Shown here in pieces: positions 1 through 64,000 of a stretch of DNA of 64,000 nt. Each line of letters opens with the position of its first letter. Within the stretch, counting starts at the first letter, position 1. The notes under the pieces were generated by a model. The model worked only from the letters and a program-made list of their open reading frames with translations. It made no database searches and was not told the origin of the DNA. The stretch lies in contig NC_020830.1 in assembly GCF_000152945.2 (NCBI RefSeq), positions 124,001 to 188,000 of the forward strand, in the 5' to 3' direction. Origin of the DNA: Polaribacter sp. MED152 (GTDB lineage: Bacteria > Bacteroidota > Bacteroidia > Flavobacteriales > Flavobacteriaceae). A program made the position numbers and the translations under genes.

Positions 1-859
1 AAGAGAAAATATTTCTCCATGTTTGCGATTCTATAGAAGCTACGAAATTCGAGAAGAATTCAGCCAGATATTTGGAACAAAAATGACCAAAACCTACAGT
101 TCCAAATCCGATAGCTAGCATTATCATTAAGTCTGTTAAACTTGGATTTCTTCTTACTTTTTCAGAGAAATGAATTACTTTTTGCTTTAAATCTTCAATG
201 GCAGAAGTATCTGCCTTTAACCATTTGTCAATTTTGTCTTTTTTACCAATACCTATTAATAAAATAGCCATCCAAACATTGGCAACCACAATATCTACAA
301 TTACCATTCCTCCATATTTAGAAGGATTATATTGATAAATTTCTAACATTGCTGTTTGGTTTGCTCCACCACCAATCCAACTTCCTGCTAAAGTTGATAA
401 GCCTCTCCAAACCGCATCAAAATCTGCACCACCAACTGTTTCAGGAGAGAAAATAGAGATTAATAGAATAGCTATAGGACCACCAATAATAATACCTACA
501 GTACCTGTAAAAAACATAATTAATGCTTTAGAACCCAAGTTAAAAATGGCTTTTAAATCTATACTTAAAGTCATTAAAACAAGAGCTGCAGGTAATAAAA
601 ATCTACTTGCCACATAATACAATTGAGATTTATTTTTAATGATTTCTCCTACTTCGTTTTCGGTTTCCCATTCAGGAGCTATAACTCTAAAAGTTGTAAA
701 AAGAGCAGGTATAAAATAGGCCATAAATAATCCTGGAACAATTTTATAAAATTTACTCCAAAAGCCAGTTTTGATGTTTTCCGTGTAAAAAACAAAACCT
801 AATGAAAGCATAAGAATACCAAAAACTATGGCATCATTGGTGAAAATTGGTTCTATCAT
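1..859 (-). CDS. DUF819 family integral membrane protein (partial, C-terminus beyond window)
   Basis: The reading frame starts at the ATG at 859 and runs off the window edge after 286 codons, so the C-terminal part is missing. The visible protein is very hydrophobic, with about seven to eight membrane segments and glycine-rich stretches such as WIGGGANQTAM, which fit the DUF819 (YjcL-like) family, usually about 400 residues. No transport substrate is established for this family; a carrier-like role is only inferred from topology. Its ATG overlaps the TGA of the DUF2490 gene upstream (ATGA), so the two are probably translationally coupled. Family assignment is fairly secure, function is not. 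Confidence 0.8.
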   Translation of the reverse strand, partial: MIEPIFTNDAIVFGILMLSLGFVFYTENIKTGFWSKFYKIVPGLFMAYFIPALFTTFRVIAPEWETENEVGEIIKNKSQLYYVASRFLLPAALVLMTLSIDLKAIFNLGSKALIMFFTGTVGIIIGGPIAILLISIFSPETVGGADFDAVWRGLSTLAGSWIGGGANQTAMLEIYQYNPSKYGGMVIVDIVVANVWMAILLIGIGKKDKIDKWLKADTSAIEDLKQKVIHFSEKVRRNPSLTDLMIMLAIGFGTVGFGHFCSKYLAEFFSNFVASIESQTWRNIFS

Positions 860-1521
860 TTTTTATTCTTTAGATGATTTGTGTTTAAAATAATTCCAAA
901 TTGTAATCTATGAAAACCCTCATCAGGTAATTTCTGGTAAAAGTAGCCGAACTTAAGTTTTAGTTGTTGATTAATTTGATGTAAAAATCCTGCACCTGTC
1001 CAGTTTTGAACAAATCGTTTTGATTTATCAATATTTAAAAACAGTTCATTAAATGCATAAAAAGACCAACTTTTTGTAATAGAATAATTGGCATTCAAAT
1101 CGTAACGAAACCAGTGACTTGATGTTGAATTAAAAAATCGATGTTCAAAGCGTAAACGATGCCTTAGTTTAATATTGTTAAGTTTGCCCTTTAAGTTTAG
1201 GTCTTCGTACAATCTATGCTCTTCTAAATTGTTAGAATAAACCTTAAATTCAGTATTTGTATTAACATAACTATAACCAACAGTAAAATTTATTTTTGGG
1301 TTTATGGTATAATTTAAACCTAGTCTATAAATTTCTTGCTGAAATTCTCCTAAAACTTCATAATACCTATAATGAGCCATAGTTTTAATAGCAATTTTAT
1401 CTGCTATTTTATGAGAACCATTATACATGTACCAAGCACCTAGTTGCTGATCTGATTGCTGCGCTTTTGTTAAAGTGGCACTTAAAACAAAAACGCAGAG
1501 TAAAACTTTTTTTAAGCTCAT
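856..1521 (-). CDS. DUF2490 family outer-membrane protein
   Basis: This 221-residue protein starts with a clear signal peptide (MSLKKVLLCVFVLSATLTKAQ) followed by alternating hydrophobic/aromatic strands ending in a typical beta-barrel C-terminus. The pattern around LGAWYMYNGSHK and the later HRLRFEHRF fits DUF2490, a family of predicted outer-membrane barrels of unknown role in Bacteroidota. An in-frame TTG at 1536 would add five residues but lies inside the preceding gene; the ATG at 1521 follows the upstream stop by one base and is preferred. It sits between the BNR-repeat gene and the DUF819 gene with overlaps or a one-base gap, so the three probably form one transcript. Confidence 0.8.
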   Translation of the reverse strand: MSLKKVLLCVFVLSATLTKAQQSDQQLGAWYMYNGSHKIADKIAIKTMAHYRYYEVLGEFQQEIYRLGLNYTINPKINFTVGYSYVNTNTEFKVYSNNLEEHRLYEDLNLKGKLNNIKLRHRLRFEHRFFNSTSSHWFRYDLNANYSITKSWSFYAFNELFLNIDKSKRFVQNWTGAGFLHQINQQLKLKFGYFYQKLPDEGFHRLQFGIILNTNHLKNKK

Positions 1522-1522
1522 T

Positions 1523-4500
1523 CTAATTGACCGCAAAAATTTTGGTGTCTTTAAATGGAGAAATTTTTATGTTTTCAACAGATTTCTTGTACTCCATCCA
1601 ATCATTATTAAAGAAAGTATTAGTTTCTGCGACTGCCTTTTTAAATTCTTCTACAAACTGATTCATAAGAACAGTTTCTGTAGAAGTTTGCTCACCAAAT
1701 CTAGATCTTATATATCTACTTGCTTGACCAAAACGTTGGTTAACTGTAATTTCCGGATTTCTTGTAATACCTTGTCTTTTGTCAATTTTACCAAGATATA
1801 AAGCAATTAATTCATCTATCTTCTTATCGATTTCTTTAGATGCTTTAATTTCGTTTTTAAATTTGGTTTTATCCTCTTTTGTTAAATCAGATTTTATTGA
1901 AGCAACTGTATTTTTACTTTCAACCAATTGTTTTACAACAGCAGCAATTTTAGCTTGATATTGTTCTAGCTCTTTACTGGCATTGTATTTTTGATTTATT
2001 GCTTCATCAGATATTTTTAACCTTGGATCGTATGCTACAATAATATCTTGTTCAGAAGTTTCACCATCATAAGTCATTTTTAGTTTGTAAACTCCTGGTT
2101 TTACAGTAACTCCTCCTGGTTCTCTTGTAGATTTACGAATTCTTCTAGAAGCTCTTGCAACACCTTTTTCACGCAAATACCAAGTCGTTTTATGTATCCC
2201 TGTTTCTTTAGGAGCTTTAAATTTTAAGGTTCTAATTTTTGTTAATCCATTAAAAACTTCTAGCGTAATTGAGTCCTTCTTTACTTTCGTTGTTTTATCT
2301 GTTTTTTCGTTTTTACTTTCATCAGCCTTTTTATCATCTATCTTTACGTAGTAAGAAAGTATTGCACCACCTTTTCTGTTTTCTCCTTGATACATTGCAT
2401 CTGCACCAAATCTACTTCCTGTAGGCTGTTGGCTGGCACTTTGATAAGCAACTGGAGGAGCAAATAATTGAATGTTCTTATTCAGGCTATTTTTATTAGC
2501 CATTGCTCTTAAAGGTTTAATATCATCTAAAACCCATGCAGCTCTACCAAAAGTACCAATAACCAAATCATGTTCTCTTGGGTGAATTACCAAATCCTTT
2601 ACAGGAACTGTAGGAAAACCATTCGTCCATTTTGTCCATTTATCACCTGCATTTAGTGATACATAAAGACCATCATCTGTACCTAAGAATAATAGATTTT
2701 TGTTTTCAGGATCTTCTACAAGGCACAAAGTATAACTCTGCACGTCATTTTCATCTACAATACGTTCCCAAGTTTTTCCATAATTTTTAGTTCTGTATGC
2801 ATAAGGAGTATAGTTGAATCTTCTATAATCATTGGCTACTAACAATGCTTCTCCTTTGTTTTTATTTGATGCTTTTATTTGAGTTATCCAACTAAATTCT
2901 GGTAAACCTTTAATGTTTTTGGCAACATTGGTCCAATTAGCACCACCATCTTTGGTGATATGCACTTGACCATCATCTGTAGCAGCCCATAAAACATCTT
3001 TTTCTAAAGAAGTAGGTTCAATTACTAAAATGGTACAGTGATTTTCTGCACCTGTAGCATCCATAGTTAAGCCTCCACTTTCAGATTGCTTTAATTTTTC
3101 TGGATTATTTGTAGTTAAGTCTGGTGAAATTACTTCCCAAGTTAAACCTTTATCAGTCGATTTGTGAACAAATTGACTTCCAAAATAAAGCGTGTTATTA
3201 TCAAAAGGATCCATATTTATGGCTGCATTCCAATTGAAACGCAATTTTATATTTGGATCTTTATGTGTTGGTTTTACTGAATAGTTGTTACCTGTAATAT
3301 GATCGTATCTTACCACAGATCCTTGCTGACTCATAGACCAACCATATCTTGAATCATCTTTGTCTGGCACTACATCAAATCCATCTCCAAAAGAAATTTC
3401 TTGCCAATAAGAATTTCTAATTCCTTGTGCTTTCCAAACATAGGCAGGACCTCTCCAAGAACCATTATCTTGCATCCCTCCATAAACATTATAAGGAAAT
3501 TCATTATCTACATTTATATGATAGAATTGAGCTACAGGAATGTTACCAATAAATCTCCAAGATTTACCACCATCTTTAGTAATGTTTAAACCACCATCAT
3601 TACCATCAATCATAAATTTACCATTGCTTGGGTGAATCCACCATGCATGATGATCTGGATGCACACCATTATCTACACCATAAGCTGGCATTAACTGTTT
3701 AAAGTTTTTACCACCATCATTAGATACATTCACATAAGTAAAAACGCTATAAACTCTATTCTCGTTTTGAGGGTCTACGTAAATCTCTGAATAATAAAAA
3801 GGTCGGTTACCTATACCAGGTTTGTCATTTACTTTCGTCCATTTAAAGCCACCATCTTCACTTTTATACAAAGCGTTCTTTTTAGCTTCTACTAAGGCAT
3901 AGATTACTTCTGGATTATTTGGTGCAATAGCTACGCCAATTCTTCCTAATTCGCCTTTTGGAAAACCTTCTTTATCTGTAATTTTTTTCCAATTATCTCC
4001 TCCATCATGAGTTATGTATAATCCAGAACCTTCACCTCCAGATTTAAAAAACCAAGGATCACGTTTGTGCTCCCACATAGCAGCAATAATTTTATTAGGA
4101 TTTTTAGGATCCATAATTAAATCTGCAGCACCAGTTTTATCATTGTTGTATAAAATCTGTTTCCAAGTTTTTCCACCATCTGTAGTCTTGTAAACACCAC
4201 GTTCTTTATGTTCTCCCCAAGGAGAACCAATAGCGCCCACATAAACAATATCTGGATTTGTTGGGTGAATTATAACTCTATGTATGTGTCTGGTTTTTTC
4301 TAAACCCATAGCTTGCCATGTTTTACCAGCATCTAAAGATTTGTAAATACCAAAACCACCATTTAAACTATTTCTTGGGTTACCTTCTCCTGTACCAGCC
4401 CAAATTACACTAGGGTTAGATTGTTGAATGGCAACTGCTCCTATAGAAGCTGTAAGTTCATTTTCGAAAATTGGCTCCCATTTAATTCCACCAGAAGTAG

Positions 4501-4702
4501 ATTTCCAAATACCACCAGAAGCAGTACCTACATACATAATTTCTGGATTTGACTCTACAACATCTATAGAGGTTACACGACCAGACATACCACCTGGACC
4601 AATATTTCTTGGTTTCATGTTTTTAACCAAATCCATTGAGAATTCTTGTGAAAAGAGTAGAGTAGTAGCACTCAAAAATAAAATTGTTAGTAAATTTTTC
4701 AT
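1523..4702 (-). CDS. Large secreted BNR/sortilin (VPS10-like) repeat protein, 'glycosyl hydrolase'-annotated family
   Basis: The protein has 1059 residues from the ATG at 4702, which opens a signal peptide (MKNLLTILFLSATTLLFSQ). The frame stays open 26 codons further upstream, but that stretch looks non-coding. At least ten BNR/Asp-box-like motifs (for example KSLDAGKTW, KTTDGGKTW, ITHDGGDNW, ITKDGGANW) lie roughly between residues 60 and 680, predicting one or two seven- to ten-bladed propellers as in sortilin/VPS10 proteins. A beta-rich segment and a helical, lysine-rich C-terminal region of about 130 residues follow. Relatives are common in Bacteroidota and often labelled glycosyl hydrolase, but I see no proven catalytic site. 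No T9SS sorting domain is visible, so it is probably periplasmic or outer-membrane-associated. Confidence 0.85.
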   Translation of the reverse strand: MKNLLTILFLSATTLLFSQEFSMDLVKNMKPRNIGPGGMSGRVTSIDVVESNPEIMYVGTASGGIWKSTSGGIKWEPIFENELTASIGAVAIQQSNPSVIWAGTGEGNPRNSLNGGFGIYKSLDAGKTWQAMGLEKTRHIHRVIIHPTNPDIVYVGAIGSPWGEHKERGVYKTTDGGKTWKQILYNNDKTGAADLIMDPKNPNKIIAAMWEHKRDPWFFKSGGEGSGLYITHDGGDNWKKITDKEGFPKGELGRIGVAIAPNNPEVIYALVEAKKNALYKSEDGGFKWTKVNDKPGIGNRPFYYSEIYVDPQNENRVYSVFTYVNVSNDGGKNFKQLMPAYGVDNGVHPDHHAWWIHPSNGKFMIDGNDGGLNITKDGGKSWRFIGNIPVAQFYHINVDNEFPYNVYGGMQDNGSWRGPAYVWKAQGIRNSYWQEISFGDGFDVVPDKDDSRYGWSMSQQGSVVRYDHITGNNYSVKPTHKDPNIKLRFNWNAAINMDPFDNNTLYFGSQFVHKSTDKGLTWEVISPDLTTNNPEKLKQSESGGLTMDATGAENHCTILVIEPTSLEKDVLWAATDDGQVHITKDGGANWTNVAKNIKGLPEFSWITQIKASNKNKGEALLVANDYRRFNYTPYAYRTKNYGKTWERIVDENDVQSYTLCLVEDPENKNLLFLGTDDGLYVSLNAGDKWTKWTNGFPTVPVKDLVIHPREHDLVIGTFGRAAWVLDDIKPLRAMANKNSLNKNIQLFAPPVAYQSASQQPTGSRFGADAMYQGENRKGGAILSYYVKIDDKKADESKNEKTDKTTKVKKDSITLEVFNGLTKIRTLKFKAPKETGIHKTTWYLREKGVARASRRIRKSTREPGGVTVKPGVYKLKMTYDGETSEQDIIVAYDPRLKISDEAINQKYNASKELEQYQAKIAAVVKQLVESKNTVASIKSDLTKEDKTKFKNEIKASKEIDKKIDELIALYLGKIDKRQGITRNPEITVNQRFGQASRYIRSRFGEQTSTETVLMNQFVEEFKKAVAETNTFFNNDWMEYKKSVENIKISPFKDTKIFAVN

Positions 4703-4804
4703 TCGGAAAAGTTTGTTGAATTTATTGAATTGGGAACAAGATACAAAATAGAAAACGCTCAATAAAAATTGAGCGTTCATTTTAACAAAATTGAATTTAT
4801 AAAT

Positions 4805-4969
4805 TTATTCGTCCTTTTTTTTAGGTGCCCTATTTGCGTCTTTTAATGCTTGCATAAGCATCCATTCTATTTGACCATTCGTAGAGCGAAATTCATCAGC
4901 AGCCCATTTTTCTATGGCTTTAATCATATCTTCATTAACTCGCAATGCGAAAGCTTTCTTTTTTGCCAT
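4805..4969 (-). CDS. Small ribbon-helix-helix (Arc-type) DNA-binding protein
   Basis: A 54-codon frame from ATG 4969 to TAA 4805. The N-terminal AFALRVNEDMIKAIEKWAAD has the layout of an Arc/MetJ ribbon-helix-helix: a short beta strand (residues 5-11), then two helices, then a basic tail (APKKKDE). Such proteins bind operators as dimers of dimers. It is the last gene of the SPFH operon, 16 bases after the alpha/beta hydrolase stop. Small Arc-like proteins next to SPFH and hydrolase genes are, to my recollection, common in Bacteroidota; the target is unknown and autoregulation is only a guess. No toxin partner is visible, so I do not call it an antitoxin. Confidence 0.75.
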   Translation of the reverse strand: MAKKKAFALRVNEDMIKAIEKWAADEFRSTNGQIEWMLMQALKDANRAPKKKDE

Positions 4970-4985
4970 TCTATATACTAATTCT

Positions 4986-5897
4986 TTATTTCTTGATGAA
5001 TGCTACTATTGTATTTATTAAGTCTTCTGAAATAGGATAATCTGCACTCATATAAGATTTTAAATTGTCCCCATCTTTCTCAATATTCTTTAGTACGTGA
5101 TTCATGTTTTTAATAATCACCAACTCAGCTTCAGGCTTAGCTTCTTTTAAAGCTTTTGCATCTACTATTGGCACTTGTATATCTTTATCACCATTAATGA
5201 TGAGTGTAGGTATTTTTACCTTTGTAATTTCTTCAATAGGGTTTAAGGCAATCCATGATGCTAAAAATGGTTGATTTTGTTTTGCAAACAGTGACATTAA
5301 ATTAGGATCTACTTCTTTGATTGAGCCAGTTTCTTTTAATTCTTTCACGTATTCTGCTGTTAACTTGCCAAACTCTGCACTTTGTGCACTAATTTGTCTA
5401 ACTAAAGTTTTATCTATAGTTTCACCTGCACCAGCTACAGAAATATATTTGTCCACATTATCTAAAGAAAGCATCGCAATTAAAGAGCCTTGACTATGGC
5501 CTGCTAAAATGATTTCAGAAAAACGATTATCCTCTTTAAAATGATTGATTACTTCTTTTAAATCGCTTACAAAATCTGAGAAATAGATACCATCTTCTTG
5601 AATAAATTTTGCATTTTGCGGATTTGAAGTTCGTTTATCATAACTAAAAAAGGCAATTCCTTTTTGATTGATTTTTTCTCTAAACTGTTGAATATAATTT
5701 GGTGTATTTCCATTTCTATTCACACCTCCTGAACCATGTACCCAAATTATTAAAGGTTCATTTACAGAACTATAGCTTAAAGTTCCTGGTAATTGAATGG
5801 CCATGTTATTTATAGTAATGTCCTCAGATTTTATTTGACCAAAAAGTGAGGTAGTACTATAAATTATTAAGCTGATGAAGAGTAAAGTTTGTTTCAT
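4986..5897 (-). CDS. Secreted alpha/beta hydrolase (dienelactone hydrolase/peptidase-like)
   Basis: The 303-residue product starts at ATG 5897 with a signal peptide ending near SLFGQ; the frame extends 21 codons upstream into the previous gene, which is unlikely to be used. The oxyanion-hole motif HGSGG is at about residues 54-58 and the nucleophile elbow GHSQG at 133-137 (Ser135). A probable acid (NGDKD) and a catalytic His (MNHVL) follow near the C-terminus. The substrate cannot be told; an ester or peptide acting in the periplasm is inferred. Start and upstream stop are separated by one base, so it is cotranslated with the two-TM protein in the SPFH operon. Confidence 0.85.
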   Translation of the reverse strand: MKQTLLFISLIIYSTTSLFGQIKSEDITINNMAIQLPGTLSYSSVNEPLIIWVHGSGGVNRNGNTPNYIQQFREKINQKGIAFFSYDKRTSNPQNAKFIQEDGIYFSDFVSDLKEVINHFKEDNRFSEIILAGHSQGSLIAMLSLDNVDKYISVAGAGETIDKTLVRQISAQSAEFGKLTAEYVKELKETGSIKEVDPNLMSLFAKQNQPFLASWIALNPIEEITKVKIPTLIINGDKDIQVPIVDAKALKEAKPEAELVIIKNMNHVLKNIEKDGDNLKSYMSADYPISEDLINTIVAFIKK

Positions 5898-5898
5898 T

Positions 5899-6396
5899 TT
5901 ATAATTTCTTAGTATAAGTTTCGATAACGCTTGTGGCTTCTTGTTTTTTCTGAGTGCCAATGAGTATTTTTTTTCCAGTTTTCAATTCTAATTGAATGCC
6001 AATATCCCCAGAAACATTAATGGCAATTCCTTTAGATTTATTCCATAAAAATCCACCTTTTAAACCCCAGCCTCCATAATCTCCTATAGGATCGTATATT
6101 CTAACATAAGCTTTTTCGATTTCTTGCCAAGTAATTCGTTTTGTTTTAAAGTGAAAAGGAAAAAAGCGATAATGAATGCCAACTTCGTCTATTCTAGTGA
6201 TTAATTTAAAGAAAAAGATAGGAACAATACTGGCAATTAATAAGCCAACTACGCCTAAAAATCCGCCCACAGTAAATTCTGAATTTTCTTTCAAGAATTC
6301 TCTAGTGATTAATACCAAGGGCACTATAAGGCTAAAGCCCATAAGTACAATTAGCCAAGTTTGCGTAAAACGTTGTTCTTCTTTAAAAACTTTCAT
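5899..6396 (-). CDS. Two-TM protein with PH-like C-terminal domain (DUF6141-like), unknown function
   Basis: This 165-residue protein has two strong hydrophobic segments (about residues 12-32 and 43-65) followed by a soluble beta-rich domain that contains ITWQEIEKAYVRIY and later LELKTGKKILIGT. That order, two helices followed by a small beta domain, resembles bacterial PH-like membrane proteins and the DUF6141 description, but the family name is from memory and tentative. Its ATG follows the stop of the DUF4177-like gene directly, and its own stop is one base before the next start. Tight packing suggests it works with the SPFH protein in the inner membrane; that is inference. Confidence 0.7.
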   Translation of the reverse strand: MKVFKEEQRFTQTWLIVLMGFSLIVPLVLITREFLKENSEFTVGGFLGVVGLLIASIVPIFFFKLITRIDEVGIHYRFFPFHFKTKRITWQEIEKAYVRIYDPIGDYGGWGLKGGFLWNKSKGIAINVSGDIGIQLELKTGKKILIGTQKKQEATSVIETYTKKL

Positions 6397-6555
6397 TTAT
6401 CTGTTTTTATCTCTTTCAAAAACGACACTTGTCCATCCTTGAGAAATTTCTACTACTCTCCAACCTTCTCTGGCATATTGATTTAGTATATCTTCAAAAT
6501 TTTGAAATCTATTTCTAAAACCCAATTTTGGTTGAATTACTCTGTATTCTTTCAT
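6397..6555 (-). CDS. DUF4177-like small protein (52 aa)
   Basis: A 52-codon frame from ATG 6555 to TAA 6397. The sequence has the DUF4177 pattern: an N-terminal strand (EYRVIQPK), a helix (FEDILNQYAREGW) and a C-terminal hairpin with GWRVVEIS and VVFERD. DUF4177 proteins are tiny and of unknown function. The ATG overlaps the stop of the glycine-zipper gene by one base (TAATG) and the stop abuts the next ATG, a strong sign of translational coupling. It is too short for many automatic gene callers and would easily be missed. Confidence 0.75.
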   Translation of the reverse strand: MKEYRVIQPKLGFRNRFQNFEDILNQYAREGWRVVEISQGWTSVVFERDKNR

Positions 6556-6716
6556 TATTTAGTTTTTTTATTTTGAGTGGCATCATATGCAATACCAAGA
6601 GCAAGCCCTAAACTTATTCCAATAGCGATATTACCAAATATGACTCCAAAGGCTGTACCAATGGCAATGCCTATAGAAAGCCCTGAACTACTTTTAGTAT
6701 TTTTATTATTATCCAA
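6555..6716 (-). CDS. Glycine-zipper-like membrane peptide (53 aa, TTG start)
   Basis: A 53-codon frame beginning with TTG at 6716, two bases after the SPFH stop, and ending at 6555 inside the next gene's ATG. Residues 11-44 are a hydrophobic run with regularly spaced Gly/Ala (GLSIGIAIGTAFGVIFG, then AIGISLGLALGIAYD), as in glycine-zipper membrane peptides. Ends are polar and lysine-rich. No in-frame ATG is available between the upstream stop and the hydrophobic region, so TTG is the likely start. It could oligomerise in the membrane together with the SPFH protein. Function unknown; reality of the gene is supported by tight spacing and composition. Confidence 0.65.
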   Translation of the reverse strand: MDNNKNTKSSSGLSIGIAIGTAFGVIFGNIAIGISLGLALGIAYDATQNKKTK

Positions 6717-6718
6717 TA

Positions 6719-7579
6719 TTAATGACTTAAGGTTCCTGCATTTACTACAGGAGAAGCTTCTTTATCTCCACATAAGATTACTAATAAGTTACTAACCATT
6801 GCAGCTTTGCGTTCTTCATCTAACTCAACAATATCCTTTTTATTAAGCTCGTCTAAAGCCATTTCTACCATTTCTACAGCACCTTGTACAATTTTATGTC
6901 TTGCAGCTACAATAGCAGTTGCTTGTTGTCTTTTTAACATGGCAGATGCTATTTCATTAGCATAAGCCAAATAACCAATTCTAGCTTCTAAAACCTCAAT
7001 ACCAGCAATGGTTAAACGTTCATCTATTTCTTTTTCTAGTGCTTCAGACACTTCATTTACACTAGATCTAAGAGTTATGTCCTCATCATGATCTTCGTCT
7101 GCAAAATTATCATAAGGATACATACTAGCCAACTTACGAACAGCTGCATCCGTTTGAACACGAACAAAGTTTTCATAATTATCAACATCAAAAGCAGCTT
7201 TGTAAGTATTTGTAACTCTCCATACTAAAATTGTAGAAATCATTACAGGGTTACCTAACTTATCATTCACTTTTAAACGCTCACTATCAAAGTTGCTTGC
7301 TCTTAAAGATATCTTCTTTTTGGTGTAGAAAGGATTGGCCCAATACAAACCATTTGCTTTTATGGTACCAACGTACTTACCAAAAAGTACTACTACTTTA
7401 GAAGTATTTGGGTTTACTAGAATAAAACCAAATAATCCAAAAAAACTTAAAACACTAACAATAATATATAAAGGTTGTTCTTGTTGAATGCCAAGTACTA
7501 TACTTCCTACAAATAGGGTAAGTACAATTACTAACATTAAATAACCATTTGCTGGCTTAATAATTTTTTCTGCTGTCAT
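6719..7579 (-). CDS. SPFH/Band 7 domain membrane protein (stomatin/flotillin superfamily)
   Basis: A 286-residue protein with two N-terminal membrane segments (about residues 12-30 and 33-55) followed by an SPFH domain, starting around GKYVGTIKANGLYW and including VSEALEKEIDERLTIAGIEVLEARIGYLAY split across the domain core. A helical segment rich in Ala/Glu follows (RQQATAIVAARHKIVQGA). SPFH proteins form ring-shaped membrane scaffolds that act in lipid microdomains and protease control. It is the first gene of a six-gene operon. The region up to the divergent nuclease gene at 7700 must hold both promoters. Confidence 0.9.
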   Translation of the reverse strand: MTAEKIIKPANGYLMLVIVLTLFVGSIVLGIQQEQPLYIIVSVLSFFGLFGFILVNPNTSKVVVLFGKYVGTIKANGLYWANPFYTKKKISLRASNFDSERLKVNDKLGNPVMISTILVWRVTNTYKAAFDVDNYENFVRVQTDAAVRKLASMYPYDNFADEDHDEDITLRSSVNEVSEALEKEIDERLTIAGIEVLEARIGYLAYANEIASAMLKRQQATAIVAARHKIVQGAVEMVEMALDELNKKDIVELDEERKAAMVSNLLVILCGDKEASPVVNAGTLSH

Positions 7580-7699
7580 GATTGATTTTTTTTGATATTA
7601 AAATGATATCATAAAGATATGTAAAACTTTTTTTATTAACCAAATATTTACGTAATTAATTTTTTACTTTAGCTAAAATTTAATCTAAAAGAGAATAAA

Positions 7700-8482
7700 A
7701 TGAATATCAAAGTATTAGCTCTTATTTCTTTATTATTTGTAGCATCAACCCCTAAAGAAGATGTATATTTCTGGGGAAAAACTGGTCATAGAGTTACTGG
7801 TAAAATAGCTGAGAAACATTTAACTAAAAAAGCGAAACGAAAAATAGATAAGCTTTTAAAAGGGCAAAGTTTGGCATTTGTATCAACTTTTGCAGATGAA
7901 ATTAAATCAGACAGAGCTTACAGAGCTTATTCTCCTTGGCATTATGTGAATATGGGGTTAACTGAAACTTATGAAGAATCAGCAAAAAATCCGAAAGGAG
8001 ATTTGGTAACAGGGATCGCAAAGTGTATAGAAGTTCTTGAAGATGATGCTAGTTCAGAAGCAGACAAAAACTTTCATTTAAAAATGTTAGTTCATTTTAT
8101 AGGAGATTTACATCAACCTCTACATATTGGTCGTAAGGAAGATAAAGGAGGTAATGATGTGCAAGTACAATGGTTTGGTAGAGGTACTAATTTACATAGT
8201 GTTTGGGATAGTAAAATGATAGATGATTATCAAATGAGTTATACAGATCTTGCTGATAATGCAGAGGAATTATCTAAAAAGCAAATTGAGTTTATAGAGC
8301 AAGGTTCTGTGGTAGATTGGGTAAATGAAGTGCATCAAATTACAGATGATGTTTACAATTCAGCCAAAATTGGAGAAAATTTAAGATATCGATATTCTTA
8401 TGATCACTTTGCAACTGTAAGACAACAATTGCAAAAAGGTGGAATTCGTTTGGCAAAAATTTTAAATGATATTTTTGATTAA
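7700..8482 (+). CDS. S1/P1 nuclease family protein
   Basis: The 260-residue secreted enzyme belongs to the zinc-dependent S1/P1 nucleases, which cleave single-stranded DNA/RNA and 3'-nucleotides. Visible signatures are WGKTGHR at residues 25-31, HYVNM, the HFIGDLHQPLH core, and HSVWD. These supply most of the three-zinc ligands. In the family the N-terminal Trp of the mature protein is itself a ligand, so signal cleavage is expected directly before Trp25. The role is probably nucleic acid or phosphate scavenging outside the inner membrane. A TACTTTAG box at 7665-7672 is a one-mismatch -7 candidate. It precedes two thioredoxin-fold genes on the same strand. Confidence 0.9.
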   Translation: MNIKVLALISLLFVASTPKEDVYFWGKTGHRVTGKIAEKHLTKKAKRKIDKLLKGQSLAFVSTFADEIKSDRAYRAYSPWHYVNMGLTETYEESAKNPKGDLVTGIAKCIEVLEDDASSEADKNFHLKMLVHFIGDLHQPLHIGRKEDKGGNDVQVQWFGRGTNLHSVWDSKMIDDYQMSYTDLADNAEELSKKQIEFIEQGSVVDWVNEVHQITDDVYNSAKIGENLRYRYSYDHFATVRQQLQKGGIRLAKILNDIFD

Positions 8483-8565
8483 AGTTTTCATTACAGAAGT
8501 TAAACATCTGTTAATGTAGTTTTTAAATGTCGTTAAAGTTTCTGAAATTCTTAATTTTATCTATT

Positions 8566-9102
8566 ATGAAAAAATACCTACTGGTTCTATTATCAATTTT
8601 AGCCTTCATTTCTTGTAAAGAAAATGTTGCTTCCAAGAAAGCTTCTGAGGTGTCAAATGTTGAGTCTTCATCACAAATAACTGAGGTTAAAACATATAAT
8701 TATGTACAACTAAAACCACTTTTAGAAAAGGAAGATGAAAAGACATATGTTGTTAACTTTTGGGCAACTTGGTGTGCACCTTGTGTAAAAGAATTACCCT
8801 ATTTCGAAAAGATTAATGAAGAATATAAAAATCAAAATGTTGAGGTAATTTTAGTGAGTTTAGATTTTCCTAAGCAAGTTGAAAAGAAGTTAATTCCGTT
8901 TATTAATAGAAAAAAGCTTCAATCTGAAGTAATTCTTCTAGATGATACTAACGAAAATGTATGGATTAATGCTATTGATGAAAGCTGGAGTGGGGCTATA
9001 CCAGCAACTTTAATTTATAATAAAAAACAAAGAAAGTTTTACGAACAATCTTTTGAATACGAGAATTTAGAAAACGAATTAAAATCATTTTTAAATATAT
9101 AA
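8566..9102 (+). CDS. TlpA/thioredoxin-like lipoprotein
   Basis: The start at ATG 8566 gives 178 residues with a lipoprotein signal (lipobox AFISC, Cys18). An upstream start at 8527 would bury this signal and is rejected. The TlpA-type redoxin fold is shown by VVNFWATWCAPCVKELPYF with the WCAPC active site, and by the cis-Pro region AIPATLIY. Such proteins reduce disulfides or support cytochrome c maturation in the periplasm. The gene ends three bases before the next redoxin gene, so the two are cotranscribed. Confidence 0.88.
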   Translation: MKKYLLVLLSILAFISCKENVASKKASEVSNVESSSQITEVKTYNYVQLKPLLEKEDEKTYVVNFWATWCAPCVKELPYFEKINEEYKNQNVEVILVSLDFPKQVEKKLIPFINRKKLQSEVILLDDTNENVWINAIDESWSGAIPATLIYNKKQRKFYEQSFEYENLENELKSFLNI

Positions 9103-9105
9103 ACT

Positions 9106-9714
9106 ATGAAAACCATAAAAACAATTTTTGCATTAGTAGCAGTAGTAATATTGGCAAGTGCGTTTACTTTAAAATCTTCATCTAGTTATAAAGTAGGAGA
9201 TACTATAGCAGATTTTTCATTAATGAATATTGATGATAAAATGGTCTCTCTATCAGATTATAAAGATGCAAAAGGCTTTATTATTATTTTTACATGCAAC
9301 ACATGTCCTTATTCTGTTGCAAATGAAGACAGAATAATAGCTTTAAATGCAAAGTATGCATCTAAAGGGTTTCCTGTAATTACAATAAATCCTAATGATC
9401 CTGATGTAGTACCAGATGATAGTTTTGCAGCAATGAAAGTAAGAGCAGCTCAAAAAGGATTTAATTTTCCTTACTTGCTAGATAAAGGCCAGAAGGTATA
9501 TCCTAAATTTGGAGCTACAAAAACACCTCATGTTTATATTGTTAGTAAGCCTAAAATGAAAGTAGAGTACATTGGTGCTATCGATGACAGTTCTAGAAAT
9601 CCGGATGCTGTTAACGAGAAATATGTAGAAAATGCTGTAGATGCATTACTAGCTGGAAAAAAGATAGAGAAGACTGAAACGAAAGCTATTGGATGTTCAA
9701 TTAAGACAAAATAA
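9106..9714 (+). CDS. Secreted thioredoxin family protein (AhpC/TSA-like)
   Basis: A 202-residue protein with an N-terminal signal segment (residues 1-22), then a redoxin domain opening with YKVGDTIADFSLMNIDD. The peroxiredoxin-like active loop reads FTCNTCPYS, a CxxC pair, and the cis-Pro segment is ATKTPHVYI. Proteins of this subgroup are thioredoxin-like with unsettled substrates. It directly follows the TlpA-like lipoprotein, suggesting a shared redox task in the periplasm. A strong bidirectional hairpin ends the operon at 9732-9767. Confidence 0.87.
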   Translation: MKTIKTIFALVAVVILASAFTLKSSSSYKVGDTIADFSLMNIDDKMVSLSDYKDAKGFIIIFTCNTCPYSVANEDRIIALNAKYASKGFPVITINPNDPDVVPDDSFAAMKVRAAQKGFNFPYLLDKGQKVYPKFGATKTPHVYIVSKPKMKVEYIGAIDDSSRNPDAVNEKYVENAVDALLAGKKIEKTETKAIGCSIKTK

Positions 9715-9731
9715 AATATAAGCATTAAATA

Positions 9732-9767
9732 AAAAAAATCCTTGGTAATTTTACCAAGGATTTTTTT
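9732..9767. terminator. Bidirectional rho-independent terminator
   Basis: A perfect stem (TCCTTGGTAA paired with TTACCAAGGA) is flanked by an A-run on the left and a T-run on the right, so it can stop transcription in both directions. It lies between the convergent thioredoxin gene and the 8-TM/PAS gene. Confidence 0.9.
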
Positions 9768-9770
9768 GTG

Positions 9771-10967
9771 TTATACAGTTTGTCTTTTTGTAACAAAGAA
9801 TTCGATTAAAGCTCCTTTTGAGTTTTTGTATGGAATAATAGTGGTGCAAACTAAATTAGCATCTAACTTTAAGCCTCTTTTTTTAATATTTCCAGACCAG
9901 GTTTTCCCTGCATTTAGGGTATTCCAAATAGTGTCAAATTCTTCTGAACTAATCTCTAAATTAAGTTCAGAAAAAAGTTTATTCATTAGCTCATTGTCAG
10001 TCACATTTTCTTTAAAACGAAATAATTCATTTGTATACTTAATTTCCTTTTTAGCCTTTATTACTGAGTTGTTGATGGTATATGTATATTTTTTAAAAGT
10101 AGCATCATTGCTTTTTCTTAATTTACGCTCTATATTAAAGCTTAATATGTAAGCATACATAGATACCAAAATTAAAGTGCCTGTAAATACCCCAAAATTT
10201 GCATCAAATAAATCTAAGTAAATTCCAATAAACATCATATTTACTACAATTGCAGTAAAAAATAGTGTTTTTGGTAAAAGTTCAATTGCAGTTTTACTTA
10301 AGCCATATCTTGCTTTTACTACTTTTAAATAGAATGAGCCATAGTTGTACATAGCTAAAAATATAGAGAAAAAGAAAAATAGTATAGCTGTATGTATAGC
10401 CATTGAACTAAACAATGTTGTTTTTTCTTCTAAAGGAATTGTAAGTACATAAGATACAATTGCTAAAATGGATATAGAGAAAATTATAACATTAGCAGCT
10501 CTACCAATAAATTGTAGTTTTTTGTTTGCAGTACTAAATCCTAAAAAACCAATACCAATTAGTATACTACATATGGCTGTTGCAGGAGACATCATACCAC
10601 TATTAACAATAGATAAATTATCTTTTACAAATAAATTATCTATACCCACATTAAGTGTAAAGGCATATTCTAATAAGGTAAATGAACCAATTAAAATGCT
10701 AAGAATAGAAAAAACAACAAAAATGTTTTGAAGTGCTTTTTTATCTGAAAGTATAATTGCAGTATTAATGCTTGCCAAGAAAAAAACCAAAGCAGTGTTA
10801 AACTTCATTGTAGCTCCTCCTGGTAAAATACTTAACATTTGCAGATTTCCTGTAAACCAAGAAATCATAACCCCAACACTTACAATTAATGCCAGAGAAG
10901 TTAATAAAATTTGAAAACCTTTACTCGTGTACTCTTTATGCTCTGAAATGTCTGCAGTATGAAACAT
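9771..10967 (-). CDS. 8-TM sensor protein with C-terminal PAS-like domain and no output domain
   Basis: The 398-residue protein has eight predicted membrane helices (about residues 18-275), similar to the N-terminal membrane-sensor regions of histidine kinases and diguanylate cyclases. The cytoplasmic remainder (about 280-398) contains a linker helix and a PAS-like half: TIWNTLNAGKTWSGNIKKRG, then CTTIIPYKNSKG and FFVTKRQTV, the usual end of a PAS core. No kinase, cyclase or DNA-binding domain follows; the stop comes right at the PAS end and is backed by a terminator. It could be a stand-alone sensor acting on a partner, or a truncated kinase. The frame is intact throughout. Confidence 0.7.
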   Translation of the reverse strand: MFHTADISEHKEYTSKGFQILLTSLALIVSVGVMISWFTGNLQMLSILPGGATMKFNTALVFFLASINTAIILSDKKALQNIFVVFSILSILIGSFTLLEYAFTLNVGIDNLFVKDNLSIVNSGMMSPATAICSILIGIGFLGFSTANKKLQFIGRAANVIIFSISILAIVSYVLTIPLEEKTTLFSSMAIHTAILFFFFSIFLAMYNYGSFYLKVVKARYGLSKTAIELLPKTLFFTAIVVNMMFIGIYLDLFDANFGVFTGTLILVSMYAYILSFNIERKLRKSNDATFKKYTYTINNSVIKAKKEIKYTNELFRFKENVTDNELMNKLFSELNLEISSEEFDTIWNTLNAGKTWSGNIKKRGLKLDANLVCTTIIPYKNSKGALIEFFVTKRQTV

Positions 10968-11044
10968 ATCGCTTGATTTTTAAGTTAGTTGATTTTTTTC
11001 AGGGGGTTTTCTACTAATTCTAAATCTGTTATAACTTAAAGGTA

Positions 11045-12823
11045 CTAATTATATATCTTATCGTACAAATCTTTGTAAATGTTTTTTATAATTTCTCTCT
11101 TCATTTTCATGGTAGGTGTTAAATGCCCACCATCAATAGACCACTCATCAGGAGTTAATTCAAATCTTTTAATACGTTCCCATTTACCAAAATGCTCATT
11201 ACACTTGTCAATAGTTCTTTGGTATTTAGCAATTACTTTTTCATTAGAAACTAACTCTTCATTATTGCCAAAAGAAATTCCTTTACTCTTAGCCCAATCT
11301 GAAAGGTATTCGAAGTTCGGTTGAATAATAGCTGCTGGCATTTTTTCATTTTCACCAACTACCATTACTTGTTCTATTAAAAGAGATTGTTTTAGCTCAC
11401 CTTCTAATAATGGTGGTATTACATATTTACCTCCAGAAGTTTTGAACATTTCCTTGGTTCTACCCGTTATTTTTAAATAACCTTCACTATCTAACTCACC
11501 TTTATCTCCTGTATGAAAATAACCATCTCTTAAAACCTCTGCAGTTTTATCTGGTTGTTTGTAGTAACCTTGCATAACATTAGGCCCTTTAACAAGAATT
11601 TCGCCATTTTCTGCAATTTTTACTTCAACTCTATTGATCACTTTACCTACAGTACCCACTTTAAAACCTCTTTCTCCACCTTGATTTACAAAGTTTACAG
11701 AAATTACAGGCGATGTTTCAGTTAAACCATAACCTTCCATGATAGGCATTTCTGCTGCTGCAAAGATTCTAGTTAATCTTGGTTGTAAAGCAGCACTTCC
11801 AGAAACCATTAATTTTAATTCTCCACCTAAGGCTGCCTGCCACTTAGAAAAGATCAATTTTCTAGCCAAACCTAATTGTTTTTCATACCACCAACCATTG
11901 GCTCCATAAGGTTCATAACGCAAACCTAGTTTAACAGCCCAGAAAAATAAACTTTTCTTTACTCCAGATAAATCTTCTCCTTTTAGAATAATTTTATCGT
12001 ATATTTTTTCATACAACCTAGGTACAGCTGTCATCACATTAGGCTTAATTTCTTGAGCATTCTCTGTCAATTTTTCTAAGCTTTCTGCAAAATAAATTTC
12101 AGTTCCACAAAGTTGGTATAAATATAAAATCATGCGTTCGAAAACGTGACAAACAGGTAAAAAACTCAAGGCCTTATCTTTACCCTTTTCTAAAGGCACT
12201 CTTTCTTCACTAGTTAATACGTTAGAAACAATATTACTATGAGATAGCATAACACCTTTTGGCCTTCCTGTTGTTCCAGAAGTGTAAATTAGCGTAGCTA
12301 AATCTCCAGGTTTTACATCTTTTTTTCTAGCTTCAACTTCTGGTTGATTGCTATCATCTTTTCCTAATTCAAGAACTTCGGTCCAGCTTTTTTCACCCTT
12401 AATATCATCAAAAGTATACACCTCTTTTAACTTGGTGTTACCCTTAATTTTATTTAATTTTTCAATAATAGTTTCATCTGAAACAAAACAATAAGTAGCT
12501 TCTGAGTGATTTAATACATACTCATAATCTTCTTTTGAAATTGTTGGATAAATTGGCACAGTCTGCGCACCAAGTTGCAAAGAACCTATATCACAAACAT
12601 TCCATTCTGTTCTGTTTGTTGTAGATATAATTGCTATTTTTTCGTTAGGATTAATTCCTAATTTTAATAGACCTCTACTAAGTTGATTTGCTTTGTTTAT
12701 GTACTCTTGGCTGGAAAGTGATTCCCATTTACCATTGTATTTTGTATTTAATGCTTTCTTAAGATTGTACTTTTCTAGTTGAAAATAAGGAAAATCAAAA
12801 ATCCTCGAAATTTCTGTTGGCAT
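11045..12823 (-). CDS. Long-chain fatty-acid--CoA ligase (AMP-forming), copy 1
   Basis: A 592-residue member of the adenylate-forming superfamily. The P-loop motif YTSGTTGRPKGVMLSH lies near residue 180, GYGLTETSP near 360, and YFHTGDKGELD plus the hinge ITGRTKEMF near 450. It matches FAA1/FadD-type long-chain acyl-CoA synthetases (about 590-600 residues) that activate fatty acids with ATP and CoA at the membrane. A paralogue of almost equal length lies directly upstream on the same strand with a 76-base gap, indicating an old tandem duplication. Confidence 0.92.
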   Translation of the reverse strand: MPTEISRIFDFPYFQLEKYNLKKALNTKYNGKWESLSSQEYINKANQLSRGLLKLGINPNEKIAIISTTNRTEWNVCDIGSLQLGAQTVPIYPTISKEDYEYVLNHSEATYCFVSDETIIEKLNKIKGNTKLKEVYTFDDIKGEKSWTEVLELGKDDSNQPEVEARKKDVKPGDLATLIYTSGTTGRPKGVMLSHSNIVSNVLTSEERVPLEKGKDKALSFLPVCHVFERMILYLYQLCGTEIYFAESLEKLTENAQEIKPNVMTAVPRLYEKIYDKIILKGEDLSGVKKSLFFWAVKLGLRYEPYGANGWWYEKQLGLARKLIFSKWQAALGGELKLMVSGSAALQPRLTRIFAAAEMPIMEGYGLTETSPVISVNFVNQGGERGFKVGTVGKVINRVEVKIAENGEILVKGPNVMQGYYKQPDKTAEVLRDGYFHTGDKGELDSEGYLKITGRTKEMFKTSGGKYVIPPLLEGELKQSLLIEQVMVVGENEKMPAAIIQPNFEYLSDWAKSKGISFGNNEELVSNEKVIAKYQRTIDKCNEHFGKWERIKRFELTPDEWSIDGGHLTPTMKMKREIIKNIYKDLYDKIYN

Positions 12824-12899
12824 ATATTCTAATTTGTATATCGTAAATCTAATGAAATATCCTTGATTTTACAAATAGTTATTTTTTTATAGCTCAAAA

Positions 12900-14663
12900 T
12901 TATTGATTGTATATTTTTTGATACAGGTTATTGTATTTATCGCGAATATTATTTCTTTTAATCTTTAGGGTTGGGGTTAATAATCCATCATCTATAGTCC
13001 ATTCATCAGGTGTTAATTCAAATTTTTTAATTTTTTCCCATTTACCAAATCTGTTATTGTAAAAATCGATTTCTTTTTGAATTCTTGCTATAACCTTTTC
13101 ATTGCTATGATAGTTTTCAATTTTTAATTGATGACGTTTTGCCCATTCAGCAATAAATTCAAAATTCAGCTGAATAATGGCTGCTGGCATTTTCTCGTTT
13201 TCGCCAACTACCATAATTTGTTCTATAAATCGTGATTGTTTAAACTCGCTTTCTAAAACAGCAGGAGCAATATATTTACCACCAGATGTTTTGAACATTT
13301 CTTTTTTTCTACCTGTGATAGATAAAAATCCTTGCTCATCAATCTCACCAATATCACCTGTATGTAAATAATTGTCAATAATGGTTTCATCTGTTAGCTC
13401 TTTGTTTTTAAAATAACCTAGCATTATGTTATCTCCCTTCATTAAAATTTCACCATCATTAGCAATTTTAACTTCTATACCTTTTAAAGGTTTACCAACA
13501 GAACCAATTTTTAAACCTTTGTTTCTTTCATCATTTAAGGTTCCTGCAGGAGAAGATTCTGTCATTCCATAACCTTCAAAAATAGGTATGCCAGCAGCAG
13601 TGAAAACTCTAATTAATTTAGGTTGTAAAGGTGCGCTTCCAGAAATCATAAATTGTAAATTATTACCTAGAGCTTCTTTCCATTTTTTAAATATAATTTT
13701 CCTCGCTATTTTTAGTTTAAAATGATAAAAAGATCCGTTTAAATGATAAGGCTTATAATTTTCACCCAATTCTAAAGCCCAAAAAAACAAGCTCTTTTTT
13801 AAGCCTTTAAGGTTACTGCCTTTATCTACAATTTTATCGTAAATTTTCTCTAAAAGTCTAGGAACAACAGCCAAGTAATCTGGTTTTACTTCTTTTATGG
13901 TGTCACCAATTTGCTCTATGCTTTCTGCAAAATAGACTTGTACACTCATGTACAAATTGTAGTAAAAAGCAGATCGTTCAAAAATATGGCAAATAGGCAA
14001 GTAGCTTATAATTTTATTATTTCCTCTTTGTAAGTTGAGTCTTTGTTCTATAGCAAAAACAGTAAAAACAATATTTTTATGCGATAACATAACTCCTTTA
14101 GGTGTGCCTGTAGTTCCTGATGTGTAAATGATTGTAGCTAAATCATCAGGTTTTATAGATGCTTTTAGTTTATCAATTTTAAGGTGATGATCAGTATTTT
14201 TGCCTAATTCTAAAAAAGAACTCCAGCCATAATCTGTGGCTAACTCTTCTAATGAAAATACATTTTTTAGCTGCGTTTTATCCATAACAGATTTTACTTT
14301 TTCATAAAGTTCGTTGCTAGATACAAAACAATATTTAGAGTCTGAATGGTTTAAAATGTATGCATAATCATTTTCGGAAAGCGTTGCATAAAGAGGTACG
14401 TTTTGAGCGCCAATTTGCAAAATACCAATATCTAAAATATGCCAATTAGGATTGTTGTTTTCGGTAATTACAGCAATTTTATCATTCGGTTTTATACCTA
14501 ATGCTAGCAGTGAGCTACTTACATTGTTTGCTTTTTGAATAAAGGTTTTGGTAGAAATTGGTTCCCAATCTCCTTTATTTTTAAAGTTTAAGCAGTTGTC
14601 TAAAGGATTGTTCTCTAGTTGATAGTAAGCAAAGTCGAAAATTCGAGTAATAGCATCAGGCAT
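12900..14663 (-). CDS. Long-chain fatty-acid--CoA ligase (AMP-forming), copy 2
   Basis: A 587-residue paralogue of the neighbouring ligase with the same order of motifs: YTSGTTGTPKGVMLSH, GYGMTESSP, YLHTGDIGEID and ITGRKKEMF. The ATG at 14663 aligns with the start of copy 1 (both begin with M-P and reach RIFDF); a TTG at 14684 would add seven residues and is less likely. Differences from copy 1 are concentrated in the acyl-binding middle part, so the two may prefer different chain lengths. It lies 42 bases after yebC's stop on the opposite side of the operon order and reads towards copy 1. Confidence 0.92.
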   Translation of the reverse strand: MPDAITRIFDFAYYQLENNPLDNCLNFKNKGDWEPISTKTFIQKANNVSSSLLALGIKPNDKIAVITENNNPNWHILDIGILQIGAQNVPLYATLSENDYAYILNHSDSKYCFVSSNELYEKVKSVMDKTQLKNVFSLEELATDYGWSSFLELGKNTDHHLKIDKLKASIKPDDLATIIYTSGTTGTPKGVMLSHKNIVFTVFAIEQRLNLQRGNNKIISYLPICHIFERSAFYYNLYMSVQVYFAESIEQIGDTIKEVKPDYLAVVPRLLEKIYDKIVDKGSNLKGLKKSLFFWALELGENYKPYHLNGSFYHFKLKIARKIIFKKWKEALGNNLQFMISGSAPLQPKLIRVFTAAGIPIFEGYGMTESSPAGTLNDERNKGLKIGSVGKPLKGIEVKIANDGEILMKGDNIMLGYFKNKELTDETIIDNYLHTGDIGEIDEQGFLSITGRKKEMFKTSGGKYIAPAVLESEFKQSRFIEQIMVVGENEKMPAAIIQLNFEFIAEWAKRHQLKIENYHSNEKVIARIQKEIDFYNNRFGKWEKIKKFELTPDEWTIDDGLLTPTLKIKRNNIRDKYNNLYQKIYNQ

Positions 14664-14705
14664 TTCAAAAAAATTTCCTGACAAGTTACTAAATTTGTTC
14701 GAAGT

Positions 14706-15425
14706 TTAAGATTCTTCCATAGAATGGTAAACAGAGTTTACATCATCATCTTCTTCTAATTTTTCTAAAAGCTTTTCTACATCTGCTTTTTGATCTTCAT
14801 TTAATTTTACTGTAGTAGTTGGAATTCTTTCAAAACCAGAAGATAAAATTTCGATATTATTGTCTTCAAAATAACTTTGTAAAGCTCCAAATTGTTCAAA
14901 AGGTGCATAAATAATTACGCCTTCTTCGTCGTCAAAAACTTCTTCAACTTCAAAATCGATTAATTCAAGTTCAAGTTCTTCCATATCAATGGTAATGTCT
15001 TCTTTTTTGATAGTGAAGTTACAGGTATGGTCGAACATAAAAGATACAGATCCAGATGTTCCTAAATTTCCATCACACTTATTAAAAGCGGCTCTAACAT
15101 TAGCAACAGTTCTGTTGTTGTTGTCTGTCGCAGTTTCAATAAGAACAGCAATTCCATGAGGTGCATAACCTTCAAATAACACTTCTTTATAGTCTGCAGT
15201 ATCTTTGTCTGACGCTTTTTTTATTGCACGTTCAACATTGTCTTTAGGCATGTTTGCAGCTTTCGCATTTTGAATAACTGCTCTTAATCTTGAGTTTGTA
15301 TCTGGGTTAGGACCTGCTTCTTTTACAGCCATAACAATGTCTTTACCAATTCTGGTAAATGTTTTTGCCATTGCTGACCAACGTTTCATTTTTCTTGCTT
15401 TCCTAAACTCAAATGCTCTACCCAT
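14706..15425 (-). CDS. yebC: YebC/PmpR family (TACO1-like) translation/regulatory protein
   Basis: The 239-residue product carries all YebC marks: the N-terminal MGRAFEFRKARKMKRW block, FTRIGKDI, the PKDNVERAIKKA helix and the acidic middle and C-terminal domains (EDDDVNSVYHSM). YebC proteins were long called transcriptional regulators; more recent work on YebC/TACO1 ties them to relief of ribosome stalling on proline-rich stretches. The gene has its own well-formed promoter (see 15450-15480). Confidence 0.93.
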   Translation of the reverse strand: MGRAFEFRKARKMKRWSAMAKTFTRIGKDIVMAVKEAGPNPDTNSRLRAVIQNAKAANMPKDNVERAIKKASDKDTADYKEVLFEGYAPHGIAVLIETATDNNNRTVANVRAAFNKCDGNLGTSGSVSFMFDHTCNFTIKKEDITIDMEELELELIDFEVEEVFDDEEGVIIYAPFEQFGALQSYFEDNNIEILSSGFERIPTTTVKLNEDQKADVEKLLEKLEEDDDVNSVYHSMEES

Positions 15426-15449
15426 TTCTGTTGATTTTTTTAATGCTCA

Positions 15450-15480
15450 CAAATGTAAAAATTAGCAACTTGATTTGCAA
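15450..15480 (-). promoter_or_regulatory. Predicted yebC promoter
   Basis: On the minus strand a TTG (-33 type) at 15478-15480 is followed after 20 bases by TACATTTG at 15450-15457, a perfect TAnnTTTG box of the Bacteroidota primary sigma factor. The ATG lies about 25 bases downstream. Confidence 0.6.
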
Positions 15481-15563
15481 TTTTTTAATATAAGGATTTC
15501 TAGTTCTCCTATTATAGTTACAATGTACTTTTAGAAGTTAAAAGTATTATGTTCAATTTCTAT

Positions 15564-16751
15564 TTAGGCTAATAATTGATAAGCTTGTTTCGCGATTTCA
15601 ATTTCTTCGTTAGTTGGAATAACTAAGATTTTAACTTTTGCTTTTTTTGATTGAATTTCCCTTGTCTCTTTAGATCTAATGTTATTTTGATCAGCATCTA
15701 AATCAATACCAAAGAATGATAAATTTTTACAAGCAAGCGCTCTCATTGCAGCAGAATTTTCTCCAATTCCTGCAGTAAAAATTAGGGCATTAACGCCATT
15801 TAATACAGAAATATAACTACCTATATATTTTCTAATTCTATAGCCAGCTAAAGCTAAAGCATTTTGGCAATCTACATTTCCTTTTTCTGCTTGTTCAGAG
15901 ATTTCTCTTAAATCAGAAAAACCTGTTAAGCCCATCATTCCAGACTCTTTATTAAGTAAGTTTGCTACTTCGTCTGCAGTTTTGTTCAGTTTGTTCATCA
16001 TATAGAAAATTACAGATTGATCAATATCTCCAGAACGTGTTCCCATTATTAAGCCATTCATAGGGCCAAATCCTAATGAATTCTCTATACTTTTACCATC
16101 TTTTATTGCAGACATACTACAACCATTTCCTAGATGGATGGTAATTATTTTTTTAGAATTTTCATCACCTAAATACGCTCTAGCTTTTTCAGAAACATAT
16201 TTGTGGCTGGTACCATGAAAACCGTAAGCTCTTATGTTATGCGTTTCTAAATATTCATTTTTTATTGCATATTGATATGCCTCTTTAGGCATAGTTTGAT
16301 GAAATGCAGTATCGAAAATGGCAATCTGTTTTGCTTTGGTAAATATGGTTTCTGCAATTTCTATACCATTTAAATTTGCTGGATTATGCAAAGGTGCAAG
16401 GCTAAACAGTTCTTTAATGTTATCTTTAACTTCTTGATTTACTATGGTGGTTTTATTAAATTTATTTCCTCCATGAACCACTCTGTGACCCACAGCTTCA
16501 ATTTCATCTACAGAATTAATCACACCTATTTTAGCATCTAAAAGGGTGTTAGCTATTTTTTTTAATCCTGTTTTGTGATCTAAAATCGGTAAAGTTTCAG
16601 AGTATTCATTATTTTGAATTTCATGAGTAAAAATGGCATCATCCATACCAATTCTTTCAACTAAGCCAACACATTCTACTTGTTTAGATGGCATCTCTAT
16701 TACCTGGTATTTTAAGGAAGATGAACCTGCATTTAAAACCAAAATTTTCAT
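15564..16751 (-). CDS. ackA: Acetate kinase
   Basis: The 395-residue enzyme interconverts acetate + ATP and acetyl phosphate. It opens with the signature LVLNAGSSSLKY, and contains FDTAFHQTMP, YGFHGTSHKYVS, the phosphate-binding HLGNGCS, MGTRSGDIDQ and the C-terminal FTAGIGENS. All are intact and the length is normal. It starts two bases after the stop of pta, so the two are cotranscribed and give the complete acetate/acetyl-CoA node. Confidence 0.97.
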   Translation of the reverse strand: MKILVLNAGSSSLKYQVIEMPSKQVECVGLVERIGMDDAIFTHEIQNNEYSETLPILDHKTGLKKIANTLLDAKIGVINSVDEIEAVGHRVVHGGNKFNKTTIVNQEVKDNIKELFSLAPLHNPANLNGIEIAETIFTKAKQIAIFDTAFHQTMPKEAYQYAIKNEYLETHNIRAYGFHGTSHKYVSEKARAYLGDENSKKIITIHLGNGCSMSAIKDGKSIENSLGFGPMNGLIMGTRSGDIDQSVIFYMMNKLNKTADEVANLLNKESGMMGLTGFSDLREISEQAEKGNVDCQNALALAGYRIRKYIGSYISVLNGVNALIFTAGIGENSAAMRALACKNLSFFGIDLDADQNNIRSKETREIQSKKAKVKILVIPTNEEIEIAKQAYQLLA

Positions 16752-16753
16752 AA

Positions 16754-18847
16754 TTATCCTTGTTCTGCTTGAATAGCGGTTAATAAAACAGTATTGAAAA
16801 TATCATCTACAGTACAGCCTCTACTTAAATCGTTTACGGGCTTATTCAAACCTTGTAACATAGGGCCAATTGCTAAAGCTCCAGTTTCCCTTTGAATAGC
16901 TTTGTAAGTATTATTACCAGTATTTAAATCAGGGAAAATTAATACAGATGCTTGCCCAGCAACAGCTGAATCTGGCATTTTAGTTTTTGCAACAGACATG
17001 TCTACAGCTGCATCATATTGTATTGGACCTTCTATCTTTAAACTTGGTTCTTTTGTTTTTACAATATCAGTAGCTTTTCTAACTTTTTCTACTTCTTCAC
17101 CTTTTCCAGAGCTTCCTGATGAATAGGATAACATTGCCACTTTTGCTTCTATACCAAAGGCTTCTGCAGATTGTGCAGATGAAATTGCAATTTCTGCTAA
17201 TTGTTCTGCATTCGGATTTGGATTTACAGCACAATCACCCATAACAGAAACTCTATCTGACAAACACATAAAAAATACTGAAGAAACTACAGAAACACCA
17301 GGTTTGGTTTTTATGATTTGTAAGGCAGGTTTTATAGTGTGCATAGTTGTGTGTACAGCTCCAGAAACCATACCATCAGCTAAACCATTTAGAATCATAA
17401 GTGTTCCAAAATAAGATACATCTCTTGTTAAATCTTTTGCTGTGGTTTCTGTCATTCCTTTATGCTTTCTAGCCTCATAAAGTGTTTTGCCAAAAGCATC
17501 ATTATGAATGGAATCTTCAGGGTTTAAAACTTGAATTTGTTCGAGATCAATCTGAATTCCTAATTGATTACACTTGGCCTGAATTTCTCTTTTATCTCCT
17601 AATAAAGTTAAATCAACAATATTTAAAAGTTGTAATCTAGCTGCAGCTCTAATAATTCTTTCGTCATTTCCTTCTGGCAATACAATATGCTTTTTATGTG
17701 CTCTTGCGCTTTGCAGTAAATTGTATTGAAACATGCTTGGCGTTAATCTTTCAGAATTAAAATTAGAAAGCGTATTTGTTAATCCTGTTGCGTTTACATG
17801 CGCATCAAAAGTGTCTAAAGCTAATAAAATCTTTTTTCTGTTAGTTGCATAAATTTTAGGTTTTACAGCACCTATTTTGTTTGATATGCCAAATGTGCCT
17901 CCTTTTACAGAAATAATTGGAATGGTAGATTGTACTCCTTCAATCAACTTGATAATTGAATCTTCAGGAATTAAGCCACCAGTTAAAATGATTCCAGAAA
18001 TATTAGGGTAATTGCTAGATGCATTTGCTTGTAAAGCACCTAAGATAATATCTGCTCTATCTCCAGGAGTTATAACAAGTGCATTGTTTTTAATGTGAGT
18101 AAGGTAATTTCTTAGTTGCATTGCTCCAGTACTGAAACTTCCAATAGCATTATCTAAAAATTGTTCTCCAAATAAAACTTTACCCTCTAATTCTTCTACA
18201 ACTTCTTTTACTGTTGGATAAGCTAAAAAATCTACTTTCGGAATTACATCTATTTGTATGTCTCCTGCAATTGATTTTGCTAGTTGATCTTTTACATACT
18301 CAATTTCGTCAGTTTCTGTTTTATTCGCAATTAAACCAATAACATCCACTTCTTTCTGAATAAAAGAGTTGTAGGTTAATTGCATTGTATTGATAAAATC
18401 CTTTTTCTTTTTACCATTTCCTGCACCAACAATTAAAACAGGAATTCCTAAATTTTTGGCAACCATTAAATTCACGTCAATTTCAGTAAAACCACCTTCA
18501 CCTGAAAAATCTGTTCCTTCTACTAAAACGTAATCGAATCTTTGTTCTAAGCTTTTGTATTTGCCAATTATTTTATGAATTATTTCATCTTCTTTTCCTT
18601 CGCTTAACAACTCTACAACTTCACTTTGCTCGTAAACATGGCAATCATTGTAGTCTAGGTCTAAATTAAAAAAGTTAATAGCCGTGTTTGTGTGGTTATC
18701 AAAACTATCGGTTTTGCTTTTGTTGATAATTGGTCTGAAATAGCCCACTTTTGTAGATTTAGTCAGCATCATTCTTAAAACGCCAAGTGATATTAAAGAT
18801 TTACCACTATTTGGTTCTATGGTTGTAACGTAAATTGCTTTACTCAT
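16754..18847 (-). CDS. pta: Phosphate acetyltransferase (long form)
   Basis: This 697-residue form has three parts: an N-terminal ATPase-like (BioD/AAA_26) domain starting YVTTIEPNSGKSLISLG, a central DRTGG domain (about residues 210-330), and the C-terminal catalytic PTA_PTB domain (about 370-690) with LPEGNDERIIRAA and SYSSGSSGKGEEV. It converts acetyl-CoA and phosphate to acetyl phosphate. The long form with regulatory N-terminus occurs in many bacteria. It lies directly before ackA and 13 bases after an unknown secreted protein gene. Confidence 0.97.
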   Translation of the reverse strand: MSKAIYVTTIEPNSGKSLISLGVLRMMLTKSTKVGYFRPIINKSKTDSFDNHTNTAINFFNLDLDYNDCHVYEQSEVVELLSEGKEDEIIHKIIGKYKSLEQRFDYVLVEGTDFSGEGGFTEIDVNLMVAKNLGIPVLIVGAGNGKKKKDFINTMQLTYNSFIQKEVDVIGLIANKTETDEIEYVKDQLAKSIAGDIQIDVIPKVDFLAYPTVKEVVEELEGKVLFGEQFLDNAIGSFSTGAMQLRNYLTHIKNNALVITPGDRADIILGALQANASSNYPNISGIILTGGLIPEDSIIKLIEGVQSTIPIISVKGGTFGISNKIGAVKPKIYATNRKKILLALDTFDAHVNATGLTNTLSNFNSERLTPSMFQYNLLQSARAHKKHIVLPEGNDERIIRAAARLQLLNIVDLTLLGDKREIQAKCNQLGIQIDLEQIQVLNPEDSIHNDAFGKTLYEARKHKGMTETTAKDLTRDVSYFGTLMILNGLADGMVSGAVHTTMHTIKPALQIIKTKPGVSVVSSVFFMCLSDRVSVMGDCAVNPNPNAEQLAEIAISSAQSAEAFGIEAKVAMLSYSSGSSGKGEEVEKVRKATDIVKTKEPSLKIEGPIQYDAAVDMSVAKTKMPDSAVAGQASVLIFPDLNTGNNTYKAIQRETGALAIGPMLQGLNKPVNDLSRGCTVDDIFNTVLLTAIQAEQG

Positions 18848-18860
18848 AGCTTTATGTGTT

Positions 18861-19745
18861 TTATTTAAAATGTAAGAACTTCATAGTTCTACCATTTTTC
18901 AATTCTTCTCTAGCTTTTTTATGGTTTTTTTCAAATGTTTCCAAATCAGTAAACTTACAAATGCCATATGAATAGTGATATTTAAGTAATTCAAAATCAT
19001 TTTCTAATAGTTTTTTGTTGTTTCTTAAGCATGAGGAAAACATACTTTCACAAGGCAATAATCTAGAAACAGAGAAATTGCCTAAAGACCTGTAAAAGAA
19101 TTGATAAATATAGTTTAGATGTATTTCTTTAGATACGTTTTCATATTTGGTTAAGTTGATCTCAAGTTGAGTATTATAAATTTTATTCTTATACCATTTA
19201 TTGTAATAATTTATATAATTATTGTTTGTTATTTCTTTGGAAAGCTTATTAGAATTCTTTCTATCTAGTTGATAAATTAAATAATTTGCTTTTTCTTTAG
19301 AATCTACAAATGAAATATTTAAAGAGTCTATATTATTTGATAGTTTTAATGATTTCTCTTTGATTTTATTCATATAAAAACTATCCAAAGATGCATCAAA
19401 GTATATTTTTATTGGTTGTTTCCATAGCTTCATATACTTCTTTTTCTCATTTTTCCTTAAATGATGTTTTTTATAAACTAAATCTTTATAAACGTCTAGG
19501 AATAAGGAGTCTTTAAATTCGTAATCTATGCTTTTAGAGTGTGAGTATCTTGGATCATTGTCTAAGATAAGTGTATCATTATTAAAAATCTGATACTTTC
19601 CCTTTTCAAATGATATATTTCTGTTTGGATACTTCTTTTTATAATCTTCAATTTTTAGAAATCGGTATTTTTTATTTTCTTGAGAACTAATATTATTAGT
19701 TAATGAAAAAAAAGTTAAAAGAATAAGAATTAATCTTTTTGACAT
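18861..19745 (-). CDS. Unrecognised secreted, Lys/Asn/Tyr-rich protein in the acetate operon
   Basis: I do not recognise this 294-residue protein. It has a signal peptide (about residues 1-21, ending ISSQ). The rest is soluble, basic and rich in Lys, Asn and Tyr. The C-terminal part has four Cys-containing spots (LLPCESMFSSCLRN and GICKF), which may form disulfides. The middle block with LPCESMFSS preceded by HLNYIYQFFYRSL weakly recalls secreted metallopeptidase-like DUF2927 proteins, but no HExxH motif is present. It is squeezed between the carboxylase (10-base gap) and pta (13-base gap), so it should be cotranscribed with central metabolism genes, which is odd for an exported protein. Confidence 0.6.
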   Translation of the reverse strand: MSKRLILILLTFFSLTNNISSQENKKYRFLKIEDYKKKYPNRNISFEKGKYQIFNNDTLILDNDPRYSHSKSIDYEFKDSLFLDVYKDLVYKKHHLRKNEKKKYMKLWKQPIKIYFDASLDSFYMNKIKEKSLKLSNNIDSLNISFVDSKEKANYLIYQLDRKNSNKLSKEITNNNYINYYNKWYKNKIYNTQLEINLTKYENVSKEIHLNYIYQFFYRSLGNFSVSRLLPCESMFSSCLRNNKKLLENDFELLKYHYSYGICKFTDLETFEKNHKKAREELKNGRTMKFLHFK

Positions 19746-19755
19746 AGGCTAATAA

Positions 19756-21399
19756 TTAAACTTGTAAAACTCCCATATTAAATTTTTTCTCAATAGGAGC
19801 GTGGTTTGCAGCTTCTATTCCCATAGAAATCCAAGTTCTTGTATCAAGAGGATTTATAACTGCGTCTGTCCATATTCTTGCAGCAGCATAATAAGGAGAA
19901 ATCTGTTTGTCGTATCTCGATTTTATTTCTTCGAACAATTCAGCTTCTTTTTCTGGTGTAATTTCTTCACCTTTCTTTTTTAGTGATGCTGTTTCTATTT
20001 GCAATAAAACTTTTGCTGCAGAATTACCACTCATTACAGCAAGTTCAGCACTTGGCCAAGCTACAATTAAATTAGGATCGTAAGCCTTGCCACACATTGC
20101 ATAATTTCCTGCTCCATAAGAATTACCAATAACAATAGTGAATTTTGGTACAACAGAATTACTCACTGCATTTACCATTTTTGCACCATCTTTAATAATT
20201 CCTCCATGTTCAGATTTTGAACCCACCATAAAACCTGTAACATCTTGCAAGAATACCAATGGTATTTTTTTCTGATTACAATTAGCTATAAAACGTGTGG
20301 CTTTATCAGCAGAATCGTTATAAATAACTCCACCAAATTGCATTTCAGTTGGTTTAGTTTTAGAAGCTGTTGTTTTTACTAATTTTCTTTGATTAGCTAC
20401 GATACCAACAGCCCAACCATCAATTCTTGCATAACCAGTTAAAATGGTTTGTCCATAACCCTCTTTATATTGTTCAAATTCAGATTTGTCTACTAAACGC
20501 TTAATGATTTCTAACATATCATATTGCGCATTTCTTTCTCTTGGTAAAATTCCGAAAATATCATCTTGATTTTCTTTAGGCTCAAAAGATTCAGTTTTGC
20601 TAAAACCTGCTTTATCAAAATCACCAATTTTGTCTACGATGAATTTAATTTTATCTAATGCATCTTTATCATCTTTAGCCTTGTAATCAGTAACTCCAGA
20701 TATTTCACAGTGAGTTGTTGCACCACCTAAAGTTTCATTATCTATACTTTCTCCAATTGCAGCTTTTACTAAATAACTACCTGCAAGAAAAATACTGGCA
20801 GTTTTATCTACAATTAAAGCCTCATCACTCATAATCGGTAAATAAGCACCACCTGCAACACAACTTCCCATAACTGCAGAAATTTGTGTGATGCCCATAG
20901 AACTCATAACTGCATTGTTTCTAAAAATTCTTCCAAAATGTTCTTTGTCAGGAAAAATTTCATCTTGCATTGGTAGGTAAACCCCTGCAGAATCTACTAA
21001 GTAAATAATTGGTAGTTTATTTTCTATAGATATTTCTTGTGCTCTTAAATTCTTTTTACCTGTTATTGGAAACCAAGCACCAGCTTTAACTGTTGCATCA
21101 TTGGCAACTACAATGCATTGTTTTCCTTTAATGTAACCAATTTTAACAATAACACCTCCTGAAGGGCATCCTCCATGTTCTTGGTACATGTCTTCACCTG
21201 CAAAAGCACCTATCTCAATCGATTTAGTATTGCTATCTAATAAATAATCTACACGTTCACGAGCAGTCATTTTTCCTTTTGCATGAAGTTTATCAATTCT
21301 TTTTTGGCCACCACCTAATTTTACGTGGGCAAAACGTTTTTTTAAATCTGAAACTAAAAGTTTATTGTAATCTTCGTTCTTATTGAAGTTAATATCCAT
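19756..21399 (-). CDS. Acyl-CoA carboxylase beta (carboxyltransferase) subunit
   Basis: The 547-residue protein has both crotonase-like halves of a biotin-dependent carboxyltransferase. The N-terminal half has KMTARERVDYLLD and DSAGVYLPMQ, and the oxyanion-type GSCVAGGAYLP. The C-terminal half has FLQDVTGFMVG and GNSYGAGNYAMCG. It fits the methylcrotonyl-/propionyl-/geranyl-CoA carboxylase group rather than AccD. The alpha (biotin carboxylase) and biotin-carrier subunits are not in this window. Closest fit by length and motifs is methylcrotonyl-CoA carboxylase beta (leucine degradation), but acceptor specificity cannot be read. It is the first gene of the run towards pta-ackA. Confidence 0.9.
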   Translation of the reverse strand: MDINFNKNEDYNKLLVSDLKKRFAHVKLGGGQKRIDKLHAKGKMTARERVDYLLDSNTKSIEIGAFAGEDMYQEHGGCPSGGVIVKIGYIKGKQCIVVANDATVKAGAWFPITGKKNLRAQEISIENKLPIIYLVDSAGVYLPMQDEIFPDKEHFGRIFRNNAVMSSMGITQISAVMGSCVAGGAYLPIMSDEALIVDKTASIFLAGSYLVKAAIGESIDNETLGGATTHCEISGVTDYKAKDDKDALDKIKFIVDKIGDFDKAGFSKTESFEPKENQDDIFGILPRERNAQYDMLEIIKRLVDKSEFEQYKEGYGQTILTGYARIDGWAVGIVANQRKLVKTTASKTKPTEMQFGGVIYNDSADKATRFIANCNQKKIPLVFLQDVTGFMVGSKSEHGGIIKDGAKMVNAVSNSVVPKFTIVIGNSYGAGNYAMCGKAYDPNLIVAWPSAELAVMSGNSAAKVLLQIETASLKKKGEEITPEKEAELFEEIKSRYDKQISPYYAAARIWTDAVINPLDTRTWISMGIEAANHAPIEKKFNMGVLQV

Positions 21400-21436
21400 A
21401 AATTTCTAAAATTTTATCCTGCTAAATTAATGATTT

Positions 21437-22921
21437 TTAACTGTACGATTTTATAATTTCATCAACAGTTTTTGCAATTTCTTCGTACTTTTCTTTTTTG
21501 ATTAATCGACTTGGAGAGGCGACTCGATCTGAACAATTTTGTACAGAACAAGTTTCGCAAGTTACACCCACAATTTGTTTCGGAAATGTGTTTTCTTTTA
21601 AGAAATTAATTTTCTTTTTTAATTGAGGAGATAGTAACACACCAATAGTTACACTTCTGCTAATATTCTTTTTAAATGGATCTTGTGCTGCTGAGGATAG
21701 TACTAAATATTCATTTTTTTGATTTACATATGAAGATATTTGTACGCCAAAAGTAGATCTGTCTTTTTTAGAAGTTTCTAAGGCTTTTATTGTTTTTATA
21801 GATGCCCATCTTCTGCAATAATGCTCATTATTTCTATTAGCATGAGGTGCTTGCTGTTGAGTAATGTGCAATTCTTTATTTAGTCTATATTCTTTTGAGT
21901 TATTAAAATGTGTAAAGCGTAAAAAGAATAGATTTTTAATATTGAAATACTTTGGAAGTATGTTTGTTAATCGTTGATAGAATGTTTCTTGACTACAATT
22001 AAAACTTTTAATAATTTGATGCAGTTTTAAAGAGTTCCATTCTTCTTGAGCAAAGAAATTGGTTAATTTTTCAGTAAGATTTTTTCTCGGAATTATTAAA
22101 GCTCCAGCAAAATAAGAAGCTATAAAATTATTAAGAACTTGATCAAAACTTTCAAAGTTTATCCAAGGAAAAGTATATAATCGCTCTTCAATTTTTAAAA
22201 AATTGTAAGCTAATTCTTTAGCGTAAATAAAGGTTTTTTGTTCTTCGGATATTTTTGGATCTACTAACAATATTTTTTTAGACGGAATGTAAATGTTACG
22301 TAAACCTTCTAAATGTTTGTGTTTTTTTAACTCGGAAGTGTCAATCTCGTAATTAAATTCTTCAACTAAAATTTCTTCTAAATCCTTCGATTTTATGCGT
22401 TGAGACAAATTAATGTGATAAGCTTTTGCAAACTTTTCCACATCACTTTCTATATCATCAAAGTAATTATTGTGCGCTTCTTGGTAAGAACGCAAAGAGG
22501 CTAAGAAAAAGCTTTCTCTAGTTAAATTATAGTTCTGAGCAATTTTTATAATGGTGCTAATGAATGCATTAACTTTAGCTGGTGCATTTGCAATAATATC
22601 AATAAGAACATTTTCTTTGATGCCAAATAGATTTAAAGGAATTTCTTTTAGAATTTTTGATTGTAAAATCTCTCCAATAGGTGCTAAATTTTTATCAAGT
22701 TTTAGTGATACTAAATTGTCATAAGAAACCTCTAAACTTTCAGAAAGTAAAAGAATTTTGTCGGTTTTTGGATATTTTTTTCCTTTCTCTATTTCATTTA
22801 AATAAGATTTAGATAAGCCAGAAAGCTTGGCCAAACCAAAAAGAGATAAGTTTCTCTCTGTTCTTATCTGTTTTAGTTTTAATCCAAAAATTAACCTTAT
22901 GTATTCGTCTTCAATTGTCAT
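21437..22921 (-). CDS. RamB/ScfR-type XRE transcriptional regulator with IrrE-like domain
   Basis: From ATG 22921 the product has 494 residues. An N-terminal HTH_3 (KLKQIRTERNLSLFGLAKLSGLS split over residues 11-33, then YLNEIEKGKKYP) is followed by an ImmA/IrrE-like domain lacking a clear HExxH, and a C-terminal DUF2083 part with the Cys cluster GVTCETCSVQNCSDR. This layout is that of RamB of Corynebacterium and ScfR/PrpC-regulators, which bind short-chain acyl-CoA signals and control glyoxylate-shunt and acetate genes. Here the gene is divergent from aceB-aceA and next to pta-ackA, which supports the same job. A perfect -7 box lies right before the ATG, and a palindrome lies between the two divergent genes. 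Confidence 0.85.
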   Translation of the reverse strand: MTIEDEYIRLIFGLKLKQIRTERNLSLFGLAKLSGLSKSYLNEIEKGKKYPKTDKILLLSESLEVSYDNLVSLKLDKNLAPIGEILQSKILKEIPLNLFGIKENVLIDIIANAPAKVNAFISTIIKIAQNYNLTRESFFLASLRSYQEAHNNYFDDIESDVEKFAKAYHINLSQRIKSKDLEEILVEEFNYEIDTSELKKHKHLEGLRNIYIPSKKILLVDPKISEEQKTFIYAKELAYNFLKIEERLYTFPWINFESFDQVLNNFIASYFAGALIIPRKNLTEKLTNFFAQEEWNSLKLHQIIKSFNCSQETFYQRLTNILPKYFNIKNLFFLRFTHFNNSKEYRLNKELHITQQQAPHANRNNEHYCRRWASIKTIKALETSKKDRSTFGVQISSYVNQKNEYLVLSSAAQDPFKKNISRSVTIGVLLSPQLKKKINFLKENTFPKQIVGVTCETCSVQNCSDRVASPSRLIKKEKYEEIAKTVDEIIKSYS

Positions 22922-22926
22922 AAATT

Positions 22927-22934
22927 CAAAGATA
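22927..22934 (-). promoter_or_regulatory. -7 box of the RamB-like regulator gene (near-leaderless)
   Basis: Minus-strand TATCTTTG matches TAnnTTTG exactly and ends five bases before the ATG at 22921, so transcription should start at or next to the start codon. A TTAGCGAA half-site (22942-22949) lies where the -33 region would be, which would allow autorepression. Confidence 0.5.
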
Positions 22935-22979
22935 TATAAAATTAGCGAAATCGAATAAAGTTTAATTTTATACAAATTT

Positions 22980-22993
22980 AGCGAACGTTCGCT
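22980..22993. promoter_or_regulatory. Operator-like 14-bp palindrome between regulator and aceB
   Basis: AGCGAACGTTCGCT is a perfect 14-base palindrome, GC-rich in an AT-rich spacer. The half-site TTAGCGAA recurs in the same direction 36 bases upstream at 22942. The palindrome overlaps the TTG of the predicted aceB -33 element. It is the natural candidate binding site of the divergent RamB-like regulator. Confidence 0.6.
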
Positions 22994-23023
22994 TGTAGAG
23001 TTTAAAATTTATTTATATCATTG
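22993..23023 (+). promoter_or_regulatory. Predicted aceB promoter
   Basis: TTG at 22993-22995 and TATCATTG at 23016-23023 (one mismatch to TAnnTTTG) are spaced by 20 bases. The -33 element touches the palindrome at 22980-22993. The leader to the ATG would be about 20 bases. Confidence 0.4.
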
Positions 23024-23048
23024 CAAAGTAAGTTTTAAATAAATAGTT

Positions 23049-24644
23049 ATGTATGAACAAGTAATTTCTAGAACAATTGAGTTTGAAGGTTTCGAAACTG
23101 AAACGTACAAATCAATCTTAACCCCAGAAGCGCAAGCCTTTTTGATTAAACTTCATGATAAGTTTAATGATCAGAGGTTAAAACTGTTAGAAGACAGAAA
23201 AATTGAACAGGCATATTTTGATGCAGGTAATTATCCAACGTTTCCAAAAGAAACAGAATCTATTAGAAACTCTAATTGGTTGTGTGCTTCTTTGCCAAAA
23301 GATTTATTAGATAGACGTGTTGAGATTACAGGTCCTGTAGATCGTAAAATGGTAATTAATGCACTCAATTCTGGTGCTAAAACATTTATGGCAGATTTTG
23401 AGGATAGCAATTCTCCTAGTATTCAGAATAATTTAAACGGTCAAATTAATCTAAGGGATGCAAATTGTAAAACGATAAGTTTCTATAATGAGAAGAAAAA
23501 TAAAAGGTATCAATTAAATGATGATACTGCCACTTTATTGGTTAGGCCTAGAGGTTTACATTTAAATGAAAAATACTTCAAAATTGAAGGAGAGGCAATG
23601 TCTGGTTCATTAGTAGATTTTGGATTGTACTTTTTTCATAATATTAAAACATTGCAAGAACAAGGTTCTGCAACTTATTTCTACCTGCCTAAATTAGAAC
23701 ATTATTTAGAAGCTCGTTTTTGGAATGATGTTTTTGTATTTGCTCAAGACGAACTAAATATTCCACAGAAAACAATTAAGGCTACAGTTTTGGTAGAAAC
23801 AATTACTGCTAGTTTTCAGCTAGATGAAATAATTTATGAATTGAGAAGCCACATGGCTGGTTTAAATTGTGGTAGATGGGATTATATTTTTTCTTACATC
23901 AAAAAGTTTAGAAATCATACCAATTTTATGGTGCCTAACAGAGGTCAAGTTACAATGAGTTCACCTTTTATGAAGGCATATTCTCTAAGAGTTATACAAA
24001 GATGTCATAAAAGGGGAGTTCATGCAATGGGTGGAATGGCTGCTCAGATTCCAATAAAGAATGATGAAATGGCCAATCAAGTTGCCTTTAGAAAAGTTAT
24101 AAATGATAAGGAGTTAGAGGTTAAAAATGGTCATGATGGTACTTGGGTCGCACATCCTGGTTTGGTTAGTGTTGCTATGGCTGTTTTTAACGAAAACATG
24201 CCAACAAAAAATCAGATTCACGTAAAAAGAAATGATTTAAATATTTCTGAAGCAGATCTTGTAGAAATGCCTCAAGGAAGCATTACAGAAGAAGGTATTA
24301 GGAAAAACATTAACGTTGGTATTTTATATATAGAAAGCTGGTTAAGAGGAAATGGAGCTGCTGCAATCTATAATTTAATGGAGGATGCTGCTACTGCTGA
24401 AATTTCTAGAACACAGGTATGGCTTTGGTTACATAACAACATCAAGATTGATGGAAATCAAGTTTTTAATGCAGAGATGTATCAACAATTGAAAATGGAA
24501 GAATTAGAAAAAATTAAAACTTTAGTAGGAGAAAATACATTTAACAATGGTAAATTTTCTTTGGCTACAGATTTATTTGATGAATTGGTCTTATCTAAAG
24601 AATACAAAGAATTTTTAACCTTAGACGCTTATCAATATATTTAA
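23049..24644 (+). CDS. aceB: Malate synthase A
   Basis: The 531-residue enzyme condenses glyoxylate and acetyl-CoA to malate. Recognisable blocks are FMADFEDSNSPS near residue 115, LLVRPRGLHLNE, the CGRWDYIFSYIK signature near 275, AMGGMAAQIPI and HDGTWVAHPGLV. The length equals that of malate synthase A enzymes. Together with the isocitrate lyase downstream it forms the glyoxylate shunt, allowing growth on acetate or fatty acids. It is divergent from the RamB-like regulator gene. Confidence 0.96.
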   Translation: MYEQVISRTIEFEGFETETYKSILTPEAQAFLIKLHDKFNDQRLKLLEDRKIEQAYFDAGNYPTFPKETESIRNSNWLCASLPKDLLDRRVEITGPVDRKMVINALNSGAKTFMADFEDSNSPSIQNNLNGQINLRDANCKTISFYNEKKNKRYQLNDDTATLLVRPRGLHLNEKYFKIEGEAMSGSLVDFGLYFFHNIKTLQEQGSATYFYLPKLEHYLEARFWNDVFVFAQDELNIPQKTIKATVLVETITASFQLDEIIYELRSHMAGLNCGRWDYIFSYIKKFRNHTNFMVPNRGQVTMSSPFMKAYSLRVIQRCHKRGVHAMGGMAAQIPIKNDEMANQVAFRKVINDKELEVKNGHDGTWVAHPGLVSVAMAVFNENMPTKNQIHVKRNDLNISEADLVEMPQGSITEEGIRKNINVGILYIESWLRGNGAAAIYNLMEDAATAEISRTQVWLWLHNNIKIDGNQVFNAEMYQQLKMEELEKIKTLVGENTFNNGKFSLATDLFDELVLSKEYKEFLTLDAYQYI

Positions 24645-24651
24645 AAAAAAT

Positions 24652-24682
24652 GTCTCGCAACTACTGCAATAGTTAACGAGAC
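24652..24682 (+). other. Stem-loop between aceB and aceA
   Basis: GTCTCG (24652-24657) pairs with CGAGAC (24677-24682) and the inner AACTA (24659-24663) pairs with TAGTT (24670-24674), with a six-base loop. No T-run follows, so it is not a canonical terminator. It may adjust the aceB:aceA transcript ratio by attenuation or RNase protection. Confidence 0.55.
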
Positions 24683-24728
24683 CTAATTACTAAAATCGCA
24701 AAAACTTTAATAATCAAAAAACAAAATT

Positions 24729-26360
24729 ATGAAAAATTTATCACAACCTAGTTACAGCTCTGCATTAGAAACAGTTCAAAATTTAAAGAAGAAGTTTGGT
24801 GGATCTTGGCAATCAATTAATGCAGAGAATGCTGCAAGAATGGTTACGCAAAATCAATTTAAAACAGGTTTAGATATTGCAAAATATACAGCAGGTATTA
24901 TCAGAAAAGATATGGCTGAATATGATGCAGATTCAAGTAAGTACACTCAATCTTTAGGTTGCTGGCATGGCTTTGTTGCTCAACAAAAAATGATATCTGT
25001 AAAGAAACATCATAAAACAACAAGTAAAAGATATTTATACTTATCTGGATGGATGGTTGCTGCTTTACGCTCTGAATTTGGGCCATTACCAGACCAATCT
25101 ATGCATGAGAAAACTGCTGTTCCAGCCTTAATTGCAGAAATCTATGATTTTTTAAGACAAGCAGATGCTATTGAACTGAATGATTTATTCAGACGTTTAG
25201 AAAATGGGGAAGATGTGCAGTCTGAAATAGATAATTTCGAGTCTCATATTGTGCCAATTATTGCAGATATAGATGCTGGTTTTGGTAATGAAGAGGCAAC
25301 TTATTTATTGGCAAAAAAAATGATTCAAGCTGGTGCTTGTGCATTACAAATAGAAAACCAAGTTTCTGATGCTAAACAATGTGGGCATCAAGATGGAAAA
25401 GTGACTGTGCCTCATGAAGATTTTATTGCAAAATTAAATGCAATTCGATATGCATTTATAGAATTGGGTGTAGAGGAAGGAGTAATTGTGGCTAGAACAG
25501 ACTCTGAAGGTGCAGGTTTAACCCAAAAATTACCTGTAAGCCAAGAACCAGGAGATTTAGCGTCACAATATTTAGCATTTGTAGATGCTGAAGAAATCAC
25601 TTTAAATGAAGCTAAAGAAGATGAGGTTTTAATGAAAAGAGGAGGTAAGTTGTTAAGACCAATTCGTTTGGCTAATGGTTTGTACAAATTTAAAGAAGGT
25701 TCTAATATAGATAGAGTAGTTTTAGACTGTATTACAAGCTTACAAAATGGAGCAGATCTTCTTTGGATTGAAACACCAACGCCTAATGTAGCGCAAATTG
25801 CTTCTATGGTAAACAGAGTTAGAAAAGTGGTTCCAGATGCTAAATTGGTTTATAATAATTCGCCTTCGTTTAATTGGACGTTAAACTTTAGAAAACAAGT
25901 GTATGAAGAAATGGCATCTACAGGTTTAGATATTTTACATTATGATAAAGAAAACTTAATGGATGAGAAATATGATGGTTCTTACCTTTGTAAACGAGCA
26001 GATGAAAAAATTAGAACGTTTCAAATGGATAGTTCAAGAGAAGCAGGTATTTTTCATCATTTAATTACATTGCCTACATACCATACAACAGCATTGCATA
26101 TGAATGATTTAACAGAGGGTTATTTTGGTGAGCAAGGTATGTTGGCTTATGTAAAAGGAGTTCAAAGACAAGAAATAAGAAAAGGTGTTTCTTGTGTAAA
26201 ACATCAAAGAATGGCTGGTTCTGATTTGGGTGATGACCATAAAACTTTTTTTGCTGGAGATAAAGCATTAAAAGCAGGTGGTACAAAGAATACGTCAAAT
26301 CAATTTGAATCTGGTAAGGCAAATAAAAAAGCCAAAATAGAAGTTTCTAAAGTGGCTTAG
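24729..26360 (+). CDS. aceA: Isocitrate lyase (large form)
   Basis: A 543-residue isocitrate lyase that splits isocitrate into succinate and glyoxylate. The catalytic loop reads KQCGHQDGKVTVPHEDF, the form seen in large (about 530-residue) lyases such as that of Pseudomonas, in place of the KKCGH of the E. coli type. Metal and substrate blocks PIIADIDAGFGN, VARTDSEGAG and NNSPSFNWT are intact. The gene follows aceB after 84 bases that hold a stem-loop, and a strong terminator ends the unit at 26392. Confidence 0.96.
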   Translation: MKNLSQPSYSSALETVQNLKKKFGGSWQSINAENAARMVTQNQFKTGLDIAKYTAGIIRKDMAEYDADSSKYTQSLGCWHGFVAQQKMISVKKHHKTTSKRYLYLSGWMVAALRSEFGPLPDQSMHEKTAVPALIAEIYDFLRQADAIELNDLFRRLENGEDVQSEIDNFESHIVPIIADIDAGFGNEEATYLLAKKMIQAGACALQIENQVSDAKQCGHQDGKVTVPHEDFIAKLNAIRYAFIELGVEEGVIVARTDSEGAGLTQKLPVSQEPGDLASQYLAFVDAEEITLNEAKEDEVLMKRGGKLLRPIRLANGLYKFKEGSNIDRVVLDCITSLQNGADLLWIETPTPNVAQIASMVNRVRKVVPDAKLVYNNSPSFNWTLNFRKQVYEEMASTGLDILHYDKENLMDEKYDGSYLCKRADEKIRTFQMDSSREAGIFHHLITLPTYHTTALHMNDLTEGYFGEQGMLAYVKGVQRQEIRKGVSCVKHQRMAGSDLGDDHKTFFAGDKALKAGGTKNTSNQFESGKANKKAKIEVSKVA

Positions 26361-26391
26361 GTTAAGTAGTATTTTGAAAAAGAAAATTGTA

Positions 26392-26430
26392 AAATCTCTT
26401 TGAATTCGCATTCAAAGAGATTTTTATTTT
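26392..26430. terminator. Rho-independent terminator after aceA
   Basis: AAATCTCTTTGAAT (26392-26405) pairs perfectly with ATTCAAAGAGATTT (26410-26423), followed by TTATTTT. It lies between convergent aceA and the ABC permease gene and can serve both directions. Confidence 0.9.
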
Positions 26431-27274
26431 ATAAATCTCTCTTTAATAATAATCTATAAGATAAGTAAATGAATATAAAAGTCCATGCTGACACTATAAG
26501 CACGTTAGAAACTTCTACAGCATAACTTTTTGTAAATATTTCACCCATAGTATTTGCTGCAGATCTAACTGCGCCCAATCTAGAAAAAGGCTCCTTAATT
26601 AAATTAGCCATAGCTTCTAAAGGTAAAAATTGCATAATAGCGTCTACTTTTTCGCCTGTATTTTCTGCACTTTGAAATTGCCAATACAAATATCCTTTAA
26701 ACATGCTTTCTATAATTAACCACACAAACATTGCACCAACAGCAAAAGCAGATCTTTTAACTAAAATCCCTAGGAATAAACCAAAAGAGAAAAACCCAAC
26801 AAGCTTTACAAAAAAGGCTAATAAGTAATCTAAATCAGAAACGATTATTGAAAATTCATCAAAATCTGAATAAACAAGACCTAGAATTAAAGAAACAATA
26901 AATACAAATAGGGTAGAAATAAGCGCAAAAGCAATTACCGTATAAAATTTAGATAGAATAAATTCCTTTTTACTTAAACCATCTATCAAGTTTTGTTTTA
27001 AGGTTTTATAACTGTATTCGTTAGACATCATTGATACTATCACCAACAATAAAAAGAATTTTAAAATTGCAGCTATGTAAGTGTTAAAGTGCCAGATGTA
27101 AGGAAAATTAAAAATACCAGCATCTGCTAAATGTAATTTAAAATCGCCAAACTCAAATTTAATTGCGGCTATTAAAGCGATTGAAGTTAAAAGTCCGAAG
27201 TAAATTATAGACAATACTTTACTGGCTTTATTATATCTTAATTTATGAAATTCTATAGTAAGAAGTCTTAACAT
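26429..27274 (-). CDS. ABC-2 type transporter permease
   Basis: The 281-residue protein has six membrane segments (first near residues 22-42, last near 255-275) separated by short loops, the layout of ABC-2 permeases such as those of NatAB or bacitracin-type exporters. It starts 19 bases after the ATPase gene stop and should form an exporter with it. The substrate is unknown. Confidence 0.85.
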   Translation of the reverse strand: MLRLLTIEFHKLRYNKASKVLSIIYFGLLTSIALIAAIKFEFGDFKLHLADAGIFNFPYIWHFNTYIAAILKFFLLLVIVSMMSNEYSYKTLKQNLIDGLSKKEFILSKFYTVIAFALISTLFVFIVSLILGLVYSDFDEFSIIVSDLDYLLAFFVKLVGFFSFGLFLGILVKRSAFAVGAMFVWLIIESMFKGYLYWQFQSAENTGEKVDAIMQFLPLEAMANLIKEPFSRLGAVRSAANTMGEIFTKSYAVEVSNVLIVSAWTFIFIYLSYRLLLKRDL

Positions 27275-27293
27275 GACTGTGTTTTTTAGTTGA

Positions 27294-28193
27294 TTAGTTG
27301 TTTTTTGTTAAATCTAAAAATTGTTGCTCTAAACTTGGTTTACGTTTTACCAAATGGCTTAAAACCAATCCGTTTTTAAATAACAAACTGTTTATTTCAG
27401 AAGCAGAAATTTCATTATTTAGTGTAGCAATAATTTGATCTTGTTCTTTTGTCACTTTTAATATTGCCTCATGATTTTCTAACAAAGAAATTAATTTCTC
27501 TTCATCAGTATCTACTTTCAATTCAAATAAACCTTTAGAAGCAGTCATTTCATCAACCCTACCAGAATATAATTTTACTCCTTTTCTAATTACAACTACA
27601 TGGCTACAAACTTTTTCTACTTCGTCTAACAAGTGCGATGCTAATAAAATAGTAGTGCCATTTGCAGCAATTTTTTTTATAATTTCTCTAATTTCATGAA
27701 TTCCTTGAGGATCTAAACCGTTTGTAGGTTCATCTAAAATTAAAATTTCAGGATCGTTTAACAAAGCAGAAGCAATTGCCAAACGTTGTTTCATACCTAA
27801 AGAAAACGTACTAAACTTGCTGTTTCTTCTTTCAAAAAGATTAACCGTTTGTAATTTCTCATCTATTTTTTCTGTAGATATTCCTTTTATTCTACAGATT
27901 AACGATAGATTTTGAGTGGCTGTCATGTATGGGTAAAAATTAGGTCGCTCAATTATAGCGCCTACTTTTTTTAAAGCTTCATGTGTAGATAATTTTCCAT
28001 CAAACCAAGAAAACTCTCCAGAAGTTCGGTTAACAACATTTAAAATGATGCCTAAAGTGGTAGATTTTCCACTTCCATTTGGGCCAAGAATTCCGTAAAC
28101 ATTACCTTTTTGAATATCAAAAGATAAATCGTTTACAGCATGAACTTTGCCATATTTTTTGTCAAGATTTTTGAGTGATAAGATAGTTTCCAA
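27294..28193 (-). CDS. ABC transporter ATP-binding protein (CcmA/NatA-like)
   Basis: A 299-residue ATPase with Walker A GPNGSGKST (about residues 38-46), signature FSLGMKQRL, Walker B LILDEPTNGLD and the H-loop LLASHLLDE. The C-terminal 80 residues form the extension usual in exporters of the bacitracin/Na+ type. The start appears to be TTG at 28193 (M-E-T-I-L-S). It pairs with the downstream permease. Confidence 0.88.
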   Translation of the reverse strand: METILSLKNLDKKYGKVHAVNDLSFDIQKGNVYGILGPNGSGKSTTLGIILNVVNRTSGEFSWFDGKLSTHEALKKVGAIIERPNFYPYMTATQNLSLICRIKGISTEKIDEKLQTVNLFERRNSKFSTFSLGMKQRLAIASALLNDPEILILDEPTNGLDPQGIHEIREIIKKIAANGTTILLASHLLDEVEKVCSHVVVIRKGVKLYSGRVDEMTASKGLFELKVDTDEEKLISLLENHEAILKVTKEQDQIIATLNNEISASEINSLLFKNGLVLSHLVKRKPSLEQQFLDLTKNN

Positions 28194-28282
28194 TGCAATT
28201 GATTTAGTCAGTTATAAAAAGTAAGACGACTAAAGTACAATTTTGTTACGAAAACTTTTAAAGTGCTCTCTAAGAAAAATCG

Positions 28283-28783
28283 TTAATAATCATTAAAATC
28301 AAAGTCATCATAATGCCCAAATTCGTCATTTAAATCATCTTCATCCTCGAATTCATTACCCATTTTATCTGCAACAAATTCCTTTTCTGGAGCCTCATTT
28401 GGTATTTCACCAACTTCTAAAATAGTTTGTGGCAAATCTTCTCTTTTGTCATTATTTATTTCTACAACATCAACATAGAATGTCCACATATTTAGAAAGT
28501 CGTACACATAAATAAGTTTATTGTTTTCTTCTGGTAAAGTTTCGTTTAAGATGCATGTTTGCATAGATATTGCTTCACCTGCTTCTGCCATATTAAATAA
28601 CGGAATTTCTTCACCTTGATTCCATTCATCATCAGTTCTGTAAAAAGAAGCCATTTCTTGCCCTTCAAAACCAAAAGCTTTAGCAATTATGTAGTGTAAA
28701 CTTTCTAGATTAATTGTATCATCAACCAAAACAGTTCTTAAAACATCTTCTTTTGTGTCTAAAATAATTCTTATTTTGTACAT
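28283..28783 (-). CDS. pRiA4b ORF-3-like (IS1096 passenger TnpR family) protein
   Basis: The 166-residue protein fits the PRiA4_ORF3 family: an N-terminal ubiquitin-like fold (MYKIRIILDTKEDVLRTVLV, then LESLHYIIAKAFGF), FYRTDDEW, and a conserved YVYDFLNMWTFYVDV block, ending in a strongly acidic tail (EDEDDLNDEFGHYDDFD). The family was named from a mobile element, but no transposase or inverted repeats occur here, and such genes are common in flavobacterial chromosomes. Function unknown. A TATTTTTG box at 28806-28813 (minus strand) could be its -7 element. It is divergent from the hotdog thioesterase gene, 70 bases between starts. Confidence 0.8.
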   Translation of the reverse strand: MYKIRIILDTKEDVLRTVLVDDTINLESLHYIIAKAFGFEGQEMASFYRTDDEWNQGEEIPLFNMAEAGEAISMQTCILNETLPEENNKLIYVYDFLNMWTFYVDVVEINNDKREDLPQTILEVGEIPNEAPEKEFVADKMGNEFEDEDDLNDEFGHYDDFDFNDY

Positions 28784-28853
28784 AAACTTACATCATTTTC
28801 AGTGGCAAAAATACGACAATTTATACGTATTTTTACATCACAAACACTTAGAA

Positions 28854-29270
28854 ATGGATACAGAAAGTCTTTTAGCTGCTTTTAATGCGCGTAATAAAAA
28901 TACGTTGATGGAAACACTTGATATTGAATATGTTGCTATTGGGGATGATTTTTTGACTGCTAAAATGCCTGTTTCACCAAAAGTACATCAACCTTATGGG
29001 CAATTGCATGGAGGTGCAACTGCTGCATTAGCAGAAACTGTGGGTAGTGCAGCATCTAATTTTTTTATTGATAATAAAAATCAGTTTATAAACGGAATTC
29101 AACTTTCTATAAATCATATAAAAAGTAAAAGAGAAGGTACTGTTTTTGCAACCGCAAAAAACATTCATAAGGGAAAAAGCACGCATTTATGGGAAGTTAC
29201 CATTGTAGATGAACAAGATAATTTAATTTCTGTTGCTAAAATGACAAACATTGTTTTAGCGAGAAAGTAG
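28854..29270 (+). CDS. Hotdog-fold thioesterase (PaaI/MenI-like)
   Basis: From ATG 28854 the protein has 138 residues, normal for PaaI/DHNA-CoA thioesterases; the frame continues 33 codons upstream through the promoter region, which is rejected as coding. The hotdog signature is QLHGGATAALAETVGSAAS, with the catalytic-type Glu in ALAETV. It lies one base before an alpha/beta hydrolase gene and two genes before isochorismate synthase, so it may be the DHNA-CoA thioesterase (MenI) of menaquinone synthesis. The family fit is strong, the substrate is inferred from context. Confidence 0.85.
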   Translation: MDTESLLAAFNARNKNTLMETLDIEYVAIGDDFLTAKMPVSPKVHQPYGQLHGGATAALAETVGSAASNFFIDNKNQFINGIQLSINHIKSKREGTVFATAKNIHKGKSTHLWEVTIVDEQDNLISVAKMTNIVLARK

Positions 29271-29271
29271 T

Positions 29272-30123
29272 ATGAAGAAATTAAAGAAATTTTTAAAATA
29301 CTTCTTTATCTTGTTAGGTTTGGGCCTAGTTTTAGGCTATTTTTCGTTTTATTATTTTACAAAACCTAAGTCTGATAATCAAATTATAAGCGAATTTTCC
29401 GAGTTAAATATTCAGCCAGAACTAGCCTATGAAGATTTTAAGGGATTTTCTTATCGTAAAATTAAAATTACAAATGGAAAGAATTTGCCAACCATGGTTT
29501 TTGTACATGGCACAATTGGCTCTTCTGTAGATTTTATAGGTTATATGAGCGATTCTGTTTTGGCTAAAAGGGCTAATTTTATTAGTTATGATAGAGTTGG
29601 CTACAATTATAAAGATGAGAATGAAACTCAAGAATCGATTGCTTTTGAAAGAGATTTATTGCAAAGTATAACCAAAGATTTAGAACCAAAAGAAACAATT
29701 GTGGTTGGGTATTCTTATGGAGGTCCAATTGCATTGGCAGATACCAACAATTATAAAAAAACAATTCTTATAGCGCCAGCAGTGTATCATAAGGTAGAGC
29801 CACAGTTTTGGTTTATAAATATTTATAAATGGCAACTTACAAGATGGTTGGTTCCTAGAGTATGGAAACAAGCAGGTAAAGAAAAGTTGTCTCATGTAGA
29901 AGATTTACAAAATTTTGATGATAATTGGACAGCTAATAAGAATGCATTACTTAGCATTCATGGTACAGCAGATGTAATTGTACCTTTCTCTAATTCTGAA
30001 TATTTAGAGAAGCAATTTCCAAAAAATCAATTTGATTTAGTAAAAATTCCTGGTGGAAGACACTTTCTAATTTGGGAAGATTTTGATATTATAAAAGAAG
30101 AATTCTTAAAAAGTTTAGATTGA
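29272..30123 (+). CDS. Membrane-anchored alpha/beta hydrolase in the isochorismate synthase operon
   Basis: A 283-residue protein with an N-terminal membrane anchor (residues 10-28) and an alpha/beta hydrolase domain: oxyanion motif VFVHGTIGSS near residue 80, nucleophile elbow GYSYGGP near 147, HGTADVIVP with the acid, and the final GGRHFL with the catalytic His. It sits between the hotdog thioesterase and menF with a one-base gap and a four-base overlap. The position invites the name MenH, but a membrane anchor is not typical of MenH, so I leave the function open. Confidence 0.82.
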   Translation: MKKLKKFLKYFFILLGLGLVLGYFSFYYFTKPKSDNQIISEFSELNIQPELAYEDFKGFSYRKIKITNGKNLPTMVFVHGTIGSSVDFIGYMSDSVLAKRANFISYDRVGYNYKDENETQESIAFERDLLQSITKDLEPKETIVVGYSYGGPIALADTNNYKKTILIAPAVYHKVEPQFWFINIYKWQLTRWLVPRVWKQAGKEKLSHVEDLQNFDDNWTANKNALLSIHGTADVIVPFSNSEYLEKQFPKNQFDLVKIPGGRHFLIWEDFDIIKEEFLKSLD

Positions 30124-31187
30124 TTATTTTTAATAAAATACAAGAATATTTTACAAGTAATATGCCATTTGTGGCCTACAGTAAGCCAAATGAAAATTTG
30201 TTATCTGCTTTTTTTATGCAGAATGATGATTTGCAATTGATTGAAAATTTTGAAGTGTCAGGTTTTGTATTTGCGCCTTTTAATGAAGTTGATGATGCTG
30301 TTCTGTTTCCTCTTGAAGAAGCTGAATTCTTGAGTGAAAATATAAATTTCAATCTACTAGAAACTCAAAATAAATCTATCTTAGAAAGCGATTACCTTGA
30401 TGAAACTAGAGTTAATCATATTTCAATAGTAGAAAAGGCAATTCATAAAATAAAAAATACAGATTTAGAGAAAATTGTTATATCTAGAAAAGAGTTAGTT
30501 CGTATTTCTAATTTTGATTTATTAACGGTTTATAAATCTTTATTAAAAAAATATCAAAACGCTTTTGTATATGTATGGTTTCACCCTAAAGTTGGTTTAT
30601 GGTTGGGTGCAACTCCTGAAACCTTGTTACATGTGGAAGAAAATCATTTTAAAACTATGTCTTTGGCAGGTACACAAGTGTATCAAGAAAATGTAGCACC
30701 TGTTTGGAAATTTAAAGAATTGGAAGAGCAGCAGCTTGTTACTTACTTTATTAAAAATCAATTGAGAACTATTTCATCAAATTTAAAAATTGATGATACA
30801 GAAACTATTAAAGCAGGAAATTTATTGCATTTAAGAACTAAAGTAGAAGGGAAGCTCAAAAGTAGTTCTAGTTTAGAGGTTTTAATTAGAGCTATTCATC
30901 CAACTCCTGCTGTATGTGGTTTACCAAGAAAAGAGGCTAAAGAATTTATACTAAAAAACGAAGGTTATAATAGAACCTATTATACTGGATTTTTAGGAGA
31001 ACTAAATTTAGTGAAACCAGCTAATTCTAATGAGAAAACGCAACTTTATGTAAATTTAAGATGCATGTCTGTAAAAAATGATGTTGCAACAATTTATGTA
31101 GGAGGTGGAATTACAAAAGATAGTATTGCAGAAAAGGAATTTGAAGAAACAGTTTCTAAAAGTAAAACCATGAAAACTGTTTTGTAA
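30120..31187 (+). CDS. menF: Isochorismate synthase / chorismate-binding protein
   Basis: The 355-residue protein has the chorismate-binding fold with KIVISRKELVR, WLGATPETLLH, MSLAGT, HPTPAVCGLPRKEA and YTGFLGEL, ending with YVGGGITKDSIAEKEFEET. These fit isochorismate synthases of the MenF/EntC type, which feed menaquinone (or siderophore) synthesis. The start is TTG at 30120, overlapping the upstream TGA; an ATG at 30162 would shorten the N-terminal helix by 14 residues. No siderophore genes are present, so the menaquinone role is preferred. A terminator follows at 31193. Confidence 0.88.
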   Translation: MIIFNKIQEYFTSNMPFVAYSKPNENLLSAFFMQNDDLQLIENFEVSGFVFAPFNEVDDAVLFPLEEAEFLSENINFNLLETQNKSILESDYLDETRVNHISIVEKAIHKIKNTDLEKIVISRKELVRISNFDLLTVYKSLLKKYQNAFVYVWFHPKVGLWLGATPETLLHVEENHFKTMSLAGTQVYQENVAPVWKFKELEEQQLVTYFIKNQLRTISSNLKIDDTETIKAGNLLHLRTKVEGKLKSSSSLEVLIRAIHPTPAVCGLPRKEAKEFILKNEGYNRTYYTGFLGELNLVKPANSNEKTQLYVNLRCMSVKNDVATIYVGGGITKDSIAEKEFEETVSKSKTMKTVL

Positions 31188-31192
31188 AAATA

Positions 31193-31228
31193 CAAAACCG
31201 TAACTAATAAAAGTTACGGTTTTGCAAG
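31193..31228 (+). terminator. Terminator after menF
   Basis: CAAAACCGTAACT (31193-31205) pairs with AGTTACGGTTTTG (31212-31224) with a six-base loop. The T-run lies inside the right arm. It stands at the end of the thioesterase-hydrolase-menF operon and faces the convergent DUF3276 gene. Confidence 0.8.
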
Positions 31229-31274
31229 TGTAAAATTGAATTTGAATTAAAATCGTTTAAAAAGAGTTCTCTTT

Positions 31275-31640
31275 TTAAATATCGTCGAAAGAAACATCAG
31301 TAAAACTCTTTGCAGAGGTAGTTTCTTCTTTATTTGAATTATCTTCTTTCTTAAAGTCTTTCTGATGACGTTCAGAAATTACTTCATCTCCTTTTTCTGC
31401 AACAATATAATCTGTTGCTTTTTTTAACATCTCATGAAAATCTGAGAAATCTTCTTTGTAAAGATATATTTTGTGTTTTTGATAATGGAAAGAGCCATCA
31501 TCGTGTGTAAACTTTTTGCTTTCAGTTACTGTTAGATAATAATCATCTGCTTTGGTTGCTCTTACATCAAAAAAATACGTTCTTCTACCAGCTCTAAGTA
31601 CTTGTGAAAAAATTTCTTCTTGTTCAACTCTCTCTGCCAT
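31275..31640 (-). CDS. DUF3276 (PUR-alpha-like) nucleic-acid-binding protein
   Basis: The 121-residue protein has an N-terminal PUR-type repeat: IFSQVLRAGRRTYFFDVRAT, DDYYLTVTESKK, then HKIYLYKEDFSDFHEML. The C-terminal 35 residues are polar and probably disordered. DUF3276 is a Bacteroidota/Spirochaetes family related to eukaryotic Pur-alpha, which binds single-stranded DNA/RNA. The gene stands alone with a textbook promoter at 31681-31709. Confidence 0.88.
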   Translation of the reverse strand: MAERVEQEEIFSQVLRAGRRTYFFDVRATKADDYYLTVTESKKFTHDDGSFHYQKHKIYLYKEDFSDFHEMLKKATDYIVAEKGDEVISERHQKDFKKEDNSNKEETTSAKSFTDVSFDDI

Positions 31641-31680
31641 AATCTTTAAAATAGTTGTTATCTTCTAATTGTTGTTGTTA

Positions 31681-31709
31681 CAAATCTAATAAAATATTTT
31701 ACTTAGCAA
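31681..31709 (-). promoter_or_regulatory. DUF3276 gene promoter (consensus)
   Basis: On the minus strand TTG (31707-31709), an 18-base spacer and TAGATTTG (31681-31688) match the Bacteroidota consensus fully. The leader is about 35 bases. Confidence 0.7.
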
Positions 31710-31718
31710 TGATAAACA

Positions 31719-33473
31719 TTAATTTTCTTTTTCTAAAAGTTGCTGCTCATACAGGTCTTTGTAGTAGCCTTCTGTTTCTATTAGTTGATTATGAGTTCCT
31801 TGTTGTGAAATTTTACCATCATCTAAAACTATAATTTTATCAGCATTTTTTGCAGATGAAACTCTGTGGCTTATAATAAAGGTTGTTTTGTTCTTTGATA
31901 CCTTTTCTAAATTAGAAAGTATTTTTTCTTCAGTTTCAGTATCTACAGCAGATAAACAGTCATCAAAAATTAAAATCTTCGGATTCTTTATAATCGCTCT
32001 AGCAATAGAAACTCTTTGTTTTTGTCCTCCAGATAAAGTTACTCCACGTTCACCTAAAATAGTGTCATAGCCATTTGTGAATTCTACAATATTATCATGC
32101 ACAACTGCATTTTTTGCAGCTTCAATAATTTCTTCTTTGCTTGCTTCTTCTTTACCAAATTTAATGTTGTTACCAATAGTATCTGAAAACAAGAATGGAT
32201 CTTGAGGTACAAAACCAATTTGGTTTCTAATGTCATTAAGATTGGCATCTATAATTGGTTTATCATCCATTAAAATAACTCCATCTGTAACATCATATAA
32301 TCTAGAAATTAGCTCTATTATAGTTGATTTACCAGAGCCTGTTTTACCTAAAATAGCTAAGGTTTCACCTGCATTTACGGTTAAATCTATATTTTTTAAG
32401 GCTGTAATATTTGTGTCTTCATAAGTGAAAGAAACATTTTGAAATGTTACTTTACCATTAATAGGAGTTGGGCTTTCATTGTTATTCTGAATAGCTGGAA
32501 CTTCATCTAAAAATTCATTAATTCTAGCTTGCGATGCTTCTGCTTGTTGCACCATAGATGTAACCCAACCAACCACAGCAACTGGCCAAGTTAAAATGTT
32601 TACATACATTATAAATTCAATGATTACTCCAGACTGAATTTCGCCATTTATGTAGCGTAAACCTCCAACATAAATTACAATCAAATTACTAATACCAATT
32701 AGTAAAATCATTAAAGGGAAAAAAAGCGCATTTGCTTTTTGTAAATCGATATTCTTCTCTTTACTTTCATCAGCAATCTCGTCAAAATCTCTAATGATTG
32801 AGCGTTCTATTCCATAAGATTTTACTACATCAATTCCAGAAAAGAATTCTTGATTAAAGGTGGTAAGTTTCGATAGGTATTGCTGAACAATTGTACTTCT
32901 TTTATGAATTACTTTAGATAAAATAAAGATCGAAATCGACAGTAAAGGAAAAGGAATTAGTGTATATAGAGTAAGTTGCTTATCAACCTGAATCATTTGA
33001 GTAAAACCAACAGCAAAAAGTACAATCATATTCATAGTGTACATAATTGCTGGCCCTACATACATTCTTACTTTAGAAACATCTTCGCTAATTCTATTCA
33101 TTAAATCACCAGTTCTGTTTTGTTTGTAAAAACTCAACGATAATTTTTGATATTGTTGGTAAATCTCATTTTTTAAATCAAACTCAATTAACCTAGAAGT
33201 AACAATTATAGTTTGTCTCATTAAAAAAGTGAAAAATCCACTTAGTAAAGCCACACCTATTATTATAAGAACATTCATTAAAAGCTCATGTTTAACAGCA
33301 GCTAAATCTTTAACTGTGTTGTCTAAATAATCTTCTACTATATTAAAAGAGTTACCAATAATTCTAGGTACTTGCAATGCAAGTAGTTTAGAAAGTATGG
33401 TAATGAGCAAACCTATTATAATTCGCCATTTATATTTCGAAAAGTATTTATTAAGATATTGTAATGCTTTCAA
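31719..33473 (-). CDS. ABC exporter, fused permease-ATPase (MsbA/multidrug type)
   Basis: A half-transporter of 584 residues from a TTG at 33473; another TTG at 33515 would add 14 residues but the family normally starts with K-A-L-x-Y-L-N-K-Y-F. The N-terminal 310 residues hold six membrane helices. The C-terminal ATPase has Walker A LGKTGSGKST, Q-loop FVPQDPFLFSD, signature TLSGGQKQR, Walker B ILIFDDCLSAVD and H-loop IISHR. The Asp-Asp instead of Asp-Glu after the Walker B strand is seen in this read and means the usual catalytic Glu is replaced, as in degenerate sites of heterodimeric exporters. Lipid or drug export is inferred. Confidence 0.88.
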   Translation of the reverse strand: MKALQYLNKYFSKYKWRIIIGLLITILSKLLALQVPRIIGNSFNIVEDYLDNTVKDLAAVKHELLMNVLIIIGVALLSGFFTFLMRQTIIVTSRLIEFDLKNEIYQQYQKLSLSFYKQNRTGDLMNRISEDVSKVRMYVGPAIMYTMNMIVLFAVGFTQMIQVDKQLTLYTLIPFPLLSISIFILSKVIHKRSTIVQQYLSKLTTFNQEFFSGIDVVKSYGIERSIIRDFDEIADESKEKNIDLQKANALFFPLMILLIGISNLIVIYVGGLRYINGEIQSGVIIEFIMYVNILTWPVAVVGWVTSMVQQAEASQARINEFLDEVPAIQNNNESPTPINGKVTFQNVSFTYEDTNITALKNIDLTVNAGETLAILGKTGSGKSTIIELISRLYDVTDGVILMDDKPIIDANLNDIRNQIGFVPQDPFLFSDTIGNNIKFGKEEASKEEIIEAAKNAVVHDNIVEFTNGYDTILGERGVTLSGGQKQRVSIARAIIKNPKILIFDDCLSAVDTETEEKILSNLEKVSKNKTTFIISHRVSSAKNADKIIVLDDGKISQQGTHNQLIETEGYYKDLYEQQLLEKEN

Positions 33474-33552
33474 TGAAAATATATTAAAAAGAAAGCACGA
33501 AGATACGAGTTTCAAAAAGATAAATTTTCTTAAAAAAGAATTAAAAAGAGAG

Positions 33553-33581
33553 TTGTTAAAAGTAAAATAATACTACTTTTG
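33553..33581 (+). promoter_or_regulatory. nusB operon promoter (consensus)
   Basis: TTG (33553-33555), an 18-base spacer and TACTTTTG (33574-33581) match the Bacteroidota consensus. It gives a leader of about 33 bases before nusB. Confidence 0.7.
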
Positions 33582-33617
33582 CAGAGCAACCAAAGCAAAT
33601 TATTTAAGTTCTTTACA

Positions 33618-34556
33618 ATGATTAACAGAAGACATATTCGAGTTAAAGTAATGCAATCTGTATATGCCATGCAACAGTCTCATAATGATGATATGGTAAG
33701 AGAAGAAAAGTTTTTAAAACACAGTATTTTAAAAATTTTCGATTTATATGTTTTAAACATACAGCTGCTTGTAGAAGTACAAAAATTAGCCTCAAAAAAG
33801 ATTGAGTTGTCTAAAAAGAAAATTTTAGCAACTTCAGATGATCTTAAGCCAAACACAAAATTTATTGACAATAAAGTAATTAATTCCATTGCAGAAAGCA
33901 TTAGCATGGAAAGTTATTTGGAAGTGAACAAACTAAACAATTGGTCTTTAGATGACGAGTATGTAAAAATTATTTTTGATGAACTTCAAAAAAGTGATTT
34001 ATATAAGGATTACTTAGAAAATAAAGAAGATTCATTTAAAGTTGATAAAACTTTTGTGCACGATTTTTACAAAGAAATAATAGCACCAAACGAAAAGTTG
34101 GCAGATTATTATGAAGATAAAATGATTTCTTGGGTAGATGATATTCCTTTTGTGAATACTTGGGTTTTAAAAACTTTAAGTAAGCAAAAAGAGTCTAAAA
34201 GTTTTATTTTAGGCAATTTATACAAAGATAAAGACGATGAAGATTTTGTTGCAGATTTGTTTAGAAAAACAATGTTAAAGCACAAAACTTACGAACAAGA
34301 TATTACAGACAAAACTCCTAATTGGGAAACAGATAGAATTGCTGATATTGATATGATCTTAATAAAAATGGCAATTACAGAATTTGTAAATTTTCCATCA
34401 ATACCTGTAAGAGTAACTATTAATGAATACATAGAAATAGCAAAAGATTATTCTACAACCAAGAGTAGTTATTTTATAAACGGAGTTTTAGATAAAATTT
34501 CTAAAGAGTTTACAAAAGATAAAAGAATCGTAAAAATAGGAAGAGGTTTATTATAA
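33618..34556 (+). CDS. nusB: Transcription antitermination factor NusB (long Bacteroidota form)
   Basis: From ATG 33618 (M-I-N-R-R-H-I-R-V-K-V) the protein has 312 residues, about double the E. coli NusB. The N-terminal part carries a helical extension; the C-terminal 130 residues carry the NusB fold with DRIADIDMILIKMAITEF and PVRVTINEYIEIAKDYS. The TTG used by a longer frame at 33579 lies inside the -7 box and is rejected. NusB works with NusE/S10 in rRNA antitermination. It heads the run DUF1573-yajC-ybbR-coaE. Confidence 0.93.
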   Translation: MINRRHIRVKVMQSVYAMQQSHNDDMVREEKFLKHSILKIFDLYVLNIQLLVEVQKLASKKIELSKKKILATSDDLKPNTKFIDNKVINSIAESISMESYLEVNKLNNWSLDDEYVKIIFDELQKSDLYKDYLENKEDSFKVDKTFVHDFYKEIIAPNEKLADYYEDKMISWVDDIPFVNTWVLKTLSKQKESKSFILGNLYKDKDDEDFVADLFRKTMLKHKTYEQDITDKTPNWETDRIADIDMILIKMAITEFVNFPSIPVRVTINEYIEIAKDYSTTKSSYFINGVLDKISKEFTKDKRIVKIGRGLL

Positions 34557-34606
34557 ATTTGTAAACTCCATTTTTTATTCATTATTTTTACAAAAATTAA
34601 TATAAC

Positions 34607-35068
34607 ATGAAAAGATCAACAATTTTAATAGCGTTTTTAGCAACATCAATGGCTTTTATTTCTTGTGGGAATAACAGTAATGCATCATCTAAAATTAATA
34701 AGGATAACTTAGAAAATGCAAAAAACAGAGATGTAGAAATTAAAGACACAGCAGCATCAGTAACTTTTGACGAAACTGAATATGACTTTGGTACTGTAAC
34801 AGAAGGTGAAATTGTAGAAACTGTTTTTAAATTAACAAACTCTGGTAATACAGATTTAGTAATTACAGATGCACAAGTAACTTGTGGTTGTACAGTTCCT
34901 GTTTGGCCTAAAAAACCAATTAAACCAGGAGCAACAGAAGAAATTCAAGTAAGATTTAATACAAATGGTAAAAGTAATAGACAACAAAAGAATATTACTT
35001 TAATTACAAATACTGAATCTGGAAGAGAAATATTAACGCTTAAAGGTATGGTTACCCCAAAAGCATAA
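34607..35068 (+). CDS. DUF1573 lipoprotein
   Basis: A 153-residue lipoprotein (lipobox MAFISC, Cys20) with one DUF1573 immunoglobulin-like domain: YDFGTVTEGEIVETVFKLTNSG, TCGCTVPVWPKKPIKPG and VRFNTNG. Function is unknown, but the gene often sits between nusB and yajC in flavobacteria, as here. The domain suggests an extracytoplasmic binding or scaffold role. Confidence 0.9.
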   Translation: MKRSTILIAFLATSMAFISCGNNSNASSKINKDNLENAKNRDVEIKDTAASVTFDETEYDFGTVTEGEIVETVFKLTNSGNTDLVITDAQVTCGCTVPVWPKKPIKPGATEEIQVRFNTNGKSNRQQKNITLITNTESGREILTLKGMVTPKA

Positions 35069-35080
35069 TTACATTTATAA

Positions 35081-35374
35081 ATGGATTCAGGAAGTTTAGC
35101 AAGTATGTTGCCATTTTTGGCAATGATTTTAGTCTTATATTTTTTTATGATAAGACCACAAATGCAACGTCAAAAGAAAGAAAAAGCATTTCAAGCAGAA
35201 ATTAAAAAAGGAACAAGAGTAATTACTGCTAGTGGTATTCATGGTAAAATTGTAGAAATTAATGCTACAGATAATACTATAACATTAGAAACAGGAGCAG
35301 GTAAAATTAAATTTGAACGTTCTGCAATTTCTATGGAATTAAGTAAAAAATTATTAGCACCAGCTAAAAAATAA
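35081..35374 (+). CDS. yajC: Preprotein translocase subunit YajC
   Basis: The 97-residue protein has one N-terminal membrane helix (residues 8-24, ending FFMIRPQMQRQKKEK) and a small soluble domain (GTRVITASGIHGKIVEIN). It is an accessory part of the SecDF-YajC complex. Length and motif are standard. It starts 12 bases after the DUF1573 gene. Confidence 0.95.
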   Translation: MDSGSLASMLPFLAMILVLYFFMIRPQMQRQKKEKAFQAEIKKGTRVITASGIHGKIVEINATDNTITLETGAGKIKFERSAISMELSKKLLAPAKK

Positions 35375-35395
35375 AACTTACTTAGAAAATATTGA

Positions 35396-35433
35396 AGTGA
35401 GCTTTTTCTTTTAAGAGAAAGCTCACTTTTTTG
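35396..35433 (+). terminator. Terminator after yajC
   Basis: AGTGAGCTTTTTCT pairs with AGAGAAAGCTCACT (one mismatch) and is followed by TTTTTTG. It may separate the nusB-yajC transcript from ybbR-coaE or act as a partial stop, since ybbR follows on the same strand after 40 bases. Confidence 0.75.
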
Positions 35434-35474
35434 TTAGCAGGCTTTTTGTTAGATTGCAGTAAAATAAAAGAGTA

Positions 35475-36413
35475 TTGAAAACTTCTAAAAAAATACCTAA
35501 AACATTTTTCGTTTTTGTTGTAATATCATTCTTTATTTGGTTGTTAATAACCTTTTCTAAAGAATATGTTACAGAGGTTACTTTACCAGTACAATATTCA
35601 AATATTCCTCAGAATAAATTGCTTCAAAAAGCACCTATAAAAGAGCTAAATTTATCTATAAAAGCAACAGGATTTAAAATTGCAATAACAGAATTACGCA
35701 AGAAAATAATTACTATAGATGCTTCGAAATTGCAACAAAAGAAAGCAAATCAATATTACATTCTAACCAGAAATCAATTTTTAAATATTCAAAAGCAGCT
35801 AATGAATGGCGTTGATTTGCAAGAAATTGAGAAAGATACCATCAATTTAAATATAGATGAATTAGCTTCTAAATACGTTGCTCTTAAGCCAAATTTAGAG
35901 CTAGAGTATCATATTGGTTATGATTTGTTGAATGAAGTTTCAATTCAGCCAGATTCAATTCTAATTTCTGGTCCTTCTTCTCAAATAGAAAGTATAAGTC
36001 AGTTAGAATTAGAGAACTTAACCTTAACTGATATTAAATCAGATTTTAGCCATGAGTTGTCAATACTTCAACCAAAAGATTTAGAAAACATAAAACTAAC
36101 TACTTCAACTGTCACAATTAATGGTAGTGTAGATAAGTTTACAGAGGGTACTATAAATGTACCTTTCACCATCAATAATTTACCAGATAATGTGAATGTG
36201 ACAATATTAAATGAAGAAATACAAATAGTATTTGTTGTGGCATTGTCTAATTTTAATGAAGTATCTAAATCTTCATTTAAGGTTGAGTGCGATTATGAAA
36301 TGTCTGCCAATAACGATTTAAGTTATTTGATACCTAAGATTACACTTAAACCAAGTTTTGTAAGAAGTGTAAAACTTTATCCTTCTAAAATTGATTTCCT
36401 AATTCAGAAATAG
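35475..36413 (+). CDS. YbbR-like (CdaR-type) membrane-anchored protein
   Basis: The 312-residue protein starts with TTG at 35475, has one N-terminal membrane helix (residues 10-25) and extracytoplasmic YbbR-type beta repeats, for example VTLPVQYSNIP, and TVTINGSVDKF. In Firmicutes YbbR/CdaR regulates the diadenylate cyclase CdaA; whether that holds in Bacteroidota is not shown, and no cyclase gene is nearby. It stands one base before coaE, so both are cotranslated. Confidence 0.8.
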   Translation: MKTSKKIPKTFFVFVVISFFIWLLITFSKEYVTEVTLPVQYSNIPQNKLLQKAPIKELNLSIKATGFKIAITELRKKIITIDASKLQQKKANQYYILTRNQFLNIQKQLMNGVDLQEIEKDTINLNIDELASKYVALKPNLELEYHIGYDLLNEVSIQPDSILISGPSSQIESISQLELENLTLTDIKSDFSHELSILQPKDLENIKLTTSTVTINGSVDKFTEGTINVPFTINNLPDNVNVTILNEEIQIVFVVALSNFNEVSKSSFKVECDYEMSANNDLSYLIPKITLKPSFVRSVKLYPSKIDFLIQK

Positions 36414-36414
36414 C

Positions 36415-37005
36415 ATGAAAATAGTTGGTTTAACAGGGGGAATTGGAAGTGGTAAAACTACTGTTGCAAATTTATTTGCTGAATTCAACAATGTTGCAGT
36501 TTATATAGCTGATGTTGAAGCTAAGAAATTAATGAACAGCTCTGCAGTTATTAAAGAAAAAGTAGAACTTGAATTTGGTAAAGAATCTTATAAAAACAAT
36601 GAGTTAGACAGAAATTATATTTCAAATATTGTATTTAAAGATAAATCGAAACTTCAAATCTTAAATAAAATTGTGCATCCAGAGGTAAGGAAGCATTTTC
36701 AAGATTTTATTAAAAAACAAACAAATAAAGCATTCATAATTTATGAAGCTGCTATTTTATTTGAAAGCAAAAGTAATTTATTGTGCGATTTTATAATTAC
36801 GGTTTACGTAGACTTAGAAACTAAAATTGAGCGAGTTATTTCTAGAGATAATACCACTAAAAAAGAGGTGTTCAATCGTATGAAAAATCAGTTAAAAGAT
36901 ACTCCAAAATTACTACAATCTAACTACGTGATTTTCAATAAAAACATTCCAGAGACGAAACTTCAAGTCGAAAAAATCCACAAAATTTTAACAGAAAAAG
37001 CGTAA
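36415..37005 (+). CDS. coaE: Dephospho-CoA kinase
   Basis: A 196-residue kinase for the last step of coenzyme A synthesis. P-loop GLTGGIGSGKTT at residues 5-16, the VYIADVEAKKL substrate block, HPEVRKHF and the lid region RVISRDNTT are all visible. Length is typical. Confidence 0.95.
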   Translation: MKIVGLTGGIGSGKTTVANLFAEFNNVAVYIADVEAKKLMNSSAVIKEKVELEFGKESYKNNELDRNYISNIVFKDKSKLQILNKIVHPEVRKHFQDFIKKQTNKAFIIYEAAILFESKSNLLCDFIITVYVDLETKIERVISRDNTTKKEVFNRMKNQLKDTPKLLQSNYVIFNKNIPETKLQVEKIHKILTEKA

Positions 37006-37105
37006 TAGGTTTTATTATTATCAGTGATTTTGTTAAATTGTTCTTAAAATTGAACTAAATCTGTTAATCAACGTTAAAATCGAGATTTTCAATTTTTTAA
37101 AAACT

Positions 37106-37113
37106 TAACTTTG
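37106..37113 (+). promoter_or_regulatory. -7 box directly before the sensor kinase ATG
   Basis: TAACTTTG fits TAnnTTTG exactly and ends four bases before the ATG at 37118, predicting a leaderless kinase mRNA. No good TTG is found 17-20 bases upstream. Confidence 0.45.
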
Positions 37114-37117
37114 ATTT

Positions 37118-38686
37118 ATGGGCAAAAAAATGTTTGTTCTTATCGTAATTTTAATGAGCATTTCCTTGATAGGAATTATTGCTGTGCAACTCTATTGGAT
37201 AGACAATGCTGTAAAGAGTAAAAAGCAACAATTTAGCAACGATGTTAAGATTTCTTTAATTAGAGTTGCTGAGCGAATTAATGAAAAAGAGCAAGATTTA
37301 ATTGACAGAAAAATAGAGGGTATGATTGAAAATATTGGTTTGGCAAATGCAGCGCAAATCAAGAATTACTTCTTTCAAGAAATAGATACTACCTCAAAAC
37401 AAACCTTTTCTTTAGGAGCTACTTATTTAGAAGAAAATTTTAAGCTTCCAGTAGAAGAGTTTTTAGATAATGATAGTATTATTTTAAAGCGTATTTCTGG
37501 TAAAAAGGATTTTTTCCAAACAAAAACTTTTTCGGGTATAGATAGCAAATCAACATCAGAAGGTATAAGAACTTCGTTTACCAAACGTTATACAAACTTA
37601 GAAAAAGAGTACAATTACGAAACCTTTAGAAGTTTATTTGAGAAAAAACCAATTAACCAGAGAGTAAGTAATAGAGAATTAAATGCAACTATAAAAGACG
37701 AATTAAATAAGAAAAATATTTTCTTAGATTTTAAATATGGTGTTTATGGTGTAGATGGTTTGGCAACAAAGTTAAAGTCTGGTTATTATACAATTGATAA
37801 GAAAGATAGTTACAGACATCCTTTGTTTTTTGATTCAGACAATCTGCCAATTCACTATTTATACGTAACATTTCCTACAGAAGACAAACATATTCTTTCA
37901 GGAATTTCAGGTATTTTATTGTTATCTCTGTTTTTTATTTTTATTATCATAATAGCTTTTTCAAGTTCATTATACCAATTAATAAAGCAAAAGAAAATTT
38001 CAGAAATTAAAACGGATTTCATTAATAATATGACTCATGAGTTTAAGACGCCAATTGCAACAATTAACTTGGCAATAGACTCTATTAAAAATCCAAAAAT
38101 AATAGCAGATCAAGAAAAAGTAATTCGTTATGTAAATATGATTCGTGACGAAAATAAACGAATGCATACACAAGTAGAAAATGTGTTACGAATTTCTAGA
38201 TTAGAAAAGAATCAATTGGAGATTAGTAAGGAAACTGTAGATATTCACGACATAATAGAAGAGGCTATTAGTCATGTTCATTTGCTAATCAATGATAGAG
38301 GAGGAAGTGTAGAAACACATTTTGAAGCTTTAACTCCAGAGATTATTGGTAATGAGTTTCATTTAACTAATGTGGTTGTAAACATGTTAGAAAATGCAAT
38401 AAAATATACAGAAGGTGCACCAAAAATTGATGTTTATACAGAAAGCACCAATAAGTTTTTCATCTTTAAAATAAAAGATGAAGGAATAGGAATGACAAAG
38501 AGTGTTCAAAAGAATGTTTTTGATAAATTTTATAGAGAGCAAAAAGGTAACATACATGATGTAAAAGGTCATGGATTAGGCCTGGCTTATGTAAAAGAAA
38601 TTGTTGATAAACATCATGGAACAGTTTTTGTAGAAAGTGAAAAAGGAAAAGGAAGCATATTTACAGTAAAATTACCTTTAATTTAA
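37118..38686 (+). CDS. Sensor histidine kinase (RprX-like)
   Basis: The 522-residue kinase has a membrane helix at about residues 5-25, a large extracytoplasmic sensor (about 30-258), a second helix (262-286), HisKA with FINNMTHEFKTPIAT (His307) and a HATPase_c domain with N-box VVNMLENAIKYT, DEGIGM and GHGLGLAYV. No HAMP domain is evident between helix 2 and HisKA. It forms a two-component system with the OmpR-type regulator ten bases downstream, similar to the RprX/RprY pair of Bacteroides. The stimulus is unknown. Confidence 0.92.
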   Translation: MGKKMFVLIVILMSISLIGIIAVQLYWIDNAVKSKKQQFSNDVKISLIRVAERINEKEQDLIDRKIEGMIENIGLANAAQIKNYFFQEIDTTSKQTFSLGATYLEENFKLPVEEFLDNDSIILKRISGKKDFFQTKTFSGIDSKSTSEGIRTSFTKRYTNLEKEYNYETFRSLFEKKPINQRVSNRELNATIKDELNKKNIFLDFKYGVYGVDGLATKLKSGYYTIDKKDSYRHPLFFDSDNLPIHYLYVTFPTEDKHILSGISGILLLSLFFIFIIIIAFSSSLYQLIKQKKISEIKTDFINNMTHEFKTPIATINLAIDSIKNPKIIADQEKVIRYVNMIRDENKRMHTQVENVLRISRLEKNQLEISKETVDIHDIIEEAISHVHLLINDRGGSVETHFEALTPEIIGNEFHLTNVVVNMLENAIKYTEGAPKIDVYTESTNKFFIFKIKDEGIGMTKSVQKNVFDKFYREQKGNIHDVKGHGLGLAYVKEIVDKHHGTVFVESEKGKGSIFTVKLPLI

Positions 38687-38696
38687 AAGTTTAAAA

Positions 38697-39398
38697 ATGG
38701 GAAGTAAAAAGATTTTGTTAGTAGAAGACGATCCAAATTTTGGAACGGTTTTAAAAGACTATTTAGCGTTAAACGATTATAACGTTACACATGCCAAAGA
38801 TGGTATAGAAGGCTTAATCATGTTTAAAAACAGTGATTATGATTTATGTATTTTAGATGTAATGATGCCAAGAAAAGATGGTTTTTCTTTAGCCCAAGAC
38901 ATTAGATCTACAAATAAAGAAGTGCCAATTATATTTTTAACCGCTAAAACATTAAAAGAAGATGTTTTAAAAGGTTACTCGGTTGGTGCAGATGATTATT
39001 TAAATAAACCATTTGATTCTGAGGTTTTATTGCACAAGATTAAAGCAATTTTACAAAGAAAAGAATCAGATAAATCTACAGAATCAGAACAATTTGAATT
39101 TAATATTGGTTCATTCTTTTTCAATTCTAAATTAAGACATTTATCTGTTGGTGAAGATGGTGAACCTAGTAAATTATCGCCAAAAGAAAGTAAATTATTA
39201 CGAATGTTGGCAATTCACAAAAACGATTTAATGCCAAGAGAATTGGCTTTAACTAAGATTTGGAGAGATGATAACTACTTCACTTCTAGAAGTATGGATG
39301 TTTATATCGCCAAACTTCGTAAATATTTAAAAGAAGACGATCAGGTTGAAATTTTAAATATTCATGGAGAAGGATTTAGATTAGTAGATAAATCTTAA
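38697..39398 (+). CDS. OmpR/PhoB-type response regulator (RprY-like)
   Basis: A 233-residue regulator: receiver domain (residues 5-118) with acidic pair EDD, phospho-acceptor Asp54 in CILDVMMPRKDG, Thr in IFLTAK and Lys in NKPF; then a winged-helix domain (about 135-230) with SPKESKLLRMLAIHKND and SMDVYIAKLRKYL. It follows its kinase and is closed by a terminator at 39424. Confidence 0.93.
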   Translation: MGSKKILLVEDDPNFGTVLKDYLALNDYNVTHAKDGIEGLIMFKNSDYDLCILDVMMPRKDGFSLAQDIRSTNKEVPIIFLTAKTLKEDVLKGYSVGADDYLNKPFDSEVLLHKIKAILQRKESDKSTESEQFEFNIGSFFFNSKLRHLSVGEDGEPSKLSPKESKLLRMLAIHKNDLMPRELALTKIWRDDNYFTSRSMDVYIAKLRKYLKEDDQVEILNIHGEGFRLVDKS

Positions 39399-39423
39399 AA
39401 CGATTACCTTCCCTTAAATATAT

Positions 39424-39456
39424 AACTCAACTTATTTTTTAAGTTGAGTTTTTTTG
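39424..39456 (+). terminator. Terminator after the two-component system
   Basis: AACTCAACTT (39424-39433) pairs with AAGTTGAGTT (39441-39450), followed by TTTTTTG. It lies between the response regulator and the Sua5-type gene. Confidence 0.85.
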
Positions 39457-39468
39457 TATTTTTATACT

Positions 39469-40089
39469 ATGGCTGATTTTATTCGAATTTATAACGAAAA
39501 CCCTAATCCTAAAGAAATTCAAAAAGCGGTTAAGGTTTTAAAAAACGGAGGTTTAATAATCTATCCAACAGACACTGTTTATGGTTTGGGGTGTGATATT
39601 ACAAATACAAAAGCCTTAGAAAAAATAGCTTTGATTAAAGGTATAAAGTTAGATAAGGCAAATTTTTCTTTTGTTTGTAATGATTTAAGTCACCTTTCAG
39701 ATTACGTTAAACAATTAGATTCGCCAACCTTTAAATTGCTCAAAAGAGCTTTACCTGGGCCTTATACCTTCATTTTACCAGGAAGTAATAATTTGCCAAA
39801 AGTCTTTAAGAAAAGAAAAACAGTTGGTATCCGAATTCCTGATAACAATATTGCTAGAACATTAGTTGAGGCATTAGGTAACCCAATTGTATCTTCATCT
39901 ATTAGAGATGATGATGATATTTTAGAGTATACTACAGATCCAGAATTGATTTACGAAAAATGGAATAATTTGGTAGATTTAGTAATTGATGGTGGTTATG
40001 GAGATAATCAAGCATCAACAATTATTGATTTAACAGATAATGTACCAGAAGTAATTAGAGAAGGTAAAGGGAGTTTAGATGTACTTTAA
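39469..40089 (+). CDS. L-threonylcarbamoyladenylate synthase (Sua5/YciO/YrdC family)
   Basis: From ATG 39469 the protein has 206 residues. The YrdC domain shows GGLIIYPTDTVYGLGCD, SFVCNDLSHLS, RALPGPYTFILPG and VGIRIPDN. It fits the family that makes threonylcarbamoyl-AMP for tRNA t6A37, though YciO-type paralogues with unsettled roles look alike; the KGIKLDKANFSF segment and DDDDILEYTTDP are closer to YciO. It converges on the glycosyltransferase gene with only two bases between the stops and no terminator. Confidence 0.85.
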   Translation: MADFIRIYNENPNPKEIQKAVKVLKNGGLIIYPTDTVYGLGCDITNTKALEKIALIKGIKLDKANFSFVCNDLSHLSDYVKQLDSPTFKLLKRALPGPYTFILPGSNNLPKVFKKRKTVGIRIPDNNIARTLVEALGNPIVSSSIRDDDDILEYTTDPELIYEKWNNLVDLVIDGGYGDNQASTIIDLTDNVPEVIREGKGSLDVL

Positions 40090-40091
40090 TC

Positions 40092-41090
40092 TTATTTTAA
40101 TTGATTAAATTTTTTTCTGCCTAACACAAAGTATTGCCAAACAATGCTTGTATGCAAATTGTAATCTTGTGTTTTACTTAGTTGTTTTCTCTTACCTAAA
40201 AATTTTATGAAATTTCTATAAAAGCTAAGGTGTGCTTTTAAAATGGCTAAAGTATGCACTGGCTTTAATTCAATTATAAATTTTATACCTGCAATTCCAT
40301 CTAATACTAACCTTGAAAATATAACAAACAGAAACCATTTTTTAGGGACATTTTTTACCACATTCAGCAAGCTATTTCTAAAATTTAAAAATGTTTTTCT
40401 AGGATTAGTCTCTTGTAATGTTGCACCTCCAACATGATAAACAGTAGAAGTACCTATGTATTTTATGGTAAAACCTAAGTTTTGAGTTCTCCAACACAAA
40501 TCAATTTCTTCTTGATGTGCAAAATAATCTTCATCAAAACCTTTTAGTTGATGAAAAACTTCAGACTTAATAAAAAAACAAGCACCAGAAGCCCAAAAAA
40601 TATCTGCAATATCATCAAATTGATTTTGGTCTGTTTCTAAATGATTAAAAACACGCCCTCTGCAATAAGGATATCCAAATAAATCTATAAAACCACCTGC
40701 AGCTCCTGCATATTCAAATTTTGTTTTATTCTTAAAATCTAAAATTTTCGGTTGAACAATGGCTGTGTTTTTGTTTTTTTGAAACTCATTAGTGATTGGT
40801 TTTAGCCAATCTTGAGTAACTTCAATATCAGAATTTACCAAGCCATAAATATCAGCATCAACAGAAAGTAGGGCATCATTATAACCTTTGGCATAACCAC
40901 CATTTACTTTGTTTTCAATAATTTTTACGGTAGGATAAAATTGTTTAATAAATGAAATAGAATCGTCTGTAGATGCATTATCTGCAACATAAACTTCTGC
41001 TTCTGGTAAGCTGAAATTTACAACTGAGGGTAAAAACTCTTCTAAAAGTTGTTTACCATTCCAATTTAATATAACAATCGCTGTTTTCAA
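40092..41090 (-). CDS. Family 2 glycosyltransferase
   Basis: The 332-residue enzyme begins with TTG at 41090 (M-K-T-A-I-V-I-L-N-W-N-G). GT2 marks are VILNWNG, VADNASTDDS, NGGYAKGYN, VNSDIEV (DxD-like) and FFIKSEVFHQLKGFDEDYFAHQEE across residues 175-198, with the catalytic-type EIDLCWR. The C-terminal 80 residues are hydrophobic and amphipathic, suggesting membrane contact. Rhamnosyltransferase-like relatives build surface polysaccharides; no other sugar genes are nearby, so the acceptor is unknown. Confidence 0.9.
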   Translation of the reverse strand: MKTAIVILNWNGKQLLEEFLPSVVNFSLPEAEVYVADNASTDDSISFIKQFYPTVKIIENKVNGGYAKGYNDALLSVDADIYGLVNSDIEVTQDWLKPITNEFQKNKNTAIVQPKILDFKNKTKFEYAGAAGGFIDLFGYPYCRGRVFNHLETDQNQFDDIADIFWASGACFFIKSEVFHQLKGFDEDYFAHQEEIDLCWRTQNLGFTIKYIGTSTVYHVGGATLQETNPRKTFLNFRNSLLNVVKNVPKKWFLFVIFSRLVLDGIAGIKFIIELKPVHTLAILKAHLSFYRNFIKFLGKRKQLSKTQDYNLHTSIVWQYFVLGRKKFNQLK

Positions 41091-41136
41091 GGTTGCGAAT
41101 TTACATTATATAACTGAGTTTTTTAATAAAGTTTTC

Positions 41137-41580
41137 TTAATTGTAATCAGGAATGTCTTTTAAAAAAACATAATTTTCATTCTCAAAATCCATTTTGCAA
41201 TAAAAATGATGTAAACCATTGGTAACAATTAAGAAGTTTGCTTTAAGCTTTAAGTTGTAACGCGCAATTTGATCAAAAGTATCTTGTGTAATTTTAATCG
41301 ATGGTGCTTTGCATTCTACTATAATATCAGGATTTCCTAAATTATCGAAAATTAAGATATCTGTTCTTTTTCTGCGGTTATTTATTACCAACTGCTTTTC
41401 TAAAGCTATTAAACTTACTGGATATTGTTTTTCTTGAATTAAATACTGCACATAGTGCTGACGAACCCATTCTTCTGGAGTTAACACAAAGTGTTTTTTT
41501 CTCAAATTATCGAAAATAAGCACCTTATTTTCGCTATTTTTGAGCTTAAAATTATACTTAGGCAGATTGAGTTTTTGCAT
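41137..41580 (-). CDS. Stand-alone HsdR N-terminal-like (PD-(D/E)xK) protein
   Basis: From ATG 41580 the product has 147 residues. It resembles the N-terminal domain of type I restriction HsdR subunits: LTPEEWVRQHYVQYL, NRRKRTDILIFD with the acidic residue, and PDIIVECKAPSI with the ExK pair, that is a PD-(D/E)xK nuclease core. No helicase part and no HsdM/HsdS genes exist here, so it is not a restriction system. The gene is divergent from holA with only 17 bases between start codons, an arrangement I recall from other flavobacteria. A DNA repair or replication role is inferred. Confidence 0.85.
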   Translation of the reverse strand: MQKLNLPKYNFKLKNSENKVLIFDNLRKKHFVLTPEEWVRQHYVQYLIQEKQYPVSLIALEKQLVINNRRKRTDILIFDNLGNPDIIVECKAPSIKITQDTFDQIARYNLKLKANFLIVTNGLHHFYCKMDFENENYVFLKDIPDYN

Positions 41581-41584
41581 CAAT

Positions 41585-41592
41585 CAAAAGTA
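41585..41592 (-). promoter_or_regulatory. -7 box directly before the HsdR_N-like gene
   Basis: Minus-strand TACTTTTG is an exact TAnnTTTG box ending four bases before the ATG at 41580; the holA ATG begins only six bases beyond it. A TTC lies where a -33 TTG would be. A leaderless mRNA is predicted, with the promoter reaching into holA codons. Confidence 0.45.
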
Positions 41593-41597
41593 AGAAA

Positions 41598-42599
41598 ATG
41601 AACGAAATTAGAACGATTGTTTCAGATATTAAAAAAGGTGATATAAAGCCCATTTATTTTTTAATGGGTGAAGAACCTTATTATATAGATAAAATTTCTG
41701 ATTTTATTGAAGAGAATGTTTTAGATGAATCTGAAAAAGGTTTTAATCTGCAGGTAATGTATGGTAGAGATGCAACAATTGAGGATATTGTTTCGTCTGC
41801 AAAACGCTATCCAATGATGGCTGAAAGGCAAGTGCTAATTGTTAAAGAAGCACAAGATTTAAGCAGGTCTATTGAAAAATTGGTTGCTTATGCAAGCAAT
41901 CCTCAGCCAACTACAGTTTTGGTTATTAATTACAAATACAAAAAGTTAGACAAGCGTAAAAAATTACACAAAGCCATTGCTAAAACTGGCTTGGTTTACG
42001 AAAGTAAAAAGCTATATGATAATAAAGTAGCAGATTGGATACGTAGAGTTTTAAGTGGAAAAAAATATCAGATAGAGCCAAAAGCAGCTCAAATGCTTGT
42101 AGAATTTTTAGGTACAGATTTAAGCAAAATTGCTAATGAATTAGATAAGTTAACTTTAATCTTGCCTCAAGAAACTATTATAAATGATACACATATCGAA
42201 GAAAATATTGGGATCTCTAAAGACTTTAATAATTTTGAGTTATTAAAAGCTATTGGAGATAAAAATGTAGTAAAAGCAAATAGAATTATCAATTACTTTG
42301 TAGAGAACCCTAAGAATAATCCTACAATAATGACCATTTCTTTACTAAATAATTTTTTTACCAAATTATTGCTATTTCATGGTTTACAAAACAAATCTAA
42401 AGATGCTGTTTCTAAAGCGCTTGGAGTCAATATTTATTTTGTAGAAGATTATTTTTCGGCTTCAAGAAATTATCCAATGCGAAAAGTAGCGCAAGTTATA
42501 ACTATGTTAAGAGATGCAGATGTAAAAAGCAAAGGAGTAGGAGCAAATTTAACGCAAGGTGATATTTTAAAAGAATTGATATTTAAAATTTTACACTAA
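41598..42599 (+). CDS. holA: DNA polymerase III subunit delta
   Basis: The 333-residue protein has the delta-subunit features IYFLMGEEPYYIDKI near the N-terminus, RQVLIVKEAQDL, LSKIANELDKLTL and a C-terminal helical domain with KSKGVGANLTQGDILKELI. Delta opens the beta clamp within the clamp loader. Its start lies 17 bases from the divergent HsdR_N-like gene. Confidence 0.93.
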   Translation: MNEIRTIVSDIKKGDIKPIYFLMGEEPYYIDKISDFIEENVLDESEKGFNLQVMYGRDATIEDIVSSAKRYPMMAERQVLIVKEAQDLSRSIEKLVAYASNPQPTTVLVINYKYKKLDKRKKLHKAIAKTGLVYESKKLYDNKVADWIRRVLSGKKYQIEPKAAQMLVEFLGTDLSKIANELDKLTLILPQETIINDTHIEENIGISKDFNNFELLKAIGDKNVVKANRIINYFVENPKNNPTIMTISLLNNFFTKLLLFHGLQNKSKDAVSKALGVNIYFVEDYFSASRNYPMRKVAQVITMLRDADVKSKGVGANLTQGDILKELIFKILH

Positions 42600-42608
42600 A
42601 TTTAGATT

Positions 42609-43061
42609 ATGAAAAACATTTTTAGCAAAGAAATTACGGAAGAAGTAATTGATCGAATCAATAAACTTTCTAAGGATACACAACCAGATTGGGGTACAAT
42701 GTCTGTAGCACAAATGTTGGCACATTGCAGTGTAACTTACGAAATGGTTTACACCAACAGACATCAGAAGCCAAACGCTTTTACAAGGTGGATTCTTAAA
42801 ACAATTGTTAAAAGGGCAGTAGTGTCAGAAAAGCCATATCCTAAAAATAGTAGAACAGCTCCTCAGTTTCTAATTACAGATCAAAAGGATTTTTTAAAAG
42901 AGAAGAAGAGGTTAGAAAATTATATTATTCAAACTCAAGAATTGGGTAAGTCACATTTTGATGGTAAAGAATCTAATTCGTTTGGTAAACTTACATCAGA
43001 AGAATGGAATAATATGTTCTACAAACATTTAGATCATCACTTAACTCAATTTGGAGTATAA
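42609..43061 (+). CDS. DUF1569/DinB-like protein
   Basis: The 150-residue protein has the DUF1569 pattern: WGTMSVAQMLAHCSVTYEM near residues 29-47, and the C-terminal WNNMFYKHLDHHLTQFGV with three His that, with His41, could bind a metal as in DinB four-helix bundles. Function unknown; glutathione- or bacillithiol-type transferases use the same fold. It follows holA after nine bases and is ended by a terminator at 43067. Confidence 0.8.
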   Translation: MKNIFSKEITEEVIDRINKLSKDTQPDWGTMSVAQMLAHCSVTYEMVYTNRHQKPNAFTRWILKTIVKRAVVSEKPYPKNSRTAPQFLITDQKDFLKEKKRLENYIIQTQELGKSHFDGKESNSFGKLTSEEWNNMFYKHLDHHLTQFGV

Positions 43062-43066
43062 CATAA

Positions 43067-43097
43067 AAAAAGCCTGATAGAAATATCAGGCTTTTTA
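43067..43097. terminator. Bidirectional terminator
   Basis: AAAAAGCCTGATA pairs perfectly with TATCAGGCTTTTT around a GAAA loop. It lies between the convergent DUF1569 and M28 peptidase genes. Confidence 0.92.
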
Positions 43098-43115
43098 TTC
43101 TTAGACTAAGAATTA

Positions 43116-44165
43116 CTATTTCTCAGTTTCCTCTTTTTTAGCTTTGTCAGCTATAATTCTGGTTTCTTTATTAGCAACTTCCCAAGCAGTATGAAAAACT
43201 AAACGTGCTCTGTTTTCTAATAACTCATAGTTAATTTTATCTGGAGTATCAGTTGGTTTATGGTAATCAACGTGAGTTCCGTTAAAATAAAAGATAATTG
43301 GCACATTGTTTTTTACAAAGTTATAATGATCTGATCTGTAGTAAAAACGGTTAGGATCGTTCTCATCATTATATTTATAATCTAAGTTGATGTTGGTATA
43401 TTTATCGTTCATAGCTTCAGAAATAGTATGTAATTCTGTACTTAACTTATCTGAACCAATTAAATATACGTAGTTAGGATCTGCTTTATGTCTGCTATCA
43501 GTTCTACCAATCATATCAATATTTAAATCACAAACTGTATTTTCTAAAGGAAAAATAGGATCTACATCTGTGTAGTATTTAGAACCTAAAAGTCCTTTTT
43601 CTTCTCCAGTTACGTGTAAAAATAAAATAGATCTTTTTGGCCCTTTACCAGCTTTTGCTGCCATTTGAAATGCTTCAGCAATTTCTAACATTGCAACAGT
43701 ACCAGAACCATCATCATCTGCACCATTATAAACTTGACCATTTTTAACTCCTTCATGGTCTAAATGTGCAGAAATTACTACGATTTCTTCTGGTTTTTCA
43801 GAGCCTTCTATAAAAGCAACCACGTTTTCAGAATCTTTAAAAGTTCCTCTTCTCGTGTTTTTATTAATCCACTCTGCAGGTACTTCTTGAAAATAATCAT
43901 CTCCACCAATTGGGCTCACAATACCTTGACTTACATAAAAGTTTTTTAAGTATTCTACAGCCATTTTTTGACCAGGTTCTCCAGTTTCTCTACCTTGAAA
44001 TTCATCTGAGGCATAAGTAAAAAGGTGATTACCTAAATCTTTAGCTGTAATTGTTGCTGCGTATTTTGCTGCTTGATCTACATTTGCATCTTCTTTAGAT
44101 GCTTCTTTGCTAGTACTGCAAGCCATAAAAGCGATTGCACCTGCAACATAAAGTATTTTTTTCAT
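43116..44165 (-). CDS. M28 family zinc metallopeptidase (lipoprotein)
   Basis: The 349-residue lipoprotein (lipobox AFMACS, Cys16) has the M28 aminopeptidase core: SAHLDHEG (zinc His and Asp), YNGADDDGSGTVAMLE (bridging Asp), TGEEKGLLGS (catalytic Glu and zinc Glu), NIDMIGR and a final HVDYHKPTDTPD with the last zinc His. It removes N-terminal amino acids from peptides on the periplasmic or outer-membrane face. Its own promoter lies at 44200-44230. Confidence 0.92.
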   Translation of the reverse strand: MKKILYVAGAIAFMACSTSKEASKEDANVDQAAKYAATITAKDLGNHLFTYASDEFQGRETGEPGQKMAVEYLKNFYVSQGIVSPIGGDDYFQEVPAEWINKNTRRGTFKDSENVVAFIEGSEKPEEIVVISAHLDHEGVKNGQVYNGADDDGSGTVAMLEIAEAFQMAAKAGKGPKRSILFLHVTGEEKGLLGSKYYTDVDPIFPLENTVCDLNIDMIGRTDSRHKADPNYVYLIGSDKLSTELHTISEAMNDKYTNINLDYKYNDENDPNRFYYRSDHYNFVKNNVPIIFYFNGTHVDYHKPTDTPDKINYELLENRARLVFHTAWEVANKETRIIADKAKKEETEK

Positions 44166-44199
44166 CGATTAAATTTAATTAATTTCTAAGATTAGTATT

Positions 44200-44230
44200 C
44201 AAAAATAACAAAAAGTTACAGCTTTATCAA
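44200..44230 (-). promoter_or_regulatory. Predicted promoter of the M28 peptidase gene
   Basis: Minus-strand TTG (44228-44230), 20-base spacer and TATTTTTG (44200-44207). The leader is about 35 bases. Confidence 0.6.
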
Positions 44231-44232
44231 AA

Positions 44233-45030
44233 TTAGTTCCTCTTAATAACAAACTGTTTAAGATTCGAGTTGTATTTTATGATCTGATTAGGAAATAAAT
44301 TATCTAAAGCTTGAGTTTTATTTAGTTCGTCAACAGATCCTGAAAGTACTTCATTATCTTTAAATAATACAATTGAATCAGAAAATTGAAGAGCTAAATT
44401 CACTTGATGTGTGGAAATTATAATAGTTTTTGATGTTTCATCTACCAGCTTTTTAAGAAGTGTAAAAATCTTTAACGTATGATGAAGATCTAAATGTGCT
44501 GTTGGCTCATCTAAAATAATGATATCTGTATCTTGTGCTAAAGCTCTTGCAATTAAAACGCGTTGTAATTGACCATCACTCAATTCGTAGAAATATTTTT
44601 GTTGAAGATGTTCAATCTCGGTTTGTTTTATAGCTGTTGAAATTTTTTCGATATCAACCTCAGATAATTTATCAATCCAATTCGTATAAGGTTGTCTCCC
44701 CAAAGCAACAAGCTCAAAAACGGTTAATTGACTTTCAGGTAAACGCTCTGTAAGCACTAAACTTAATAGCTTCGATATTTCTTTATTTGAATACAATTCT
44801 AATTTTTTCTCATTGATAAAAACCAGACCATTTAAAGGGTTTTGTACTTTTGCTAAGGTTCTTAAAAAAGTAGATTTACCTATTCCGTTTTTACCTAAAA
44901 CTGTAATTAAATTTTGCTGTTTTAATTCTAAGTTGATGTCATTTGCTACAACAATTTTACTTTTTCTGCTTTGGTAACCAATACTTAAGTTTTCAGTTCT
45001 TAAAACGATATTTTCTTGCTTTTTATTCAT
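44233..45030 (-). CDS. FecE/BtuD-type ABC transporter ATP-binding protein
   Basis: A 265-residue ATPase with Walker A LGKNGIGKST, signature ELSDGQLQRV, Walker B IIILDEPTAHLD and H-loop IISTHQ. Such ATPases energise import of iron-siderophore, haem or cobalamin. It starts two bases after the FecCD permease stop. The PduO-type cobalamin enzyme near 63.5 kb makes B12 as substrate possible, but iron complexes are equally likely. Confidence 0.9.
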   Translation of the reverse strand: MNKKQENIVLRTENLSIGYQSRKSKIVVANDINLELKQQNLITVLGKNGIGKSTFLRTLAKVQNPLNGLVFINEKKLELYSNKEISKLLSLVLTERLPESQLTVFELVALGRQPYTNWIDKLSEVDIEKISTAIKQTEIEHLQQKYFYELSDGQLQRVLIARALAQDTDIIILDEPTAHLDLHHTLKIFTLLKKLVDETSKTIIISTHQVNLALQFSDSIVLFKDNEVLSGSVDELNKTQALDNLFPNQIIKYNSNLKQFVIKRN

Positions 45031-45032
45031 GC

Positions 45033-46061
45033 TTAAATAAAAATTTTCTTTTTTCGAATTAATAACCAGATTACAACAGGGGCACCAAATAAAGAAGTAA
45101 TAGCGTTTATTGGTAGCGTAAATTCACTTGTAGGTAACTGAGCAATTGCATCACAAATAAGCAATATAATTCCACCTAATAAAGCAACAGAAGGTATTAA
45201 GATTTTATGATTAGAAGTTGTAAAAAGCAATTTAGCAATATGAGGTACAGCTAGACCAACAAAAGCAATTGGTCCTGAAAAGGCAGTAATTACACCAGCT
45301 AAAATACTTGTGATTAATAAAATAATATTTCTATTTCTTTTAATGTTAATACCTAAACTTTTTGCATAATTTTCTCCCAGCAAAAAACTATTTAGAGGTT
45401 TAATAATGATTAAGCTACCTAACATACCAATACCATAAATAGACGCAAATACAGAAATTTCTGTCCAACTTAAATTTCCTAAACTACCAAAGCTCCAAAA
45501 TAAATATTGTTGAATTTGTTCAGCTTGAGAAAAGTAGGCAAGAACACTAATTAAGGCCGAAGTTAAACTGCCAAACATTAAACCAATAATAAGTATTGAC
45601 ATAATGTTTCTAACTTTATTTGCTGCTACAATTACAGCTGTTAACACTAAAAAAGCTCCTAAACTCGCTGCAATTGGTAAAGACCAACTAGACAAGTTAG
45701 GTGATATTAGAATGCCTCCTAAAAAAGAAGATCCTAAAATTAAAAGAGCAACGCCTAAACTTGCCCCAGAAGAAATACCTAAAACAAATGGGCCTGCTAA
45801 AGGATTTCTAAATAAAGTTTGCATTAGTAAACCACAGATTGATAAACCAGAACCAACTAAAATAGCAGTAATTGCTTTTGGTAATCTATAATTTAAAATA
45901 ATGGTAGTCCAACTTTCTTTAGTAGGTAATCCACCAAAAAGAGTTGTAAATATATCTTCTATAGGAATTGAAACTGAGCCTAGACTTACATTTACAAAGA
46001 ACAATAACAGCAAAAGCCATGATAATATTATAAAATGTAGTGTGTAGTTTTTGGTTTGCAT
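45033..46061 (-). CDS. FecCD-family ABC importer permease
   Basis: From ATG 46061 the permease has 342 residues and about ten membrane helices. FecCD marks are RLPKAITAILVGSGLSICGLLMQ split near residues 55-77, NPLAGPFVLGISSGA, and GPIAFVGLAVPHIAKLL (ATPase-coupling loop). It works with the ATPase directly downstream. No periplasmic binding protein or TonB receptor gene is beside it. Confidence 0.92.
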   Translation of the reverse strand: MQTKNYTLHFIILSWLLLLLFFVNVSLGSVSIPIEDIFTTLFGGLPTKESWTTIILNYRLPKAITAILVGSGLSICGLLMQTLFRNPLAGPFVLGISSGASLGVALLILGSSFLGGILISPNLSSWSLPIAASLGAFLVLTAVIVAANKVRNIMSILIIGLMFGSLTSALISVLAYFSQAEQIQQYLFWSFGSLGNLSWTEISVFASIYGIGMLGSLIIIKPLNSFLLGENYAKSLGINIKRNRNIILLITSILAGVITAFSGPIAFVGLAVPHIAKLLFTTSNHKILIPSVALLGGIILLICDAIAQLPTSEFTLPINAITSLFGAPVVIWLLIRKKKIFI

Positions 46062-46089
46062 CAATACCTAATAATAAATTGATATTCGT

Positions 46090-46665
46090 TTAATAATTTT
46101 TCAAAAAGTCAACAAGTTTTTGCACAGCAATACCCCTATGAGAAATTTTGTTTTTTTCGGCAGCACTCATAGTTGAAAAAGATTCATTGTAATTGGTTGG
46201 TTTAAAGATAGGGTCATACCCAAAACCTTTATCACCTTGTTTACTATGTAAAATTTCACCTGTACAAATTCCTTCAAATAAAAACTGTTTATCGTCTAAA
46301 TTTAAACAGATTGCTGTTCTAAACTGAGCATTTCTGTTTGATTTATTTTTTAGCTCATCAAGTAATTTTTGCATGTTTCGCTCAGCGCTTCTAGGTTCAC
46401 CAGCAAATCTTGCAGAATAAACACCAGGTTTACCATCTAAAGCTTCTACTTCTAAACCAGTATCATCAGCAAAACAATTGTAACCGTAATTTTTGGTAAT
46501 GTAATCTGCCTTTAGTTTAGCATTACCTTGTAAAGTGTTTTCGGTTTCGTCCACTTCTTCATTGCAATTAATGTCTTTTAAGCTTAATAATTCAATTGAG
46601 CTTGGCAACATTTCTTGTACTTCTTTTAATTTATTTAAATTGTTGGTGGCAAAAACGAGTTTCAT
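46090..46665 (-). CDS. rdgB: Non-canonical purine NTP pyrophosphatase (RdgB/HAM1)
   Basis: The 191-residue enzyme removes dITP/XTP from the nucleotide pool. It shows [37 protein letters not shown] over residues 64-84, [16 protein letters not shown] and the C-terminal SHRGIAV. All family motifs are intact. Confidence 0.95.
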
Positions 46666-46690
46666 TTATTTATTGAAAGTATTAGAGAAA

Positions 46691-46698
46691 CAAAGTTA
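46691..46698 (-). promoter_or_regulatory. -7 box before rdgB
   Basis: Minus-strand TAACTTTG fits TAnnTTTG exactly, about 25 bases before the ATG; no TTG at the expected -33 distance. Confidence 0.4.
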
Positions 46699-46735
46699 CA
46701 AAGTTTTTGCTCCTTTTTAAGAAGATTAATAAGGT

Positions 46736-47209
46736 CTACTCATGATGATAGGGTTCATTCTTTAAAATGGTGAAACCTCTATACAATTGTTCAACGATAA
46801 AAAGACGAATCATTTGGTGAGAAAACGTCATTTTAGAAAGCGATATTTTACCTTGTGCTTTTTGGTATACAGCATCAGAAAAACCATAAGGACCACCAAT
46901 AACTAAAACCAACTGTTTCAAACCAGCATTCATCTTTTTTTGTAAATATTTAGAAAACTCGATAGAAGTAAAATGCTTTCCTTTATCATCTAACAAAACC
47001 AAAACATCTGTATTTTGTAGTTTCTTTAAAATTTGTTCGCCCTCTTTTTCTTTCTGCTGAAGTTCGCTTAAATTTTTAACATTTTTAATGTCTGGTATAA
47101 TATCTAACTCAAACTTTATATAGTGTTTTAAACGGTTTTGATACTCATCTATCAATAATGATAATTGTTTATTATCTGTTTTTCCTATCGCTAAAAGTTT
47201 AATTTTCAT
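46736..47209 (-). CDS. rlmH: 23S rRNA (pseudouridine1915-N3)-methyltransferase RlmH
   Basis: The 157-residue SPOUT methyltransferase has the AdoMet knot motifs LDDKGKHFTS, LVIGGPYGFSD and SLSKMTFSHQMIRLFIVEQLYRG (split as SLSKMTFSHQMIRLF and VEQLYRG), with the conserved C-terminal end PYHHE. It methylates Psi1915 in helix 69 of 23S rRNA. Length is typical. Confidence 0.95.
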   Translation of the reverse strand: MKIKLLAIGKTDNKQLSLLIDEYQNRLKHYIKFELDIIPDIKNVKNLSELQQKEKEGEQILKKLQNTDVLVLLDDKGKHFTSIEFSKYLQKKMNAGLKQLVLVIGGPYGFSDAVYQKAQGKISLSKMTFSHQMIRLFIVEQLYRGFTILKNEPYHHE

Positions 47210-47213
47210 TTGT

Positions 47214-47221
47214 CAAAATTA
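47214..47221 (-). promoter_or_regulatory. -7 box directly before rlmH
   Basis: Minus-strand TAATTTTG fits TAnnTTTG exactly and ends four bases before the ATG at 47209, predicting a leaderless mRNA. No TTG at -33 distance. Confidence 0.4.
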
Positions 47222-47268
47222 CGAATTATGACGTTTGAATTGCTATTTTTACATCACAATTAAATGAT

Positions 47269-48126
47269 ATGATTACAGAAGCACAATTTCAAAACGAGTT
47301 AGACTTAATTATAAAAAATGCCATTAGAGAAGATATAGGAGATGGAGATCATACCTCACTTTCTTGTATTCCTGCAGATGCAGAAGGCAAAGCAAAGTTA
47401 TTGGTTAAAGATACAGGAGTTATTGCTGGTGTAGAATTTGCAAAACAGGTTTTTTCTTATGTTGATGCAGATTTGCAAGTAGAAACTTTTATAACTGATG
47501 GTGAAAATGTAAAATTTGGCGATATTGTTTTTCATGTTTCTGGTAAATCTAGATCTATTTTAATGGCAGAGCGTTTGGTGTTAAATGCCATGCAAAGAAT
47601 GTCTGCAATAGCAACTAAAACTGCATTTTTTGCTAACCTGTTAAAAGGTACAGGTACTAAGGTTTTAGATACCAGAAAAACAACACCAGGAATTAGAGTT
47701 TTAGAAAAATGGGCTGTAAAAATTGGTGGAGGAGAAAATCATAGATTTGCCTTGTATGATATGGTTATGATAAAAGACAATCATATAGATTTTGCTGGAG
47801 GAATTACAGCAGCAATAACTAAAACTAAAAAATACTTAGCTGAAAAAAACTTAGATATTAAAATTATTGTAGAAGCTAGAAGTTTGAAAGAAATTGAGGA
47901 AATTTTATCGAATGAAGGTGTTTACAGAATTCTTATTGACAATTTTAATTATGAAGATACTAGAAAAGCAGTAGCATTAATTGGCGATAAATGTTTAACG
48001 GAATCTTCAGGAGGAATTAATGAAGATACGATTAGAAAATATGCAGAATGTGGAGTAGATTTTATTTCCTCAGGTGCTTTAACACACTCCGTTTATAATT
48101 TGGATTTGAGTTTAAAAGCCATTTAA
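47269..48126 (+). CDS. nadC: Nicotinate-nucleotide pyrophosphorylase (carboxylating)
   Basis: The 285-residue enzyme makes nicotinate mononucleotide from quinolinate and PRPP. Motifs are REDIGDGDHTS, LNAMQRMSAIAT, LDTRKTTPGIR, GGGENHRFALYDMVMIKDNH over residues 150-169, EARSLKEIEE and the SSGGI turn near the C-terminus. Length and order are standard. Starts are separated from rlmH by 59 bases on the opposite strand. Confidence 0.96.
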   Translation: MITEAQFQNELDLIIKNAIREDIGDGDHTSLSCIPADAEGKAKLLVKDTGVIAGVEFAKQVFSYVDADLQVETFITDGENVKFGDIVFHVSGKSRSILMAERLVLNAMQRMSAIATKTAFFANLLKGTGTKVLDTRKTTPGIRVLEKWAVKIGGGENHRFALYDMVMIKDNHIDFAGGITAAITKTKKYLAEKNLDIKIIVEARSLKEIEEILSNEGVYRILIDNFNYEDTRKAVALIGDKCLTESSGGINEDTIRKYAECGVDFISSGALTHSVYNLDLSLKAI

Positions 48127-48134
48127 AATAAGTG

Positions 48135-48704
48135 ATGTTAGACTTTTTTGATAATGAAACTTTTACAAAAGTTGATTTTACGAAAACTAAAATCAGCAAA
48201 GGAGAATATGATAATTGTACATTCACGAATTGTAATTTTGAAAGTTTACATGCCTCAAACATTCAATTTGTGGAATGCGATTTTATAGATTGTAATTTTA
48301 GCAATACAATTGTCACCAATACTGTATTTAAAGAAATTTCATTTTTAAATTGTAAAATGATTGGCGTAAAATTCAATGAATGTGATCCTTTTTTGCTTCA
48401 ATTTAGTTTTAAAGATTGTCAACTAAATTTTAGTTCTTTTTATCAATTAAAAATTCCGAATACTAAATTTATCAATTGTAATTTAGAGGAAGTAGATTTT
48501 ACTGAGAGTATTTTAAGTAATGCATTGTTTGATAAATGCAATTTAAAAAACACCACTTTTGAAAGATCTAATATAGAAAAAACTGATTTTAGAACTTCTG
48601 CAAATTTTAGTTTTAGCTTAGAAGAAAACCAAGTAAAAGGTGCAAAATTTAGTAAAGAAAATCTTGTTGGTCTTTTATCAAAATATAAAATTGTTATAGA
48701 TTAG
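48135..48704 (+). CDS. Pentapeptide-repeat protein
   Basis: A 189-residue protein from ATG 48135 (GTG at 48132 would add one residue) built of A(N/D)LxF-like five-residue repeats, for example CTFTNCNFES, CDFIDCNFSN, TKFINCNLEEVDFTES and CNLKNTTFERSNIEKTDF, forming a right-handed four-sided beta helix. Some relatives (Qnr) mimic DNA and protect gyrase, but most have no known role. It follows nadC after eight bases and ends six bases before the YihY gene. Confidence 0.85.
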   Translation: MLDFFDNETFTKVDFTKTKISKGEYDNCTFTNCNFESLHASNIQFVECDFIDCNFSNTIVTNTVFKEISFLNCKMIGVKFNECDPFLLQFSFKDCQLNFSSFYQLKIPNTKFINCNLEEVDFTESILSNALFDKCNLKNTTFERSNIEKTDFRTSANFSFSLEENQVKGAKFSKENLVGLLSKYKIVID

Positions 48705-48710
48705 TGGTAT

Positions 48711-49655
48711 ATGTCTAAAATTGCTGAAGATAAATTTGATAAAATTCCTGTGGTTAACTCTTTAGTTAAGCTAGGAAAAAAAATTAAGGTGCCTGGTTTA
48801 AAGGGCATGTCTTTGTACGATGTTTTAGAAATGTATTTAATAGGCATTGTAGAAGGAGCATTAACCACAAGAGCAAGTGGAATTGCTTACAGCTTTTTTA
48901 TGGCTATTTTTCCTTTTCTTTTATTTATTCTAACCTTAATACCTTATGTGCCCATAGATGGTGCTCAAGAAGGTTTACTTTCTATTATTAGTGATGTTTT
49001 GCCACCCAAAACTTTTGATGCTGTTGATACAGTTATTATTGATATTATCAACAATCAATATGGAGGTTTGCTATCTTTTGGTTTTATAGGGTCTATTTTT
49101 TTAATGACTAATGGTGTAAATGCAATTTTTGGTGGATTTGAATTTTCGTATCACGTAAAAGAAATTCGTAATATTTTTAGAGCCTACTTTATAGCCATGT
49201 TTGTGTCTTTTGTAATTGTGGCTTTTCTATTAATAACTGTGGTTATAATAATCTTTTTTGAATTGATTTTAAAAGATTATGTAACCCTAGCTTGGTTAGA
49301 AGATAATTTAATTTGGATTCAATTAGTGCGTGGTTCTATATTCTTAGCCATGATATTTATTACAGTTTCTATGCTTTATCATTATGGAGTAAAAGAAGGT
49401 AAATACTCTAGATTCTTTTCTCCAGGAGCTGTTTTTACAACAGTTTTATCAGTATTGTCATTTTACCTTTTTGGTTTTTATGTTACTGAATTTGCAAAGT
49501 ACAATGAGTTGTATGGTTCTATAGGTACCTTGTTAATTTTAATGCTATTTATTTGGCTAAATGCCATTATTCTTCTTTTAGGTTTCGAGTTAAACGCATC
49601 TATTTATTCTTTGCGTGTTCGAAATAAAAGCAAAGCTAGCCCTGAAAATTTGTAA
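48711..49655 (+). CDS. YihY/BrkB family inner-membrane protein
   Basis: The 314-residue protein has six membrane helices and the family marks GALTTRASGIAYSFFMAIFP (residues 48-67) and the late YNELYGSIGTLLILMLFIWL with NAIILLLGFELNA. It was once called ribonuclease BN, which is wrong for this family; its role, perhaps lipid-related transport, is unknown. Confidence 0.9.
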   Translation: MSKIAEDKFDKIPVVNSLVKLGKKIKVPGLKGMSLYDVLEMYLIGIVEGALTTRASGIAYSFFMAIFPFLLFILTLIPYVPIDGAQEGLLSIISDVLPPKTFDAVDTVIIDIINNQYGGLLSFGFIGSIFLMTNGVNAIFGGFEFSYHVKEIRNIFRAYFIAMFVSFVIVAFLLITVVIIIFFELILKDYVTLAWLEDNLIWIQLVRGSIFLAMIFITVSMLYHYGVKEGKYSRFFSPGAVFTTVLSVLSFYLFGFYVTEFAKYNELYGSIGTLLILMLFIWLNAIILLLGFELNASIYSLRVRNKSKASPENL

Positions 49656-49755
49656 GATTTTCACGATATTTGCACTCGCAAAAAAGTATCCATAAACAAT
49701 ATTTAGATTTTTTATTTACAAACAATGAATAACTAAATATTGATAACTGAATTAT

Positions 49756-51120
49756 ATGAAACCAAGCATTCCAAAAGGAACTAGAGATTTTTCACCAACA
49801 GAAGTAGCCAATCGTTCTTATATTATGAACACTATTAAAACTACTTTCGAAACTTTCGGATTTCAGCCCATAGAAACTCCGAGTTTTGAAAACTCATCAA
49901 CTTTAATGGGTAAATATGGTGAAGAAGGTGATAGGCTTATTTTCAAAATTTTAAATTCTGGAGACTTTCTTAAGAAGGCAGATGCACAATTATTGGCAGA
50001 TAAAGAAAGTACAAAAGTAACTTCACAGATTTCTGAAAAAGCTTTAAGGTATGATCTTACTGTGCCTTTTGCAAGGTATGTAGTTCAGCATCAAAATGAA
50101 ATCACGTTTCCTTTTAAACGTTATCAAGTACAGCCTGTTTGGAGAGCAGATCGTCCTCAAAAAGGTCGTTTTAGAGAGTTTTATCAGTGTGATGCAGATG
50201 TAGTAGGTAGTAAATCTTTATGGCAAGAAGCAGAATTTATACAATTGTTTGATACTGTTTTTACTAAATTAGGTTTAACAGAAACTACTATAAAAATTAA
50301 TAATAGAAAAATCTTATCTGGAATTGCAGAAGTAATTGGGGCTCAAGATAAACTGATAGATTTTACTGTTGCTTTAGATAAGTTAGATAAAATTGGGCAA
50401 GCTAAAGTAGAAGAAGAAATGCTAGCAAAAGGTATTTCTGAAGAAGCCATTCAAAAAGTACAACCATTATTTAATTTTAAAGGCTCTAACCTAGAAAATT
50501 TAGATGCTTTAGATCTTATGTTAGCTGCTTCAGATGAGGGCTTACAAGGTGTTAAAGAATTAAGATTTGTAATAAATGCAACTACAGAATTAGGCTTGCA
50601 ATCTGCAAATTTAGAAGTAGATGTAACTTTGGCCAGAGGTTTAAATTATTACACAGGAGCAATTTTTGAAGTTTCAGCACCAAAAGGCGTGAAAATGGGT
50701 TCTATTGGAGGAGGAGGAAGATATGATGATTTAACTGGTATTTTCGGAATGAAAGATGTTTCTGGAGTAGGAATTTCTTTTGGTTTAGACCGAATTTATT
50801 TAGTGCTAGAAGAACTGGGTTTATTCAAATCTGTAGATTTACCTAAGCCTAAAGTATTGTTTATTAATTTTGGAGATGCTGAAGGTTTGTATTGCATGAA
50901 AGCCATTTCTGAACTTAGAAAATACAATATTAAAGCAGAATTATATCCAGATGCTGCTAAGATGAAAAAGCAAATGACGTATGCTAATAACAGAGCAATA
51001 GAATATGTGGTTTTAGCTGGTTCTCAAGAAGTAGCACAAGAGGTATTCACATTAAAAAATATGATTACTGGAGAACAACAACAATGTTCTAAAGCAGAAT
51101 TAGTAAATAAATTACAATAA
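49756..51120 (+). CDS. hisS: Histidine--tRNA ligase
   Basis: A 454-residue class II synthetase: motif 1 near PKGTRDFSP and ETPSFENSS, motif 2 QVQPVWRADRPQKGRFREF (residues 120-138), the histidine motif ARGLNYYTGAIFEV, motif 3 GISFGLDR, and a C-terminal anticodon-binding domain. It charges tRNA-His. Confidence 0.97.
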   Translation: MKPSIPKGTRDFSPTEVANRSYIMNTIKTTFETFGFQPIETPSFENSSTLMGKYGEEGDRLIFKILNSGDFLKKADAQLLADKESTKVTSQISEKALRYDLTVPFARYVVQHQNEITFPFKRYQVQPVWRADRPQKGRFREFYQCDADVVGSKSLWQEAEFIQLFDTVFTKLGLTETTIKINNRKILSGIAEVIGAQDKLIDFTVALDKLDKIGQAKVEEEMLAKGISEEAIQKVQPLFNFKGSNLENLDALDLMLAASDEGLQGVKELRFVINATTELGLQSANLEVDVTLARGLNYYTGAIFEVSAPKGVKMGSIGGGGRYDDLTGIFGMKDVSGVGISFGLDRIYLVLEELGLFKSVDLPKPKVLFINFGDAEGLYCMKAISELRKYNIKAELYPDAAKMKKQMTYANNRAIEYVVLAGSQEVAQEVFTLKNMITGEQQQCSKAELVNKLQ

Positions 51121-51160
51121 AGATTTCTTTTAAGAGGCAGTAGTTGTCAATAATTATACA

Positions 51161-51177
51161 TCAATAATGATTATTGA
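51161..51177. promoter_or_regulatory. Operator-like palindrome upstream of folE
   Basis: TCAATAAT-G-ATTATTGA is a perfect 8-base inverted repeat around one base. The half TCAATAAT occurs again in direct orientation at 51147-51154. The right arm contains the TTG of the predicted -33 element at 51174-51176. Confidence 0.45.
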
Positions 51178-51202
51178 TACAAAAGATGATAAAATACGTT
51201 GC
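51174..51202 (+). promoter_or_regulatory. Possible folE promoter
   Basis: TTG (51174-51176), 18-base spacer and TACGTTGC (51195-51202), a partial match to TAnnTTTG. The leader would be about 50 bases. Spacing matches the best promoters of this window, the -7 box is weak. Confidence 0.35.
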
Positions 51203-51258
51203 AAACACGTAAATTTGCAAAATAATTACGTTTCAATAAGTTTGAATTAAATACCATA

Positions 51259-51927
51259 ATGAACGAAGAAAGAATTGAAGAAATAGGAGAAAACCACGTA
51301 GGTACTTCTGCAAAAACTCCATTAAGAGCAGATGCTTTTGATATTTCTGATGATGAAAAAATAAAGAGAATTGAAGAAAGTGTTAAAGATATTTTAAACA
51401 CTTTAGGTATGGATTTAACAGATGATAGTTTGCAAGGAACTCCAAAGAGAGTGGCTAAAGCCTTTGTAAATGAAATCTTTATGGGTTTAAATCCGAAACA
51501 TAAACCAAAGGCATCTACATTTGATAATAATTACAATTATGGTGAAATGTTAGTAGAAAAAAACATTGTGGTTTATTCTACTTGCGAGCACCATTTATTA
51601 CCTATCATTGGTAGAGCACATGTTGCTTATATATCAGATGGTAAAGTAATAGGTTTATCTAAAATGAATAGAATTGTTGAGTACTTTGCAAAAAGACCTC
51701 AAGTTCAAGAGCGTTTAACAATGCAAGTTGTACAAGCAATGCAAGAAGCACTTGGTACAGATGATGTAGCTTGTGTTATTGATGCAAAGCATTTATGTGT
51801 AAATTCAAGAGGAATTAAAGATATTGAAAGCTCTACAGTAACTGCAGAGTTTGGTGGTAAGTTTAAAAATAAAGAAACAAAAAGAGAGTTTTTAGATTAT
51901 TTAAAACTAGAAACAGAATTTGATTGA
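51259..51927 (+). CDS. folE: GTP cyclohydrolase I
   Basis: The 222-residue enzyme makes dihydroneopterin triphosphate for folate. It has QGTPKRVAKAF, STCEHHLLPIIGRAHVAYI (zinc Cys/His, residues 109-127), GLSKMNRIV, RPQVQERLT and HLCVNSRGI with the second zinc Cys. The first 35 residues are a polar extension. A terminator follows at 51947. Confidence 0.96.
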   Translation: MNEERIEEIGENHVGTSAKTPLRADAFDISDDEKIKRIEESVKDILNTLGMDLTDDSLQGTPKRVAKAFVNEIFMGLNPKHKPKASTFDNNYNYGEMLVEKNIVVYSTCEHHLLPIIGRAHVAYISDGKVIGLSKMNRIVEYFAKRPQVQERLTMQVVQAMQEALGTDDVACVIDAKHLCVNSRGIKDIESSTVTAEFGGKFKNKETKREFLDYLKLETEFD

Positions 51928-51946
51928 TTTTAGCCATAGACTTCAA

Positions 51947-51987
51947 TAAAAAAAGAGCTTGTGTATTTTATACAAGCTCTTTTTTTA
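51947..51987. terminator. Bidirectional terminator after folE
   Basis: AAAAAAGAGCTTGT (51949-51962) pairs with ACAAGCTCTTTTTT (51972-51985) and is A-rich on the left and T-rich on the right. It separates folE from the convergent coiled-coil protein gene. Confidence 0.9.
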
Positions 51988-52389
51988 TGAGGCAATTTTA
52001 TATTTTAATTGGAGTTTACCTTTTTCATTTTGAAAATCAAATTCAATTTTTCCAAGCTCAATTTGATGCTTAGCTTGAATCTCATTTATAAGTAATTGGT
52101 ATTTAAGTTGTGTTTTATTTACTTCTTCTGCATACTTACTTTTATTTATAGATAATTTTATTTCATTAGATCCATATTTAGTTTCTAGATTAATCAATTC
52201 TTGTTTCATTTCAAAACTTAATTTGTCAATCTTTACTGTTGTTGAATGATTTAAAGCTGTAGACTTTGTCTTTAACCTATATTCTAAAACATTGTATTCC
52301 TTTTTAAATTTTAACAAAGCCATTTTATTAGTTTGACTAAAAACAGATAGCGATAAAAAAAATAATATTGTTGTAGTTAATACTTTCAT
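51985..52389 (-). CDS. Unrecognised secreted coiled-coil protein
   Basis: I do not recognise this 134-residue protein. It has a signal peptide (residues 1-18, ending SVFSQ) and then an almost purely helical, Lys/Glu-rich sequence with heptad-like spacing (KLSFEMKQELINLETKYG, QLLINEIQAKHQIELGKIEF), so a periplasmic coiled coil is expected. It is divergent from the ECF sigma operon, 133 bases between starts, and might belong to the same stress response; that is a guess. Confidence 0.65.
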   Translation of the reverse strand: MKVLTTTILFFLSLSVFSQTNKMALLKFKKEYNVLEYRLKTKSTALNHSTTVKIDKLSFEMKQELINLETKYGSNEIKLSINKSKYAEEVNKTQLKYQLLINEIQAKHQIELGKIEFDFQNEKGKLQLKYKIAS

Positions 52390-52522
52390 TTAAATAGATT
52401 TTTTATAAAAATAAGAATTTGATTGACGATTTAAACTATTTTTAGAATTATTCTATATTTTTTGCGACACTTTTAAAATTTTCACGTTCTTATAGTGTAA
52501 ACAAAATCAACCAACTAATTTT

Positions 52523-53056
52523 TTGAATACCAAACAACTCATACAAGGATGTAAATCTAACAATTACCAAGCCCAAATGCAGGTTTATAATGCTTATAAA
52601 AATATGATGTTTGGAACAGCAGTAAGAATTTTAAAGAGTAGAGAAGAAGCCGAAGATATAGTTCAAGATTGTTTTATAAAAGCATTCGAAAAAATAACTC
52701 ATTTAAAAGAGGATGCAAATTTAGGTGCTTGGTTAAAAAGAATTGTAATTAATAAATCTATAGATGTTTCTAAATCAAAACACAAGTTCATAGTATCTGA
52801 CGAATACGATGCTTTAGAAAAAGAAGAAGAAGAAATTAATGATAATTTAGAGCAAACTCCATCTATAAAATTTGTTAAAGAATGTATGGCTAGTTTAAAA
52901 GATAAATACAGTGTTGTGCTTTCTCTTTATTTGATAGAAGAGTATACTCATAAGGAGATAGCAGAAATGCTAAATACCAAAGAAAGTACTATTAGAAATC
53001 AATTTAGAAGAGGAAAACAACAACTATTAAAATTGATTAAAAAACAAGATTTATGA
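52523..53056 (+). CDS. ECF-family RNA polymerase sigma factor
   Basis: The 177-residue protein starts with TTG at 52523. Region 2 shows AVRILKSREEAEDIVQDCFI and AFEKI; region 4 shows YLIEEYTHKEIAEMLNTKES followed by TIRNQFRRGKQQLLKLI. This is a classic sigma-70 ECF layout. It overlaps the next gene by four bases (ATGA), the usual coupling of sigma and anti-sigma genes. Confidence 0.93.
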   Translation: MNTKQLIQGCKSNNYQAQMQVYNAYKNMMFGTAVRILKSREEAEDIVQDCFIKAFEKITHLKEDANLGAWLKRIVINKSIDVSKSKHKFIVSDEYDALEKEEEEINDNLEQTPSIKFVKECMASLKDKYSVVLSLYLIEEYTHKEIAEMLNTKESTIRNQFRRGKQQLLKLIKKQDL

Positions 53057-53664
53057 AATTAGAAGATTTTATTAAAGACAATAAAAGCTCCTTTTCAAAT
53101 GAGCAAATATCTAAAAAAGCTGATGCTAATTTTGAGAAAATGTTAAAACAAAAATTACATCAACCTAAAAAAAGTAGAGTTGTGTATTTAAGATATATGT
53201 CTGTAGCTGCCTGTCTTGCAATCATTTTTTCTCTTGCGTTTTGGTTTACAAACAGAGACTCAATTTCTAAAGAAGAACAAGAATTATTGGCAAACTTAGA
53301 TGCAGATTCAGCAGGAAAACGTTTAGAAGGTGTTTATGCCTTTAATGATGAATATCAAAAAGAAGATACTAGAATAATAAACAGACTAATTCAAATTTTG
53401 CATCAAGATGAAAATGCAAATGTAAAAATTGCAACGATTGATGGTTTATTGCAATTTCCAAAAAATGAAAAAATAAGAAAGAATTTAATAACTGCTCTAG
53501 AGAATGAAGATAAACCTTTGGTGCAAATTAAATTAATAAAAGCATTAAGTATTTTAAGAGAAAATCGTGCACAAAAACCTCTTGAAAAAATCATTAATAG
53601 TAAACAAACATATCCTATAGTTAAAAATAATGCAACATTAGCTATGGCAAATATTAATAAATAA
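53053..53664 (+). CDS. HEAT-repeat single-pass membrane protein, probable anti-sigma factor
   Basis: A 203-residue protein with a cytoplasmic N-terminal segment (residues 1-50), one membrane helix (about 53-70, SVAACLAIIFSLAFWF) and an extracytoplasmic HEAT-like part (about 95-200; INRLIQILHQDENANVKIAT, then LITALENEDKPLVQIKLIKA). Gene overlap with the ECF sigma gene and the topology suggest an anti-sigma factor that senses through HEAT repeats. A recognised zinc or RsiW-type anti-sigma domain is not visible, so this is inference. Confidence 0.75.
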   Translation: MKLEDFIKDNKSSFSNEQISKKADANFEKMLKQKLHQPKKSRVVYLRYMSVAACLAIIFSLAFWFTNRDSISKEEQELLANLDADSAGKRLEGVYAFNDEYQKEDTRIINRLIQILHQDENANVKIATIDGLLQFPKNEKIRKNLITALENEDKPLVQIKLIKALSILRENRAQKPLEKIINSKQTYPIVKNNATLAMANINK

Positions 53665-53668
53665 TATC

Positions 53669-54607
53669 ATGAAAAATATAAAATTAATTTTTACAGTAAT
53701 ATTTCTAATTGTGTTTTGTGCGATAAATGCACAAGAGAAAAAAATAAAGTTTAATAAAGGAACTTTAAGAATTTGTTCCTCTAAACAGTTTCAGATAGAG
53801 GGTTATGATGGAGATGAAGTTATCATTAAAAGTCTACATGAAAAAAGAGAAGAGAACTCACCTTGGGTTGTAAGGGGATATGCTAAATCAAAAAATTTAG
53901 CCAAAGTAAGTTCAACAACAATAAAAAGTAAAGACTCCATATCAAATTCTAATTTTGTTTTTTTTAATGTAGATAATGATAGAAAAAAGGGACTTAAGAA
54001 GTTAGGTAAAAAGAATCAAAATGCTGATTTGGGTATTTATTTTACTATAGAGGAAAGAGATGGAGAACTGCTTTTCAAAGACCAAAATCAAGTTCGTTTT
54101 ATTATGGCAAGCAATGAAAGATATTTGGTGAAAATTCCAAACACAATAAAACTAAATTGGTCTACAAATAATTGTAGTGAAGAATCTAAGAATAGTCAAG
54201 TTCGATTTTTTAATTCAAAAGCCTCAAGTTTATCATATTTTAAAGGAGAGGTAGAAATAACATCAACCCTTAATAATATGAAATTGAAAGATGTTTCTGG
54301 TCCTGTTACTGTAAATACAATTGGAGGAAATGTTACTATCGAATTTGAAAAAGAATATCCTAAAGGTATCTTTTCTATATACAGTAATAACGGATTTATA
54401 GATGTTCAAATTCCTAATAAGTCTAGTTTACTTATAGATGCTATTGGTAAATCTGTTTATAGTGATGTAGATTTTAAGGTGTTAGAAGAAAAAGAAATGG
54501 ATGATTTTGGTCATATAAATACTAGGATGAAATTAAAATATAACACAGGTAAATATAAGATGAAATTAAATAGTGGTTATGGAACTGTTTACTTAAGAAA
54601 ACTTTAG
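53669..54607 (+). CDS. Secreted DUF4097-like beta-helix protein
   Basis: The 312-residue exported protein (signal peptide residues 1-21, ending INAQ) has a repetitive beta-rich body with motifs such as KDVSGPVTVNTIGGNVTIEF, FSIYSNNGFIDVQIP and MKLNSGYGTVYL, as in DUF4097/adhesin-like proteins. It follows the anti-sigma-like gene after four bases and is closed by a terminator, so it belongs to the sigma operon and may be its envelope effector. Confidence 0.8.
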   Translation: MKNIKLIFTVIFLIVFCAINAQEKKIKFNKGTLRICSSKQFQIEGYDGDEVIIKSLHEKREENSPWVVRGYAKSKNLAKVSSTTIKSKDSISNSNFVFFNVDNDRKKGLKKLGKKNQNADLGIYFTIEERDGELLFKDQNQVRFIMASNERYLVKIPNTIKLNWSTNNCSEESKNSQVRFFNSKASSLSYFKGEVEITSTLNNMKLKDVSGPVTVNTIGGNVTIEFEKEYPKGIFSIYSNNGFIDVQIPNKSSLLIDAIGKSVYSDVDFKVLEEKEMDDFGHINTRMKLKYNTGKYKMKLNSGYGTVYLRKL

Positions 54608-54625
54608 TTTAATTAAGTTATAACA

Positions 54626-54663
54626 AAAAAACCGTTTAGATATTTCTAAACGGTTTTTTGTTT
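54626..54663 (+). terminator. Terminator of the sigma operon (twin of 59559-59594)
   Basis: AAAAAACCGTTTAGA pairs perfectly with TCTAAACGGTTTTTT around a TATT loop. The same stem with one changed loop base recurs after the GH81 gene. Confidence 0.92.
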
Positions 54664-54788
54664 TTTATAAACGGATTAAGAATACGTTTAAAATTATGTT
54701 TTGTATGGTTTTTGTATGGCTCAATATTTTCATTTATATAAACTATTCAGTTAGCTTTACAAATAGCGTATTCACTAAATTTACTCTT

Positions 54789-57700
54789 ATGTTAAAATAC
54801 TTTCTTAGTGCACTAATTATTTTTCTTAGTTTTTCAATAAACTGTCAAACAACACAAGTTGGTAGTGGTAGTTATACAAATTCACATCCTGGAACAGATG
54901 AAGCAGGTAGAAATGGTTTTCCTTCAGGTACACCACAATTGTCTGGTAATGCTATAGGTAAACCAGTTCCAACAAATGACTGGTGGTCTAAGTTAGTTAA
55001 AGAAAATCATGCAGATAATTTATTCAATTATCCAATGACAATGAAAACTACAAATACAGGTTTAATTGTTACGTATATTCCTTGGGGAGTTATTGGAGAT
55101 TCTGCTCCCATAGAAGTTAGTCTTCAAGGTTTGTCTACAGATAAAACCACAGTTTATGATTATTCAGATTGGACAGTTACCATGAATTGGAAAGATACAG
55201 ACAATGAAATGAATGTAACTTCAGGAATTGGTATGCCATTTTTATATTACGAAAAAGATGCAGATGATGTTGTGGAAATAAAAGTGAATTCAGGTTCAGC
55301 AACTGTTAATAATGAAGTATTAATTATAGAAAACGCATCTGGAGACGAAGATTTTGTATTCTATGCACCAATTGGTAGTGTATGGAATCAATCAGGTGCA
55401 ACCTATACATCAACCTTAAATGGTAAAACGTATTGGTCAATGGCAATGTTGCCACAAAATACCAGTAATGTTAATGATGTAGTTGAAGATCTAAAAAAGT
55501 ATGCGTACGTTTTTCCAACAAATACAACTACAAATTGGAGTTATGATGAAGCAACATCTAAAGTGGCTACAACTTTTACAGTTACCACAGATGTTAAAGA
55601 AGGATCTAACTCCAATATGTTACTAGGCTTATTGCCTCATCAATGGTATAATACAAGTTCTAATTCTCCTGTACCAAGTTCTTATACTTATGCATCTGTA
55701 AGAGGTGAGTTAAAAATGCAAGAAGGAAATAGCTTTACAGTAGAAAATACATTTAAAGGAATTTTACCAACAATACCTTATTTAGCAAATTACAGCACAG
55801 GATTTAGTCCTGCTGAGCTTGAGAGTAAAATTTCTCAAATTGAAAATGATGGTTTAGCAACTTGGACGGATTCTTACAATGAAGGTCAAGTTATGAATCG
55901 TTTAATTCAAACAGCCAGAATTGCTGATCAAACAGGAAATACAGCTGCAAGAGATAAAATGATAGCCACTGTTAAAGAGCGTTTAGAAGATTGGTTAAGT
56001 TATGAGTCTGGAGAAAAAGCATTTTTGTTTTATTATAATGATACTTGGTCTGCTTTATTAGGTTATCCTTCAGGTCATGGACAAGATACAAACATCAATG
56101 ATCATCATTTTCACTGGGGATATTTTATTCATGCTGCTGCTTTTATGGAACAGTTTGAACCTGGTTGGGCTTCAAAATGGGGGCCAATGATAAACACTTT
56201 AATAAAGGATGCAGCTTCAGCAGATAGAAGTGATGCCTTATTTCCATTTTTGAGAAATTTTAGTCCCTATGCAGGCCACAGTTGGGCCAATGGCTTTGCA
56301 ACCTTTCCTCAAGGAAATGATCAAGAATCAACTTCAGAAAGTATGCAATTTGCTTCGTCTTTAATTCATTGGGGAACAATTACTGAGAACGATGCAATAA
56401 GAGATTTAGGAATATATATTTATACCACAGAACAAACAGCCGTAGAAGAATATTGGTTTGATGTTTATGAACGTAATTTTCAATCATCACAACAATACAG
56501 TTTGGTGTCTAGAGTTTGGGGTAATTCTTATGATAATGGCACTTTTTGGACAGCAGATATTGAAGCAGCTTATGGTATTGAGATGTATCCCATTCATGGA
56601 GGTTCTTTTTACCTTGGGCATAATCAACAATATGCACAGAAATTATGGGCGGAAATCGAAGCAAATACGGTTGTTTTAAATAATCAAGAACATCCAAATT
56701 TATGGTACGATACTTATTGGAAATATTTGTCTATGTCAAACCCACAAAAAGCAGTCGATTTATATAATGATTATCCAGAAAGAAACTTAAAATTTGGTAT
56801 TTCTGATGCTCAAACTTATCATTGGCTACATTCGGTTAATGCAATGGGTGTTGTAGATGCTACAATTACAGCAAATTATCCTATTGCAGCAGTTTTTAAG
56901 CAAAATGGAGAAACAACATACGTTGCGCATAATTATTCTGATAATGAAATTACGGTTTCTTTTTCAGACGGATTTCAATTAACGGTTCCTTCAAATCAAA
57001 TGAAAACAAATAGAGATTTAGATGTCTCTGGAGTTTTATCATCAGATTTTGCCCAAGCTTTTCCAAATGGTAGTGTAAATTTAACAGCCACTGTTTCTGG
57101 AAGTGGAATTACTAAGGTTGAGTTTTTTGATGGAACCACATCTATAGGTGAAGACACATCAGCTCCATACGAACTTAAAGCAGCTAATTTAGGATTGGGT
57201 ATTCATGGTTTTTACGCTAAAGTTTATGTAAACAATCAATTTAGTGTTACCAATATTGTTGAAGTACAAATAGGGGAACAAGTACCTTATTTAGGTACTC
57301 CTAATAGTATTCCTGGTGAAATTGAAGCAGGTTTTTATGATAAGTTTGAAGGTGGAATTGGGCAAGGCATTACTTATGTTGATACATCTGTGGGAAATAA
57401 TGGAGATTTCAGAACAGAAGAAAATATAGATGCCATTTCTGTAAATGGAGAAGGAGCAACAATAGGTTGGATTACTGCAGGAGAATGGATGGAGTATACA
57501 GTTGATGTACAAACTGCTGGAGTTTATGATCTAAGTTTTAGATATACATCTGGTAATGAAAGTGGAGGAGGTCCTTTTTATTTTGAAATTGATGGCACTA
57601 AAATTAGTCCAGATATGTCTGTGGGCTATACCTCAGATTGGGATGCTTGGCAAACTAAGAATGTTTCAGATATTCAGTTAACTAAAGGTGAAAATGTGTT

Positions 57701-59531
57701 GAGATTATTTATAGAAAATGGGGAGTTCAATTTAGGTAAAATGACATTTAGTTATAAAGAAGCACTGCCTTTTGTTCCTCCAGTTGCTAATGCAGGTACA
57801 AACGTTTCTGTGATACTACCTGATTCAACTGCAATGCTAGATGGTTCTGCAAGTAATGATCCTGAAGGACAAAATATAACTTATAATTGGGAGCAAATTT
57901 ATGGGCCTTCAACGATCATTTTTGATAACAATACAATTGCTTCACCAACTATTTCTAATTTGGTAGATGGTATTTATAAATGCAAATTATCTGTAGATGA
58001 TGGTACTTATCAAGATTCTGATGAGGTTTTGGTAATAGTTTCAAATAATGGAAATGTAAATCCGACTATTTCAATTACAGCACCAAATAACAATGCTGCC
58101 TTTAAAGAAGGAGAACAAATTACTATTTCAGCATCTGCTAGTGATTTAGATGGTACAATTGCTTTAGTAGAGTATTTTAGAGGTACTACAAAATTGGGTG
58201 AAGTTTCTAATTCACCTTATAGTTTTGTTTGGGAAAATGCAAGTATTGGTTCACATCAAATTAAAGCTGTAGCTACCGATAATTCTGGGGCAACAACTAC
58301 ATCAGAAGAAATTTCAATTACAGTATCAGAAGAACAAAAATGTGAAGAGGTTTCCTCTGAAGCAAGTCAAGGAAGTTTTTCACAAGGATATCGTGTGTCT
58401 TTTGAAACCATAGGAACTTCGGTTAAAATTCAATTTGAGTTGTTAGATACAGATAAAAATGGTGTCGTAGCTTATTTATGGAAACAAACTCCATTTACAG
58501 AATCTCAGATGAATCAAGAATCAGGAAATATATTTTCTAGTACAGTTGGTGGTTTATCAATAGGTGAAACTATTAGTTATGCATGTAAATTTGCTTATGC
58601 AGGTGGCTTATCTGCGACTAAATATTTTAACTATGTTGTTGGGAATAGTTGTTCAGGTAGTAATTCTGATACAACTCCCCCAGATAATTTTACGGCAAGT
58701 ATTGGCAATGTGAGTGCATCAACAGTAGAAATTTTTTTAAATTCTACAGATGATTCAGGAAAAGTAATTTATGACGTTACTTATGGCAATAATACTGAAT
58801 CTATAAATAGTGATTCTGGAGTTCAAAAATCAATAATGATAAGTGGTTTAACAGCAGATACTTTATATGATTTTAGTGTTTCTGCAAAAGATTTATCTGG
58901 AAATGAGGCTACTAATAATTCAATAAGTTTACAAGCAACCACGTTAGAAAATACAAATTCTGAATGTTCAGGAACAGAAAGTGAAGCAATACAAGGTGAG
59001 TTTTCTTTAGGTTATACTTATGAATTTATCACAAATGGCTCAGAAGTTACTTTTACTTTCGAATTGTTAGATACAGATAAAACAGGAGTTGTAGCTTATT
59101 TATGGAAGCAATCTCCATTTTCGGAAACTCAAATGAGTGCTGAATCTGGTAATCGATTTTCAACAACTGTAAGCGGATTTTCAGCAGGTGAATCTATTAG
59201 CTATGCTTGTAAATTTGCTTTTGCTGGTGGTTTAGCAGTTACTAAATATTTTACTTATACTGTTGGTGAAAGTTGTTCTTTAAGTACTGCAGAAAATGTT
59301 TTAAAATCGGCTTTAAAGATGTATCCTAATCCTGTGATTAATGAATTAAATATTGATTTACAAGATATTGCACTTTCAAAAATAGAAATCTACTCAGTAG
59401 TTGGTAAACGATTAAAGGTTTACAAAACAGAATTAAATAAAATAAATCTTGAAGACCTTTCTAGTGGGTTGTATCTAATAAAAGTATACGCTGATGGCCT
59501 CAGTTATACTTCAAAGTTTATCAAAAAATAG
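54789..59531 (+). CDS. Secreted multidomain GH81 endo-1,3-beta-glucanase with CBM6, two CBM56 and T9SS domain
   Basis: From ATG 54789 the enzyme has 1580 residues; the open frame upstream to 54696 is rejected because the signal peptide starts here (MLKYFLSALIIFLSFSINC). The GH81 domain spans about residues 55-740, with DHHFHWGY (Asp438) and QESTSES (Glu513/Glu517) as the conserved catalytic blocks. Then follow an Ig-like domain (about 755-830), CBM6 (about 836-990), a PKD-like domain (about 996-1085), another Ig-like domain (about 1090-1182), CBM56 (1185-1288), a fibronectin III domain (about 1296-1385), a second CBM56 (1393-1496) and a type A T9SS sorting domain (about 1510-1580, MYPNPVINELN). 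It should be exported by T9SS to degrade laminarin or other beta-1,3-glucans. No SusC/SusD genes are near. Confidence 0.93.
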   Translation: MLKYFLSALIIFLSFSINCQTTQVGSGSYTNSHPGTDEAGRNGFPSGTPQLSGNAIGKPVPTNDWWSKLVKENHADNLFNYPMTMKTTNTGLIVTYIPWGVIGDSAPIEVSLQGLSTDKTTVYDYSDWTVTMNWKDTDNEMNVTSGIGMPFLYYEKDADDVVEIKVNSGSATVNNEVLIIENASGDEDFVFYAPIGSVWNQSGATYTSTLNGKTYWSMAMLPQNTSNVNDVVEDLKKYAYVFPTNTTTNWSYDEATSKVATTFTVTTDVKEGSNSNMLLGLLPHQWYNTSSNSPVPSSYTYASVRGELKMQEGNSFTVENTFKGILPTIPYLANYSTGFSPAELESKISQIENDGLATWTDSYNEGQVMNRLIQTARIADQTGNTAARDKMIATVKERLEDWLSYESGEKAFLFYYNDTWSALLGYPSGHGQDTNINDHHFHWGYFIHAAAFMEQFEPGWASKWGPMINTLIKDAASADRSDALFPFLRNFSPYAGHSWANGFATFPQGNDQESTSESMQFASSLIHWGTITENDAIRDLGIYIYTTEQTAVEEYWFDVYERNFQSSQQYSLVSRVWGNSYDNGTFWTADIEAAYGIEMYPIHGGSFYLGHNQQYAQKLWAEIEANTVVLNNQEHPNLWYDTYWKYLSMSNPQKAVDLYNDYPERNLKFGISDAQTYHWLHSVNAMGVVDATITANYPIAAVFKQNGETTYVAHNYSDNEITVSFSDGFQLTVPSNQMKTNRDLDVSGVLSSDFAQAFPNGSVNLTATVSGSGITKVEFFDGTTSIGEDTSAPYELKAANLGLGIHGFYAKVYVNNQFSVTNIVEVQIGEQVPYLGTPNSIPGEIEAGFYDKFEGGIGQGITYVDTSVGNNGDFRTEENIDAISVNGEGATIGWITAGEWMEYTVDVQTAGVYDLSFRYTSGNESGGGPFYFEIDGTKISPDMSVGYTSDWDAWQTKNVSDIQLTKGENVLRLFIENGEFNLGKMTFSYKEALPFVPPVANAGTNVSVILPDSTAMLDGSASNDPEGQNITYNWEQIYGPSTIIFDNNTIASPTISNLVDGIYKCKLSVDDGTYQDSDEVLVIVSNNGNVNPTISITAPNNNAAFKEGEQITISASASDLDGTIALVEYFRGTTKLGEVSNSPYSFVWENASIGSHQIKAVATDNSGATTTSEEISITVSEEQKCEEVSSEASQGSFSQGYRVSFETIGTSVKIQFELLDTDKNGVVAYLWKQTPFTESQMNQESGNIFSSTVGGLSIGETISYACKFAYAGGLSATKYFNYVVGNSCSGSNSDTTPPDNFTASIGNVSASTVEIFLNSTDDSGKVIYDVTYGNNTESINSDSGVQKSIMISGLTADTLYDFSVSAKDLSGNEATNNSISLQATTLENTNSECSGTESEAIQGEFSLGYTYEFITNGSEVTFTFELLDTDKTGVVAYLWKQSPFSETQMSAESGNRFSTTVSGFSAGESISYACKFAFAGGLAVTKYFTYTVGESCSLSTAENVLKSALKMYPNPVINELNIDLQDIALSKIEIYSVVGKRLKVYKTELNKINLEDLSSGLYLIKVYADGLSYTSKFIKK
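58341..59276 (+). repeat. Two CBM56-type modules, internal duplication
   Basis: Two copies of exactly 104 codons (58341-58652 and 58965-59276) share FELLDTDK, GVVAYLWKQ, ISYACKFA, AGGL and TKYF and both begin and end with Cys. They are separated by a fibronectin III domain, so a CBM56-Fn3 unit was duplicated and has diverged. Confidence 0.85.
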
Positions 59532-59558
59532 AGAATACATCTAATTACAGCATCATAT

Positions 59559-59597
59559 AAAAAAACCGTTTAGAGATTTCTAAACGGTTTTTTTAAA
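59559..59597. terminator. Terminator after the GH81 gene (twin of 54626-54659)
   Basis: The 15-base stem AAAAAACCGTTTAGA/TCTAAACGGTTTTTT is the same as at 54626, with loop GATT in place of TATT. It also serves the convergent secA gene. Confidence 0.92.
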
Positions 59598-59617
59598 TGT
59601 ATAATAGTTTGGTTAAA

Positions 59618-62600
59618 TTAATTTACCAAAACCCATTCACCTTTTTGAATTAAAGGAATTGCTTGTTTAAATTTTACAACCTTTTCTTCTCCACTCATTA
59701 CATTTTTAATAGTAACGCGTTCATTTCTACCAATTTTTGGTTGTTCTCTCACAACAGTTTCTACAGGTTCTGAAGATTGCTGACGAGAATTTTGAATGGC
59801 TTGTTCTGTGGTATTTTGCACATCAGCTTTACTAGTACTTAAGTTTTCTCTTTTTTGCTGACGAGCTTCAGATATCTGATTTCTATCTTGTGCAGGTAAT
59901 TCACCTTTGAATAAGAAAGATAAAACCTCTCTATTAATCTCGTCTACAGTTCTCTTAAACAATTCAAAAGCTTCAAACTTATAGATTAATAAAGGATCTT
60001 TTTGCTCATAAGATGCGTTCTGTACAGATTGTTTTAAATCATCCATTTTACGTAAATGATCCTTCCAGTTTTCATCTATAATTGCAAGTGTAATATTCTT
60101 TTCGAAATCTGTAACTAAACTTTCACCTTCAGTTTCGTATGCTTCTTTTAAATTGGTAACAACTTGTAAAGATTTAATTCCGTCTGTAAAAGGTACTACA
60201 ATACGTTCGTATCTATCACCTTCATTTTCGTATACATCTTTAATTACAGGGTATGCCAATACTGCATTTCTTTCAATCTTATCTTTGTAATGTTTAGTTA
60301 CAATATCATACAATTGATCTGTAATTTCTTTTTCTGATAATTTGTTGAACTCATCTTCAGAAATAGGTGAAGTCATAGAAGAAAAACGAATTAATTCAAA
60401 TTCGAAATTCTGAAAATCTTTAACTCCTTTATTTTTTTGAACAATAGCTTCGCATGTATCGTAAATCATATTTGCAATATCTACTTGCAAACGTTTACCA
60501 TCTAACGCATTTCTTCTTCTTTTATAAACAAACTCACGTTGAGCGTTCATAATATCATCATACTCTAACAAACGCTTACGAATACCAAAGTTGTTTTCTT
60601 CTACCTTTTTCTGCGCTCTTTCAATAGATTTAGAAATCATAGAATGCTGAATTACTTCACCTTCTTTAAGGCCCATTCTATCCATCATTTTAGCAATTCT
60701 ATCTGAACCAAATAAACGCATTAAATTATCGTCTAAAGCTACATAGAATTGAGAAGAACCAACATCTCCCTGTCTTCCTGCACGTCCTCTAAGCTGTCTG
60801 TCAACACGCCTAGAGTCATGTCTTTCTGTACCAATTATAGCTAAACCACCAGCTTCTTTTACTTCCTGAGATAGTTTAATATCTGTTCCACGACCAGCCA
60901 TGTTTGTTGCAATAGTAACAACACCAGGTTTACCTGCTTCTGCTACAACATCTGCTTCACGCTTGTGTAATTTTGCATTTAAAATATTATGTGGAATTTT
61001 ACGCATTTGTAACATTCTACCTAATAATTCAGAAATTTCTACTGATGTTGTACCTACTAAAACAGGTCTTTTTTCAGCAACTAAATTTACGATATCGTCT
61101 ATAACTGCGTTGTATTTTTCACGAGCAGTTTTATAAACTAAATCATCTTTATCATCTCTTGCAATTGGCTTATTTGTAGGAATTTCTACAACATCTAATT
61201 TATAGATTTCCCAAAATTCACCAGCTTCTGTAATGGCTGTACCTGTCATTCCAGAAAGTTTTCTATACATTCTAAAATAGTTCTGTAGAGTTACAGTTGC
61301 AAAAGTTTGTGTAGCATCTTCAATTTTTACATTTTCTTTAGCTTCAATTGCTTGGTGTAAACCATCAGAATAACGACGACCATCCATGATACGTCCTGTT
61401 TGTTCATCAACAATCATCACCTTGTTTTCCATCACTACATACTCAACATCTTTTTCAAAAACAGTATATGCTTTTAAAAGTTGATTCATGGTATGAATAC
61501 GTTCGCTCTTAATACTAAAGTCTTTATACAAGTCTTCTTTTAAAACTGCTTTTTCTTCTGCAGTTTTTTCAAGAGCATCAATTTCACCAACTTTTACACC
61601 AATATCTGGTAATACAAAGAAGGTGTCATTATTCGTTTTTTCTGATAAATGTGCAATCCCTTTATCAGTTAAATCAATCTGATTGTTTTTTTCTTCTACA
61701 ACAAAGTATAAATCTTGATCTATTTCTGGCATCAATTTATTATTATCTTGCATGTAGGTATTCTCTGTCTTTTGCAGAATTTGTTTAATACCTTCTTGAG
61801 ATAAAAATTTTATTAATGCTTTATTTTTTGGTAGACCTCTGTGAACTCTTAGTAACAATTTACCACCTTCTTTTTCATCGCCTTCTGCTAATAATTTCTT
61901 AGCTTCTGCTAATACTTTTACCAAGTTTTGCTTTTGTAAAGACACTAAATCTGATACTAAGGGTTTTAGCTCGTTAAATTCATGTACATCACCTTTTGGT
62001 ACAGGACCTGAGATAATTAAAGGTGTTCTTGCATCATCAATTAATACAGAATCTACCTCATCTATAATTGCATAATTTGGCGCTCTTTGTACCAAATCGT
62101 CTTTAGAGCTAGCCATATTGTCTCTCAAATAATCGAAACCAAATTCGTTATTTGTACCATAAGTAATATCTGCATTATAGGCTTTTCTACGTGCATCTGA
62201 GTTTGGTTGATGAAAATCGATACAGTCTGTAGATAAACCATGAAATTCAAAAATAGGAGCCATCCAAGCTCTATCACGTTTTGCCAAGTAATCATTTACG
62301 GTTACTACATGAACTCCATTACCAGTTAAGGCATTTAAGTAAACAGGTAGTGTAGAAACTAACGTTTTACCTTCACCTGTCATCATTTCTGCAATTTTAC
62401 CTTGATGCAAAACAGAACCACCAATTAATTGCACATCATAATGAATCATATCCCAAGTTACAGGCTTACCTGCAGCATCCCAAGAATTGGCCCAATACGC
62501 TTTATCATCTTCTAGAGAAACATTGTCTTTTTGTGCAGATAGTTCTCTATCAAAAGGAGTTGCAGTAACCTCTAATTCTTCGTTTTCTACAAAACGTTTT

Positions 62601-62956
62601 GCAGTTTCTTTAATAACAGCAAATGCCTCTGGCATAATATCTGCCAAAACTTTTTCTGATATCGTATATGCTTCGTCTTTTAAAGCATCTATTTCTGCAT
62701 AAATATCTTCTTGTCTGTCTATATCTGCAGCTTTAGCCTCTGCCTCTAAAACAGTAATTTTATCATCTAAGGTTTTTGTAGCTTCTTTTATTTTTTCTTT
62801 GAAGGCTAAAGTTTTTGCTCTTAACTCATCATGAGAAAGATTAGCAATCTCTGCTTCAAATTTCTTAACATTGTCTACAATTGGCTGTAATAATTTTAAA
62901 TCTTTCTCTTGCTTATCACCAACAAAGAGCTTTATTACTGAATCTAATATACCCAT
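59618..62956 (-). CDS. secA: Preprotein translocase ATPase SecA
   Basis: From ATG 62956 (M-G-I-L-D-S) SecA has 1112 residues, longer than the E. coli form because of insertions in the preprotein-crosslinking region, usual for Bacteroidota. It shows Walker [28 protein letters not shown] (Walker B), [32 protein letters not shown] split over residues 715-735, and the helical scaffold. The C-terminal zinc-finger linker (CxCxSGx8CH) is absent; the protein ends with a basic linker and QKGEWVLVN. It drives Sec export, the first step for all the signal-peptide proteins of this window. Confidence 0.96.
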
Positions 62957-63054
62957 TATCAAATTTTTTTATCAGTTAAAATTAACTGTATTATGTGTTT
63001 TACATCAATAAAATTCTATTTGATTTTTTTCTACAAAAAAGCAGAAAAGAAAAC

Positions 63055-63086
63055 AAAAAAAAAGCCTCTTTAGAGACTTTTTATAT
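63055..63086 (-). terminator. Terminator of the DUF2795 gene
   Basis: AAAAAGCCTCT pairs with AGAGACTTTTT with one mismatch; on the minus strand it lies just after the stop at 63098 and ends in a U-run. Confidence 0.7.
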
Positions 63087-63097
63087 TTTTATTGAGT

Positions 63098-63319
63098 TTA
63101 GTATTCGTCCTCATTCCAAAGATAATCATCTTCAGTTGGATAATCTGGCCAAATTTCTATAATTGAATCATAAGCATCACCTTCATCTTCAATGTCCTGT
63201 AAATTTTCAACAACTTCTAAAGGAGCTCCAGTTCTAATAGCGTAATCTATTAATTCGTCTTTGGTTGCTGGCCAAGGTGCATCTGCTAAATAAGATGCTA
63301 ATTCTAACGTCCAATACAT
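63098..63319 (-). CDS. DUF2795 domain protein
   Basis: The 73-residue protein fits DUF2795: YWTLELASYLADAPWPATKDEL at residues 2-23, AIRTGAPLEVVENLQDIEDEG and an acidic C-terminus (WPDYPTEDDYLWNEDEY). The fold is a small helical bundle, function unknown. The gene stands alone with its own consensus promoter and terminator, which indicates a steady housekeeping role. Confidence 0.9.
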   Translation of the reverse strand: MYWTLELASYLADAPWPATKDELIDYAIRTGAPLEVVENLQDIEDEGDAYDSIIEIWPDYPTEDDYLWNEDEY

Positions 63320-63341
63320 TTCTTATTGTTTAATTTTTGTG

Positions 63342-63371
63342 CAAAAATAATTTTTTTGCTGAATTATGCAA
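63342..63371 (-). promoter_or_regulatory. DUF2795 gene promoter (consensus)
   Basis: Minus-strand TTG (63369-63371), 19-base spacer and TATTTTTG (63342-63349) match the Bacteroidota consensus fully, with a leader of about 20 bases. Confidence 0.7.
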
Positions 63372-63409
63372 GTCTTTTTTAAGAAATATAACATCAATAA
63401 AAAAAGAAC

Positions 63410-63985
63410 TTAATTATTTTTGGTAGGAATCCATTTAATTTCGTCTACCCGTAGTTGTTTAGACAACATTCGTGCCAACACAAAAAGGTAGTCAGAAAGT
63501 CGGTTTAAGTATTTTAAAATGTCAGAATTTATAGTTTCTTCGTCATTTAACTCAACACACAAACGTTCTGCTCTTCTACAAACACATCTTGCTACGTGAC
63601 AGAATGACACAGCCTGATGTCCTCCAGGTAAAATAAAATGCGTCATTTGAGGAAGCTCAGCATCCATAGCATCAATCTTGTTTTCTAAATATTGAATAGA
63701 GTTTACATTTACCTTAGGTATATTTAAACGTTCTTTTCCAGATTTTAACGTTTCTTTTTCTGGTGGAGTAGCTAACATAGCTCCTAAAGTGAACAATTCG
63801 TTCTGAATATTTAATAAAGTTTCTTTAGTGGCTTCATCTATATCTTGATCTTTAATTAAACCAATATAAGCGTTTAATTCATCTACAGTTCCATAACTAT
63901 CAATTCTTAAATTGTATTTTTTAACTCTTGTACCACCAAAAAGTGCAGTTGTACCTTCATCACCAGTTTTAGTATATATTTTCAT
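63410..63985 (-). CDS. PduO-type cob(I)alamin adenosyltransferase
   Basis: The 191-residue enzyme adenosylates cobalamin to coenzyme B12. Motifs are IYTKTGDEGTTALFGG, DSYGTVDELNAYIGL, FILPGGHQAVSFCHVARCVC split around residue 125, and RRAERLCVELN, ending with YLNRLSDYLFVLARML. It is the PduO/MMAB type. Its presence implies that the organism uses adenosylcobalamin, for example in methylmalonyl-CoA mutase; the acyl-CoA carboxylase at 20 kb could supply such a pathway. Confidence 0.94.
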   Translation of the reverse strand: MKIYTKTGDEGTTALFGGTRVKKYNLRIDSYGTVDELNAYIGLIKDQDIDEATKETLLNIQNELFTLGAMLATPPEKETLKSGKERLNIPKVNVNSIQYLENKIDAMDAELPQMTHFILPGGHQAVSFCHVARCVCRRAERLCVELNDEETINSDILKYLNRLSDYLFVLARMLSKQLRVDEIKWIPTKNN

Positions 63986-64000
63986 GAATTGTTTGTATTA

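Follow-up and report, generated by a model that had tools for sequence, protein, structure and literature searches.

What holds together an operon that begins with an SPFH (Band 7) gene, continues with several very small genes and ends in a gene for a ribbon-helix-helix (RHH) protein, and what might such an operon do? We analyzed a locus of this type in Polaribacter sp. MED152, located in a window of 64,000 nucleotides (NC_020830.1, positions 124,001 to 188,000), by which we mean the whole stretch of DNA under analysis. Recalculation of coordinates and gaps confirmed the six head-to-tail, co-directional genes of the original prediction, with spacings of 2, -1, 0, 1 and 16 bases from the SPFH end to the RHH end (Table 1). 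TTG is the only start listed for the glycine-rich peptide frame, and the length of the hydrolase is counted from ATG, with a TTG farther upstream extending it to 324 aa. The locus is not a chance arrangement, since 84 of the 199 genomes of the host family examined contain a strong SPFH match (>300 bits).

Table 1. Genes and promoter-region features of the SPFH operon (window coordinates).
Feature	Position	Strand	Remarks
Arc-like RHH gene, proposed autorepressor	4805..4969	-	54 aa; Arc profile, PDB match, predicted helices
Alpha/beta hydrolase, accessory slot gene	4986..5897	-	303 aa; Pfam; GHSQG at 133, NGDKD, NH at 266
Two-TM protein, accessory slot gene	5899..6396	-	165 aa; two hydrophobic helices and C-terminal soluble domain
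DUF4177-family peptide, accessory slot gene	6397..6555	-	52 aa; PF13783 E 2.7e-8
Glycine-zipper-like hydrophobic peptide, accessory slot gene	6555..6716	-	53 aa; TTG start
SPFH (Band 7) gene	6719..7579	-	286 aa, ATG; PF01145 E 4.9e-22; two N-terminal hydrophobic helices
Second putative operator box TAATATCA	7593..7600	-	11 bp from core box
Core putative operator box TGATATCA	7604..7611	-	exact TGATATCANNNNNATATCA in genome only here
-7 promoter box TATCTTTA	7612..7619	-	abuts core box
Third ATATC repeat	7616-7620		overlaps -7 promoter box
-33 TTG element	7641..7643	-	21 bp from -7 box

That the small genes are real was borne out by relatives, in which the frames are found again and show the substitution pattern of coding sequence. 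At codon positions 1/2/3, mean differences amounted to.416/.321/.566 for the DUF4177 peptide (42 sequences),.337/.252/.584 for the glycine peptide (8 sequences) and.240/.115/.502 for the RHH gene (70 sequences).

The SPFH protein carries a clear Band_7 domain (79.2 bits vs a cut-off of 23.6), and its family profile matches QmcA, HflK and stomatin in the PDB. By homology to these proteins it may form an oligomeric membrane ring or cage, and its hydropathy profile points to a cytoplasmic SPFH domain. Assignment to HflK/HflC (SPFH3) was rejected, with scores of 24.3 bits for NCBIfam hflK (cut-off 159.4) and 16.3 bits for hflC (cut-off 134.4). Judged by phylum distribution alone, SPFH6 or SPFH7 would fit among the subfamilies of Hinderhofer et al. 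(2009), of which numbers 6-12 contain no documented member proteins according to the accessible part of that paper (PMC2636767, Table 1 for the distribution).

An SPFH-RHH pair in 11 phyla

The two outer genes form a pair that extends far beyond the host family. In 208 of the 218 loci examined, which come from 11 phyla, SPFH is followed by a co-directional RHH gene: 82/84 loci of the host family, 40/40 fetched at phylum level, 78/80 from a collection of genome contigs and 8/14 fetched from plasmid and phage collections. In the other two host-family loci the contig edge was reached, and the RHH gene is found on another contig of those genomes. The SPFH loci that lack RHH number eight and are mostly distant, one of them (L195) being a broken gene. 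Joint occurrence is equally strict at the level of genomes, with both genes in 84, SPFH alone in 0, RHH alone in 1 and neither in 114 of the 199 host-family genomes; the corresponding numbers in a second set (n=296) are 55, 0, 2 and 239. One of the three RHH-only genomes (G383) contains what seems, on inspection by eye, to be a remnant of an SPFH gene that was broken recently.

The RHH protein shows both the sequence and the fold of Arc-type ribbon-helix-helix proteins. As a single sequence it scores just below the cut-off of Pfam Arc (E 0.001, 19.3 vs 20.4 bits), in the PDB its family profile hits chains of the Arc repressor (1arq, E 1.2e-4) and the predicted structure (mean pLDDT 87) places helices at 13-25 and 30-44, where they are expected. 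Arg10 is invariant (207/207), and W22, D25, Q33 and E35 are nearly so. Position 8, which we take to align with a base-contact residue of Arc, is almost always apolar; this is unusual for base reading and counts against an autorepressor.

A putative operator at the SPFH promoter

The original prediction named the RHH protein as regulator of the operon and the spacer at 7580-7699 as its target. This now appears very likely. At 7593-7611 the spacer contains two operator-like boxes in tandem, a site that is found again in 11 phyla and goes with RHH. The exact TGATATCA octamer was detected in 182 of the 208 RHH-bearing loci and in 0 of the 8 SPFH loci without RHH (Fisher p 1.8e-7); the next palindromic octamer reached 26 of 218 loci, and the shuffle expectation was 2.4 of 218. 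Its density is 2.31 per kb in front of SPFH and 0.027 per kb in the remainder of these loci, where 42 of the 208 carry further copies. In all groups of more than four loci, the positions of second half-sites have their maximum at +11 or -11. The octamer is retained in a genome whose RHH gene has no adjacent SPFH (G025), and it is absent from the stretch fetched of an RHH-only genome (G233). Co-variation between RHH residues and the bases flanking the operator was also examined and yielded nothing separable from phylogeny. Altogether, the comparative evidence for TGATATCA as the putative cognate operator of the RHH protein is strong. SPFH and RHH travel together and the site is kept with RHH, which gives the pair the look of a very old membrane switch under its own control.

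The site also occupies a telling position. We take TAnnTTTG to be the -7 box of Bacteroidota and the TTG at 7641..7643 to be the -33 promoter element. Among the 113 Bacteroidota loci with the octamer, 70 have TAnnTTTR at the offset of the -7 box, and TTG at offsets -30 to -32 adds up to 48 counts. With either type of promoter, -7 in Bacteroidota and -10 in other phyla, the operator-like site covers or abuts the box. This is the usual place of a repressor, and it makes us doubt that the RHH protein serves mainly as a structural tether that links its operator DNA to the membrane-bound SPFH scaffold. Such a tether would be in line with the near-obligate pairing, a conserved C-terminal tail of the SPFH protein and the correlated divergence of both proteins (Mantel r 0.86; 200 permutations reached at most 0.11), a correlation confounded by species relationships, but we regard it as unlikely.

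Variable genes between SPFH and RHH

In contrast to its two ends, the slot between SPFH and RHH is variable. The 82 host-family loci with both ends display 19 different arrangements, counting the empty one, and 16 of them contain no recognised gene in the slot. The hydrolase was found there in 40 of these loci, the two-TM protein in 33, the DUF4177 peptide in 44, the glycine peptide in 10 and DUF1648 proteins in 17, whereas all four middle genes in the order of the window occur in two, the window itself and one congener. This variation rules out that the six genes are conserved as one unit. Of the proposed linkage outside this genome, the SPFH-RHH pair thus persists, and the full set recurs at one other locus only.

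Pfam assigns the hydrolase to BD-FAE (9.3e-12) and Hydrolase_4 (2.3e-11), and its N-terminus looks by eye like a signal peptide, which would imply export. For the two-TM protein and the glycine peptide, a Pfam scan gave no match above the cut-offs; a bacterial PH-type fold of the former was rejected, the Pfam matches (DUF6141/bPH_6) being weak and below cut-off. A third slot family, which to us resembles Tubby/LURP-like proteins, had no match in Pfam, and this assignment was dropped as well.

A fixed membrane complex had been predicted whose output is the hydrolase, recruited or controlled by the SPFH scaffold together with the small membrane proteins; the tight spacing of the six genes favors it. 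Co-directional hydrolase homologs upstream of SPFH (20/84 host-family loci) would suit it, as would the presence of hydrolase and DUF4177 genes near the pair outside Bacteroidota, for example in Stenotrophomonas (locus L248, where the DUF4177 peptide matches PF13783 with E 4.6e-8). However, a slot that is so often rearranged or empty, and a probably exported hydrolase opposite a probably cytoplasmic SPFH domain, speak against this complex, and we give it little chance.

Reach of the site and the proposed circuit

The exact two-box pattern TGATATCANNNNNATATCA occurs once in the genome of the window, with no second exact site there that would point to a regulon beyond the operon. Near matches were single in five, several in five and none in one of 11 other genomes. 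In a 21-bp search of host-family genomes with up to two mismatches, 61 of the 85 genomes with RHH and 3 of the 114 others were matched, the latter at about chance level because a reversed control pattern matches 5 of 199 genomes. The shortness of the octamer, together with the genomes that have several near matches or none, could speak for the site of another, global regulator to which RHH is linked incidentally. A regulator of that kind would need to retain this particular site across 11 phyla, and the site follows RHH rather than SPFH and is unique or single in its own and five other genomes; we consider it quite improbable. Hardly credible is a toxin-antitoxin-like unit in which RHH is antitoxin and autorepressor and the toxin is SPFH or the product of a slot gene. 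Small autorepressors with an RHH domain are typical antitoxins and one relative is annotated as 'toxin-antitoxin system HicB family antitoxin', but the partner that stays constant is a scaffold protein, RHH comes after SPFH, and Pfam and NCBIfam returned no toxin family above cut-off for the proteins of the operon and the window, so that type II membership was rejected.

We favor, with good confidence, the view that the locus represents an ancient two-gene unit with lineage-specific additions, consisting of operator, SPFH, exchangeable slot genes and RHH as a dedicated autorepressor. In this proposal, RHH dimers would bind TGATATCA and the second box at a distance of one helical turn (11 bp), cover or abut the -7 or -10 box and thereby limit transcription of the SPFH operon, including RHH itself. 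The SPFH protein would be anchored through its N-terminal helix pair and build a membrane ring or scaffold, and the slot products, here the glycine-zipper peptide, the DUF4177 peptide, the two-TM protein and the secreted hydrolase, would be exchangeable envelope accessories under the same switch. By analogy to the systems below, the role would most likely be protection against envelope or membrane stress. More tentatively, the SPFH scaffold might itself be the sensor: a ring that captures or frees the RHH repressor depending on the state of the membrane would make a one-step membrane-to-gene circuit, preserved together with its operator in 11 phyla, and a plug-in platform for lineage-specific envelope-protection genes.

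For the putatively autorepressed pair, a constant regulator with a short constant operator offers a direct handle on the purpose of the scaffold via the inducing condition, and the variable slot is a route to further small envelope genes missed by annotation. A recognisable operator that precedes one and the same gene in phyla ranging from Actinomycetota to Bacteroidota would represent strikingly conserved transcriptional wiring. Among the matches listed for open-licence literature, in the text portions available, we found no description of the SPFH-RHH pair or of TGATATCA with SPFH; PMC8656257 contains 'SPFH' and 'ribbon-helix-helix', the second solely in a reference title. SPFH genes of P. 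aeruginosa are described without an RHH partner in the accessible part of PMC13086221.

The SPFH-NfeD operons (QmcA/YbbJ, FloT/YuaF, FloA) likewise combine an SPFH gene with a small partner gene (excerpts of PMC2636767). Here, in contrast, Pfam and NCBIfam scans of eight window proteins gave no NfeD match beside SPFH, the partner is a predicted DNA-binding protein and the slot takes non-homologous small membrane proteins. The slots hold DUF1648 proteins, whose domain also occurs in SdpI, and weakly bPH-like proteins, which recall YdbST, themselves bPH proteins; both slot families thus resemble products of the sigmaW regulon. In B. subtilis, sigmaW places floA, floT, yfhLM (YfhL being an SdpI paralog) and ydbST under one sigma factor, and these genes protect against named antimicrobial peptides (available sections of PMC8144471). 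The present system differs in being a single operon with its own putative RHH operator rather than part of an ECF sigma regulon, and its protective role is a proposal. The pspA-ydjGHI stress operon of B. subtilis also unites an SPFH protein, YdjI, with small membrane partners, although YdjI is soluble and no RHH partner is described in the excerpt of PMC8581546. On the regulator side, the RHH domain is shared with the Arc repressor of P22, and AmrZ, another RHH protein, acts on two sites to repress its own gene (PMC3325190, in part). Compared with both, the RHH protein of this family has its own signature (W22, D25, Q33, E35), a link to an SPFH gene and a TGATATCA-type putative operator that is found across phyla.

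Conservation of the SPFH-RHH pair and of the genes between them

In the window, the six genes lie head to tail on the minus strand with gaps of 2, -1, 0, 1 and 16 bases, just as the original prediction had described, and three of them comprise only 52-54 codons. Pfam analysis identified Band_7 in the first protein (SPFH), DUF4177 in the third and alpha/beta hydrolase families in the fifth, while the last one, a ribbon-helix-helix protein (RHH), scored slightly below the Arc cut-off. We searched the SPFH protein against 199 Flavobacteriaceae genomes (strong match: >300 bits) and retrieved the loci of all 83 further strong-match genomes with their flanks, which gave 84 loci including the window and one broken copy (G051). 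Sixteen more genomes of the family showed only weak matches to other SPFH proteins and were excluded from this count. According to iterated profiles on mechanically called frames, 82 of the 84 loci have the RHH gene downstream of SPFH in the same orientation; in the remaining two, SPFH is close to a contig end and RHH lies on a separate contig.

The content of the slot between both genes varied considerably: among the 82 loci we found DUF4177 (44), the hydrolase (40), the two-TM protein (33), a DUF1648 protein (17), a glycine-rich peptide (10) or nothing recognised (16), in 19 arrangements including the empty one. The idea of a conserved six-gene unit did not hold, as the complete order was present in just two of these loci, the window and a congener (L032). 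A gap of 2-4 bases separates SPFH from RHH in those four loci of the family that diverge most (63-66% identity of SPFH), so the bare pair is probably the ancestral state. The slot proteins are mutually unrelated: two-TM proteins weakly resemble DUF6141/bPH_6, DUF1648 proteins form another type (4e-16, one scanned), and a third family of about 170 aa with a hydrophobic C-terminus, grouped by eye, occurs in other Bacteroidota (L167, L171-L175, L177, L180; cousins L161, L182, L221, L235, L256, L259); three of its members were scanned and gave no Pfam match. In some Xanthomonadales-type loci, membrane proteins of about 95 aa occupy the slot. The slot of two loci (L064, L096) contains a 443-444 aa protein resembling, by eye, a serine beta-lactamase-family hydrolase. 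A homolog of the slot hydrolase is also encoded upstream of SPFH on the same strand in 20 of the 84 loci (L033, L034, L037 and 17 others), about 0.2-1.1 kb (maximum 1.2 kb) before it, and some of these loci have a slot copy too.

The RHH profile matched 85 of the 199 family genomes, namely all 84 with a strong SPFH match and G025. In a partly overlapping sample of 296 Bacteroidota genomes, RHH (E<=1e-9) was found in 57, consisting of all 55 with SPFH (E<=1e-30) together with G233 and G383. RHH was present in all 40 loci (39 outside the family and one congener) taken from 50 further phylum genomes with an SPFH match, in 8 of 14 regions retrieved after tblastn of plasmid (28) and phage (7) records and in 78 of the best 80 of at least 588 confirmed stretches from a wider genome-contig scan, the exceptions in these 80 being Ectobacillus L228 and a Verrucomicrobiales bin (L261). 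Altogether, 208 of 218 loci contain the pair. By record title and taxonomy line, with the phylum of some families presumed, they belong to Bacteroidota, Pseudomonadota, Bacillota, Actinomycetota, Cyanobacteriota, Acidobacteriota, Planctomycetota, Armatimonadota, Gemmatimonadota, Candidatus Eisenbacteria and Deinococcota. The order SPFH, RHH, DUF4177 (4.6e-8), alpha/beta hydrolase in a Stenotrophomonas locus (L248) indicates that two accessory types of the window accompany the pair elsewhere in a different arrangement. SPFH without RHH is also present in L193 and L194, two contigs labelled in the database as Enterococcus and Listeria phage, which may be host DNA.

A putative operator upstream of SPFH

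Upstream of SPFH, the loci of the family have a common element with the consensus TATgATATCAttttaATATCA. At least 15 of its 21 positions were matched in 82 of the 84 loci, compared with a mean of 13.4 and a maximum of 15 in shuffled regions, a range that the lowest-scoring of these 82 loci still overlap. Loci from other phyla, GC-rich Actinomycetota among them, carry the core octamer TGATATCA at the corresponding position: with groups assigned by hand, it occurs in 41/50 non-flavobacterial Bacteroidota, 11/18 Xanthomonadales-type, 17/17 other (mostly gamma-) proteobacterial, 16/17 Bacillota, 4/4 cyanobacterial, 4/4 actinobacterial and 13/15 other regions. Base shuffling predicts the octamer in 2.4 of 218 loci, and the runner-up among palindromic octamers occurs in 26. 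The density of TGATATCA is 2.31 per kb in the upstream region versus 0.027 per kb outside it, with at least one outside copy in 42 of the 208 RHH-bearing loci. The exact octamer is missing from 26 of these, two of them with a region shortened by a contig end; 23 have a one-mismatch form, which is weak alone in AT-rich DNA, and 21 the two-box form (<=4 mismatches, 11-bp spacing). No one-mismatch form was present in L201, L238 and L114, the last of which has a broken SPFH and a misplaced region. In every group of more than four loci, second half-sites are most frequent at 11 bp up- or downstream; none were found in the four actinobacterial loci.

By its distribution, the putative operator is associated with RHH and not with SPFH. 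TGATATCA was absent from all ten SPFH loci without RHH nearby; two of these are contig ends with RHH elsewhere in the genome, and the comparison of the other eight (0/8) with the RHH-bearing loci (182/208) is significant (Fisher p 1.8e-7). In G025, the octamer lies about 100 bp upstream of DUF4177 and RHH, with no SPFH within the 8 kb retrieved. In G383, an intact RHH follows the octamer after about 300 bp that contain, by eye, just a broken SPFH remnant; in G233, the octamer was absent from the stretch retrieved around RHH. The exact two-box pattern occurs once in the window's own genome (one contig, 2.96 Mb). A near match (<=1 mismatch) was detected in 10 of 11 genomes of other loci, the one without it in this form being actinobacterial; all ten have one match 33-55 bp before the SPFH frame, which is the genome's only match in five. 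Allowing two mismatches, the 21-bp pattern was found in 61 of 85 family genomes with RHH versus 3 of 114 others, and its reversed control in 5 of 199.

Features in the window and in the RHH locus of G025
Feature	Position	Strand	Remark
Operator boxes, window	7604-7611 and 7593-7600		third ATATC overlaps -7 box
S1/P1 nuclease gene, window	7700-8482	+	PF02265, E 7.3e-71
Large Vps10/sortilin-type repeat protein, window	1523-4702	-	PF15902, E 3.4e-36
DUF4177-RHH of G025 (L277)	3777-4180		Trp22 and Asp25 of RHH lost, octamer kept

RHH as a likely autorepressor

The RHH protein comprises 46-84 aa (median 59, rough start rule) and is annotated as 'Arc family DNA-binding protein', 'toxin-antitoxin system HicB family antitoxin' or 'hypothetical protein'. 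Arg10, Arg28, Ser29 and Asn31 are invariant across the family and Lys5, Leu9, Trp22, Asp25, Gln33 and Glu35 nearly so. A 74-sequence profile matched the Arc repressor (1arq, 1.2e-4) and a fused pArc (4.1e-9). The AlphaFold2 monomer model contains helices at 13-25 and 30-44 (mean pLDDT 87) and no strand; the strand forms in the dimer. The loss of both near-invariant residues in G025 hints that Trp22 and Asp25 may serve SPFH. They are also missing from a few SPFH-linked RHHs.

Of 113 octamer-bearing Bacteroidota loci, 70 have the -7 motif TAnnTTTR 8 bp ahead of the octamer. In 68 loci from other phyla, -35-like hexamers, identified in only a minority, are most frequent at exactly 20 bp ahead of the octamer (15 loci, with 22 counts over -19 to -21); together with a 17-bp spacer, this distance makes TATCAN in the box the -10 element. 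Since a protein bound at the site would obstruct the promoter in both arrangements, RHH is likely an autorepressor of the operon. A point against this reading is the nearly always apolar position 8, which is odd for base reading: the Arc base contacts Q9, N11 and R13 correspond by alignment to RHH positions 6, 8 and 10.

Possible role and neighbouring genes

The N-terminus of the SPFH protein consists of two hydrophobic helices with lysines ahead of the first and no positive charge between them, suggesting that both ends are inside and the SPFH domain is cytoplasmic. QmcA, HflK and stomatin are its closest solved relatives by profile. According to PMC8144471, the sigmaW genes of B. subtilis include those for SPFH proteins of the flotillin type, for YfhL (a paralog of SdpI) and for YdbST, with protection against named antimicrobial peptides. 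Because the types of protein found in these loci are similar, envelope protection is our best, tentative guess for the operon. SPFH operons and RHH autorepressors are each of a known kind; in the excerpts of the literature searched, we found no description of their pairing, its phylogenetic depth or the conserved operator.

The S1/P1 nuclease gene is divergent from SPFH with the operator in the common spacer, and may be under the same switch. Of 124 loci, 28 encode a homolog on the strand opposite to SPFH at a distance of up to about 0.55 kb, and in seven more the distance is 2.4-3.1 kb. The Vps10/sortilin-type gene is directly downstream of the operon.
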